64,000 bases of DNA from Deuterostichococcus epilithicus (taxonomy: Eukaryota > Chlorophyta > Trebouxiophyceae > Prasiolales > Stichococcaceae). The translations under genes and the position numbers were made by a program. The notes below the pieces were generated by a model, which was not told where the DNA came from, did no database searches, and worked only from the letters and a program-made list of their open reading frames with translations. The stretch spans positions 1,798,001 through 1,862,000 of the forward strand of contig JAVTLE010000001.1 in the NCBI GenBank assembly GCA_033439295.1, read 5' to 3'. This document shows, in pieces, positions 1 through 64,000 of the stretch (positions within the stretch are counted from its first letter, which is position 1; every line of letters starts with the position of its first letter).

Positions 1-1115
1 CTTCTGCCGGTTGCACATGTGCAGTCGGCAAAGTATCTTGCATAAGGCTTGCTCTTCTAATGAAGGACGCTGCTGTACAACCCTCTGACACTACTGCACT
101 ACTGGATGTGCGTTCCCCCACATCCACCACCTGGTGTTTTTGTAGCTGTCGGCGTTGCGATCCCACCAGGTGTAGTGGACAATGCCGGCCGCGATGTAGT
201 CTGCCAGCATCGCATTCAGGGGCGGATCTGCGCCAAGCGTCAAGTCAGCTCGTCACTGCACGTCACTGCAGTCAGAAACGTTCGCATCATGGTATGCAAG
301 TCATTGCAGCATGCACCACCATACGGCGTGAAGCTGTCCTGCCTGACATGTGGTCGTAGACATACACCACAGAAGCCCCAATCCCCTTCGTGTGGTGGCC
401 CACCCATTCTCGAATATCCTCATGCTGATCCTGCGGTACTTCTGGGACAGAACACGTCGTCCCGCTTCCTCCAGCACGGAAAGTCAAGCACGCATTCACA
501 CGGATTCACACGGATTCACACTCTTGCAAGGCTCTTCCTCGACTGCCTGTCAGTATCCTTTCACACAACGAGCAGCAGCACATATCGCAGGACCATGCTG
601 AGCTCGAACACCAACGCGCTGCAACCATCATGATGACATGACATACTTCTCTAATCTCGGCCTCACCTTGACCACCACGCACATGCCCAGATAGTGTTTG
701 CCAGTGCGGCCGGCCTCGAGCTCTGCTGCTCCGGCGAGGTGCATCGACTGCAGGGACATCTGGGCAGCGCAGAGCAACTCCTATCAAAATTTTAGGTTGA
801 CGTGCGCCATCCACCAGCCAGAGAATATGTGCAGTAGAGGCCACGTGGCTTGTCGACCGCGCACAGAGTTGTGCATATCTGATGAAATGCGAGTGATGAT
901 CAAAGTCGCAGGCCGGCCGGCGGCACAGCATCGATCAGCACCTGCCATGGCGCCGCCCCCCTGATGCTGACTCCACAATGCCGACCGGACAATTCCACTA
1001 GAGCTGCACCCAATAGCGCTGAGCACAATGCGAGTGCAACAGCTCCGACCGCTAGTCGATCCTTTCGCCGAAACTGCCCATAGTTCATATCATCAGCAGC
1101 AGCCTGAGCCTTCAT
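1..1115 (-). CDS. GT92-like glycosyltransferase, 3' part beyond the window edge
   Basis: The start is the ATG at 1115-1113. It opens a short cytosolic N-terminus followed by a hydrophobic segment (AVGAVALALCSALLGAAL), as in type II Golgi enzymes. Three further exons can be read on the minus strand. One near 735-670 ends in MCVVVK before a GTGAGG donor. One near 443-370 starts after GCAG and reads DQHEDIREWVGHHTKGIG, then ASVVYVYDH. One near 227-145 reads PLNAMLADYIAAGIVHYTWW. The order VVVK-[N/D]-E-x-x-x-I-R-E-W, then a Y-x-Y-D motif, then a segment ending in hydrophobic Tyr/Trp residues, is typical of GT92 (old DUF23) transferases that extend glycans in the Golgi. The carboxyl half lies left of position 1. 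Substrate is unknown. Exon limits are approximate. Confidence 0.65.
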
Positions 1116-1433
1116 CAGGCCGTGTTGAACAGTGCCCGCCACGGCTTCTCAGCCCGCAGATAGACCAAGGATCGAATTGAAAGCAACAATGCCTTCCAGG
1201 CTCACCAACTGTCTCGTCGGGCTTCTGGGAGGAGGTGTCGATTTGACCTGATAGACACGGGGGGTCCACGCTCCGCGCATTTTCCCGCCAGAAAATTTCC
1301 GCGTTACGGTGTTGAACTTGGTTTACAACTTCAACTCTCATGGAGCATCTTTGGCTACCTGAAAAGCCAAACTTTGCGCACTGCAGCGTAGCACGTTCAT
1401 AGCGGAAACAGCACGTTCCCAAGCTGCACGAGC
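1116..1433. other. Intergenic gap
   Basis: This stretch separates the 5' end of the GT92-like gene from the stop codon of the MutL gene. Both are on the minus strand, so it should hold the PMS1 3' UTR and the promoter of the glycosyltransferase. No conserved coding segment was seen. Confidence 0.5.
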
Positions 1434-4400
1434 TTATTGCCGCTCCAGGGTCGTCAGCAACTTCATGGTGGGCCGCCCATGTGGGCACTGCCACGGTGAC
1501 TGCAGGTCCGCCAGGTGATGCACCACCTTTTGCATGGCCGCCTGGTCTAGCGCCCGCCCGATCATGATGGACGAGCGGCAGGCGCGCATCGCCAGCATCG
1601 CCCGCACCCTGCGGGCACACGGTAGCAGCCGCCTCATTGTTGGCAGCAGTACGCAGACCGCCGCGTCACCGCCAGCAGCAACACGCAGGTCCGCCTGGCA
1701 TCGCGCAAGCGCAGGGCTGGACACAGCCTGCGTGGTGCGCGGTCCAGCTCCGTGGTGCTGCTGCTGCAGGCAGGCGCAGGTGCACTGCCAAAGCAGGGAA
1801 ACGCACCTCTCCCTCGCCCTTTCTGCACTGCAGGCACATTTCACAGAGCGGCAGCAGCGGCTCCAGGCAAGTCGCCGGCAATATCTGACGCTGCCCTCGG
1901 CCACTGTGGCAACAGCTTTCCATCAGGACCCTGGCGCAGAGCCATGCCCAAGCCTCATGCTGGTGGGGGCCGTGTGCACGCACGCACCGGGAGGGCCGCA
2001 TGACGGCGGAGGTGATGTCGGCGGCCGGCGCCGCCGCCGAGCCTACGGCCATCGCGGCGCCGCGCCCCTCCTCCAGCAGTGTCAGCAGCTCACGGGCGTC
2101 ATCCGCGCCAAAGGTGACCTGCGCAGCGCGAGTTGACAGTTGTCAGCCGGAAGGCTGCCCGGCGACTGCGCTCCAGGCCGCTGTCCAGTTTGCTCGAAGC
2201 ATCAGCAGCGTTTGATCGTGGCACTGGCTCCCCTGTTGGTGGCCTTCCAATCATCGCCTCAGCGTCACGAAGGCCTGCATGGTTTTTAGGCACAGCTCCA
2301 GGGCAACGGCACTCCACCACACAGAGCGCCGTCGTTGTGGGTTATGCTCAGAGGTGAGCGCATCCTGCGGCCGTGTTGCACCCCGAACAGCACACGGTGG
2401 GCTGTGGAGCAGCCAAGCATGCCACAGGTGCGCCCCCCACAAAACCTGCCCACGAAAGAAAGGGAACCATGCACGCGCCTTTTGGCTGAAGGGCACCGCA
2501 GACAGCAGCAGGCGGCCGTCGGCGCCCTCGCTGAAGCCAAAGCCGTTCTTGTGAAACACCTCCTGATGCTCCCTGCGAGTCAGGGGAGGGCTTGTTACTA
2601 TCTGCGAAGCTCTGTCATCGCCAAGGAGCTGGCCTGCACCAGAGCCGGCTGCTGCTGGCGTCTGCCACGAGGGCGCAGTTCCAGGGCGCAGTGGGACGAA
2701 GCGGTGCACTGCCTGCCCAACTTTCAGCTGCACACGGGCCGCATCCATTGGTTCTTGCTTTTCGTAACTAGCTCTGGACCCGCTTGGCTGGCGCTCGCAG
2801 CGCCTGCAGCAAGTTGCTGCTGCCAGGCAAGCAAGCGCGCTCCTGACTGTAGGCCCAGAGACGAAAAATTACAGGAGGGAGGATGCCAGCATGCCAGGGT
2901 GACCTGTCCGGCTCGCACGCACCGCAGGGCGAGGTCCTCCATGGGCGACAGGTGCAGCTGCTGCGGGCACACCAGCGGCTGCCGGTTCATCACCGTCGTC
3001 GCCTGCAGGCATACAGGTGCCGTCAGGGGCCGCACACACCAAGAGGCCTGTCGCCATTCACGTTCAAAGGCACAGGCTCAACTGCCACTGCATTTGCAGG
3101 CGCAGAAAGCGCAGCAGGGTGCCGGTCGTGCCCTCCAGCATCCTCTCTCCCTCTTTTGAAAGCAAATTGCGGCGCGTGGAGAAGACTGCCTTTTCAACCT
3201 GTAAGGGACTGCCTGCCATGGCAGTGGGTTGCGGGGCGCCGGCCGCCGCCCCGAGCAGCCTGAGGCGGCTTCGCAGGGGGCTCAGAGCACACCGTGAGGC
3301 GCTCGAAGTTGTACTTTTCGTCCGCGGCGTGCTGGTCGATGATGTACAGGTCGAGCCCCAGGCGCGCGATGATGAAGCCCAGATTGAACTGCCCCACGAT
3401 CTGCGGGAGGTGCGCATGCACGCATATGAGATCGGGTGTGGGTGGAGCTGCCACAAGCAGCGGCGCCGCGGTAAGCGTGCAGTCTTGAACGTTCTGCCCC
3501 GCAGGCTGCAGATGCAGTTGCCTATGCCACTGATCACACACGGGACTTGACACGCCGCAGCCAGGTGTCGGATCTAGCTCGCCGCATGCTCAGCACGAAG
3601 TGCAGAGTTGCTCTGGCACCGGCGATTATGAACTCGGTGATCTGTCGCAGTGTCCCCAGACATTGGGCTCCACACATGCAAGCAAGGGGGATATGCAGCT
3701 GTTCAAACAGGAAGTCTTTGCCTTGTTCAAGTGAATTCAGGCACTAGCTTCACCTCCATGCGCCTGAAGTCGGCCTTGTCAAAGACGCGCTCGAGGACCG
3801 CTGCTGCCTGTGCCTCGGCCTGCTCGCGTGACACACCGCTGCCCGCGGCCACCTGCTGCGCAGACAAGCAAACTCTAGACCTGTGTGTATGCGACCAGAT
3901 TCCTCTGCTGCCAGTCTGCGCGCCCGACACCACCTCCGACCCGAGCCACACCGTGTGCTGCTGTCGGTTGCCTTGCGCTTGCCGCCATGATATAGAGCAC
4001 AAGAAAGCCTGCAGGGCTGGCGAGACAATGTCAGAGGAGACTGTGGCAGAAGGGGTGCCCACCTCCAGAGAGACGGCCGCCAGCTGCGCCGCCGCAGACT
4101 CCGCTTCTGGATTCGCCGCGGCGTCGCTGGCTGCGGTGCCTGCCACCTTTGCAGCATCTGCAGCAGCCGCTGCTCTTAGCCTGTCCAAGAGCTTCGCTGT
4201 GTCAAAGCGCATGACGATGTTTCCCTTGCTGCCGCTGCTGCTGTCGCCGCCTCTGCCGATGCCGCCTTCGTCCCCTGCTGCACCTATGCCTCCAGGCTGC
4301 TCCGGCCCCAGCGGCCCGATGCCGTCACCGATGTCGTCCCATGGCATCGCTGCCTGTATGGGGGCGTCATCCCATTCGACAGCAGCGCCCGCGGCGCCTG

Positions 4401-7400
4401 ACGCTCTGCTGCGCTCTGAGACTCCCTCGCCGTCTGCTGCGCCGGCTGCTCGCAATCGGCTGCTCGATCTCGTCGCTGCTTCCAAGGCGCTGCCAACGGC
4501 CGTCTCTGCTGCCCTGCCGACCGTCGCACTGGGTGGCCGGTCCCCTGTGGCGGCCATGCCGCCTGCCATTGGGTCAGCACCTGGCGTTCGGCGTGCGATC
4601 TGTGCTGCCTGGTCTGCTGTTGCGGCCGCACGTGCCGCCATGTCTGCCACCAGACGCTCCGCCGCGGTGGCAGGTTTTGAGGGTTGTCGCCCTGGCTCGC
4701 GGGCGGATGCGTGCGGCGCTGCTGCGCCGCCGCCGCCATGCAGGGCTGCCCGGCTGGACTCGCGCTCAGCAGCTGCGGCCTCGTCCGCCACTGCGCCACG
4801 AGGCTCTGCCAAACCGCGTTCCCTCTCCTGTTGATCATGAGCAGATACAAGGTAAAGTCAGGCGGTGTATCAAAAGTACTGTGGCGTCACTGCTGGAACC
4901 TTTCGCATAATGGCTGTGGGGAAGAAGGCATAGAGGATCAAGATGAGGGTGCCAAATGAAGCTCGCGACAGCTGGTTGTGTCGGTTGTGTCGGTTCAGGG
5001 CACGACTGGCAATTTGAGCACCTTGTCGACATCGTACACCGCCAAGCGGGGGCTGCCGGCAACGGGCTCGGGGCGCCTGCCGCCTTCACGGCTGCTGCAC
5101 CTGCGCCGTTTGCACAGCCGCTGTCGGCACCAGGACATGCGCAGAGCAGATCGTGTCCGTCCATCGAGCAAATGCGACTCGAGGCTGCCATCCGGCTGCC
5201 TCGCAAAACAGCCCACATGTCGGGCAGTCTGACTTCAATCGTGTGCTCCGCTGTGACACAGAATGATCAGTGCCGTCATGCAGGAGTTGGGACTGCACCC
5301 GCGCCTGGGGCTCAAGTCCACGGCCGCCTGGTCCACGCCTCGGTCCGGCAGCGGGCGCTCCGCGCCGCCCTCGCTCTGCCGCAGCCGGGCCTCTAGCTCC
5401 GCGCCGGCCCGCCCGAATGAGTCATCTGCGGTGCAACGGCGCGCTGGCGCTGAGCGCACGGGATGTGAATCGGGGAAGAGGGGTCGTGGGCGGCGATGCC
5501 GCCCAGATGACGCAGCTGCAGCTTTAATCCTGACACCAGTTCAACGCTTCGTTTTGTGAGGTTAGTCCACAAGGCTCCACAAGGAAGCACAGGCAGCAAA
5601 TCAATCCTGGTGCCATAGAGGACAGCAAAGCTAGTCCGGCAAGTGCTCGACAGGGGGCTGTGAGAAGCTGACGACGTGGCATCTGCAGCAGCAATAAACC
5701 ACTGACGGATCACAAGCACTTCAGCTCGGCTAAACCGAGTGCACTTGTACAGGATTCGCCTCAAAAAAGGTCAAAATCAACACACCTTCCGGCTCCTGCT
5801 TGACCGCTGACAGGAAGGCGCTCATGGAGCGCTGCTTGCGCCGCGGTGGCGCTGCCGCTGCCGCCGTCGCAGCCGCCGCAGCCGCCGTCTCTGCCGCAGC
5901 GAGCTGCGCGCCCTTCGGCAGGAAGGAGGCGAGGGGACGCTGCGGCGCGGCGGCGGCGGGCACACTCGATGCAGCCACTGCCCACTGGCTGGCGCCCTGG
6001 GAATAACGAGCGAACGGAGGCGGTGGCGCCATGCCTTGCTGCCGACGAGGTGCCTCGCCGGGTGCAGCCTGCGTTGCCGGGCCGCCTGCCACTGCTGCCG
6101 GCACAGCAGGCTCGCTCGGCGGCGAACTGCTCCGCGATGCTGCCGAGCCTGCTGTATCGTCTGCCGAGCCGCTGCAGCCCGCCTCTGCGCCAGCGTCTGT
6201 GGTGTCAGCCGGCTGCGCCGCCGCGGCGCCGTCCGCTGCCCGCATCTCCTCGGGCTTGAGTTTCACCCCAGCCGCCCGCTGGCCGCCACGCCCCAGCGAG
6301 AACGCCGCCAGCGGTGTTGCGGCCGCACCAGAGTTCCCGAAGCTCCCGCTGCTGCGCTTCAGGTCGCGCCCCTGCACGCAGCGGGAAGCTGCTCTTGTCT
6401 CAATGGGGCCATCAGCGAGTGCCGCAAGACCAGCCGATACCTTCGCCTGAGTGGACAGCCTCAACAGTGCCCGAAGGGACTTGTCACGCTGGACGTGTCA
6501 CGCGATACACACAGCAGCGCTGAACATGTGCCTGATGTAAACAGCAGCTTTGGTCATGTGCCAGACATCATGCCACCGGACAGAGCTTTGCGAACCACTC
6601 AGCGTCTTGAGCTTCATACAGAACACAGAGCAACTACCTGCGGCTCATCCAGTGAGGCGGACAGCCGGCTGCGCTTGGGCGCCTGGGTCGCAGCAACCTG
6701 GCTGCCGGCCTGCGACTTTATGATCGCCATCGCCGGCGCCCACAGCTGCTGCAGCGCCTGCGCGGCCCCAGTGTTGGGTCGCATGGCGGACCAGGGTGTT
6801 TCGATGGCGGTGACATGCAGCACAGCGTGGAGGTATGGAAAACAGAAGGCTTGGACACACGCCAAGCCTGTCTGCTGCAGCATCTATAGGAGTCAGCAGG
6901 ATACAAGCTCACATGGTCACACTTGTGCAATGGAGAATAGCTGCGGCAGGCGCATGGCTGCAGGTCACAGGTTAAAGTTGTGGGCCAACCTCCTGCAGCG
7001 CTGCCAGCATCGCCTTCTCCGCGTGCAACATGACCTTGCGCTTGTCCGGCGTCACGTTCACATCATACCTGCAAACCCAGACAGATCAGAGCAAGGTCGC
7101 ATCGTACCGCCAGTGCATTGCATCATGCAGGTAGCTTCGATGGTCATCCGAAAGGCTGTTTCGGCCGCAGACAGCCGACTTTGGGCTGCACCCCGAAGGG
7201 CACATGCTCTCTGCACAGGCGATGTTGTCACAGCGCGCAGGTCCTGTGGACAGCGGCAGCTGACAGCAACTTGCCACATCAGAGCCAGCATGTACGCGCA
7301 GCGCGCGCACGTGTCTGGGGGCATGACGAAGTTGACGATGGCCAGCGGGCGCGAGCTGTTGGCCGCGGGACTGGACAGCGACTTGTAGCACTCGTTCAGG

Positions 7401-9985
7401 ATGCGGACTGCCTTGGGCAGGTCCACCGGGCGGCCATTGAGGTAGAAGTACTGGCGGTCGCCGCTGGCGCGGCCGCCACCAGCCTTGGACACCATCCTGT
7501 TAAAAGGGATAGGACCTTTTTGATAACTTAACTCAAAGCCGCAGCCGGTGCCCGCCTTGAACACTGTTCCGGAAAATCCCCCCTGCGAACCCTTACTGGG
7601 AATGAGCAAGCCTCGTAAGCCTTGCTCGTAGGCCTCCCCAGCCTCGTGGACTGGCTATACTGTATTTGTGGGAGTAGTTCAGCGGGAGTCCTTGTGAGCC
7701 TTGCCGGCATGTCTCTCCTGTGAGCTGATCGACAGACACTAGGGCTTGCACAGTGCCCAGTGCACAGTGCACAGCGTGCGTCAGCTGCCAGGTGCATGCG
7801 ACCCAGGAGCCGGCTCAGGGGTGTGTCGCAGCCGCCAAACCCACAGCATGAGCAGCAGGGAGGGACGGCTGGACATGAACCGCCAGGCGCCCCAAGAGCG
7901 CTGACGCGGGAGTCAGCTCCGGCCCTCGGTTGGCAGGGCCTGCGCATTCAGGTGCCATCCTGGCACCCTGTCCACATCCTTTCTATGCTGTGCCTTCATG
8001 CATTGCTCCTGCGCGGTCGCCCACTAGTTCGTACTCCGCCAGCCGCACACGCCCGCAGCGGCTGCATCGTCTCACCGGTGGATCGGCCGGAACAACCCGC
8101 CCCCCTGCCCCCCCGGGAGCTCGACCACAATCTGGAACAGCCGCTGGATGCAGCGCTCCGACAAGCTCACCCGGTGATCTGCAGGCCGCCCGGCGCGGAC
8201 GCCTGCAGCGGCTGCATCGCCTCCGCGGTGCGGCTGCCGAAGACCGCCACCACATGGTCCCGCAGCGCCGCCGAGCCCGGCGTGGCGACCACCACGCTGC
8301 GTGCGCCTGTGCCCGACTGCGCGGTGAAGAGTTTCCTGGGTTTGGGGGTTTGGGGGCATGTCGCACAGCGGCTCGCCGGCAGTGAGTGGGACCGGGCCCG
8401 ACGGGGTTTTGCCTTGCAGGTTTCGGCGCACCTGGTTGGAGCAGGTGATGCGCACGCCGGTGGAGATGAGGGCGTACGCCTGCAGCAGCCCCACCAGCTT
8501 GCCGAACTCGCGGCGCAGGTGCCGCTGCAACTCCTGCAGGTCGCGGCCGCGCAATAAGGGTTTTCACCTGATCTGAGTGGGGCAAGAACCGATGATCGGA
8601 GCGCTCGTCTCGTCAGTGGAGCCCTGGCAGCAGCTGGGCTGTCTGGCTGTGCAACTCAACAGACGCTGCTGGCCCGTCGGACGCTGACGGCGTGCCTGAC
8701 GTCGGCACGGCGAGGGGCACGAGGCGGCAGCTAACCGCATCAGTGGGGGCCAACGCAGCGCCGGGAGCGGCCATGCAGGTGAAGCAGTGCACGGCAGGAC
8801 TGCAGCCTCGCCTGTGCGAACGTGTTCGAAGGGACGCCGTGCTCTCGCAACCCCACCAGGGGACAGAACTCGATGGCCCCCACGATCAGCAGCGCGGCTC
8901 GCAGTCCCGCGGCCGCGCTGCGCGTTCTGCTGCGCCCGCATACTTCATGTGTTGCAGAAGGTCCCCGGCGCTGCGGCTTTAGGGTTTCCTCACCTTGTGG
9001 CGCACGGGCAGTGCTTTGAACAAGTCGCGTACGGCGACTGTGGTGCCAGGAGCCCGCGCCGCCGCCGCCTGGCCAGTCAGCGCTCCGTCGCGGTCGTAGG
9101 CCAGCCGCGCCGCCGCCGCCTGCCCCTTGCACCGCGTCACGATGCTCACCTCTGCCATCGCGCACAGCGAGGACAGCGCCTCGCCACGGAAGCCAAAGGT
9201 GCTGACGGCCTGCAGGGGGGCGGCGCATTTCAACATTGCATGCCCCAGGCCGGCCGCCCTTGTTGTTGAGGGTCCTGCTGTTGGTGTCTGAGTGCGGTAT
9301 AGTAAAGGGCCTGAAGGGCTGGTGGTGTTTGGGTGCGGTGTCTGAAGGGCCGCGCCCGTGGCGCAGCCCCTTGCAGGCACCCTCCAGTAGACTGCTGCCA
9401 TTCGCTGCAACTGATGCAATGCCAGAAAAGCAGACACACTGCGTCTGTGCCGGCGGGCTCACCTCCAGGTCGGTGAAGCGTGCAAGCTTGGAGGTGTGGT
9501 GCTTCAGCGTTACGCTCTGGTAGTCGCTCGGCTGGATGCCGGGACCGTTGTCGGCGACCTCGATCAGCTCGCTGCCGCACTCCTTGAGCCGCACCTGCGG
9601 CCACAGGATGTACTCGCGTAAAGTAGAAGGCAGATGATACGGCGCGATACGATGGGCTCCTAGGTCAACGTCCTGTGCAGTTTGCACTGCGCACATGCGA
9701 ATGCGGCCAGGAATGACATGACTGCCCACTGGTTCCGCACCTCAATGGACGTTGAGCCCGCGTCCAGGCTGTTCTCCACCAGCTCCTACGTGAAACTCGA
9801 ATGTTTGCAGTCGGCTCATCGCTACGTTCAAGGTAGACTGGGACAGGATGGGTGACAGACATGCTTGCTTGCCCGCGCACCTTGGCGCACGCAGCCAGAT
9901 CCAGGATGACCTGTCCCGAACATATCCGGTGCAGGGAGCTTCTCTCTATGGCCTGGATGCGATGTGGCGGCCGAGGCGCTGCCAT
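1434..9985 (-). CDS. PMS1: MutL homologue of the plant PMS1 / human PMS2 type
   Basis: This is a mismatch-repair MutL-alpha endonuclease subunit, a nuclear partner of MLH1. The ATG at 9985 begins [20 protein letters not shown]. The GHKL ATPase motifs follow in order: [10 protein letters not shown] (about 9786-9742), ADNGPGI (about 9560), [14 protein letters not shown] (about 9200), [18 protein letters not shown] (about 7460) and [20 protein letters not shown] (about 7068). A long Ala/Ser-rich linker covers about 6800-3850. The C-terminal endonuclease domain has [20 protein letters not shown] followed by [11 protein letters not shown] (about 3400-3290), which gives the DQHA(X)2E(X)4E metal-binding signature. 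Later come FHKNGFGF (about 2560), ACRSSIMIG (about 1570) and CPHGRPTMK (about 1475), then a TAA stop at 1436-1434. All the expected PMS2 catalytic motifs are visible, so the gene looks functional. Linker exon borders are the least certain part. Confidence 0.93.
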
Positions 9986-11128
9986 GCTGCTCTAAGAAGA
10001 CGGCGCTAGAATTCGAGTGATGGCCTGACCTCAGATTCGAGTCTTGACCAGCCGGAGCACCACGGTCAATGTAACTTGCGCATGATATTGAACGTCACCG
10101 TCGTGTTGAATCATCTGTCGTTCTGCCACCAGAACGCAGGAGACCTTGCAATCTCGTGCGACGTGAACGGCACCAACCCAAGCCCTTTCTTCCCCCTTTC
10201 AAATTCAAACAACCGGCGTTCGCCAGGGGCGAGACGCGAGTTTAATCAGAAGTGCTCGAAAGGGGCCAGCCGAAAGGGGAGTAGCCAGATCGCTAATAAG
10301 GCCGGCCTGCCGAGGAATGACAGCACCGGGCAGCACCCTGTAGCGTAAATTGCCACAGCAAAATGACGCATCGCAACATGCAGCAGCTGGCATGGCATGC
10401 TCATCCTGATATGATCGCAGGACTCATACAGATAGCAAATCAGCACGCTCCAGGACACTCACGGCTCGGGGTGTGGGAAAATCATAAAATGGTCATGAGA
10501 GTCGGCGCGACGTGAAGTTTCCACGCCGAAAGCGCTCGCACATCACTGCAGAAGCATTTGTGACATGTGCTGAAACAAGCAGGCGCGATTTCCAGCTCGG
10601 CTGCCAAGCATCCCTGGCCAGGCACAGCCGGGAGGATGGCTGGGGATTGAAAAGTCCTTAATTTTCCCCCGTCGTTGTTTTCTCCGAAACGCCCCTTCTG
10701 CAACCTGCTGCAGCGCGCAGCGGCTGCCAGCTGCAGCAGCCGTGCAACCTGCCAGCGGACTGCTCTGCAGCGTGGAGGCTTCCAGATCACAGTCTGCGTC
10801 TGGCAATCGTGAATACCACCCTCGTTAAAGGACCAGAGGGGTTAGTCCCAGAATCATCCCCGTTCTATGGAAAATCGTACTAAGGGCGCGGAAACGATTC
10901 TTACATCAACTCGCCAAATGTTACAACGCTGGCTGCCGGGGCGCCGTTCGCACGGCCAGCCGCAGCGCGAGGCGCCTGCCTCACGCAAGGTCTGCAGAAT
11001 GGCCCAAGGAACAGCTGACTGACCAGGGAAGACCTGAAGACGCAGACTGACACCGGCAGAAGGCGGAGGAGGTTTCCCGTCGACGACTCTTAGGGTTACT
11101 ACGGCCAGGCGGAAAACTTGAGTGCATA

Positions 11129-11153
11129 AGTTTGAATCACCGGTGATCAAACT
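11129..11153. repeat. Near-perfect 25-nt palindrome
   Basis: The sequence reads AGTTTGA-ATCACCGGTGA-TCAAACT, self-complementary apart from one extra A. It lies inside the open minus frame 11192-10854. It could be a dimer-binding site or a chance palindrome. Confidence 0.4.
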
Positions 11154-11373
11154 AACAACATAATCTGCTGGCAAGAGCATTTCTGCTGCCATAAGTTCTC
11201 CTCGTCACCAAGCATTCCTGATTGGATACCTGTGCGTATGGGATGCATCACATTGTGATGTCAACGTCATGCCGCCTCTGCCGCAGAGCACCGTTAGCAC
11301 ACTAGTTGTCTCGACTTCCTAACCATCACAAATTGGCACGAGATGACCAGTAGGACATACAAACAGACTTTTA

Positions 11374-11394
11374 AACCGTTGGTCGCCAACGGTT
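11374..11394. repeat. Short hairpin, 9-bp perfect stem with 3-nt loop
   Basis: AACCGTTGG and CCAACGGTT flank a TCG loop. It sits in the gene-poor region upstream of PMS1. Its function is unknown and there is no T-tract suggesting a terminator. Confidence 0.5.
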
Positions 11395-13423
11395 GATGTT
11401 ACCTACCCATCACGATGTGCGCAAGGCTGCGCTACCATTACGAGATCTGACACATCATGGCAAATAAATGCGGGGATCAACATGCTCAGCAAAGCCTTTG
11501 TGAAACAATTTCAGCTTCATACCAAAGCGCTGCATACCAAAGCGCTTGTTCTCTCTGCTCAAACTCGACGCTTCACTTGGCAAGTCCCGGCAGCGCGATG
11601 CTGAACATCGGCGCTTTCCGAGGAAAGGGCAGCGCGCGCTCCCCCGGCATGGGGCAATAACAATGGCTGACATGGTCGCTGCCGCCGGAGCTGACTCGCA
11701 TGCCGCATCAATATAAACATACGAAAGGGTGGCACAGTCTGCTACCTATGAAACCAGAGCGGGTGGTATCCCATGGACCAACTGCAGCGGCCTCGCGACA
11801 GCATGCGCCGATGCTGTCACCCCGCAGCAGCGGTGTTAGTAGCCGACGATCAGCGCTGCCTGGCCACGGTTGCAATTATAGGGGTCGCCCCACCACAGAG
11901 AGCCCCTGCAGGCAAGCACAGGGGCCATCAATGCGGCATGGCATCGGCTCAGTGGCAGCCTCTGCTGCGTGCTCAGCGCTCAGCCTGTGGCTTGTCCTGG
12001 TGTGCAGGGCCCCACGGCGCACCTGGGAATTTTGACCAAGATGGAGCCGGCGCGAGTTGACTTTACCAAAATTTTCTGCATCACAGGACAAACTTGCACT
12101 CATCGGTGTGAGTTTCGAGTGCCGCCATGCAGCAGATGCAGCAGGCTTTGACCGGCTTTCGCAAGATAGCAGATAACCCGTCTTCCGCGCGAGCGTGCAT
12201 ACCTTGAACCTGCAGCGAGAGGGGCCATAACCCACTCCTGCATCGCATGAAAACGACGGAGCCGTGAGGTCAGCACTAGGTCAAAACCTACAGCACGCGT
12301 AAATCTTGGGACGGGCTTCATACAACCGCCCAGACAGGCGCCGGGCTCACCGCCTGCTCGACTCCAGCTGAAGCGAACCACGGTGCCGGCCCGGACCCTC
12401 CGCGACACCGGTGCCCTCAGCACCCAAGCCATTAGCGTTGGGGCCACCGCCCTGAGTTGTCGAGCATCTGCGCAACGGAGCGGAGCTCTGAGTGCGCCGT
12501 GACCGCGCGTCAGCAGGTACTGTAGGCAAGCAAGCTCACAGCCGGCCGCGTGCCGCGTCACGCAAGGCCTGCAGGTTTCGTATCGCAGGTTGGCCCTTGA
12601 TCGAGCCACTGTGGGTCAGCGGCAGGAACGAGCTAGCCCCCCTGGGACCCTGGCGCCGTTAGCCCATCGGCTGTAAGAGATAGGACGCATCGCAGGGCAG
12701 GTGCAGATGTGGCCTAGCTGCGGAGGGCTGCAGGCGCGGGCGTTGGGCACTCTGAGGCACTTCACTGCCAAGATCGTGCGCGGGGTGCATGTTGCACTGC
12801 GCAAACCAAGCAAACGCAGATAGAGTGGCCAAAACTCACGGAGAAGTTTGCGGTTGCTGGTTGCATCCCGGTGCACCTCTGGCACGGACTCCGAAGCCGC
12901 CAAGGTGACGCAGCCTGCACCACAAAACCATCTAGAATCAGAAGCCGCCGCATGGGGCGCCACCATGACGCTGAACGCGCGCACAATCTGGGCGACGGTG
13001 CGGCGCCTCTCGCAGATAACGCGGGCGGAGGGAGTAATCCACGCCGAGGCGAGTCAGTGCACCTGCCGCAAGCGTCAGGCAGACCAGAACCACCGACGCC
13101 CGCATATCGCGTCGGCTGCCCAGCCCGCCAGAAAGACTGCAAAGCGCTGCTTAGCCCACAGTCTGTTAGCCACCCGTAATACTGAAGGGGAACTCCACCC
13201 TGGCAGCGCCGCCCAACATCACAGCTGTGCAGTGATGCGGGGCAACTGCCGGACAGCTGTTCAATTCACGTGGTTTCGTCAGCTGGTTGTGCTAGCTGCT
13301 AGGGTTTGCAGACTGAGCTGCTTGTGCTAGGGTTCGCAAGCTCACTGACACTGAATACCCCTACAGGTCATGCCTGTCTGATGCACGCAGGCCAGTCCTT
13401 TGCGAAGCGGCACAAAGCTGAAT

Positions 13424-16400
13424 CTAATCGAGCCCCAGAACTTTTAGCCGTTCCCGAAATGTGAGCACCGGCCGGCCCCCCGCAACTGCGCCGCCGCCGT
13501 GACTGCTGTTATCGACCCCACCGCCGTAGACATGCGAGACGTCTTGGCTGGCGAATGGCGCCGCCAGACCGTCGGCCGCCGCCGCGCCTCCGCCGGCCTG
13601 AGACGAGCCGCTGCCCAAGACAGCGTCCAGCAGGCTGACCTTGGGTTTGGCGGTGGCGGCGGCGGTAGCGGCTGGCGGCGCCGATGCTACACCCCCATTG
13701 TCGTCATCTCCATCGCTGTCCTCGACGCGGTGCGCTGTGCGGCGCTGATGCGCGGTCATGCCGCCGCCTCCGCGGCGCGCCGCTGGCGCCGCATCAGAGT
13801 CCGCCAGCTGCAAGTCCATGGCCGTGCCTGCTGGCTGCTTGCCGGCGCGGCGGGCCGCGCGCGCCATGGCCGCGCGGCTGNGCGCCGTGCCGCTGCCCCG
13901 CGGCGGCTCGCTTCGCCCAGAGTCTGCATCGTCGCGGCCGCCTGCCTGGCCCGTGGCGCCTGATGNGGGCAGCGTGGCGTCCGACTCCTGCGGCGAGGGC
14001 GATCGGCGGCGCCTGCCGCCGCGGCCGTTCCTGCCGCCAAGGGGTCGCCCGCGCCCGCGGCCCTCGCCCCGGCGACCCTAACGATCGGGGCGCCGCCTCC
14101 CCGCCGGCGCGGCGCGGCCTTTGCCGGCGACTTGCCGGGGTTGCCGCCCTGCGACCTGACGCCAAATGCATCCCACGGCCACCTGGCCACGGACAATTCA
14201 CCGAAATCTGAAGAAGTTCATCGCCAAAGAGGGAGGAGCATGGCTTGCCATCGACTGCACTGCCCAATTTCAGCCGGCTTGCGGTGAGTGCAGCCAGCCG
14301 AGGGAAGGCGATCGATACTTTGGCTTTGGGATGCACGGGCATGCTGGAGCGCGGCGCTGGTTTCGCAGCTTTCGGCACCTGCTGTCAGCGTCGGCGCCGC
14401 CGCCTGCCACGCTGGCCACCAGGCGCGGCTGGTAGTCCTGCTCCTTTGGCAGCCCAGCAGCCGCAGACTCGATGGCTTCCTCGACCCACCTGCAGCGGCG
14501 CAGAGTGCAGCATGCGGGCTAATCTCACCGCAAGGTTTTTGGGGTGCCAGACATTGCTTCCGTACATGCCTTTGACTGGACCTCTCCATGCACAGCGGAA
14601 GCATAGACACTTCACCAAGCCTCCCTGCCAGGTGGCTGCGCAGGACGGACCGGCACCATGCCAGAACCCCCACCTGCGAGTGACCAGCTGCAGGCTGCCC
14701 TGCTGCAGCCCCGCGCGCATCGCCTGCAGCCCGGCGGCGCCGCCCGCCTGCTGCTGCACCGCACCCAGGACAGCCGCGGGATCCACGGGCGCCAGGCAGC
14801 CGCCGCAGGATAGCAGCAGGTGCGTGGTCGCGGCGTCCACCGCGACGGCGACTCGTGCCCCATGCAGCCGCAGCTGCGGGGTCCGCAGAAGTTATTGAGG
14901 GTTTGGCGGGCTCCGACTGCCTGCACACTCTGTCTTACAGTGACCATGCAATGCATACATCTCAAGGCACCATGAAAGAGGATCGCTGCGGCTGGTAAAG
15001 CTGCCACGCAGGCCACAGCATGCCCCAGAGGAGGCTGCGCGGGCACAGCGCAGCGGTGCACCTGCATCTGCAGGCGCCTGGCTGCGCAGGAAGCCAGGCA
15101 CGCCTCTGCTGAAGGCTCGCTCCGCGCCGCTGCATTGCCGTCGACGCCCGCGCCAGCGCAGGTGGCGAATCCCGCCTGTTGCGCGGCCACTTCCGGCGCC
15201 GCAGCCGCAGCTGGTGTCGCCGGCGACAGCAGCGCTACCACCGCGACTTTGCAACCCAGGAACAGGGTGCTGGCAGCGCCGCGGGCGTTCCCGCCATGCG
15301 ATGACAGCTCCGCCGCCAGGCTCCTCAGGATTGGCATCGGGTCCACGTCAGCCGCCGGCCTGCACAGGGGCAAAATAGCACCCATTTGCAGGCTTCAGAT
15401 GTGCAGACATGACGCTGAGCAGCACCGGCTGTGGGCGGGCGCTCAGGGTGCTTATACTGGCACCATGCGGGAGCAGCACAAGTGCTGCACGCCTCCAGCT
15501 GTTGCGAACATGAACTCTAGTTCATCAGCAATCCATGGAAGTCGCTTACGCCGTGGCCTTGCGCTTGCGGTCTTTGGCGGGTGACGCCGTCTGGGCGGCC
15601 GCCGGCGGCAGTGCGCTGCCGGGCGAGAACGAAGCAGCCAGCTCCGCCATATCCACGTCGGCCAGCCGCACATGCGACTGCAGGATGGCGCGCATGTCCT
15701 GCTCGTTGACGTCCAGGTGGTACCTGCAACCGCAGGTGCGGATGTTTGGCAGTTTGCAAACATACGAGATGAAATCGGCATGGCACAGCCTGCATCATGA
15801 TTTTGTCTCGGACTTGCAAGCATCCGACATGCAGGTTGCTGCGCCCGTGAGACCGCGCATCGTTGCGAGCCCGCAGCTTGCAGTGCCGGTCCTGCCGCGC
15901 CGCCGGGCTCGCACTGGCTCCGCCCTCTCGAACTCCGCGGACCAGTGTTGCGACAGGAAGGCATTGAGCAAGGACGGACAGAAAGCTGGCATGACCCAGA
16001 AGTTTGAAGGGAGGCGAAGGAGCGCACGGGTCGCAAAAGCGGCTGACGTCCTCCATGGACTCCAGGGTGGGTGCGCTGATGGCGAGGTAGTGGCGCGGCA
16101 TCAGCGGCACCGCAGCGCGCGCCGCCTCGCACTCTCGCAGCCACTGCGCGTGCACGCACAGGAGCATCAGACATCGTCCACTGTGGCTTGCCCTCCTGCC
16201 TGATGACACGGCCTCACCATCGAACAGCCACTGCACGCGCTCACAGAGCAGAAGCTGGCATCCTCAACCAGCCAGCCGTGCTGCCTTATCGCACCGCCAC
16301 CCAGCCGCGGCCGCTGCCGCCCGCCGAGCTGGCTGCGCTCAGTTGATGGCGCTGCTGTGCAGCTCATAGCGTATGCAGCCCATCACAGGAGCAGCCGCCG

Positions 16401-19400
16401 GGCAAGCCTGCGCTACTTCCGGATCACAGAAAGCATATCCCACTTGCGCAAACACTTATGAGCGTGACGAGGCACAATTGCGTTCTTATCCGCCTAGAAT
16501 GGGTGAAAGATTCAGCGCCCACCTGCAGACTGATGACATCCCGCCCCAGTTTCTGCGCTGCGCGGAAGCTCGCGGTGTTGCCGCCGCTCAGGTAGTAGGT
16601 CGTCTTGTTTTCGATGTACGACTGATTCACCTGTGGCCGGAACAGGGACCCAGCTGGCACGTGGCACATGCAGGGACGCAACAGAAGCAACCGCCCATAT
16701 AGGCGAATATAGTCGAAGGCGCCCCAAGCCGTTCTTGTGGCCCGTACACGCGCCCCCCATCGACGCTGTTGCCGGCAGCAAACCCCTCACCAGCAAATGC
16801 CAGGATGCGTCATTCCAATGCATGTCAGAGTCTGCCGCCCTTCTGATTCAGGACTGCGCTGCAGTCCGCGCTTGGGCGTGCGGCAGGCTCACGGCCGGCG
16901 CAGGCAGAGGTCGGGCAGAGGTCAGGCGGTGGACGGAAGCCGCACGCAAGGGATGTCGCAGTATCAGTTGGGGTTGAAGACAAGCTCGTAAGGCTTGACA
17001 GATCTCCACCTTGCCGCCCAGGCGCCTGACGAGACCCTCCAGCGCTGCCTTGCCGGCGTCGCCGTAGTCGCAGAAAGCGACAGTGGCGTTTTGGAAGACG
17101 TCCGCCTCCACCGCGATGCCGGACACGTCCGTCGGCAGGTACTGCGCATGCGCACTGACAGGATGAAATCGATTCAACACTTGCAGAAGCAGATGACGCG
17201 ACGCTCGACGCGTCCGCTGCCGCACACTGCGGGCGGCTGGGGGGAGCGGCGTCAACAGTCGACACTCCTGCTTGCCGTGCCCGCCCGCGACAGCCTGGTC
17301 GGGGGCGGTGTGTGTGCTGGAGATTGGGCTGATGGCCTTGCGGGCGCCGGCTGCCGCAGGGAGTCGCTACTTAAATCGCTGTGTCTAGGACGCATGGGTG
17401 CTGGCAGCTGCGACCAAAGCTGGTGAGTCTTGCAGAACCCTACAAGAACTTCTCACCTGGTCCATCACGTTGGCCTGCTTCAGCGGCGTCGCACGCTCAG
17501 GCTTTGCTACCGGCTGCGTTGCGCGCTTGTGCATCATGCCCTTGTGGCGAAAGTGCCGGCCGCCGCCGCCGTCCGACGGCCTCATGACCCGGTCTGCGAC
17601 AAGCATGCGGCACATTCTTCTCACACCCGCGTCGTGCACCCACTCGCTGCTCTGTGCACTGGCTGGCAGCACCCAGGCGTGGCCAGCCTCCTGACCTGCA
17701 GCGCTACCGCAGGCTCCGGCAGGACCCCAGAGACTCCTGCGGGTGATCTTGCCTCAACCCCCGCTTGAATTCTTGCGCCCTCGCTGTGCCCAAATTTGAA
17801 CGGCTGCCCGGTTGTCGTGCTGCAGGCTGACCGGCGTCCAGCGGCTGCACACACACCTGCTGCGCGCCCTTCCACGCTGGCAGCAGCCCCTCGTGCCGCT
17901 GCAGTCCCCAGGACGCACGAATTGAGTTCGCAGCTTCCATGCGGAAGCCTCAAGCGCAAAGGGGAACCAAGCGCACCGGCCTCCAACAGCTGGCACTGTG
18001 CGCCTGCAGACTCCAGGACGCAGGGACGGAAACCGTACAATATTCCTAGAGAACACCGTCAATTTGGACCAGCGAGAAAGCGCACCAGCCTCCACGCGCT
18101 GCTCCACAAGCTGGCACAGCTCCTCGTGCGTCTGAACCTCCGCCGCAGGCTTGTCCCACCGCACGCGCACGACGGTGGGGAAGCGCATCGAGTAGCGCGC
18201 AGCGAACACCTTGCTGGAGATGAGCCGCACGTCGCCCTTGATCTGCGGTTTCCCGCGGGAGCGCCTGCCGTCAGTTGGCCGCTTCACCCCCCACCCTGCT
18301 GTGAAACTGCAGCCCCAGGACCGTCTCCAGCCTCGCAACTGTGCTTCCAGTGGGCATCATGACACGGACGCCGGCAGGAGGTGCTGCGCTGCCATCTCAC
18401 CTGGCCTTGAAGCCAAATCTGACAAGGTGACACCACCCAATGCCTTCCCGCAGCGTCTTAAGGGAGCGCACAGGGCCTACTGGAGCTCGGCAGCGCATCA
18501 TGACGACAGCAAGCTTGCAAACAAACCCCCCAAACATGTTGGGTGGCGTCCTCATGCAGGGACGTCCCCCGAGTGTTTGACAGGGGAAGGCAGAAAGATG
18601 GTGATGCCACGGCGTGGCGGGGCGCACCATGACGACAACGGACTTGCGGATGTCCTGCACGAACATGTCGGGCTGCGCCTTGGGGTCGCGCGTGCCTTCT
18701 AGAGCCAGCGGCTTGCGCGCCTGCAGGTTGCCCTCCAGCGCCTGCGTGATCTGCTGCCGCTCCGCGTCCGAGTTGCCGGTGCCCACCCTGTGTTCCACGG
18801 TGGGCGGCTTCGGTTTCCACAGTGTATGGCAGTGCTGGCACGTGTTTGAGTGCAAGAGGGAACACATGTGTCTCGCGAGACGGCTGTTGCGCTGGAATGA
18901 GACGTGCACCACACCCACGGGGCTGCCCCTGTCCCCCATTCGCAGATGCTGCAGGGTCCACGCAGAACTGGCAAGGCGCGGTGCAGACGACAGCAAGGGG
19001 GGATGATGTCCGGGTCTGTGAGGGTGCCGCACTTGCAGAAGGTGATGAATTCGGTGGGCGGCTTGTTGTCGGCGCGGGAGCCCTTGGCCAGCGCCAGCAG
19101 GAACTCGCCCAGCTGCCCGCCGCGGCGCCCCTTGCCATACCTGTGCAGACAAGACCGACACCATAACTTTGTCGTGTGTTGTGTTGCGCAGGTGTCAACA
19201 TTGAACCGGGATTGCTCTGCTGTGCCGCATCGTGCTGTGCAACCTACGCCTGTGGCGTGAAAATAAGCAGTCCACAAGGCGTAGGATGCACAGAGGCTGG
19301 CGCAGGAATGGAGGTGCAGCCGCACCAGGCGCCCACGATGACGGCGTCGATGTCTGGCGTGTCCACATAATCTGCGGCCAGGCAGAAGCCAGCATGTTGC

Positions 19401-22400
19401 CAAACAGCCTTTCCTCCAGGCCTGGAACTTGTTGCAAACCTCGTACAAGTCTGCCACGAGTGCCCTTGATGACTGGCAGCCGCGCGCAGCTGGAGACGAC
19501 ACCGTGCATGCTCGTCACAAGCGCTGCCACACCAACCGCGGCGCCATGCATTGTGCCTGAGTCAAATCCTCGTCGTTTGTGACATCTGAGGACGGCAGAG
19601 CGTGCCTGGCTTGATCTTCTGCCAGGCGGAGCCGCGGTCGTTCATCTTCCAGGGCGACTCCGAGTCCTTCACCACGATGCCCTCCTCCTGTGGCACAGGT
19701 TGCGCCAAACACCCAGCTGGCAGTTGTCTACAGGGTGTACAAACTCGGGAAACGGAGGTGGTGTCTTGCTGACTGCCATGCCCACACCAGGGTGGCGTGG
19801 CTCCAGCGATGGGCGCATATGCAAAAGGATTTCACGCCCTTGAGTGAACTTTTCTTGTATGCATGATGGCAAGGGCGCGCACCTTGAGGCGGGTAGCCTC
19901 CTCCAGCACGTCACTGCGACGAGTGCATCAGTGGACGCATCAACGACTGAACGTGTCGAGCGACTCCTTCATAGGCGACATGTGTAGAATGCATACTCAG
20001 TTCCGATTGCATTGTACTGGGTAAGGCGATCGTGTGCTTCGGCTGCCACCTGGGAACAGGGGCCGCACCGGATGTCGTCGACGGTCTTGCAGATGCGCGA
20101 GGCGGGTGGCCCCTCCAGAAAGTCCTCCCCGGGCAGCACCGTCACGATGCGCGAGCTCAGGTTGCCTGTTCAAACATCATGTGAGCTACGCCAATAGATT
20201 TCCGTAACCAGGACCGGAACGCAGTCAGAGGATCAGGTCTGGCGCACGACCAGGAGCCATCGTGTGGGTCGTGCACGGCAGTAAGTGCGACATCAGCTGC
20301 GACGCGCCTATGGGGAAGCCCTCCGAGGGCGCCACTGTGATTGCCTCCCGCAGCATTTGCTGCCGCTCCAGCAACGCGCGGTTGATAACACTCTGGTCCT
20401 GTCAAGGGGTTGCGAGCGGCAGGGTAAGGCGCGTTTGTTACCACCATTTCAGGAGACAATGGCGCCTGAAGCTGTGTTATGATTCACAGCTGCGCTTTAG
20501 CCAACATGTGACACGGTTAGCAAGCCAGTTTCCAAGATCCTGGAGGGACCACTCATACGCACCTTCCAGTACAAAATGTCGAATGCCAGATACGTGATTT
20601 GCAACTCGGACACCTGCGGTCACGACAACAGGCTTGTTGTGCCTCCCAACGCAGCCGGCATCCTGGCAGAGATCCCTCCGGCCCTGCAGCCACTCGGCCG
20701 CAACACCCTCGCACAGCTTGCACATGCCACGGTTTCATGCCAGCCTCACTGGAAGGGTGCGCAACGACCGCCAAAGCCTGACTGGCACACCACCAAGGGG
20801 ACTGACTCGAAAGCGCATGCCGCACCTTTGGAATGGTGTACTCGAGGTCAGTGGCGGCGCGCTTGTCGGCACCCTCCACCTCCACGACCTCGTCGGCGCG
20901 CCGGCCATCGCGCGCCGCATGGATGGCTGACTTGAGGCCGCCAAAGTGCTCGAACAAGCGCCTGCGGAAACAGCACCAGCAGCTCGACTTGCCCAGTCAC
21001 CTGGCAGCACAGGTCACCGCTGCAACCAGGCGCCAACCCGTTTGCTGGTCGGGAGCAATGCCCCGCCTGGCTATGGCTGGAGTTTCCATGGCGACGGCCT
21101 CAGAAGACCCTCTTGCATATCATCCAGCAACTGCGCAGCAGAGAACCCGCACCGCTCCGGCCGCCACACGATGAGCTCGCCGTCCAGCACCACGTTCTCA
21201 CACGCCAGCTGGCGCCGCACCATGTCGTCCAGCACGCTGTAGGAGGACTTGGCACCATGTTCGTGGCCCTGGCGGGAGAACCAGTGTACCTCGCGGCCGC
21301 CCACCAGGTGCAGCTGCAGGGGCATCACAGATATCGATAAGATCGGGTGCGTCCATGCGCCATGGATGACAGGCCAATTGGCACCTGCAAAAACCTGCAA
21401 GCTTCTTGGACAGTCTCAGCTGCCACACAGACGAGCCTCAGCCAACACCGGCAGGGTCTCAGTCCTCGCAGCACCCTGTCAAATGAGCATCGGCCCTGGA
21501 GCGTCGGGCCTTGCGGGCACCGACCCCGGCCATGCAGCCCTTCTCATGGGATCTCTGGTGTTCAAATGGACGCCGAGGCACGGCGGCACCTGCATGCGCT
21601 CGCCATCGAACTTGGTCTCCACGATGGCGAGCCGCCCGCCGAGCTTGCTGTGTGCGAATTCGACGCTGTTGGCCACAGCCGCCAGCATCGGCCGCGCCGG
21701 CTGGCCTGGCTCCAGGTCCTGCAGCATACAGTCAGAGGGCGTCCCTCAGATAAGCGCGACATTTGCAAGTCGGCCTGAGCCGGAAGACTCTCCTCGAGCC
21801 TGGTGGCCGTTCAGGCCTCCCTCAAGCATGAGTGACAGCGATGTTCTTGCTTCGTGTCTCATGATTGTCAGGCTTGAGAGCCTGACGCTCGTTGCTATTC
21901 CGCACGGGTGAGCTCGGTCCGCTGCCACTCGAGCTGTTGCCGAGTCAGCGCCGCCTGACCAGCTGGCATCCTGGGTTTAACGACGATACTGCAATCTGCA
22001 ACCTGGTGCCCAGCAGCTCGCTGGTTAGACATCGCCGTTGCCAGCATCCAGGTGAGCAAGGGTGAACCTTGCGTGGCAGGCGCCTGGAGCGGTCCGTGAG
22101 CTGCGTGACGACGGTGTGCAGCGACATGGACACATCATAGAGGTGCTTGGCGTCCACGTGCAGGTACTTGAACACCAGGTTTTCCGTCAGGCCCGCCTGC
22201 AACGTGCAGAATCAAGTCATACCGCCAGCCATGTTGACGGACGCAAGTTCGCATAACGCGAGGCCAGACAGCAAGAGGCGGCCGGAGAGCAGGAGGCCTT
22301 CAGTCTGATGATGTTGCGCTGTCTCTTGGGCAGACCCAGTAGTGCTCCCCCATCAGGCGCTGCTGAGCTTTGCGATTGCGAGCAGCAAATGAACCGAAGG

Positions 22401-23842
22401 GATCAGGCTTGAGGACGTCTCTTGCCTTCAGCTCCTTGACGATGAGCGCAGTGACCCAGCGCATCATGCGCGGCGTGCACCTGCGGCGCACAGAGCCGTC
22501 AACTGCAAAGACCGACCTGTAGCTGCCGTGTCCGAGGTGGCGGCCGCAGTGCTCGCGGTGCACAGGCGGAGCAGCGCTGCTGTATCTCAGGCAGCTGCCT
22601 CACCCGCCTGTTCCAGCTCAGGGCTCGCTGCTAACCCACCACTTGCAGCTTCCTAGGCAGTTCATGTGCCACACCACCCCGTCGCCTTGTAGTCTCAAGA
22701 CTCACATGTGCATGAGGTAGCGCAGGATGTCCTTCTTGGCGTCAGTGCTGTCTGCGCGCACGAGCTCGTCCAGCTTGGCATTCAGCATGCCGACCGTCAA
22801 CTCCTGCGCGCCTGTCCGTTCCAGAGGCGAAAGTCCATCGAGATTAGGGTTTGCAGGCCGGCCGGCGTATCTGGGGGACGGCTGTGTGCTCGAAGCAGTT
22901 TACGCATGATGCGCGGCATGGCAGAACGGCAGCAGGCACTGGCTTCAACGAGACTGCACGCACCCGCTTTGTCGTTGTTATCCTTGCCGCAGTGGTTTGA
23001 AAACAGAAACTGTACACAGCGCACCCAGGTTGAATATCAGCAGGGATGCCAGGGACGTCAGCGGCTGCCATGTCAAGGCCAAACGTCAGATGTCTGCAGC
23101 AGCAGACAACAGGCTCTGGGCAGTGCTGCGCAGATGGGTCAGGGATGTTCCCGCAGACCTCCTCCATGGCCGCAGGAAAGTTGCCCGCCGACTTGGCGGT
23201 GCTTCCGCGCCGCCAATTGATTGCGTTCTTCGCGTTTGCGTTCGCGTTGACGTCAAGATTGCACGCCTGGACGAGCACCCTGGACAGTGACTGCTCCTTG
23301 AACCTACACTTGCACCAGGCAAGGACATGCGGTGCAGTGTGTTTTGCGCATGGACAAAGCACAACACGGCGGCAGGCAAGCAAAGCACAGCAGCATGCAC
23401 AGCGAAGGCACAACAGCTGCAGGCTGGACGGGAATCCGTCAAAGGTCTTGACTAGGATTCATCAGAAGGCACACACCCATAGTTGCCGCGGGTTTCATCC
23501 TCCTGCGGCACAGCGCACGATTTTTTCAGTCTTCGTGCAGGCGCACGATCCGGTGTCCCTCAGCTGGCGGAAGTTTGGGGCTCACCTTTGGCAGCAGCAG
23601 CCTGCACATCAGACAGAAAGCACAGTTGGCATGCAGCCCGGGAGAGCTGCGTCAGTCTGGCGCACATGCGGTCCCTTCGTCAGCACAGAGCACCTGTAGA
23701 TCTGCCACGCCTCCGGGTTCCGCTGCGGAATGACTTGGTTTCTGAAGTTGACGAAAACTTTGCTGCGGTGCTGCCCGGTGGCTTCAGCCATCTTGTCGAA
23801 AAACAGGCACAGATCCCAAAACGGTAAGTCCGCTGGCTTCAT
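13424..23842 (-). CDS. LIG4: DNA ligase IV with tandem BRCT domains and an AT-hook-like tail
   Basis: This is the ATP-dependent ligase of non-homologous end joining, normally bound to XRCC4. The ATG at 23842 opens the DNA-binding domain (FWDLCLFFDKMAEATGQHRS). Helical-domain exons follow, including RWVTALIVKELKARDVLKPD (about 22470) and VFKYLHVDAKHLYDV (about 22175). Catalytic motifs are ETKFDGERMQ with the lysine nucleophile (about 21630), WFSRQGHEHG (about 21290), ENVVLDGELIVW (about 21205), SVINRALLERQQML (about 20390), EEGIVVKDSESPWKM then WQKIKP (about 19680-19600), and YGKGRRGGQLGEFLLALAKG (about 19140). RYSMRFPTVVRVRWDKP is near 18190. BRCT1 spans about 17140-16000. A spacer ends in RKRKATA, where an apparent TAA at 15546 is really a GTAAGC donor joining in frame to an exon near 15370. 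BRCT2 includes LQLVTRRW (about 14690). The last exon (about 14070-13424) is basic and disordered, with RGRGRPLGG and RRRRSPSP. Confidence 0.92.
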
Positions 23843-24236
23843 CGGGCAGCTGTCGTCTTACTCAGGTTCGGATCCTCAAAGTCTCAAATGCAAAGCCTGA
23901 TCAAGGCTGCGTTGCTGCTGGGCTTGACGCCACGTTCCGGAACGAATGGTCCTTGGCATTGTGCTGAGGCGCCTGCTTGAGCGCGACATCGCCTTTTGAC
24001 CAACGCCTCTGTAAAGCAGCACAGTGCAACAAGAGGCAGCTGAGTGAGCCATGCACTGGAATTTCGCTGCTGGGGAGCACGCGCAGCATGCCACGTGGCG
24101 GGCCAACTGCTTGTGTCCAGCAGCAGGCCCTGTTGTCTGCATTTAGTCTTTGCGAATGATGATATGATTCCGTTTGCGTACCGCAATAACTTGCAGATGC
24201 GCACCTGACCGCACGCTAAGCACACACTTCTCAAGC
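23843..24236. promoter_or_regulatory. Divergent intergenic region between LIG4 and the fibrillin gene
   Basis: The two start codons (23842 minus and 24237 plus) are 394 bases apart, so both promoters and 5' UTRs are probably here. No TATA box or known operator was identified. Confidence 0.45.
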
Positions 24237-25717
24237 ATGAGGACATGTCAGAGGCCTGGGCAATGCCACCGTGCCATACCGACACCTTTTGGAGGACCAG
24301 ACATCCACGGAAGCATCAGAAGGTGTTCTGCGGCACTACCTCGCCCGCGCCATCGCACCGTCGCAGCCAGCACAGGTAGGGGTTCTGCGGCACGCGGCGC
24401 GGCATGGCATGGCAGATTATGGCCTTTGGGTTGGCCAAAAATGGAGATTGAGGCATGTATTATCGCATTTCCAAACATTCGGCAGTGGGCGTTGGACTCG
24501 GGTCCATGCATTGCATACGTAACATACTGATGATGCGGCATGTGCAGGTGGCAACCGGGACCATGCACTTGAGGTAGCCAAGCAGCAGCTGCTAATGCGC
24601 ATCGACGGGCTTCAGCGGGGCTCGGCCGCCGGCAGCTGGAGCCGCGCACTCGTCGAGGAGGCTCAGGTAGAGCACTGCAACCTTATCAACATGGCGCAGG
24701 CTGCGAGGCTGCCATGCATACATGTATGCTTCTTGCAGTGTATGTGCAGCCACCGAAGCTTTGGATCATCGTGCAGGTGGAGCTCGAGGCCTTCGGCGGT
24801 AACATTGATTTTGGCAAGCTGGCGGGCCTATGGAGGCTGGTCTACACCACAGCAGACGACGTGGTGCGCTCGCGCCGCAGCTGCTCATGGATTGCTGATG
24901 CCGCAGGCTGTGCGCTGCAGCCCGCACCGCCAGCTGATGTGGCTTGCGCATCTGCTGCTGCCACCATCCCGCATGTGCAAAGGCAACCCTCCGCATCGTG
25001 GCACTGCGCAGAGGCCTTTGACGGGGGCTGCGGGGCTGCCATTTGCGCCTCTGGTCGTTGGCGGCATCTTTCAGCGCTTCAGCTCGCCAGGGCAGGGCAC
25101 GGTGCAGAACATCATCGAGGTCAGCGTGCCCAGCTTGTTCAGCTCGCAGCCGGCGGCGAGCGCCAACTTCGTCGTTGACGCCAGATACAGCGTGTCCTCC
25201 GGGCGGAGGATCGCGCTGACCTTTGACTCCGCAAACTTACGTGAGTTTGCCTATGAGCCCCTGATTCTGCGTCATTGTCGCAGGCTCGACGAGGTTGTGT
25301 TTGGCGTGCTTGTGCCTGAGGTCGCCGGTGCTATGCCTGTTCAACAGGGTGTGTTGAATTGACGCACCCAGACGTAAGGTGTCGTGCGCTGCTGCAGGCA
25401 ATGTGCACGTGGACTCCCTGGTGCTGGCGCCCGCGCTGCTGCCGCGCAACTGGCTGCAGCACCAGGCGCTGCTCGCCTTGCAGCAGGTGAGCCTGCGGCA
25501 TCCGCTGTGTCACTGCGCACCATGCAAGAACCGCACTGATGCTGTTTTGTGTCTGTGCTTGCAGCTGCACGTCAGCGTGCCGCTGCGGACGCCAGGGCAG
25601 CGGCGGAATCGGGAGGGGAACCCGCTGGGGCAGTACCAGCTGACGTACGTGTCGGACGACGTCTTGATAGGGCGTGCCTCCCAAGGGTCTTTTGTGTTTT
25701 CGCGGGAGGCAGAGTGA
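24237..25717 (+). CDS. Plastid-lipid-associated protein (PAP/fibrillin family)
   Basis: Fibrillins are lipocalin-like proteins of plastoglobules and thylakoids that bind small lipids or quinones. The ATG at 24237 opens an Arg/Ser-rich, acid-poor segment that fits a chloroplast transit peptide. It ends VAAST before a GTAGGG donor and joins in phase to GNRDHALEVAKQQLLMRIDG (from 24549). The family core follows: VELEAFGGNIDFGKLAGLWR then LVYTTADDV (about 24778-24870), VVGGIFQRFSSPGQGTVQNI (about 25050-25110), NFVVDARYSVSSGRRIALTF (about 25165-25230), SLVLAPALLPRNWLQ (about 25415) and the terminal DDVLIGRASQGSFVFSREAE before TGA at 25715-25717. That is the PAP domain order. Which fibrillin subgroup it belongs to cannot be told by eye. 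Its 3' end lies about 60 bases from a decayed histidine phosphatase on the other strand. Confidence 0.87.
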
Positions 25718-25774
25718 AGCGAGCGGAAAATTGATTGCACGTATATACTCTGATTGGACGGATTTCGGTTTAAT

Positions 25775-27213
25775 CAAGTTGACCCACTCGCCAAATTTCA
25801 GCAGAAGAGGTTCAAAGCTGCATATATTCTGCGGTCCCGAGGTAGAACGATCCTTGTGCCCATGCATGTCCCCTTTGTCTCCCACAGCGGCGGTTGCGAC
25901 GGACAGTGTGTCTTCATGGGCGACCAGCAAGACAGTGTTGCCTTGCCGCTGCGCCTCCACCCTGCCACACAAGATCGGGAATTCTGTAAGTGACCGAGAG
26001 GCAGCCGAATGCTTCAGCAGGATGCCTGGCACTGCAAAATCAGGCGGCACTGGAGCCTGATGTGCCGCTTACCCTGCGAGAAAGTCGAGCACCCCTTCTG
26101 CGACTTCCTCAACGGTCTCCCTGGCGCCTGCACGCAGCCCAAGATATCAGCATTACAGTGTGCGCTGAGCGGTAAACCCACATGTGACATTCCTCCAGCA
26201 GCAGAACCCACCGTCTGCCTTGGGTTTGCTCGCTGTGCTGACTACGTCTTGCTCCCAGACACTGCAGAGAGACGAGCGGCGCACAGTGTCACAGGTAGGT
26301 GACAACATCGTCAAACCGCGTCAAGCAAGTTGCCGTGGCAGTCCCGCCACCCACCCTAATAGTTGGCGTCGCTCTGCAACTCAAGAGCGCCGAAATCTCG
26401 TTCTATCTCGGTGCGCTGGAGCAGGCTGCGGCTCGCTCGCTCCGAGCTCCCCAGCTTCCTGTCAATGTGGAAGTGGCTTCTCAATTGAGAGGGGAGGAGA
26501 GCATCGTCACATGCGAAGAACATCTGGGGCAGGGAATCCTCAGGTGCGTATGCAGGTGGTACGAATGTAGCAGCCGCCGCACCAGCTGTGCCGTCTGCAT
26601 GGTGCGTGTGAACGGCGACGCGGAGATAGCCAAGCGGCTGTAGTCAAAGTCGGGCCCGATGCTTAGCTCGGACCGCAGCAGCTGCCTGCGGCAATCAGCC
26701 AGGGAGTAAGGAGCAGGGAGTCTGCCCAGATGAGCAGAGTGGTATCAAGGTTTGGCGGTGGAGCACACAAAAGTGCCCATCCGGAGCTGGAGGCACTCGC
26801 CCTGCGGCTCGAGCCTGGTCCTCGCCGTCAGCGATAGTCCCCACTTCTCGAGCACGCCATTTTCCAGCCGGCTCACGATCATGCCGGCCTCGTTTGCCTT
26901 GCTCCGCCCATGCCATGAGCCTGCGCGTGCGTACACCACATCTCATGGATATCTGTACTCCTGGCGTCCTGTTAGTCCTTCTTCGACTTGGCGAAATGCG
27001 CGCAACAGCCGCACAGCTGCAGCCAAAGGTGCTGCGGCTGCCCGTCGCACATAGTATGACCATGCGGCGCCTGCCCACCAGCCGTAGTACGGCGGCAGCA
27101 CTCAGCATGCACACGACCTCTTCCCGATGACTCACGCCAGTATGTGTTGTGCAGCTCCATGCGCCTTGGCTGCTGCCTGTGCTGTCCTTCGAGGCTCGGA
27201 CGCCGCTGAGCGC
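25775..27213 (-). pseudogene. Decayed copy of a histidine phosphatase (phosphoglycerate-mutase superfamily)
   Basis: This is the degenerate partner of the gene at 35278-36752, in the same orientation. Shared exons include HGRSKANEAGMIVSRLENG (about 26905), SPFTRTMQTAQLVRRLLH (about 26610) and GNTVLLVAHEDTLSVATAAV (about 25945). Compared with the other copy, two bases are missing just at the catalytic RHG (CATGCCATGAG against CATGCCGTATGAG) and one base is missing in the stretch after KWGLS, so the RHG exon no longer reads properly. The second catalytic motif is HED instead of HGD, and the terminal KKSFYLGTAEF reading is lost by a further shift. I infer a pseudogene. Sequencing error could explain some but not all of these differences. 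Confidence 0.75.
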
Positions 27214-27331
27214 GCAGATGATTGTGCCCACTGAAAACCCTCTTGCCTGGCGGCCGGGCAGATTAGTGGCGAGCAGAAAATTGAGGCCAGTCCGCTAGTC
27301 TTGGTCGCCGCTCCTGCTTCGTTCGTTGGAT

Positions 27332-30040
27332 ATGCTCCAGCGAAGAGTGCACAAGGGTTTTGCGTTCAGAAAAGAGGGTCCTTTGACATTCTTAAAAGTA
27401 CGTCTAGGGTTTGTATTTCTGTTTCCGCGGCGTTTTCACACGGCGGGAAGGTGAGTAAACCAGGAGAAGTGGTCTGCAAGCTTCAGATGTGAACTGTTTT
27501 GTATTCGTTCTTGTGGAGAATCGTTACTCAGGTTGATACAGCATCGGCGTGGCGGACCGAAGTCCATCCGTCCCGATGTACTCCCACATGCATGGCCAGC
27601 AGCTGCTGCACCAGTCTGGCGGCTTCGTGCTGCCACCGGGTCGATTGAGGAAGGCGGGACTGTGCCCTTCAATCGTCCGGCAGCCGGGGAGACCGTGGCA
27701 TTGCATGGCAGTTTGCAGGGGAAAAGCTGATGATGATAGGCAGCCTGAAGCCAAGGGAGATCCCATCGTCAAACCAGGTGGGACTGGAGCATTTACACGA
27801 TGAGAAGCCGTTGTTGCTTCTTGACCCCAGTCGTGTGGTTACATATGGTCGCCTGCTAGTCACGTCTGTCAGACTAGCCTCCAGCACCATTGTTGCGCCC
27901 GGCGCACAATGGCCGGGCCGGCGGCCAATGCGTTGATCTGAGTCTATGCATTGCTATTGGTCCGGGCGGCATTCACCCTGCAGGACGGAGTCGTGGACAT
28001 TCTGGAAACAAGTCTTTTCAGGCTGCAATGCCAATTTCATGCTTGCAAGGAGACAGCCGCTGCAGTGACGTCGGCGTACTGCCTTGAGGTACATATGACG
28101 AGCATGTCGTTGTCCACGGAGTAGGAGTAACCTGCAAACCAGTGCTCTTGTGATGTCGGGGGCACACTCTCGTGGCGACACTAGGCACTGCTCCGACTCT
28201 CCTGCTCCTGCATGCTGCCGCAGGAGGTCATTGCTGGAAAAGTTTGGAACAAGGGAGACTTCTTCTTCACGGAAACAAAACAGCCGCTGCTGAACGGCGA
28301 CAACGCCGCTGATGCAGCAATGGTGCTCAAGGTATTTGTTAGTTTCAAGTGATGATTTCATTGGACTTGCAACGGTAGGACAGAGACTGATGGGCGCCTT
28401 CAGTGACTGTGGTCATGCACTATTGACAGCACAGCTTGGGCTGACCTTGAAGCCTGGGGAGCGGTGGCAGCAGCACACTGTGGGCAGTGGTTGTTGCAGC
28501 GGAGTTTGCATCTGCTGCAGGCTACGGACGTGCCTCAGGTTGTGGCATATGGCGCCAGCGTGACTGAAACGCTGGGTTGGACGAAGGCGTTGCTTCAGCG
28601 GGCGGTCATGATGGGACGGCTTGTCAACGTGCTGCGGGACCAGCCGTTGCTGGAGGTACATGTCATTCATGATCACCCTGATGCCTACCATCCGCTGCGA
28701 TGCGCCCAGCAATGCAATAGAGTGCCGAGCGGATGCCATCTTTGCCAGCGGCATGTGCGCCGTGCCCGTGAGCCCCATTAAGGAGTAGTCAAACCATGTC
28801 GCAATTGCTGCTGGAAACTGGGAACTTACGCCAACCATGGTCGGCTGCGGATTGACGTGATCTCCATGCTTGGCAGGATGACGCCGACCGTCTGCGCATC
28901 GTCGAGCGCAAGGTCTCCGCGATGCACAAAGCCATGGCTAAATTATGGCTGGAGGTGCGGGCGGCGCAGCTGCGTGCGGTCGAGCAGATTCAGGCAGCTG
29001 CCGTCGCGACGAAGGCAAGTGTCAACATGCATCTCAGGACAGCTTCATCAAGCATCATTCTTGCACCAGGTTGACCCCAGCTGGAACGTCAAGCAGCTCT
29101 GCTGGCATTCCTGGCGTTGCCTAGATCAACTCCAAGTTTGCCCGTCCTCAAAGCATGCAGTGGGGACAGCTCCCACCGCAATGAGGAAGGCTCTGTGAAC
29201 CGCCACTGATCGCCGAGGCCAGCGCGTGCACGGCAGGCCCTGCGAGGGCGTTGCTTTCCGCCAAATTCCGGCCACCGCAAAATGCAGCTGTCGAAAGGCA
29301 TTGCCACAGTAGAAGCAAACCGCCTACATTGAAGCTTGGCTGCATTTGGCTGACACAGGTGGCATTTGATGAACTGCTGGAGGTGGCGCTTCACGAACAT
29401 CTGCGGCGCACTTCCCGCAGCTGGTGGGCGGGCGCCCTGGCAGCAGCCGCGATAACGACTTTGCTCAGCTACAGCACTCACTTCGCATCCGCGGCCGCTT
29501 CTTCGTCTGGCGCCCTCGCCATGGACGTGCCAAGCTTCCTCGCGTCGCTGGGCCTGTTCTCCGGTGCGGGGCTGAACCAACTGCAACCTGGCCACCCGCC
29601 CACCTGTGAGGTTGCAGTTGCCTTTCGATATCTGGTCACTGCGACAGCATCCTCGCCCGGAAGCAAGCAGAGAAAAGCTATTGGGGCCGGCTACACGTTC
29701 CGGCCAGGCCATCACAACGGCAATGTCAGCGTGCATGCGTTTTCGGTACACCCACCTGCTGCGTGCGGCGCCCTCCTATTCAAGGTTTGTCTAAGAGCAA
29801 TGCGCAGTGCGCATGCCGCACGCACATGCCCCAATCCGTTGCTCCGACTTCGTATACATGAGTGTGTGTTGTTTGGCCGCAACCGCTGCAGGGCTACCTG
29901 CATTGTTGGAAAGCCTCCGGGATGATGCGGCTGCTGTGGAGAAATGGAGCACGCTTCTGAAGAAGAAGAAAACCATTGGTGCTGATCCTGAGCATCTTGT
30001 GCTCATCTACAAGGCGGTCACCGGGTTGGACCCGCCATAA
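27332..30040 (+). CDS. Conserved-looking multi-exon protein of unknown function with a C-terminal membrane segment
   Basis: Six exons have clean splice borders and coding-like sequence. 27984-28088 starts DGVVDILETSLFRLQCQF. 28224-28331 contains GKVWNKGDFFFTETKQPLLN. 28521-28655 contains DVPQVVAYGASVTETLGWTK. 28877-29014 is an amphipathic helix with VERKVSAMHKAMAKLWLEVR, likely coiled coil. 29360 to about 29587 contains a probable membrane segment, WWAGALAAAAITTLLSY. 29892-30040 ends YKAVTGLDPP and TAA. The fourth exon is followed by GCAAGT, a probable GC-AG intron. The start at 27332 is only one of several possibilities, and exons between 27480 and 27980 are uncertain. I do not recognise the family. 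The architecture (helical region, coiled coil, one membrane helix, charged tail) suggests an organelle-membrane protein. Confidence 0.55.
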
Positions 30041-31003
30041 GGTGAGGCTATACAATTTGTCTATCACGTCAGGCATCTCAGCTTCGGCCGTGGAAACACA
30101 ACTGCAGCTCGCTCTGTCTCACCCAACTCACCTGATCTCACCTAATCCCCGCTGAGCCCCCCAATGGTTGTGCAGCATTAAGGGTGAGGCGCGGCCACTG
30201 TTTTCACGGAGGCGGCGGCCGTGCCGGCCAGCCTGGAAGCAGCGGCGTGGCCTCGAGCTGCCGCCCTAGCCCCAGGGGCCTGCAGTGGGGCCGCCGCCCG
30301 GAGTTGCTGCAGCATCTGGTCGTGCTGTCACTTACAGCTGCTCTGACGCGGGGCGCCTCGAATGGAGGAAGGCGTGAATGAAGCTACGAAATGCGTGCTT
30401 GCAAGCGCACCAGCGAGACGGATGGCAGTACAGCGTCCTGGCATGCTGGTCCAGTGTGGCTGCCAGAGGCAGGCTGGCAGCTGAAACTTATCGATGAGAT
30501 ATCATGTGCTAAGTGCTTTGGCGTCTGTGAGGCTCACACATTATTGGGGGCGCTTACAGCGTGAACCACTCGAAGAGGACAGATGGTCCACTTTCCAATT
30601 CTAATTTTACGTGGATCACCCTACCACTGCAGCTCCCAGGTTTTCACTGAGGTAGGCTGTTAGGACTTGTAACTTGCAAGTCAAGCGGCCAAAGTCTCCT
30701 TGACAAACTCCTATAGTTTGTGCAAGTACCCTCGGCACAGAGCTAAGGGCTCAAAACTTTTGGGCTCATCAATCTGTCCGCTGCATACCTAAGTGCGAGC
30801 AATCGGGACCCTAATTGGATGCTCGTGGCCGGACCGCTGCGGCCCGCTCCGACTGGCCTCCAAGAGGCGGCGGTGACTCTGTCTCCTATAAGTCCGCCGC
30901 TAGGAGGCGGACATAAACTCTGCCTTTGAGTGCGTCCACTGTACAGGCTGATGCAGCGGTGGGACTGCCTCGCGATACTGGGTAGCCTGGGCCAGCGGTC
31001 TTC
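30041..31003. other. Intergenic region
   Basis: Two transcription units converge here, so 3' UTRs are expected at both ends. A GC-rich segment at 30184-30380 has an open plus frame but no recognisable motif. A 7-bp stem hairpin lies at 30892-30911. No gene is supported. Confidence 0.45.
30892..30911. repeat. Short hairpin, 7-bp stem
   Basis: GTCCGCC and GGCGGAC flank a 6-nt loop, just downstream of another GAGGCGG run. Its role is unknown. Confidence 0.4.
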
Positions 31004-31672
31004 CTAGGCCATGAGCCGGTGGATGTTCAAAGCGAGGAGTATTGCCCACAGGCAGAGCGTGACGGGAACAAACCACTTGCGTCCGACCAGATCATACTTG
31101 TCCTGCAGCACATCATCAGCCTTCTTATACTCTAGTATTCGCAGCCCAGGAAGGCCTGATCCTGCAGCGCACTCATCATCAGCCTTCTTATTCTCCAGTA
31201 TTTGCAGCCCAGGAAGGAATGCAACCAAGCAGCCTGTGAGGAATTGCCTTGCTACTGCAGCGCACCCATGACGTCCTGAGCTTCGACCAAGAGTGCTGCA
31301 GCTGGGCGCCCAGAGATGTTCTGCGGCCTTCCGGTTGCCTGGGCCTGAGGATTGATCAGGCCACACATGCCAGACATCATACCAGCTTCTCCCAGTCAGT
31401 CGTCTTCTTACACGGCAACGATGGTGCAGTAGGCGTTGCAGCAGGCGTGTGGACAGAGCTCCTGAGCTGCGCACCTGCGACGGTGCCGCTCATCAGGTCC
31501 CGCAGACACAGCCACCATGCGGTGCTCGTGCAGGGAGCTGCGCAGTCTTTTTAAGGAAAGGCTTCCTCTCAGCTGGCGTGGCTTGACACAGGCCGGGCAG
31601 CAGACAACCGCAGGGCCTATCCTGCGAAATGGTGTGAAGACCTGGTGACAAAGTGTTCGCGTCGCAATCATC
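31004..31672 (-). CDS. Small membrane protein, probably organelle-targeted, unknown family
   Basis: The 3' part is convincing. The frame ending at TAG 31004-31006 reads DVLQDKYDLVGRKWFVPVTL then CLWAILLALNIHRLMA, which is one C-terminal hydrophobic segment. Upstream, a 63-bp in-frame tandem duplication gives LPGLQILENKKADDECAAGS followed by LPGLRILEYKKADDVLQDKY. The proposed first exon starts at the ATG at 31672 and is rich in Arg, Ser and Ala (for example RGSLSLKRLRSSLHEHRMVA), like a transit peptide. It ends at an AG-GTGCGC donor near 31485. Exon structure between is unresolved. I do not recognise the family, so no function is assigned. Confidence 0.5.
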
Positions 31673-32491
31673 CTGATGATTTGTGCAGAAGCATGGGAAT
31701 TTGCAACAACATCGCTGCTCTGAGCCCGCCGCAGAACCGCTGCTCTACAAAGTATTGAAGTGTGGTTCACGTGCTGCTCAGGGCTTGTTTTCGGAGCTGC
31801 ACGAGGAGAGCTGTGCCTTGTTCCTGTTTAGCCGCTCAGACTGACCAGAACCATTAGGGAGGTCGAGAGAGAGTTTTACACCTTTCCAGGCTCACTCAGG
31901 CTGATGAGGTGGAGCCAGAAAATAAACCTGATGAGTGTTTCGTCCAAACATGTTGCAACAGTTTCCCACTAGATCATCACAAGACATGTTATAATGAGAG
32001 AAGACCATACAACAGCCACCAAAACTGATATTGTCGAGTGCAATCCGCCCCTTGCGCCGCACGTCCTTCATCACTATATTTGCATCGCCACCAAAGTTCT
32101 CCACAGCATCACCATCCTCAATGCCGGCGCTGACGCGGTCAGCCTCCTCGTCCTCGATGCCGGTTGCTGACGCAGCCAGCCGCTGCTGCCATGGCCATAC
32201 TGCACGCGGCGCAATCAACCACACGGCTGCAAACCAATTCGATGATCAGCCTCGCAGTTGTCTCTGAGGATGGGATGAATCTGGTGAAACTCAAGTCTCT
32301 TCATGCGGTCGGGGCTTTTGGCACAAGGCCACAAGCTGCACCAAGACCACCCTGCTCTTTCCGTCTGAGGCGCAGTTGCGCATCACTGGCAATCAAAGCA
32401 AACTGTGCTGGAGCGAACTCAATGTAGGGCGTACCTCAATAGCGCAGCCTCACAACGGCAGCTTGAACTGTGCTGTCTGAGTCAGAGGTTG
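31673..32491. other. Region with no firmly supported gene
   Basis: A minus-strand open segment (about 32165-32035) encodes an acidic, repeat-like peptide (GIEDEEADRVSAGIEDGDAV then ENFGGDANIVMKDVRRKGRI). It could be an exon of an unrecognised minus-strand gene. Nothing else conserved was seen. Confidence 0.35.
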
Positions 32492-35089
32492 ATGGGAGCA
32501 GGCGGCAGTCAATACGGCGGGGAGTTGGCTGCGGAACAACACGTACTGGCCTGGGAGAACGCCTCGCCCAAGCGCCGACAGGTGCGCATGTTTGTTGTGT
32601 ACGCGAAACCGTGTGCAGCTGCTGCGCAGGCTGGCACACACTCGGCGCCGATGTCAAACTGCACGTTGTGTTGCACTGATCCTGCCACTCCTTCTGGAGT
32701 GCTGCTGCTGTGCACATGCATGGTCAGGCTGACCCTGCGCCTGCTGCCCACATGCCCGCACGTGGTGATTGGGTCCCTGCATGATTGGGTCCCTGCCGTC
32801 CTGACATAGACAAAATGCCGCACGTCACCTGTGTCGCTACCTGGACTAAAGCCTCCGTGTCAGGAACCGAATGCCCCGCGGTACAGGTGCGACTGCGGCC
32901 GCGCCGCTGCGCCGCTGGGAGTCTCCACCAGCAGCCCCCGCCGTCAGACACAGCTACCAGCCGCGGCGCCGCGCGCTGCCATGTCCATGCCAGATAGCTT
33001 GCCGCACAGCCGCAGTGGCTCTGGCGGCGGCGGCGGCGGCGGCGGCGGAGCTGCAGCAGTGTGCATACAGCAGGACGGCACTGCCTACCTGACGGCCGCG
33101 GCAACCGACGAGTGCTACAGTCCGTGCTCGTGCGCCGGCGTCAGGCGGTTCCGCGGNGGCGGCGACCGGCAGGCGGGACGGGCGGCTCGCCGCTGCAGAA
33201 GCTGTTCGAGTCGCCAGCCCGCGGCGGCTGGCGCTGCCGCAGCAGCAGNCGCCGTCGCCGTGGCAGCCGCTGGCGCCGCTGGCCCGGGTGCACAGCCGCA
33301 GCGGCGCCAGCGGCACCCGCAGCAAAGCAGTCGTGCCGTGCCAGCCGGGAGGCCTCTAGTCCCGAGAGGGGGTACCTGCGTCGCGGCATCAACTTGCGTG
33401 CGGTAGTAGAACCTCTGGAGGAGCCGCTCGCGCAAGCCTCACCGGATAAAAGTTTACGCAGCCTTGACCCCATGACGGCAGGGGTCGACAGTGGGTCTGA
33501 CATGCAGCCCCCGCCCTACGACCCGCCACCATTGCCTGCCGCCGCCCTGGCCGGTAGAGCGGCAGATGCCGCCTCCTCCGTCACGCCCTCGGCGGGGCGG
33601 CCTTGCCATGGCGTCAACAGACACCGTGTTGCTCGCACGGCAGGCTGCGGCGCTGGGCATTCACCTTGCAGGGACTCCACCGGGAATGCCGCCCAGATTT
33701 CTGCCGGGAGCCAGCCGCACTGGCGGCGGTGCCGGCGCCGGGCCCATCGGACGCTGCCGCAAACTGGAGGACGAGATGCTGTGGCGCCCGCAGCAGCCGT
33801 CGCAGCGGCCGCAGCCACTGCTGCAACCTGATCAGCTGTCCGCCCCGCAGCAGGCCGTCAGCAGGGGCTGTGGCTCGGCACCTCGGCAAGGTCAGCACAG
33901 CGATGGCGCCGGAACTGGCAGGCAGTCGGCTGCAGTGCATCTGACATCCCGAAATGCGCGCAGCGCTGGGACCGGCAACACCGGCAGCCGTCCGCCGCTG
34001 ACGCCACGTTCGGCGGCGGCTGCCGGGGAAGGGGGGGAGGGGGGAGGACCCTCGGTCATGGCGCTGCCATCGTTCAGCTGCGCCTGCTTAATGGCTGCAC
34101 ATGGAGCCAGCGGCGACGGCGGCGGCGGGCTGCCCTCGCCGGAAGATGTGTGCTGCGGCGTCAGCGGCTGGGGGGACTTGGACCCGCAGCAACGGCAGCA
34201 GCTTGGGGGCCGGGGTGGCATGGCGGCGCCGCCGCCGCGGCAGCAGCAGCCGGCCAGGCAGCCGGCGCCGGCAGCCAAGGTGAGCTTCGAACCTCACTAT
34301 GGCGCGGCGGTGGCGGCGTTGGAGGGCAAGAGGCAAACATGCAGGCCCGTGGCGGGGGCAGGCGGCTGGCGGTTGGCGCGGCGGCGCCAGCCTACTTCTT
34401 TCGCCCAACAACACAGGAGGTGGGACCCGCAAGCCTGCTGCATCCGCCGGCGTTCGACTTCAGGCTCGTGGGCAGCCTCTGCCTTGGTGCTTTTAGCCTG
34501 AGGCGAGCTCTGCGAGCCTGTGTCAACGTGCGCGAACTAAGCCACACGAACTCGGCAGCTGAAGCGCAAGGCACTGCGGATGCGCAGATGATGTTCAACC
34601 CTTTCCTCACGTCTGTTATGAGGCCAGCGTCATGTTCAGGTGGGCGCTTGTCCGTTGTATGGCTGACAGACGCATGGATGGCATGGCTGGCGACAGCGGC
34701 CTCACACTGCCGCACCAGTGATGACACGCAGCAATGGCGCAGCGCTGCCGCTGCCGCCATTGCCGCCGGCGGTGCTGTGCTGCCGCCGCCGTCACCGCTG
34801 CTCAGCCAAAGATACGAGTCTGCCGAGGATATGCAGCGTCTGATGGCAGCTGCGCCGGCTTCCCAGGTGGCTGTCAGGGCCACGGCACCAGCCCGCTGAC
34901 CAACACGGCGCCGAGAGGCAAAGAGCTCATCCGCAACCACACGCTGCGGTCGGCCATCATGTACACTGCAGCGCGGCCGCTGATGTGATGAGGAGGGCGG
35001 GCCTGGGATTGATAAGAGACCTGAAGTACGGTACTTTATCCGAAGAGGGCTCCCAGTCTGAGCTGTTCGTGCCCTATACCAACTGGTAG
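32492..35089 (+). CDS. Low-complexity Gly/Ala/Pro/Gln-rich protein, unknown; model tentative
   Basis: A first exon at 32492-32581 reads MGAGGSQYGGELAAEQHVLA then WENASPKRRQ before a GTGCGC donor. A GGC-repeat region with two N bases (33157, 33249) obscures the frame. A long open plus segment (33491 to about 34276) is Pro/Gln/Ala-rich and ends QQQPARQPAPAAK at a GTGAGC donor. A later segment (to about 34868) reads SAAAAAIAAGGAVLPPPSPL then LSQRYESAEDMQRLMAAAPA. The 3' end is ambiguous. One frame stops near 34988 after AIMYTAARPLM, and another at 35087-35089 after SEEGSQSELFVPYTNW. The protein would be largely disordered. No domain was recognised. Confidence 0.4.
33023..33048. repeat. GGC trinucleotide microsatellite
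   Basis: About eight to nine GGC units occur in a row, which would encode polyglycine if translated in the plus frame used here. Confidence 0.8.
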
Positions 35090-35277
35090 CGGGTGTATTA
35101 TCGTGTGCATTGAGAACAACAATACCCTCCAGGTACGACTGGTGCGCGAAGCTGCATTGTATGCTGCGGAACTATGACAACAACTGCTAGCCCTTGCAGC
35201 TGACAGCACGCAATCAGCCACTCCATCAATGCACTACCTATAAAGTTGATCGAATCGCCAGATTTCAGCAGTAGAGC

Positions 35278-36752
35278 TCAAAGCTGCATGAATTCCGCGG
35301 TCCCGAGGTAGAATGACTTCTTGTGCCCACGCATGTCCCCTTTGTCTCGCACAGCAGCGGTCGTGATGGACAGCGTGTCTCCATGGGCGACCAGCAACAC
35401 GGTGTCGCCTTGCCGCTCCGCCTCCACCCTGCCACGGGGAAAACGAGAGTTCCTGAGTGAGAGAGGTAGCCAGCTGCGTCAGCAGGACGGCTGCACTGCA
35501 AACCAGGATGTGTTGGGCGCCACTGCAGCCTAATCTGCTGCTCACCCTGCGACAAAGTCGAGCACCCTTCGTGCGACCTCCTCAACGGTCTCCCCGGCGC
35601 CTGCATGCACCCCGAGCTATCAGCATCACAGTGTATGCTGAGCGGTAAACCCACATATGACATTCCTCAAGCAGCAGAACCCACCGTCTGCCGTGGGTTT
35701 GCTCGCAGTACTGACTGCATCTTGCTCCCAGACACTGCAGAGAGACGAGCGGCGCACAGTGTCACAGGTGGGTGACGACATCGTCATGCCGCGTCAAGCA
35801 AGTTGCCGTGCCACTCCCGCAACCCACCCTTGGTAATTGGCGTCGCTCTGCAACTCAAGAGCGCCGAAATCTCGTTCTCGGAGCGCTGGAGCAGGCTGCG
35901 GCTCGCTCGCCCCAAGCTCCCCAGCTACCTGTCGGTGTGAAGTCGGCTTCTCAATAGAGGAGGGGAGGAGAGCGTCGTCAAATGCTACAAATTCCTGGGC
36001 AGAAGAATTCTCAGGTACGTCTGCAGGTGCTGTAAATGTAGCAGCCGCCGCACCAGCTGTGCCGTCTGCATGGTGCGTGTGAACGGCGACGAGTAGATAG
36101 TCAAGCGGCCGTGGTCAAAGTCGGGCCCGATGCACAGCTCGGACCGCAGCAGCTGCCTGCGGCAATCAGCCAGGGAGTCAGGAGCGGGGAGTCTGCCCAG
36201 GCGAGCAGAGTGCCATCAAGGTTTGGCGGTGGAGCACACAAAAGTGCCCATCCGGAGCTGGAGGCACTCGCCCTGCGGCTCGAGCCTGGTCCTCGCCCGT
36301 CGGCGATAGTCCCCACTTCTCGAGCACGCCATTTTCCAGCCGGCTCACGATCATGCCGGCCTCGTTTGCCTTGCTCCGCCCATGCCGTATGAGCCTGCGC
36401 GTGTGTACACCACATCCCTCAGCAAGACCTGTACACATTCCGTCCCTTTCTTGTTATGCGCGGAATGCGTAGTAGCCATAGAAGCCAAAGAAGTGCGGCC
36501 AACAGTACTGCCTGTCGCAAGGCACACACTACCATGCGGCCGCCGCCCGCCTGCCATAGCGTGGCGGCAGCACTCAGCATGCACATGAAAATCCCGGTGA
36601 ACACACCAGTATATATTGTGCAGCTCCATGCGCCTTAAGCTGCTGCCTGTGCTGGCCCTCGAGGCTCGGACGCCGCCGACTGGCCCGTGCGGACGGCGCA
36701 AGACGTGTGTGCCTGCTCCTGCGCGGCTCGCGAGGCGGACGGGTGCCTGCAT
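35278..36752 (-). CDS. Histidine phosphatase (phosphoglycerate-mutase superfamily), intact copy
   Basis: The exons give a complete fold signature. A first exon ends RRMELHNIYW (start ATG at 36752, or internal ATG at 36629). After a GCAG acceptor near 36394 comes LIRHGRSKANEAGMIVSRLE with the phosphohistidine RHG, followed by KWGLSPTGEDQARAAG. Next is QLLRSELCIGPDFDHGRLTI then YSSPFTRTMQTAQLV (about 36174-36050), with the conserved SPFxRTxQTA. VWEQDAVSTASKPTADGG (about 35725) and GETVEEVARRVLDFVA (about 35600-35552) follow. The end is RVEAERQGDTVLLVAHGDTL then SITTAAV (about 35437), with the second catalytic His, and TAEFMQL before TGA at 35278-35280. Substrate is unknown. Many plant homologues are annotated only as phosphoglycerate-mutase-like. 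It is the partner of the decayed copy at 25775-27213. Confidence 0.82.
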
Positions 36753-37291
36753 CAAATATCTGCAGAGACGGTCGCAAACAGCCCGTTTGGTGAAGTGTGT
36801 CTAGCTAGATGTGTTTGCCATCCTGATCAGCAAGTCATCATCACGTGGATGCCAGCGCATTGCAACATTTTCTCGGTCGCACAGCGCCGCTGTGACATTG
36901 GTCTTGAAACGTGTTTTCTCGCAGTCTTGTTGAGTAGATTGTTTCTGTTACTAGCTTCGTAATCGTGCAACCGCATTGACACAGTGCCGTTTTGGTGTGG
37001 GTGAGAGTTGGTGCACATTGCGATCTCGCGATCTCCTGCAGTGTACACGGGAAAACACATCACCCATGCCGAGTACCCTTGCACACACCCGCTGCGCACG
37101 ACTCTTGAAGTAGCCGTGCAGTGGCAGGTCTGAACGCCTAGCCTGCCAAGCTTGGCCATGCCATGTCCGCTCGGACAAGCAGATTGCTCTCAAAGCAATG
37201 GCACACCAGGTGGGTTTGCTGTGGTGCCATGCATGCCGTGTGCAAGGTGGACCAGCCTGCTGAAAGCGTTACGCCACTTGCGCGACACCAA
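36753..37291. promoter_or_regulatory. Divergent intergenic region
   Basis: It separates the start of the histidine phosphatase (minus) from the start of the fringe-like glycosyltransferase (plus), so both promoters should lie here. No specific motif was identified. Confidence 0.4.
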
Positions 37292-40200
37292 ATGCGCAGA
37301 AACTTCGTGCTGAGTGGTTTTGCGGCGGGTCTCATCATCAGCGCCCTCATCGTCTGGGCCTCCAACAATTCGGCTCAGGTGGGGCACAACATGGGGCGGT
37401 CCTGCTGCGCCCTTGTCCACCCACACAAGACAGCCACCCTTGCCGCGCGGCACTCAGGCACCTGGTCCGTGCCTACAGGGTGACACAGCTGGAAATCAGG
37501 CTGGACTGAGCAGCGGTGCAGGGCGCCGGAAGGCAAGCTCGACGTCTTGGTGGTCCGCCAAACCTGCTTTCAAGCCCCTTGTGCCTGGCTCGGACGTCAG
37601 GAGCGGCGATGTTGTAGCGGCGTACTTCTCGGCGCCCTACCGCCACTCGCTGATCGTGGCGGGCCGTGAATGGCGCAAGGTGAGCACACCCAAACCGTTC
37701 ACCTGCCAGACCGCGCGCTCTGCGTCCGTGATGAGCAGCTCGCTGCTTGCAGTGCGCGGCATAAGGCCACGATGCGCATGCCGGTCTAATCCTTATAACC
37801 TCAGTGCGGGGCTCCCCTGATGCAGGAGCTGGGCATCCGCACGGTGGTGGTGACCAGCGTGCCCGTCAACGAGAGCGGTGTGCCGGAGGAGGTCATGGAA
37901 GAGTACTCAGAGACATGGGACCACTGGCCAGACATCTCTGATGAGAACGGCACCCTGGACATCGGCTCCATCGCCTACTTCCCTGGTGCGACCACTAAAC
38001 TTCCGACTGCCTGTTGCCCACTCGGTGTGTTTCTGTCACAACCCCTTTGACGCGCACTTCCCTGGGTTCGGCCGAGCGGTGCGCCTGGAGACTGTTGCTC
38101 ACGACCGCTGCAGGAGACCACCGCGGGGCCATGACGCCGGTCATTGCGCACAAGTAAGGGGCTGCTCTGATGTCGTGCTGCTGGAGCATTGCCGTCTGCT
38201 GCTTGCTGCTGCGCAGCAGTGGCCCAAGTCCAGCTGCTCGGGCGCTGCGGCTTACGACTGACATCCCGACATTGCGCCGCAGGCGGCTGGGTGACACCTA
38301 CAAGTGGATGCTGTACGGCGATGACGGTGCGCAGCTGTCGTGGTGCATCGCAGCAGCATGCATGCCCCTCAGTCAGAGAACTGGTGGCGTCGCTCCCTGT
38401 CCCTCTCTGGCTCACGAGCTCATGATGACTGTGGACTGATGACCACTGAGAGGCGCATTGCCGCCCGTGCAGACACCATCTTCTTTCCGGAGGGCGTCGC
38501 CCGCGCCATCTATGGGCTGGACCCTGACATGCCCTACTTCCTTGGAGGCGAGTGACGATCGCCTTGTCAGTGATTACTCGTGCTAGATGTTCATGGATGC
38601 GGCTCCAGGGTTCCACCCCTGACCGCCATCAACACGGGCGTACAGAACCTTGTGTGCGAGTCTGGTGTGCTGCTGCTTATGAAGCTGATGGGCCGGGTCC
38701 AGCAATGGTCGGCCAAAACGCCCCAGTTCTCTTCTGAAGCAGTCTTCCCTTTCGTCTGCACAGATCGGAGCTGGGGCTTTGGCTTTGGCGACGGCATGGA
38801 CCATGCTCTGACACCACGGTGTGTGCCTTGCCATTGGAACAACCCACGAGGTGCGGCGCATGGATACTCTGGACAGATGGCAGTTCGGATGCAGCCTGGC
38901 ACTTGCTATCATGAACAGGCCCCTCCGAAACATCATTTGGCAATGCGAAGCCTGCCTTGATCGCTTCGACAGCACAAACCCTCATAAAGGACACTCACAG
39001 AAAAAAACCGTGTTGCCCCGTGCATGCAGGGCTGAATGAGTCGAATGCAGCAGTTCCACCATTTGCCGGGTGCCCCTGCGACAGGGTCAAGCTGTGCGAG
39101 CACTGGCGGGAGAGCAACCCAGAGGTGAAGCGCGCATTCCGCCAGTTGTACAGTCGCAAAATTCACGATGTCCTGACTGTCCTGCGGCGCCTGGAAACCC
39201 GTTTGTGCAGACGCGCAACTTCTGGGGCAAGGGTCGAGATCCGGTCGGTTTCACCGCGGCATTTGCTTCAGCACAAATGCTGCTCGCATGCAACCCACAG
39301 CCAGACATGCCAAGCCTGTGGAGCCATCGATGCCCCGATTGCTGTACACACACACAAAGCGATGATGCCCGTGTGTGCTGCCTGCCCGCAGCTGTTCCCG
39401 GAATGCCGGCCGGAAAACCTGGAGATGCCGGTGCCGCACCACTTCACGTTTCATGGCGGCGGCGGCGCCATCTTTAGCGTCGGCCTGCTGCGCGCTCTGA
39501 ATTGGACTGAGTATGACACCTGCGTGAAGAGCATGCGCTGGCGGCAAGGTAACGGCTTGCTTTGCTGCTATGCTCTGCGATTGCTCATGACCAAGTTTGT
39601 TGTTATGCTCGGCTGCTGCTCTGAATCGAACCTGAACGCTACCAGTGCACCAGTCGCAGCACCAGCCTGCTGTTTCAGGTGTCAGTCAAGAGCAGCTGTC
39701 GCCTTGGTAAAGGCTGGTGTTCACTGTTTCACGAAAGCGGCTTTGCAGCACCCGGCTGCCTGCCTTTCACTCCATGCACGAGTGCGTCGCTGTACGCAGC
39801 CTCCCTCCTGCGGCCGCAGCACACGCGGAGGCAGGGTGCCGCCGCAGGCTGCCGCAGTAAGATGCCTTTGCTGTGCCGCAGCGCTCACTGAAACAGACGC
39901 GATGTCCCTCTGCCGCAGGCAGCGACTCGTACACGACAAAGTGCATCTGGCGCGCCGGCTTCGGCATGACAGACCCCGGATGGAGCTATTTCACGGGGGA
40001 CGTGCTCGCGCACTTCACCTTTGACCGCTGGACCTTCAGGGTGGGTCAGGGTGTCTACTGCCAGCCCGGAGCCGGGTGTCTGCTGCCAGCCGAGACTGTC
40101 GGTCGCTATTTGAAGCCTTACGAGATGACGCTGCCATAGCCCACGACACTTCCGCATCTTTGGGGGCACATGGCCGAAGAGGGCAGCTCACTGATGCCTC

Positions 40201-41103
40201 CCGAAGCAGGCACAAAATTGCGCAGTGAAAGTGTTCTCGACTACCACCTCCAAATCCTCGTGCAAGTCACTGTGCGAAAATGTGTTTGAGCTCTGAATTG
40301 GGATTGTGCTACACCTGCGCAGGGCGGCAATCCGTCCAGCCTGGTGGAGGCCCTGCAGCGCAAGAAGGTGGCCTGGAAGCCGGAAGCAGGCTTCTGCGCA
40401 GCGGACGACAACGCCACCGCCACTGGCTGCGCCATCCCCGACGAGGTGCGTTTGCGGGCCTGCTGCCGCCAACCGCCGCCTGGCGCTCGTTTTTGTGAGT
40501 TTAGAGGGTTTGCGCTCCGACTGGCCACACTGCCTCTCTGCGGCACCCGCATTGCTGCTTGGCTAGGTGTACTCACCGCAATGTCCCGGCGATGCAGCCC
40601 AAGCTGCTCAAGCCGCTGCTGCCGGCCGGCTGCGGCGACCACCTGCTCATCACGCGACCTTCTCTTCGCCCCTCTGCATGATTTCCGGACCCTCTTCGAT
40701 CGCAGGAGGACGAGCTGCTCACGACGATGGTGTCCTGCCACGGCATGGCGGGCTCCTTCCAGGACCCGACGCAGGCGGCGGACGGCATGAACCTCGCCAG
40801 CACCGTGTACCGAGAGTACATCGACGCGGTGTCGCAGGCGCACCCCGAAGTGAGCCTTCGGGTCCCTTGAGGCGTCTGCTGTGGGAGCTTGGTGCACTTG
40901 AGGCGCAGCGGCGCTGCAGTACGCCAGGTGGGGCGGGGCCGTCCGCGGGGCCAGCGGCCAGATCGGCTGGGCAGGCGGTCGGCCACAGGCGACGCGCTAT
41001 TGTCTTGTCATGCAATGAATCTTCAAGCGTTCACACAAACGGGTGACGGCTGCTGCAGGTGATGCACCTAGACATCAGGATTGGGGCGGGCGGAGAGCAG
41101 TGA
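37292..41103 (+). CDS. Fringe-like / DUF604-type glycosyltransferase (GT31-related)
   Basis: The ATG at 37292 opens MRRNFVLSGFAAGLIISALI, a signal-anchor typical of Golgi type II enzymes. Exons in order are YFSAPYRHSLIVAGREWRK (to about 37679), ELGIRTVVVTSVPVNESGVP (from 37827), DHRGAMTPVIAHK (about 38117), then RLGDTYKWMLYGDD joined in phase to DTIFFPEGVARAIYGLDPDM (about 38480). The join creates the DDD motif expected to bind UDP-sugar and metal. Later exons have FAGCPCDRVKLCEHW (about 39070), FHGGGGAIFSVGLLRALNWT (about 39455), CIWRAGFGMTDPGWSYFTGD (about 39950), EALQRKKVAWKPEAGFCAAD (about 40350) and EDELLTTMVSCHGMAGSFQD (about 40710). A short last exon (41062-41103) reads VMHLDIRIGAGGEQ and TGA. 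The fold and DDD indicate an inverting sugar transferase in the secretory pathway. Acceptor is unknown. Confidence 0.82.
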
Positions 41104-41328
41104 CATGCAGCGACGCGGGGTTGAGCAGCAATGACGGTGCAGGCGTTGCAAGGCAAACAAAAGAATCAATTGACGCAGTGTGGGTGCGGGCTCTTTGCAG
41201 CCGGCATGGTTTGTGTATATATTGGGACCGTGGCTCAGATTACAGCATCAGATGACTCCTGAAAGCATTGGACGACTCTTGAAAGCGTGATGCTTGAGTT
41301 TTTTTGGCATCGTGAAATGTGGACAGCG
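41104..41328. other. Short gap between glycosyltransferase stop and foldback element
   Basis: This should hold the 3' UTR of the glycosyltransferase. TGAAAGC is repeated (41259 and 41280) within a small direct duplication, ACTC(C/T)TGAAAGC. Nothing else was seen. Confidence 0.4.
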
Positions 41329-41364
41329 CAGACCATGTCGTATGCCAACCAAAAACCCGATTTT

Positions 41365-41586
41365 CTCTTCTTCAGCCGCTTCAAGACATGGTTCGACGGA
41401 AAAGTCGGACGTGGCGTGCAGTTCTGGCGGCGCTCATTCGAGAGGCTTGGTCCATGAAAAATATGCGAGCATGCAACGGAAGAAAGTGTGCCCTGTTCTT
41501 TCCTCACTCTTTCCTCCTTTGTACGCGGTTTTTCTTTCTTCTCGGAGAGCAACTGAAGAAGACAAATTTGTATACAACGGAAGAAA
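41365..41586 (+). repeat. Left terminal inverted repeat of the foldback-like element
   Basis: It begins CTCTTCTTCAGCCGCTTCAA and includes GTCGGACGTGGCGTGCAG and TCGAGAGGCTTGGTCCATGA. The reverse complement at 43020-43236 is nearly identical over about 215 bases. Confidence 0.85.
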
Positions 41587-43019
41587 CTCCAAACCCTGGC
41601 TTTCTTCCGTTGTATGCATTTTTCTTCCGTTGCAGCGCCGACAGAAGAAACCAAATATACAACGGAAGAAAGTCCCAGTCCTGGCTTTCTTCCGTTGTAT
41701 GCATTTTTTCTTCCGTTGCAGCGCCAACAGAAGAAACCAAAAATACAACGGAAGAAAGTCCCAGTCCTGGCTTTCTTCCGTTGTATGCAGATTTTTTCCG
41801 TTGCAGCGCCAACAGAAGAAAACAAACATACAACGGAAGAAAGTCCCAGTCCTGGCTTTCTTCCGTTGTATGCAATCTTTCTTCCGTTGCAGCGCCAACA
41901 GAAGAACACAAACATACAACGGAAGAAATCGCCAACAGAAGAAAACAAACAAACAACGGAAGAAAGTCCCGATCCTGGCTTTCTTCCGTTGCAGCGCCAA
42001 CAGAAGAAAACAAACATACAACGGAAGAAGGTCTGACATCAGACTTTGTTCCGTTGCAGCGCCGACAGAAGAGAACAAACATACAACGGAAGAAAGTCCC
42101 AATCCTGGCTTTCTTCCGTTGTATGCATTTGTTCTTCGGTTGCAGCGCCAACATTCCTTGAACAAACATGCAACGGAAAAGAGCCAGGTTTGGGACTTTC
42201 TTCCGTTGTATGCATTTTTTCTTCGGTTGCAGCGCCAACATTCCTTTCTTCCGCTGTATGCATGTTTTCTTCCGTTGCTTTTCTTCTTCTGTTGTGTGTT
42301 TGTTTTCTTTGGTTGGCGCTGCAACTGAAGAAAACATGCATACAACGGAAAAAAGGCAGCAGAGTCGCATCCCTGGGAGTGTCTTCTCTTCAGTTGGCGC
42401 TGCAACGGAAGAAAACAAACAAGTAACGGAAGCAAATCTTGTTGAGCTTTCTTCCGTTGAATGCATTTTTTCTTCGGTTGCAGCGCCAACATTCCTTTCT
42501 TCCGCTGTATGCATGTTTTCTTCCGTTGCTTTTCTTCTTCTGTTGTGTGTATGTTTTCTTCGGTTGGCGCTGCAACCGAGGAAAACATGCATACAACGGA
42601 AAAAAGGCAGCAGAGTCGCACCCCTGGGAGTATCTGCTCTTCGGTTGCAGCGCCAACATTCCTTCCGTTGCTTTTCTTCTTCTGTTGTGTGTTTGTGTTC
42701 TTCGGTTGGGGCTGCTACGGAAGAAAACATGCATACAACGGAAGAAATTCCCAATCCTGGTTTTCTTCCGTTGTATGTTTGTTCATGGAATGTTGGCGCT
42801 GCAACCGAAGAAAAAATGCATACAACGGAAGAAAGCCAGGATCTGGACTTTCTTCCGTTGTATGTTTTTTCTCTTCTGTTGGCGCTGCAACGGAAGAAGA
42901 AATGCATACAACGGAAGAAAGCCGGGATTGGACTTTCTTCCGTTGTATGTTTGCGTTTTTCTGTCGGCGCTGCAACGGAAGAAAAATGCATACAACGGAA
43001 GAAAGCCAGGATCTGGACT

Positions 43020-43236
43020 TTCTTCCGTTGTATACAAATTTGTCTTCTTCAGTTGCTCCGAAAAGCAAAGAAAACCGCGTACAAAGGAGGAAAGAGCGAA
43101 GAAAGAACAGGGCACACTTTCTTCCGTTGCATGCTCGCCTAACTTTCATGGACCAAGCCTCTCGAATGAGCGCCGCCAGAACTGCACGCCACGTCCGACG
43201 TTTCCGTTGAACTATGTTGAAGCGGCTGAAGAAGAG
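43020..43236 (-). repeat. Right terminal inverted repeat of the foldback-like element
   Basis: This is the reverse complement of 41365-41586 with scattered mismatches and a few small indels. It ends TTGAAGCGGCTGAAGAAGAG. The pair would allow a hairpin of about 1.9 kb. Confidence 0.85.
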
Positions 43237-43335
43237 CAAACAAAGAGAACGCATACAACGGAGGAAAGAGAAGAGAGGGAGCGGGAGGGAGGGAGCGCGC
43301 GGAACGGAAGGCAAAGTGCATACAACGGGAGAAAC

Positions 43336-44460
43336 TGTGCCAGGGCGGGTGGAGAGGGTGCCTTACGAATCACCACCTCGCCCGCCTCAATGAAAGCAAA
43401 GCCAGGGATGGCCCAGGCAGGCCCTCTGCAAGTCATTGTTCGCAACGCCCTGCCTTCGACTTCCACGTCTTCTGTGATCTTGAGATCTCTTTTCCTGTGC
43501 CAGGTGCGCACAGCAAGTGGTCCTCAGCGCCCTCACCGTGCTTGACTTGCACTGCCGACACGTCGGCAGGCAAAGCGGGCATATCATCGCTTCACACTGC
43601 ATCATAGACGCCTTCGCAGGTAGCCTGCATTTTTTGGGTTTGTTAGCTTTTCCCGAGTCGACAGGTTCGTTTCTATCGGATGCTTGGCTGTGCGCCACAC
43701 AGCTCCCCCGCTTCCATGTCTGGTCAGCCATGATGGTTGGCTCTCAGAGGTGCGATTGCTGCAGGCAGGCTGTCTGATCCTGCAACAGCAGCATTGATGT
43801 ATATTCGAAATTTTCAAGTCGCACGTGTAAATGGCCAAACCTGCCATGCTGCCGCATCAGGCACTTCAGGGTATTTGTAAGCAGCATCGCCGCCCAGCTG
43901 AAGTGCTGACAGCAACCATGAACGAACGAGACGTCTGCTGCTTCACCTTATTGAAGTTTTTGCAATCAGATGCGACCTGACGATGCAAGGAAGCACCACC
44001 TCACTGCAGCACCATGACAGCAAGCATATGTTCGGGTGCAGTGTCGCCTAGAGCAGAGGTGCGGATTGTTGGGTGCGTCAACTTATCGCAGCGCTAGAGA
44101 TGTTGCTGTGCAGCCTTCCTTCAACGCACTCGGTAGCGAGGCTTGTGCGCAGCCATTGTGCAGAAGGTTCTGGTAGAACCGCCAAGCTTTCGAGCGGTGG
44201 TTGCAGTTTTGTTCCTGCACCTATCCAAAAGCTGTATTGCAAAAATTATACCTAAACGTCAACTTGATAGTGACTTCACACGGCTTCGCCAAGTTTGCTC
44301 TGGTAAGGAGACTGCGGCATTGGCAGACGGAAGGGCTGCCCGGTTGTCTCTTCGCCCTCGATCCTCCCCTGTGTGCAGCAGCAGTTCAGACGTGAAATTA
44401 ATCTGGAGATCTGATGACACGAACAAGGCTGATCACAGCAGTGCAGGCACATAGCAGGCC
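43336..44460. other. Intergenic region with one possible orphan exon
   Basis: On the minus strand about 43500-43365, a segment bounded by a CAG acceptor and a GTAAGG donor reads KRDLKITEDVEVEGRALRTM then TCRGPAWAIPGFAFIEAGEV. It looks coding, but no flanking exons were found, so it may be a gene remnant next to the repeat element. The remainder (43700-44460) shows nothing recognisable and should include the 3' UTR of the FKBP gene. Confidence 0.4.
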
Positions 44461-45965
44461 TCAGTCGGCAGCGGAGGCCCTGGTCACCTGGCTGCCTTGC
44501 GGTGAGGAGGCTGTCGCAGGGCGCCGCACGCGCACGATTTTCACCTCGAACAGCAGCGGCTCCTCTCGGTGCGCTGCCAGCCGCCGCTTGGCGCCAAACG
44601 ACGGTGGGATAGGCTGCATGCCAGAGCACACAGTCTCGAACAAGTGTGCTGGATGGTGTTCTGGCCACCCGACACGCTTCCAGTCGGACGCGATCGAAGC
44701 TACCAGGCTTGACTCGTGCTTTCAACAGCATGAGTCATTTTCAAGAGCTGCCAGTCCCATCACCTGCGTTTTGTCGCTGATCCAGCCGCCCTGCGGCGGT
44801 ATGAGGACTCTCCTCCGTCCCCCCTCCCTCATGCCCTTCACGGCCAGTGCCGCTGCCTTTGGCAGGGAGTCTGGATCCCCGAGCCTGTCGTCATCGCACT
44901 CTTGAGACTCGGCTTGCAACAGCCAACAAGAAGCAAGACCTGTGACCAGCATGCAGCGGTAGAATCCCGACCTGAAATTGTAGGTGTCGGTTGGGTCGCT
45001 TTTGAAGTCGATCCCGTCGCCGAGTCCCCACACGTAGACGGGAGTGCCTTCAAGCACACGGCAACAACAATATGTGCAGCGTCTACACCGCACTGCCGGG
45101 TGTTTTGTATGCACCAGCATATCAGCAATGCGCCTCACCGCCTGCTGCATTCTTGAAGTAGCCCCCAGAGGCGAGCCTGAAGACCGAATACGAAATCTCG
45201 CACAATGCCCCCACGACTGCCTGCGACCAAGCACGGTGCGCGCGGTTTGAGCAGAACTTTGAGCACGCACAACAAGAACGACCCACATTGTATGGCAGCT
45301 TCGCAGTATACCTCTGAGCCTGAGCCTGTCTCCATCTCTCGATATTGAATCCCTGCGCGATACAAAACAGCAAGCGGCTTTAGTTGGGGCTTTCAGCACA
45401 CAAAACAGCAGCCTGGTGCTCTGAATGGGATTGCCGAACTGAGCAGGAGTCTTGCCTGACGGCAGCGTCATCAGCTCTCCGACGCTGTCGTATTTCGGTT
45501 TCTCTCCTTCACTCGGCGCCTCGGTCTCTGTACGAAAGGATGGCGCCACCATTTTACCCACTCCAGACAATCAGGGTGGCGATGCGCTGCCCTGGCGCCT
45601 GCCGCATATTGCACCTGACTTGCACTGGAGCACTCACCTTCTGCTTCCCTTGCCTGCCTGGCCTTCTTGAGGCACTGCTGGAGCTCCCTGCCGCGCATGC
45701 CAGGGCACACCAATGCTGCTGCTGGTTCGGGCGCCAGTGCCGTCGCTGCTGCAGACACCGCGGCAAGCATGATCGCCCCGTGCAGCTGCCGCCGGCAAAC
45801 GCTGCCGCTTGCTTCTGCAACCAATTCATTGCTGTGAGCTTCGAAGGCGCTGCAGCGGCTAGTATCGCATCGAGATGGCAACCGCTGCGCCCCGCCGCAG
45901 TGCTGAAAGGGCCGTGCTGCATTACATATGCCGCATGGTTGCAGGAGACTTTCGGGCGGGAGCAT
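44461..45965 (-). CDS. Thylakoid-lumen FKBP-type peptidyl-prolyl isomerase
   Basis: FKBPs of the thylakoid lumen assist folding or assembly of photosynthetic complexes. The ATG at 45965 opens a plastid-type presequence followed by CRRQLHGAIMLAAVSAAATA then APEPAAA, which is a twin-arginine signal with an AxA cleavage site and implies Tat-dependent lumen import. The mature start (CPGMRGRELQQCLKKARQAR) is followed by YDSVGELMTLPSGKT (about 45480), GTPVYVWGLGDGIDFKSDPT (about 45040), AVKGMREGGRRRVLIPPQGG (about 44850-44790) and QPIPPSFGAKRRLAAHREEP then LLFEVKIVRVR (about 44620-44530), with TGA at 44461-44463. The GG-RRRV-IPP and PLLFEVKIVRV patterns are FKBP hallmarks. The lumenal FKBPs are divergent and many lack isomerase activity, so activity is not certain here. 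A GTG at 46106 also opens the same frame, but the first ATG was preferred. Confidence 0.83.
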
Positions 45966-46779
45966 GTAAGCTTTCTGATGCTTCCGTCTGCTGCAAAGCC
46001 TGCCAAGCCTGATTGGCGGCCCGCTGTTCAGGCTGTGTTGACGTGCCGGCAACGAACTGTCGCACCAGCTAGGCGTGACCGTCGCGCGAGTGAGCAGCAA
46101 AGCCACTTGTATTGCACATGGACTGAGCTGAGATGGTCTGCGCAGGGAGAACTGGCGGTATGAGGGGCTGCACCTGCTGGTGGTTTGACAGCAGGATCAA
46201 CAGAAGATCTTCCCGGCAAGGGGGCCCAAGAGGTGCAGCGAGTGCCAAAAGGAATAATGTTCGCGTACAGGCACAAGCAGGCTAGGTTTCCTCCTTCACC
46301 CCAGATCCCCTCATCATCATCTCTTACGTTGGCCAGGATACGCCAGCCGCAGCGCAGGCGAGACCCGCGTCTGTTCGAGTCGCATCCCGGCGTGCGTTGC
46401 CGGCTTCGACGGCCTGCGGCAGCCTGGGGCGCACCGAGAACGGCGCGCGTGCACCAGGCAGCTAGTCAGGTAAGACCGACCAGGCTGCCCGCCTCTCATG
46501 GAATGGAGATGTGCCGTCAATTCGAAATATGCTGCGCCGCACCTCTGTGGCACAACCTCACATGCTTCCATGCAGCAGTGCGCAATGCGCAGGGGAGCGC
46601 CTCCTGACTGCTCTGATGCATACATAGTGTCTCCGAGCTGCCGGCCATAAGCATGAAACTGCATGCGCTGCCGACGGCTGGTGCGCCGCCATGCATGATC
46701 GGCGTCATAACACGCTGCGTATGAGCTGTGGCTTCACGGTCGATATGCTGCAGTTGCTGGCGGCGGCCGGCGCGTCGCA
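45966..46779. promoter_or_regulatory. Divergent intergenic region between FKBP and SPX-MFS genes
   Basis: It lies between the FKBP start (minus) and the SPX-MFS start (plus) and should carry both promoters and 5' UTRs. Because SPX-type transporters are often phosphate-responsive, a PHR1-type box (GNATATNC) might be expected. I did not find a convincing one, although related TATGC/ATATGC words occur. Confidence 0.35.
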
Positions 46780-49700
46780 ATGGTCGGCTTCGGGGAGAAG
46801 ATAGCGGAGCAGTCCTACAGCCCCTGGCAGGATCAGTACATCCAATATGCCGACCTCAAGAAGCTCATCGACGATATATTGGCCGTCGGGTGGGTGCTAA
46901 AGGCAAAATCGATCGTTGATCATGCGGTGCGTCCAAGAAAATGCTTCCGTGATGTTGTGCTAAGGACCGCCGGGCTGTTGCACGCACGACGTCACATCAT
47001 GACGGCCGAAGGACCCTGCATCCAAATGCAGGTCCATCCCAGAGGCAGCCAGCGTGCGCGAGGCACGCAAAGCCATCTTCCAGGTGCGCGTGCCGTTTCA
47101 TACTCCTGCAGCCGCATGCCGGCGGCACTTGCCGCCATGTTGCTGCCTGCGGCCTGACGCATGTCATGTTCCAACCGACCGAAATCTGCATCGCGCAGGG
47201 GCGCTTTGACGCGGAGATCATCAAGATCTTGCGTTTCTATGCTGAGCGGCGCGATGCGATTCTGGAAGAAGTGCACGCTCTGCAGCGAGACGTGGACCAC
47301 GTTCCGGCGGACATCGTCGACAATGAGGCGCTGCCGCCGCACGAGCGGCTGCAGCAGATCGACGAGCTGACGAAGCGGCTGCAGGTCAGGCGACAGTGTT
47401 TCATCTGGCTCATTGCATGTCCTGCTGGCGCACACAGGGGCCATGCGCCACAGGCTGCAGCAGCTCCCCTTGCCGCCTGAAGAGCCCCGGGAAGAGTGTA
47501 TCAGGCTGCTGCACCGCCTGGCCGTATGTGACAGGCATGGTCACTGTTGCACGTTCAAGATGCAGCGGGGGCCGTGAGACATGCTCCATCGCCTGACGAC
47601 CATCAGACTGGCAGCGCACCCACTGCCTGGCCGAGTTGTGACAGGCACTATTTCCTGTTCCTGGCGCAGGTGGAAGCAAGGGATGTTCAGCACCTGCTGG
47701 CCTACGTGGGGCTCAACATGCAGGGCATGCGCAAGATCCTGAAGAAGGTGCGGGGCCCTATCCAGCCCCACCAGTGTGCTTGCCAGTTCGCTGACGCGCC
47801 ATGCGCTGCAGACTTTGCGCCCGGCTGCACTGATGACAACCTGCGGCATCTGCCACTCGTGCTGCATTGTGTCTCGAATCTTACACCTGCTTATTACACC
47901 GCCAGGGCACTTTCAGCTGCTCGCATCCGCTCATTGCTTGCAGTTTGCCAAGAACGTGGACCCAACACCACCAACTCCCGGATATCTGACGCTGGAGATC
48001 CACCACCCGCACGACCCGGGGTGGAAGCTGCTGCAGGTGGCGCCCTGTTCAGCACGTAGTGTACTGTGCAATGCGCGTGTTGCAGGGATCCGTTGCGTTG
48101 TTACAGTATCAACAGAGCGGCTCATCATGACTGTTCTGCACCCGAGCAACAAGCAATGCGCCCGCTCGTGCGTGGCGGCTGTCCAGGGACCCGCAACAGC
48201 TCGACTGCAAGGTCGTCACATGACTCGCAACCAAGGTTTTGATCTGTTTCGTACCGCCTTTGTGCGCAGGGAACGTACTTGTCGCCGGACGTGCAGCAGG
48301 ACCTGGATGCCATGATCCTGCAGTGCGCGCTTTTCAGACAACACTGCTTGGGTGCTTCGAGCGTTCCACTGCACTTGAGCTGCCGAGTGTGCTTGCTTTT
48401 GGAACCTCGAGCCTCGGTCTGCATCCCGGCGTCTGCAAGCTGCTCTGCCATGCTGCGCTGCCAGGCCATCGCTGGAACTGGCCTGTGACACCACTCTCTC
48501 ATTGCGCTGCAGCAAGCGCATTGCGCAGGCAGCAGGCACGATACGGGAGCTGAGCGGGCAACTCTCGGAATACCGTAAAACGGTCGCCAGCGCCAGCAGC
48601 CCGGATCTGGAGGTGATGTCCTGAACTGTGGACACTCATGTTCGTGTGTTTACGACTCAGAAGCCAATGGCAGCACCTGTCTTGCAGATCCGGAGGCTGT
48701 TGGCGCTGCCGCAAGAGCGCGTGTTCCATAGCTGAGAGGCCGATGCGCTTTTTGAATGCAAGTCGTTCGTTGGCAAGGGCCAGTCACCAACAGTGAGACT
48801 GCAATTTCCTTCGGGAGGCGGAGCCATGGGCGACGCTCCTGCGCATGGACACGCTGCTGCGGGTTCCTGCCTGCCAGTCACGCCGTTCACTCAAATCGCT
48901 GCAACCCTGGTCTCTGCCTCCCGCAGGAGACGGAGCGGCGATCGACGTTGCTGCGCATGGACACGCTGCTGCGGGAGCTGGGCGCCGCGGAAGCGGACGC
49001 GGACCGCAACTCCGGCTTCGTCTCCGGCTCCTCCTGGGCTGCTCGCGCCGGTGTAATCTCAACTCTCGAGTCTCCGAAAGGCTCAGAAAGGCTCTCGGAG
49101 AGGTTCTGGTGTCGAGGCGTCTGGCCGGGGACTGGCCGGCGGAGGGGCGCTGACAACGGCGCCAGCCCCCGCCTCAGCACCCTGTCGGGGTAGACCCAGG
49201 GAGGAGGGATGCTATGATGGCCTCGAACCTGCTGGCTTCAGAGGGTGCTGCATCGTGGCCACCTGGTTCGCCCAGGGGCAGGCTGCTGCCAACTGTAGAA
49301 ATATTCGTCCCTGCCGCAAATGCAGGCATCTTCGAGGAGGCGCCCCCGGAGGAACGTGCAGTTGCTACCACCTCCGGCCTCATCATCAATTGCGTGAACA
49401 GTGCCCTGTACATGGCGGTGAGTGGTTTTCTGTTCCAGCATACGGGATCTGCATGTCACCACACGAACAGAGGAAGGCAGTGCCCTCACTAGACCCTGCC
49501 TGGTTGATCCTGCGGCCCGCAGCAGATTGGATGTTGCGGCCAAGCGATGACACTCACATGCATCCAGCTCCCTCCTGCCATTGCACAATCAGCACTGCCA
49601 GCTTAGCAAAGGCTGCCGCTGCCGTCCTTGCGTTGCGGGTTCATGCAAGACCGCTGCAGCTTGCGGGACACTGCATTGAGCGCAGCAGAAGGTTGCACCA

Positions 49701-52700
49701 ATAGAGCAAGCCTCAGGGTGGCCGTGCATCCTGTGCAGCTGCTCCACTGCAGACAGACAGAAGCAGTTGATTATGCGTCATTGATGCAGCTGTCGTGCTT
49801 TGGTGCAGAACTACAACCTGATCGTTCCCAGCATCCGCAGCTTCCTGCTGCACATCGGTGCCAGCCCGACGCAGGCGGGCATCATCATCGGCTGCTGCGA
49901 CCTTGCATCCATGCCCTCGACTGTGGGTGCGTGCGCCGCCAATGCGCAACAGTCGATCCTCAGGCTCAACTTATCAGTATTCCGGTTGCAGCAAACAGTT
50001 GGTGTGCCCTCAGCATGGCGCAGCGTCACGGCACAGCAGACATGCGCCTTGTGCCACGAGCGCACCCGCCAGAGCGGACTCGGTGGCCTCACCCGCCGTC
50101 AATGCACTGCTGCTTCCAGCCCCCTAGCACCGGCACCGCAGACCAGCAGCGAGTGGCACACAAGTAGCTCTGCTGCTGCCGGGTGCTCCCCAAGCGACTT
50201 GTGGTTCAACTTGGCTGCTGCAGTCCCCTACAAAAGCCTCGCCCTCAAAACCCCCCACTCGCGCAGGCTACTCCTTCTGGACCAACTCGGCGTACCGGGC
50301 GCCACTGATCTTCAGCGGCGTCTCCTGCCTCCTCGGAAACCTGGTCCTGTGCGTCTCCTACGACACCAAGCTGCTGCCGCTGCTGTACCTTGCGCGCCTC
50401 GTCACCGGCGTCGGTGCGTGGCGTTGCCCCTCTTCTGTGCGCTCATTTGGTCGCCACAAACCCGGTGTGCAGCCGTATGGTGTGCAGGCTTCTGGTGGCG
50501 GCCCGGCCGTAGCGCTGCGCATTATCTGGGTGTTGCAACAGTTGCGCTGCTCAGCTGCAGCGCCTGAGCTGTGCAAGTGCAAGCTAAAGCTCCTGATGAC
50601 CCCTGCAGGCGCTGCGCGGTCGGTTTCTCGGCGGTACATCGCAGACTTTGTGGCAAAGCGTGACCGCACGAAAGCCAGCGCCGCCTTCGTCGGCTCCTCC
50701 GCTGTGGGCATGGCCATGGGTGCGCCATTCGTCATGATTGTTGTTCCAGCTTCCCCAAGACCAACGGCAAGGCTCGAAAACTGCATTCCCCAAATATCCG
50801 CTGGCTCACCAGCAGAGCCTGCTCTGCTACTCAGGCTGCATGGCCTTCGGTTCGGGCATAGCCAAGGAATACATATGCACAGTGGTTGAAATGGAGCTGT
50901 GCTTGACGGCGCAGGCCCGCTGCTGGCGAAGGCCTTCCAGTCGTTCCCCACGCTGCACTGGCACAACATCACGTTCGATCCCATCACCATGGGCGCCTGG
51001 ATCATGATCGCCTGCTGGTGGGTGGCCCCTGCCGCTCGCTGCTGCATTTGTTTACCAGTCTGCCTGTCGGTGAGGGCAGCTGCAGCATGTTGCTCAAGGA
51101 CTGGTGATCACAAAGACCAGCTTCTGACTGCCGATCAGAGTGCAACAGCAGCGCTGATTGATCTCCCGTAGGGTTGTGTTCCTCGTCGCGACGGCTCTGT
51201 TCTTTGAGGACCCGCACATCGCGGTGTCGGAGGCGGAGCCGCTGCAGCAGCCGCTGCTGTCCGCGGTGCGTCGTCCGATTAGACCAGACACCCGTGTCGA
51301 ACTGACAGTTGCCGATTTGACGTGGCGACCCCACGCCTGCACACTCGTGCCGGCACAGCACGCTTTCGCTCCTTCGACATTAGCTGCTGTGAGGCACATT
51401 GAATGCTCTTGCTGCAGGCCGAGAACGGCGAGGCGAAGGAGAAGCCACAGCGCACGCCGTTCCTGCGCAGCGACTCGTTCATGGCGGCCCTGGGGCCCAC
51501 CATGGTGCGGCGCCGCTGGAGAGGGGGCTCCGTCTGAGCCTCATCCACCTGGCTGACTTTTGCAATATTGGCCCTGATGGCTCCCTGGTGCCTTCATGTG
51601 ACGTGCAATCACCAGCAGCGACGCCGTCAACTCCCATCGTGGGCATGCATGTGCGCATTCGTGCAGGCACCGGCGCTCACAGCCAGCCGTGTCGGCCGGG
51701 CTGGTCGCCTTGCAGCAGCCACAGCAGGAAGGATGCCGTGCAGACACGCCAGCCGCCTCAGAAACAAACAACCCGTGGCCGGCTGACCCGTTGCGCCTAC
51801 CCGCACTCGCAGGTGTGCGTGTACGCGCTGCTGGTGCTGAAGACGGCACAGCAGGCCTTCCTGGACTCGCTGCCGCTGTTCACGGTGCGCCGCCCCCGTC
51901 TCGACCTGTGCTTGCAGCGATTTGCGTGCAGCACCTGGGATGAAGAATGACCAGTAGCCGTCCGTCTGTCCAGCGCACTGCATGCGCTCTGATGCGCGAT
52001 TCCACGGCGGCGCCTGCCCATGTGGGCAGTCTGCCCTTGCACTTGTCACATCAGCGCATGCTGCGGCCGCAGACCGGATGACTTAGGCGCCCTTGTGCCT
52101 GCCGCCTGCGCAGACGACGGCGTTCGGCTGGAGCGACGGCAGCAACGGCCTGTACGTGGGGCTGCTGTGCTTGGCGATGCTGCCGGTGACGTTTGTCATT
52201 GGCGCCATCTCGGCGCGCGTTTCCGACCGCGTCCTCACAGCCTTCTCGCTGACACTGACGCTGCTGGGCTGCGTGCAAATGTGGTTCGGCGCCTACCCCA
52301 GGTGCGGCAGTCAGCCACCTCAGTGAAGCCATCTGCAGCAGGCTCCTGTGGACTCGGCGCACTGACGGCATGTGCTGCCGTGCGCCGTTGATGAGGCTGG
52401 CCCGGCGCAGTCCATGAGAAAGTACTGCCCCTCCTGGTGGCCGGAACCACTGGAGAAAGCAAGCCGGTCGCCCGCGGCTCCGGTGCTGTGCTGCCTGTGT
52501 TCACGGGCATCAAGGTGTTGTCTTTGTAATGGGCCGTGCGCTCCAGGCTGCCCCACCGCCCCGCAGGTGGAATTTCTTTGTTGGCGGCGGCTGGATCCTG
52601 ATCGGCACCATCATCATGGAGGGCGCCGCCATGTCACTTGAGAGTAAGGTGGGCGGTATTTCCGGGATCTGCTGCGTCCTTTCCAGATGGTTGGTCGACG

Positions 52701-53400
52701 CCTTTGTGCATGTGGCGCTCGCGAGACTGGTCTACGACTGCTCCCGGATGCGCAGGGCTGTGGGCCCCTGCCGGCAGCCTGCTTGTAGGGCTGCATGACG
52801 AAAGGTCAAGTCCCAATCCGGCGTCCTGTGGCGCTGGAGCTGCAGGCTCGACTGTCCTGAGGCAATCCTCTTCAGCCGCTTCCCCCCACCGCCTGCTTTC
52901 GACCGACCCCCTGACTGCCCCCTTTCGAGCAGGTCATCCACCCCAGCTTCGCGGAAGGCACCTGGAACGCGGGCCTGCTCAGCACGGAGGCGGGCACCCT
53001 GGGGCGATTCACCGGCAACCTGCTGCTGTCTGTGTCCAGCCGCTTCACCGGGCTCGACACTGTCAAGCAGATCACCAATTTCGCGCATGTGAGCGTGAAT
53101 TTTGCCAGATGCCCCACCATGCCGCTTGTTGCTCACCTGCCCCTGACTGCAGACCCGACCACTTGTGGCAACTCTGACATTGAGTGGCTTTCCACCAGTT
53201 CTCGGGATAGCTGCTCGTGCATGCCGGGAGCTGCCTCCTACAACAGTATGGTCTGCACTGTGCCGCGTCATGTGCAACCTGCTTGCATGTCCGCTGAGCA
53301 TGCCAACTCTCTTTTGCAGGTACTCTGGTCTCTAGTTGGAGTAGTAGTCATCTCCAACCTCGCATGGTTCGTGGCGCTGTACCGACAGATCAAGGAGTGA
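46780..53400 (+). CDS. SPX-MFS vacuolar-type phosphate transporter (PHT5/VPT-like)
   Basis: These proteins move inorganic phosphate across the vacuolar membrane, and the SPX domain senses inositol pyrophosphates. The ATG at 46780 opens MVGFGEKIAEQSYSPWQDQY then IQYADLKKLIDDIL, the SPX start. SPX continues with AEIIKILRFYAERRDAILEE (about 47210-47280) and HLLAYVGLNMQGMRKILKK (about 47690-47748), the Lys-rich phosphate-sensing helix. After a linker, the MFS part reads VATTSGLIINCVNSALYMA (about 49365-49418), YNLIVPSIRSFLLHIGASPT (about 49810), GYSFWTNSAYRAPLIFSGVS (from 50264), ARSVSRRYIADFVAKRDRTK (about 50615), FDPITMGAWIMIACW (about 50975), VVFLVATALFFEDPHI (about 51172), VYALLVLKTAQQAFLDSLPL (about 51818), YVGLLCLAMLPVTFVIGAIS (about 52152), FFVGGGWILIGTIIMEGAAM (about 52575) and LWSLVGVVVISNLAWFVALY, with TGA at 53398-53400. 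About eleven or twelve membrane helices are expected. Confidence 0.9.
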
Positions 53401-54435
53401 CCTTTGTGACATTGCGCGGGCTCTTGCAGCAAGCAGGGTGTTACAGCATGCAGGTCTCGGCAGCTGCTGCTCAGGCTACTTGACGAGCTCGCCCAGTGGG
53501 GCGCTGCTACTCGCTATCTGTGGTTTCAATCGTCGCATCATATCGTCGCATCACATCACATCGCTGGTCATGCCTTTCTGGACTCCTTGGATATGAGCTT
53601 GCATCTGATGTGCACGCCTGTACTGCTCGGGCCGATCCGATGAAGTCGCAAGGGTTTTGCCCGTACATTTTGTGGCAGACCAATGGTCGAGGAGAACAGC
53701 AAGGTGCAGCGATACACGTGGCATGTTGCCACAGCAGCCGTGTGATCGTCAGATTCACTCCGCCTCGTGTTCTGGAAGTGACTGTTCAAGTCAGGTCTGC
53801 AACTGAACTCAGGTCCTCGCTCGCCATCCCTTCCACTGTGATTTGCCGATTCAGCTGAGCTGTCTGCGACGTTGTGCATACAATTGCTTTCAGGCTAGTG
53901 AAGTTTGGTTGCAAGATGGACGAAGAAATGGTGCGTCGTGTCAACTTGATCGAGGTGTGCGATTGCAGAATGATTTTTGATGGTGGATCAAGCGCCCTCC
54001 ATTGTGCCTGAACACCTGCACGCGCCGGCCACGGCACTGATACAGCTTTGCTAGACTTCCGCAGGTTCTTCAAGAAGAAGCTGAGGAAAGCACAACAAGC
54101 TGTGCTGAACTTCCAGCAGACGCGGCGCAGGCCTGGTGAGCGCAGTTGGTGCTGCCTGCAGTTTGGACCGAGCTGAGCTGTTCCCGAGACTTTTCCCATT
54201 GTAATTTCTCAATTATCATATGATACAGGTCGGAGCAGCAGATCCGCGATCACTTTTGCAGCGCTTCGACCATCAGTCAAAACCCTGATGACGCCGCAGT
54301 GGCAGCGCAACTGGTGCAAAGCAACATGTACATCGCTGCCTGTTATTGGTGCTCGACAGTTCTCGGTATGTATTCTTAGCTTACATCCCACTCGATCAGC
54401 CTAGCAAAACCAGCATAGCCGTGCCTGCACCGCAG
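53401..54435. other. Intergenic region, possibly with the first exon of the thioesterase gene
   Basis: The SPX-MFS 3' UTR must begin here. No recognisable coding segment was found, though the start codon of the downstream thioesterase-like gene is not resolved and may lie in this stretch. Confidence 0.4.
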
Positions 54436-56107
54436 GATGGACGGCGGGCATGTGCGGCCAGCTTTGCACAGCCGGCCGCAGATGACTTCAGCAAGTGGTT
54501 TCCAGGGCTGCCCGTCAGCAGAACGTCATGCTTAGATCCGAGGTGCGGAAACAGCATTTGTTTTCGAGGAAGCTTAAACATCTGTGGCGGCTGGTGTGGC
54601 TTTACAAGATTACACAATTCAGCACAGTGCAGACTGTCGTGGTGTCAGGTGGCGGGTGCTGTGCTTTCCCAATGCCGGCAATGCGGAAGACCTGTACACA
54701 AACGAAGGCACCGGCCCCCGCCGAGCCGTCAGCCCACTGCTGGTGTGCCTGGTTGCAGTCACGCACTGATGCGCACAGCTGATAAACGTGTATATGTCAT
54801 GCGAGCTGCCGTGCCTGGCGCAGGGCGACAGCAGCGCGCTCTCTTTGTTGAGAGTGTCCTCGAAGGCGGCGGCTTGCAGCTGGAACTTGGGAGCAATGTC
54901 CATGAGGCCACACAAGGTCATGTTGGCTGCACGCATCCTGATGCAGGAGTGGTGCCGCGCCAACCGCGCAGAGTGCTTGGCGGTGCAGCCGCCCGGCCGG
55001 GGCATGCGGGCCAAGGATCCATGCATCACGTCGCCGCAGGAGCTGGCGCGGCAGCTGCTGCCGGTCGTGGCGTCGCGTCTGGCGGCCGTGCCGTACGTGG
55101 TGAGTGTGTCTGTCTCGAACAAGGCGGCACAAACAGCCGCAAACGAGGCGAGCAGCCGAGCGCAGCACGAAGTCGTCATCATGCACGAGCGCCGCACTCA
55201 CTGCCTGCTGCAGAAGGTTGCGACTTGAGGCTGATGCCGCGTCGGCTCAGTGCGGCTGCTGGTAGGGCGACACTCACAACGGTATGCCGCTGTGCAGGTG
55301 GTTGCGCACAGCGTGGGGACTTGGAATGCCTTCGAGTTCCTGCACTTGGCGCGGGCGTCAGGCCTGCCGATGCCGCGGCGAGTGTTTCTGTCCGCCATGG
55401 CGGCGCCAGACATGCCGGAGGCCCAGCGCCCATGGCGGCGACAGAGAGACCTGTCGGAGGCCGAGTTCCAGGCGGGTCCACCGATGCGCTGTGTGAATTC
55501 GCCCTTCCTAGCAACAATTGGCAGCCCGCGTTGCCATGCCCAGGCCAGCTGCTCGACCTGCACGGCTGCGCTGGACACAGCCATCTCAACGAATAGGAGA
55601 GGGCAAATGTACGGCCTGATGAGATGAACAGGGTCCAATGCTGCAGGATGAATGCCGCAGCTGGAACGTGAACGAAATCGTTTTTTCAAAGGCGTTGTGG
55701 CCGACCTACCACCAGCTGATGCGTTCAGACTTCCGGCTGTTCGACGAGTACGACTTCGAGCACGAAGGTGGGGCGGTTGTCATATGTTGAGGTTCGCATG
55801 CAGCAGCCAAAGTGATCCAGAAATAATCATGGGGGAGCGGAGAGTAAGCAGCTAAGCACTTCCAGCCTTGTGATTGTGTGTGTGTGTGTGCATTGGCGCA
55901 GGCGACCCAGCATTCGACTTTCCCATCTCTGCTTACAATGGCAGTAGGGACGGCAAGATCAGCAGCAGCATGGTCATGGGCTGGCGGAAGTTCACCACCG
56001 CAGACTTTTTGCTCAAACAGATTAACGGCCACCACTTGTGGCCTCTGGACAAGCTCGCGAAGGCCAGTTGGCTGTCACAGATCGCTGCGCAGCTCGAGGC
56101 CTTGTGA
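54436..56107 (+). CDS. Type II thioesterase-like alpha/beta hydrolase
   Basis: Free-standing type II thioesterases release acyl chains from carrier proteins of polyketide, peptide or fatty-acid synthases. Readable exons are DGRRACAASFAQPAADDFSK (from 54436), WRVLCFPNAGNAEDLYTNEG (from 54650), EWCRANRAECLAVQPPGRGM then RAKDPCITSPQELARQLLPV (from 54948), VVAHSVGTWNAFEFLHLARA (from 55299), RRVFLSAMAAPDMPEAQRPW, RSWNVNEIVFSKALWPTYHQ (about 55660), and YNGSRDGKISSSMVMGWRKF then INGHHLWPLDKLAK before TGA at 56105-56107. AHSVG is the nucleophile elbow with the catalytic Ser. The Asp in GSRDGK and the His in NGHH complete the expected triad. The frame EAEFQ is followed by GCGGGT and resumes at DECRSWN, so a GC-AG intron is likely. 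The true start codon is unresolved upstream. Confidence 0.78.
55875..55890. repeat. TG dinucleotide microsatellite in a thioesterase intron
   Basis: Eight TG units precede the acceptor of the last exon, where they may serve as part of a pyrimidine/T-rich tract. Confidence 0.7.
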
Positions 56108-56891
56108 CGACTGCCCCGACGGCCGTCGAACACAGCAGGCAGTGATGTGGACTTGTGGCGCATGGCGCATGCCACGCCATGCCAGCGCGAATGCCTGCGA
56201 CAAGTCATTGAGTAATCCAGGTCAGATGAGCTTTGCCGCAACCAGATGTGTGCATCTCTACAATGATACCCCCTGAGCTCAATGCGACCGCTGCATGAGG
56301 TGCCTTCAAAGTTGGTTAGGCTGAGGCTGAGGCACCTTCATGACATGACATCAATGGGCTGTGCCGACGCATGACCGTCGTCACAAGGGCCTCCTCTTCT
56401 CGATTACGCTCAACGCTTGCAGGCCATCACCTGCAGGCTTGCAGCAGGCAGTGTGTCAGCGCCACAGAGCACGCAACAGACCTGCTGTAGACGCGCACAA
56501 GTGGCGATCTGTTGAGAAGCTTTTGAACGCGAATGCCACTGGAGGAAGACATGCACGCTTCAGAGCTCTCTTTTCCATGTTCCGCAAAAGTAAATGAATT
56601 GCTGGGGCGTCATTGCCGAGGCGGCGCTCAGCGCTGGGAATGCGGACTGACAGCCTTCAGAGTCAAGCTTGAGTTAGCGAGCTTGGGCGAGCACACCTGC
56701 CGGAGCCGACGGGTCTGAGGACCGGCTGATGAGTCGATCAGATTCAGAGCCGGAGCTTCCTGACCAGGCTGCGAGCTGCAGCGCCGTAGGCAGCCGCCAT
56801 TTCGGATTGCCTCATGAAGATCGGTGCCGCTATTGAGCGGCACGGCGCGCTATGTGCCTGCCATTCTGATGAGGTTTTCCGCTCTCAGGGC
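56108..56891. other. Intergenic region before the second repeat array
   Basis: This covers the thioesterase 3' UTR and sequence leading to the 140-bp direct repeat. Short open frames exist but none resembles a known protein. Confidence 0.4.
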
Positions 56892-57031
56892 CAAGCAATG
56901 CTGTTGGGACCACGAGCGAGTGTGCTCGACTGCTCGGAAGATAACGTCTTGTGCAGTATGAGCACAGGGCGGGCGGACTGCAGCTGCGAAAATTCTGGCG
57001 GTGGCGCAGGGCGATTCCGAGTTGCGAATGG
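56892..57031 (+). repeat. Left 140-bp direct repeat flanking foldback copy 2
   Basis: It starts CAAGCAATGCTGTTGGGACC and ends GCGATTCCGAGTTGCGAATG plus G. The same sequence recurs in the same orientation at 58360-58495, differing by a 4-base CGAG duplication and a few substitutions. Confidence 0.88.
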
Positions 57032-58359
57032 CAGACCATGTCGTATGCAAACCACAAACCCGATTTTCTCTTCTTCAGCCGCTTCAAGACATGGTTCAAC
57101 GGAAAAGTCGGACGTGGCGTGCAGTTCTGGCGGCGCTCATTCGAGAGGCTTGGTCCATGAAAGTTATGCGAGCATGCAACGGAAGAGAGTGTGCCCTATT
57201 CTTTCTTCGCTCTTTCCTCCTTTGTACGCGTTTTTTCTTTTTTTTTCGGAGAGCAACTGAAGAAGACAAAATTATATACAACGGAAGAAAGTCCCAGTCC
57301 TGGCTTTCTTTCGTTGTATGCATTTTTCCTTCCGTTGCAGCGCCGACAGAAGAAACCACACATACAACGGAAGAAAGTCCCAGTCCTGGCTTTCTTCCGT
57401 TGTAAGCATTGTTTCTTCCGTTGCAGCGCCAACAGAAGAAAACAAGCATATAACGGAAGAACGTCCCAGTCCTGGCTTTCTTCCGTTGTATGCATTGTTT
57501 CTTCTGTTGCAGCGCCAACAGAAGAAAACAAGCATACAACGGAAGAACGTCCTATCCTGGCTTTCTTCCGTTGTATGCATTTTTTCTTCCGTTGCAGCGC
57601 TGACAGAAAAACGCAAACATACAACGGAAGAAAGTCCCAGTCCTGGCTTTCTTCCGTTGTATGCATTTTTTCTTCCGTTGCAGCGCCGACAGAAGAAGAC
57701 AAACATACAACGGAAGAAAGACCCAGTCCTGGCTTTCTTCCGTTGTAAGCATTGTTTCTTCCGTTGCAGCGCCAACAGAAGAAAACAAGCATATAACGGA
57801 AGAACGTCCCAGTCCTGGCTTTCTTCCGTTGTATGCATTGTTTCTTCTGTTGCAGCGCCAACAGAAGAAAACAAGCATACAACGGAAGAACGTCCTATCC
57901 TGGCTTTCTTCCGTTGTATGCATTTTTTCTTCCGTTGCAGCGCTGACAGAAAAACGCAAACATACAACGGAAGAAAGTCCCAGTCCTGGCTTTCTTCCGT
58001 TGTATGCATTTTTTCTTCCGTTGCAGCGCCGACAGAAGAAACCAAGCATACAACGGAAGAAAGTCCCAGTCCTGGCTTTCTTATTGCCTTTCTTCCGTTG
58101 TATGCATGTTTTCTTCCGTTGCAGCGCCGACCGAAAGGAATGTTGGCGCTGCAACCGAAGAAAAAATGCATACAACGGAAGAAAGCCAGGACTGGGACTT
58201 TCTTACGTTGTATGCATTTTTTCTTCGGTCGGCGCTGCAACGGAAGAAACATGTATACAACGGAAGAAAGCCAGGACTGGGACTTTCTTACGTTGTATGT
58301 TTGTGTTGTTCAGTCGACGCTGCAACGGAGAAACAAATGGGCGTTCGCCGGGGGCGAGA
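57032..58359. mobile_element. Foldback-like element, copy 2, lacking the right terminal arm
   Basis: The left end (CAGACCATGTCGTATGC and the following about 220 bases) matches copy 1 at 41330. The interior is a regular array of about 86-bp units, for example unit starts at 57361, 57447, 57533 and 57618, each holding CATACAACGGAAGAA facing CTTTCTTCCGTTGTATG across a CCCAGTCCTGG spacer. After 58135 the spacer motif flips to GGCGCTGCAAC, as in the right half of copy 1, but the array stops near 58335. The outer right inverted arm seen in copy 1 is absent. The element sits exactly between the two 140-bp direct repeats. There is no transposase. Confidence 0.75.
57361..58046 (+). repeat. 343-bp higher-order tandem duplication inside the array
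   Basis: Segments 57361-57703 and 57704-58046 each contain the same four consecutive 86-bp unit variants in the same order, including the diagnostic GTTGTAAGCATTG and CATATAACGG variants and GAACGTCCTATCC. The exact 343-base offset shows that four units were duplicated as a block. Confidence 0.85.
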
Positions 58360-58495
58360 CAAGCAATGCTGTTGGGACCACGAGTGTGCTCGACTGCTCG
58401 GAAGAGAACGTCTTGTGCAGTATAAGCACAGGGCGGGCAGACTGCAGCTGCGAAAATTCCGGCGGTGGCGCAGGGCGATTCCGAGTTGCGAATGG
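58360..58495 (+). repeat. Right 136-bp direct repeat flanking foldback copy 2
   Basis: Matches 56892-57031 in the same orientation, including CTCGGAAGA, AACGTCTTGTGCAGTAT, GCACAGGGCGGGC and GACTGCAGCTGCGAAAATTC. It immediately follows a 30-base stretch resembling 10206-10235. Confidence 0.88.
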
Positions 58496-58926
58496 GATGT
58501 CGCTTGGACAAGCTGCTCGTTCCCGGGTTTGGAAGCATGTCGATTTGATGTTGCAGGAAGGGCAGGACCTGTTTCAATCACATCACTCCGGAGGATCCTG
58601 ACTGCACAAATGACCGCGCGCTCTTACCTCACCACTGGCTCTCTGGCTGTCAAGCCGCAACAAATCCAAGCAGTTGATTCCTGTTTGGCAGCTCATGACG
58701 CATACATGAATCACCCTTCGTCCTCCGGCTCACAAAAGTGCGTCTTGCTGCAGCAATAGCGTCCGTCCCAAAGCCTCCATGCCGACGATCGATTGAGCAT
58801 GTCACAAACTCTGGCTGCCCTGTTGGAGGGTCATAACGTCTTTGATTGTGCACCATGACGGCTGCATAGCATCGTGCTGCCCACCAGCAGCGTCTGCAGC
58901 TCTTCAGGCACGCAACCGGGCACTCA
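58496..58926. other. Intergenic gap
   Basis: This lies between the right direct repeat and the stop codon of the erythromycin-esterase-like gene and should contain its 3' UTR. No coding feature is supported. Confidence 0.45.
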
Positions 58927-61900
58927 TCACTGGCCGAAGGGGAACGTCTCCGGCACCTGCATGCGCATAGAGAGCATGCGTGCACATGACCTTTTGGTGG
59001 TCACGTAGGTTTGACGACGTTCCTGGCAGAACACCTGCTCTCATTGAAAGACACGTGTGCTCTCTGGCACCACACCTCGCCCTTCTCAGGCAGCGGCTGC
59101 TCCTCCTGGCGGTCCAGAGGCCGCACCGCCGTTGAGTCCTCCCAGAAGGCCACCACATCAAACTGCCGCCCCAGGGACGCGTTGAAGAAGTGGGCGCGCC
59201 GCTCCACGAACGGCGTCTCATCTGCTCACACAGCAACACCAACTTTGCATAGCTGTTGTTCAGGGGTTTAGGCAAATAAACGCGGGACCACAGGAGGCCT
59301 CGCAATGGCTCGCACAGACTGCGTGCGTGTGAACATACTCTGAGGTGCGCACTGCGGTAGATGACGCCAATGGCGCGTTCCGGGCAGGGCTGCTCCAGGG
59401 CAGCCGCCAGGGCAGCCGGCGCGGCCCGCAGCTTCACACCCGCCATCGGCAGCCCCACCTCGTGCAGCTGCGCCTCGTGGCTGCCTGCGCTGCGCCGTCA
59501 AGCCAGCGTCGGCTGGCGTTGAATTGATGAGATCGACAGCACACAACATGGCGGGGTTGCCTGGATACAGGCTCCCTGAGTCCCTGTCGACGACAGCCAC
59601 AGTCTCAGAAAGTTCACAGTAGAATTCCTCACGATGCTCCACGTTAAAATAATTACTGCCCGTTGTGACAAAGATGCTACAGCGCCTGACACAGATGTCA
59701 GGCTTCAATCCAATATGATGTCGCAGTCGCTGGCATCTGTAGTAGGCACTTAGACGTGACTACACCTGGCATTGCGGGTGTGACTTTCTTGAACTTCAGC
59801 GGCTCGCCCCACTCGTCCGCCGCAGCCACCATGCCCTTGTACCTGAGCGCCAGCAAGTAGGGTCTCCTCACACCACTTCAGCTTTCAGGCTTGTGACATT
59901 GCCTTCCCGAAGAGGCAGTCAGCTCACACACCTCACCTCGCCTGTGTACATGACTGCGTCAAGGTCTGCACAGAAATCAGCAGTGTGTAGTGCACCCATC
60001 ACCTAAGCTGATCAACGAGGCTTGCCTGCTCAACTGCCTCCCACGTGCAAACGGGGTCATCAGCAGAGCTAGGCGCCCATCCCAGCAGGCCTGGCAGGCG
60101 CCTGTGACTGTCGATCTTGTGCCCTTCCCGCCGCATGCAGCGGGCGTCAGAACCTTGCACTTCGATGAGACGTGCCGCTCACCCCAGCTGGCCGACAAGG
60201 CAAACGCTGTCTTCTCCGTACTTCTCGCGCGTCAGCTGCCCCAGGTTGACCTCGCTGCGGGCAGTGCCCATGTCGGTGTAGCGCGCGTCGCCCAGGTGCG
60301 AGTTATGGGCCCACAGCACGACGCGGGGCTGGCCGACGCCGCGCGAGCGCAGGTGGTCCGCCACGTCCGCCGCCGTCTGCGCCATGTGCTTCTCCCGGAT
60401 GTTCCATGTAATCTCATCCTGGTGGGGGATCGGGAGAAGGAGGTTCTCGCGCCATCAGCATCGCTCCCTTGTGTCTGAGGTACTGAGGCTGATCGGGGTG
60501 CATCACGATAGTGCCACTCCAGGCACAGCGTCCGCCTGACCAATCTCGCTTGCAGCAGGCGGAGCAGTACCCACATCTGCTCAGGGTCGGGCCCGTTCCC
60601 GTCTCACCAGCAGCGACACAAGGTTTGCTCATGCAGCTCTTGAAGATATCGTCAATGGCTGGGGAAACAGGGGGGTGGGGGGCACCTTGAAGAACATCTG
60701 GGCGTAGTAGTCCTGCAAATGCCGCCAGCCAAGCACACAGCATCAGCAGGGTGTTTTCAGCCGAGCGAATGAACGATGTCAAGTCAGAGATGTCACTCTG
60801 ACACCCTCCGTAGATGGGACGACATGCTCGCAACCATTTGGCTGCTGTAGTTCACGCATCGAGTCGTCCCCATACATCGATGCTGATGGCGGCGCCCCCA
60901 CCTCTGCATCGACGACCACTTTGGCGTTCTCCACCGCTGCAAAGGCCGCCTCTTCCTCTCCGAGCTTGCCCGTCAAGTTGTGCTTGCGCTCGCCCACCTG
61001 GTGTCAAGCCACAACCAGCCGTCAGAAGAAGCCCTCCAGCAGCAATCGCCATTCGGCAGCAGCAATAACCGTCAACAGCAGATGCCATCATTGATTTGTT
61101 AGTTAACGATGCACTGCCCGGCTCTCAAGTTTTGTGACAGACCCGCACGCATGAGTGGGCCGCTTCCCAGCCGCAGAGAAAGCACGCACTTTCAATGACA
61201 GGATTGTCCACGCCCGCTTTGACACCTTGATGGCCGAAGACTTAAGGATGAACCTAGAAGGGCCTGAAGACGAACAAACGTTTCATGATCACCCACCTTG
61301 CGGAGGACCTCCACAAGCTCCTCCACCGCATCCTTCTCACATGGGGTGCCGCCCATGGCCAGCCCGAAGGCATAGTTCACCGCCTCTTGCCCGTATCTGC
61401 AGCAGGTCGAAGAATTTATGGAGCCTATGCAATCCCCCGGCTATGAACTTGAAATGAGGCTGATCCTGTGAAAATGTGCTGGCTTTCGACTGTGATAGGC
61501 CCCGGTTCTGATGATGCCCCTGCAAGCTGCGCCAATGCTCCACAAAGCAGGCGGCAGTAGGCAGCAATGCCGGCCATAAGTGAGGGGGAATGAACAGCTG
61601 TAATTGAGTCCTAGTCTTACAAGTAAAGGCACACTTGTCGAAGCAGCTGTAGCGCTGGCGGGTGCGCTTGGCGGCCTCTTTGTCGCCAGCCTTTTCCAGG
61701 TACTTGATGACCGCGGCGGCGGAAGCGTGCAGGCTGTACAGGTCGAGGCCATAGAAACCCACCCGGCGCGTGCGCGCCTGCACGCAGAAACGGATGAGGT
61801 TGCAGAAGCACACGGCCGGTGGGAGTGTTGCTGTTGCTTGGTAAGACTTCAAAGTGCACAGACATGCACAGACCCATGCGGGGAGGCGAGCTGACGGACA

Positions 61901-63531
61901 GGACGCTGCCTGAGCGGCCGGCTGCGGCGCATCGACGGGCGTGACAGCGCATCAGGATGGCACGGCTTGGGTGTTAAGACAGCCTGCTGTGGAGCAGTCG
62001 CAGCAGGTTCCCATCATACTTGAGAAGGTCCGGCGTCTTGTTGCAGTGACCGGACTCAGCTGTGACGCCAGTGTCCCTTGACTGTCCCCATCTCCTGCCA
62101 CTGACCCCAGTCTGCGATCAGGGATCGAGGCCCCACAGTCATGCAGCCACTCAACTCAGCTGCCAAAAAGCGCACCTCCTCTTCGGGGATTTTGCCGTTG
62201 CGCTCATGCAGCCAGGAGAGGAAGCCCGCCACCTCTTCATTGCGCCACATCCATGTCGGGAAGCGCTGTTGTTGCAGGTGGGCGCACACTGTGATGATCA
62301 GCTGTTGTTGACCGCCATCATCATCGTTATGCGGAGGACCAGAAAGAGGTTGCGTTGCGCCTCTGACTCGCCAGCTGAGGGGCCACGACGGCAACACCAG
62401 GCAGGCCACAGGTCCACGAGGAGTTACAGCCTTTGGGCAACATACCAGCACATGTGCGCACACACTACCACAGGGAGATTTGAACTTACCTTGAACTCCG
62501 ACAGCGCCTCGGAAGCGTCCGCTGAGCTGACAGCGTCCTGGTCGCCCATCAGGTGCTGCACCCACAGATTTACGCGGACGGCATCCGGGAAGTCTGCATG
62601 GCATGTTTGTGAATGGAAGAGCCTGAGGACAGCGAAGGTCTGCCGCAGAGCTGCGGCGAACCCTGTCAATGTCGCGGCTCACGAGCGATCAGAGCAAACA
62701 CATGTGAGCCTGTGGCAAAGGCATGGTGCATGTCTGGCAAGTCCAAGTGACAATATCGGGTGCGAGGACTGCTCACTGACGGCAACCCATGCGTGAAAAA
62801 GGAAACTTGCAGCCGCCTTCAGCTCCTGATAGCGGCGAAGTGGAGTGAGGTTCAAGCGTGATGCGGTAGCCGGTAGGCAGCACAGGGCTGAACATCCATT
62901 CAACTACATTGGGGATCGATCAATCTAGCACGCTCGCCTGCCTCGGCGCAGATGGCATTAGAGCCGCGCTGCTTGATGAGAGACCTGGTCATTTCTGCAC
63001 GCACCTGGTAGTACTCGTGTGTGCCGTGCGACCCCTCGCCGATCAGCACCCAGTCCGCCTGTGCGGTCCCGGCAGCAGCGGCCCTTGGCATTTTCTTGGG
63101 TACGGGTGGGTGAAGACCATGCATGTGTTGAAGGCTCGCAACTGGCAGAGACAGCAGACAAATGATCAGAGGCTCAATGAGCGAGCATGCCGCCAGCACA
63201 TCATGGGCAAGCCTTGGATGCTGCGGCTGCGTCACAAGGTGCAGCTGGGAGCAGCGCCAGAGAGCTGACGGACCTGCTCCGGGATCAAGTCCAGCAGCTG
63301 CTGCGCCGCTGAGTCCGACTTCAGTGGGAAGGCTGCCGCCTTCAGCGCCTCGACCACCTTGTTGCTGGCAGACGGCTGCTTTGACGGCGCAGCCATGGTG
63401 CCAGTGCCGGTGCCGGTGCCACTGCTGGCTGCGACCGCAACGTCGGCTCTCGTCGGACTGCTCTCTGAAACTTTCAGGGCTCTTAAGCCAGAAGGGGCTG
63501 GCAGACGGGCCTGCAGGGTGGTTCTGCACAT
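58927..63531 (-). CDS. Erythromycin-esterase-family protein, probably organelle-targeted
   Basis: The family contains bacterial macrolide esterases and many uncharacterised hydrolase-like proteins. The ATG at 63531 opens a Ser/Arg-rich, acid-poor leader, possibly a transit peptide; an internal ATG at 63396 begins [15 protein letters not shown]. Family motifs follow in order: [20 protein letters not shown] (about 63055-62995), with the His that is the proposed base in EreB, then [20 protein letters not shown] (about 62260), [20 protein letters not shown] (about 61770), [11 protein letters not shown] (about 61375), [20 protein letters not shown] (about 60330), [16 protein letters not shown] (about 60255), [11 protein letters not shown] (about 59380), and [20 protein letters not shown] (about 59190). 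A final mini-exon reads VPETFPFGQ with TGA at 58929-58927. The reading is complete with no missing catalytic segment. The physiological substrate in an alga is unknown. Confidence 0.86.
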
Positions 63532-64000
63532 GGTTGGGAGAGGCAGCTGCTCAGCTGCGCGCACACCCAGCAGCACCTGTCGCACTGCGAGTGGCACCGC
63601 CAGTTCCAGGAGAAGTTGCAGCAGGTTGGCAGAGCGTCACCTTCGTGAACACCGCTGTGTCTTCTTCTGCAGGCTGTCCAGCAGGTTCCGTGCTGTGCAA
63701 TGCGAATTGCAGATCCTTGGACAGGCCTACTTTGCAGCATGCTCAGAGCACGCTGGATGTCTCGACCAGCATGTCACGACAAGAAAGGAGATTGGAAAAG
63801 AGGTCGGAACTTTGCAATTCCACCGCGGAGTTCGACCAGCACACAACCGGTTGATAATATGACCCGGCAAGGCTCGGCTGCAGGCGCCGGTCCATTATGA
63901 AAGACTGATGGAGTGGCTGATGCAGCAGCGGTTTGTGGGAGGTGAACAGATCGTGCATGGCTAGATCTACACAGAAAGGTAAGAAAATTACACGAATGCT
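63532..64000. other. Upstream region of the erythromycin-esterase-like gene
   Basis: This should contain its promoter and 5' UTR. Open frames such as minus 63958-63743 have no recognised similarity, so no gene is called. Confidence 0.4.

Follow-up and report, generated by a model that had tools for sequence, protein, structure and literature searches.

The 64,000-nucleotide stretch of Deuterostichococcus epilithicus DNA analyzed here, hereafter the window, carries two copies of a non-coding palindromic repeat family that is dispersed in the genome. Using the whole element and an arm as queries against the 46.8-Mb genome (21 contigs), we identified at least 12 loci and at least 20 arm matches. 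Five of the loci are on contig C1, to which the window belongs, two are on C14, and C10, C12, C16, C18, and C19 have one each. Two arms are present in eight loci and one arm in the other four; the C16 locus consists of two clusters 4.7 kb apart, which were counted as one. The first-pass annotation had described a single palindrome of ~86-bp units with ~215-bp inverted arms at 41329–43335 and had proposed a genome search for further copies. Repeat finding, arm pairing, and folding confirm this palindrome, with inverted arms of ~200 bp, the search shows it to be dispersed, and a second copy, absent from that annotation, is present in the same window (table 1).

Table 1. Coordinates, in the window, of the two palindromic copies and of their parts and flanks
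Feature	Position	Strand	Remarks
Copy 1 of the palindromic element	41329..43569		L021 3830–6070
Left inverted arm	41365..41586	+	
Right inverted arm	43020..43236	−	95% identity with the left arm over the ~95–100 bp compared
~86-bp double-hairpin unit array, left half	41572..41928	+	Tandem Repeats Finder; period 86, 93% matches
~86-bp unit array, right half, inverted	42677..43033	−	Tandem Repeats Finder; period 86, 84% matches
Outer flank common to copy 1 and the C10 copy (L013)	43336..43569		
Palindrome CTGCCGAC-AC-GTCGGCAG	43552..43569		Homology of copy 1 with the C10 copy (L013) stops here
Copy 2	57032..58359		L009 4033–5360; left arm present
86-bp repeat in copy 2	57276..58082	+	9.4 units; Tandem Repeats Finder
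Direct repeat, 140 bp	56892..57031	+	Adjoins copy 2 on the left
Direct repeat, 136 bp	58360..58495	+	Adjoins copy 2 on the right; 94% identity

The inverted arms of copy 1 pair as follows: 41386–41547 with 43056–43217 (162 nt, 93% complementary) and 41547–41675 with 42930–43058 (129 nt, 95% complementary). The spacing of its units is mostly 85–87 bp, with shorter units of 37 and 65 bp. Each of the three units that we folded gives two hairpins (z −6.7 to −8.0). In the unit 41657–41742, one hairpin has an 18-bp stem closed by an 8-nt loop and the other 11 pairs and a mismatch; the folding energy is −36.5 kcal/mol, compared with −14.2 on average for shuffled sequences (z −8.0). The 961-nt core (41840–42800) folds at −495 kcal/mol against −272 (z −44.6, 20 shuffles). 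The hairpin that had been proposed for the unit thus stands, with a stem of 18 bp in the folded unit instead of 17. A spacer motif had also been said to flip to its complement in the second half, and this is seen: GTTGCAGCGCCAAC in the left half becomes GTTGGCGCTGCAAC in the right half, and the middle of the element (about 42190–42660) has mixed orientations. Of the extent first proposed we kept the left part, its limit at 41329 being uncertain because most end types are known from only two copies; the right end at 43335 probably falls short, as homology with the C10 copy reaches ~43569. Copy 1 (41329–43569) has a G+C content of 48% and 43 occurrences of the motif AACGGAA; the remainder of the window, with both copies excluded, has 61% G+C and a single AACGGAA. 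Long stop-free frames cross the unit array in several frames, the longest (514 amino acids) lying on the minus strand at 41504–43048. This frame, the one scanned, has Pfam matches that are all under the cut-off, and we saw no coding signal; the first-pass annotation had reported no transposase. We attribute the long open frames to the unit being poor in stop codons.

Among the 125 exact matches to ATACAACGGAAGAAA in the genome (64 forward and 61 reverse), 123 are within family loci (64 forward and 59 reverse) and the remaining two are reverse. Three copies are truncated (L009, which is copy 2, L011, and L012), and short solitary pieces of the family were found at C19:2154.9k and C9:1519.9k. 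The right side of copy 2 stops ~30 bp into a different, 1-kb repeat. Comparison of 19 of the 20 arms, the truncated left arm of L013 being omitted, revealed two prominent arm types. L010, L014, and L019 have one of each, and L011, L012, and the C16 copy have the first type only. The two arms are 97.5% identical to each other in L016 and 94.6% in L021. Based on these identities and on the mixed arm types, some copies look like later inverted duplications, and others appear to have inherited two different arms.

L010 contains, inside the palindrome, a segment of ~780 bp (L010:4140–4913) with no further match in this genome. Beside it is a motif that we take to be a tRNA-like T-arm, also present at the truncated left end of L012; ARAGORN identified no tRNA gene in the 11 loci submitted to it. 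The C16 pair (11.3 and 16.6 kb) was considered as one element with gene cargo, which was not supported; it may represent two insertions. The 4.7 kb between its clusters encode a histone-fold domain of the CBF/NF-Y type (L017:5111–5431, PF00808, E 6.5e-9). In a viral collection, two stretches exactly match a 17-mer and nine a 16-mer, with one match each, and these were taken as chance. On the minus strand of the window, 61337–61951 encode part of a domain of the erythromycin-esterase type (PF05139, E 4e-13).

A 1-kb repeat belongs to a separate dispersed family. It starts with AACAATGGGCG and ends with the hairpin TCACCGAAGGTGA followed by TCAAACTAA, and by its motifs resembles a non-autonomous Helitron-like element. 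It is found at 10207–11158 of the window and forms the inner 1 kb of L014, L019, and L020, which we had considered as a part of the palindromic element and rejected as such. In these three of the 12 palindromes it sits at the same kind of unit site, L019 having a different subtype. At least 83 candidates were identified, 40 of which were scored and 20 loci read.

End-by-end alignment of the palindromic copies showed that the arm is conserved and the sequence outside it is not, and revealed no common terminal sequence. The start GCAGACCATGTCGTATGC is common only to the two window copies, which share the start CAGACCATGTCG; two of the 20 arm matches begin at query base 1, and the remaining 18 at query bases 32–52. 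We distinguished an end A (L014 and L011, partly L016), an end B (L014 and L010, partly L016), a third type (the window copy and L013), and a fourth, D (L015 and L020). As most end types are seen in only two copies, a shared stop shows where the shorter copy ends and does not establish a fixed end. The length of flank carried along also varies: 78 bp of A-type flank in L011 and 20 bp in L014, ~145 bp of D-type flank in L020 and 67 bp in L015. Pieces of both flanks are also present in the genome without the element. The A-type flank is found at C12:3488.5k (78 bp, 95%), with no other family sequence in 1.4 kb, and the D-type flank at C9:74.5k (146 columns, 90%), with no other family sequence in 1.7 kb. 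The left end of L013 is a snap-back, CCACCTCGCCCGCCT being followed by a 7-nt loop and its perfect 15-bp complement, a feature absent from L021 and from the right end of L013. L013:3950–5720 is palindromic into part of the outer flank, as though the copy had arisen by fold-back copying of one half. We scanned 25 boundary positions (L010 right twice) for inverted repeats and, apart from L013 left, found none longer than 8 bp; in controls, 54 of 2,000 windows contained 8 bp or more, the longest 10. At L013 left the scan returned 9 bp only, its window having cut the 15-bp inverted repeat.

Direct repeats abut four of the 12 copies: 140/136 bp with 94% identity in L009, 61 bp (98%) in L012, 66 bp (95%) in L014, and 22 bp (91%) in L019. 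Their left–right flank scores are 117, 59, 60, and 18, respectively, compared with a best score of 14 in 132 pairs of flanks from different loci. In a local control of 1,000 pairs at 1–2.4 kb, the best score was 21, with only one pair at 18 or more and none at 50 or more; as this pair exceeds the score of L019, L019 is the weakest of the four duplications. As a further control, 20 loci of the unrelated 1-kb repeat, including the double copy L033, had no adjoining direct repeat with an E value of 0.05 or lower, a threshold that short duplications would escape. The repeats were known when the boundaries for scoring were drawn, and exact abutment is therefore partly by construction. Two observations are independent of the repeats: the homology of the left side of L009 with copy 1 ends at the repeat, and on either side of L014 the homology with L011 and L010 breaks off no more than 3 bp from it. 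No duplication above control is seen in the remaining eight copies, where a decayed short duplication is possible; an 11-bp repeat in L010 is neatly placed on the left but inside the control range. Inspection for target-site duplications, suggested at the outset, revealed direct repeats, but of 22, 61, 66, and ~140 bp instead of 7–10 bp. Neither the 8- to 10-bp duplication of MULE-type Foldback elements (the repeats above control measure 22, 61, 66, and 136–140 bp) nor the 7- to 8-bp duplication of Galileo and the P superfamily was observed in the 12 copies. Even the four duplication-bearing copies differ in their ends. No empty counterpart of these four sites was found, and each repeat may be a local duplication of independent origin; local repeats do occur, as in the control pair with a score of 21.

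Two junctions carry telomere repeats. The telomere repeat of this genome is TTTAGGG, and at least four contigs (C1, C3, C4, and C5) end in arrays of it. The start of L010 is GTTTAGGGTTTAGGGTTT. The end of L012 is AAACCCTAAA, directly followed by the direct repeat of this copy. Among the 12 stretches scanned, TTTAGGGTTT or its complement was found only at L010 left and L012 right. A further telomere-like stretch with TTTAGGGTTT is present at window 8978, away from both copies.

In our view, there is about an even chance that this non-coding palindrome spread by copying at the DNA level and capture at staggered breaks, rather than through an enzyme cutting at fixed ends, with arms renewed by foldback template switching, a reading drawn from one genome in which every insertion site is seen occupied. 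Hairpin-rich DNA would stall or break, and would be copied or released. The palindrome would then be pasted into staggered double-strand breaks, where fill-in of the overhangs would generate the long flanking duplications. Foldback template switching would create and renew the inverted arms, and unequal exchange would alter the number of units. This reading draws on published break repair. In yeast, templated insertions occur at breaks, as do inverted double insertions and short foldback duplications (PMC11724301), telomere repeats are inserted at breaks, sometimes with target duplications (PMC2246262), insertions with duplications are described in rice (PMC7407515), and duplications arise at breaks with overhangs (PMC8355091). 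As in templated insertions, the copies have variable ends and carry donor flank. From this single genome and its filled sites, we infer that capture at breaks accounts for the ends, the duplications, the carried flanks, and the telomere repeats better than a transposase does. Against it, eight of the 12 copies have no duplication above control, the inverted repeats at the boundaries scanned are ordinary except at L013 left, and L010, L014, and L019 retain the same two distinct arms, as a unit moving as a whole would. Furthermore, 12 related copies are many for chance, unless the palindrome is a preferred donor. A broader proposition, which we put forward as tentative, is that a nuclear palindrome could multiply without an enzyme of its own, its hairpins provoking breaks and foldback synthesis and its copies being captured at staggered breaks elsewhere. 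If true, it is a structure that spreads, not a gene or an end recognized by a transposase.

The first-pass annotation had named a foldback-like element, which might be a lineage-specific foldback family or a source of double-stranded RNA. A non-autonomous DNA transposon of the Foldback type, mobilized in trans by an unseen transposase, would have the AACGGAA-rich units as binding sites, and its decay and subsequent rearrangement would leave ragged ends and long duplications. Dispersal, long inverted arms built of subrepeats, the enrichment of AACGGAA in copy 1, and the arm pair kept in three copies are all in line with this, and Galileo arms hold extra binding sites in repeats (as cited in PMC4079207). 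We nevertheless consider it unlikely: the copies share no terminal sequence, the duplications above control span 22–140 bp, and the MULE transposase domain PF10551, the one Pfam family searched, has no match at E 0.001 or better in the 46.8 Mb (six frames, introns ignored). The arm search, also used to look for an autonomous relative, led to the 12 loci only, where all 20 matches were placed; these counts are lower bounds, and diverged arms may escape. What holds of the foldback family first proposed is its dispersal and its palindromic structure at several scales, not the transposon with defined ends.

Retroposition, in which a LINE-type enzyme uses a nick to reverse-transcribe a hairpin transcript, would yield duplications of variable length, such as the 22–140 bp of the four copies, as well as truncated copies such as L009, L011, and L012, and the carry-over of flanks resembles transduction. 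It is nonetheless quite improbable, since both ends vary among the four copies with clear duplications, leaving no constant 3′ end, the ends read have no poly-A tail, visual comparison of the four left boundaries revealed no common T-rich nick motif, and telomere DNA lies at two junctions.

An additional extrachromosomal form of the palindrome, capped by telomeres or ending in hairpins and integrating occasionally, might be suggested by the snap-back end of L013 and by the telomere repeats, which are found at two ends sharing one arm type and are two to three units long at one of these. None of the copies read has a long telomere tract, and those nearest to contig ends are 11 kb (C16) and about 21 kb (C1) away, which makes such a form highly improbable.

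We give hardly any credence to the copies being kept for a hairpin RNA product such as small RNAs, despite the very strong folding of single units and core: the stems show no excess of covariation, with three compensatory changes in 91 hairpins (selected for having no more than four substitutions per stem relative to a typed consensus) against a shuffle mean of 4.5. Three or more changes were reached by 1,612 of 2,000 shuffles, which gives an RNA function, including the source of double-stranded RNA suggested in the first-pass annotation, no support. In the six of 12 loci searched against Rfam, no family attained its gathering score (149 matches at E up to 5, all under that score among the matches listed).

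Dispersed non-coding repeats that are palindromic or built of hairpins are known from mitochondria, in sponges (PMC2800124) and in the green alga Lobosphaera (PMC4524435). Unlike our family, these are organelle DNA, and the parts of these reports consulted do not describe a kilobase palindrome of such units. Among the literature matches listed, from a search outside which most subscription journals lay, none describes the sequence or reports a nuclear family of this kind from a green alga. Because of their shape, Foldback-like repeats are readily classed as transposons. Like the Mutator-type Foldback elements Tetris (PMC4079207) and Tm1 (PMC3169594), the family has long inverted arms of tandem subrepeats, little or no coding capacity, and rearranged forms. 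However, these elements are reported with defined ends and with target duplications of 8–10 bp (Tetris) or mostly 9 bp (Tm1), whereas here the ends vary and the duplications are much longer. Long, dynamic, foldback-like arms are also found in Galileo, of the P superfamily, for which defined ends, a known transposase, and 7- to 8-bp target duplications with a consensus are described (PMC4168063); the palindromes lack a duplication of this length. Since its duplications and ends are unlike those of Tetris, Tm1, and Galileo, and PF10551 has no match in the genome, we do not claim membership of Foldback for the family despite the likeness. It has the shape of a Foldback element, differs from one in ends, duplications, and MULE transposase, and bears marks of break repair instead. 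If this is correct, some dispersed palindromes filed as transposons may be repair products, and the family would be a natural archive of both foldback synthesis and the filling-in of breaks. With the templated or inverted insertions reported at breaks (PMC11724301; in rice, PMC7407515), it shares variable ends, inverted fragments, and flanking duplications, and possibly, at one end, a short foldback duplication; those insertions are separate events with various donors, whereas here one palindrome recurs at 12 loci or more. Likewise, interstitial telomere insertions (PMC2246262) have telomere repeats at the junction, sometimes with a target duplication, but in this family the telomere repeats flank a larger palindromic insert.
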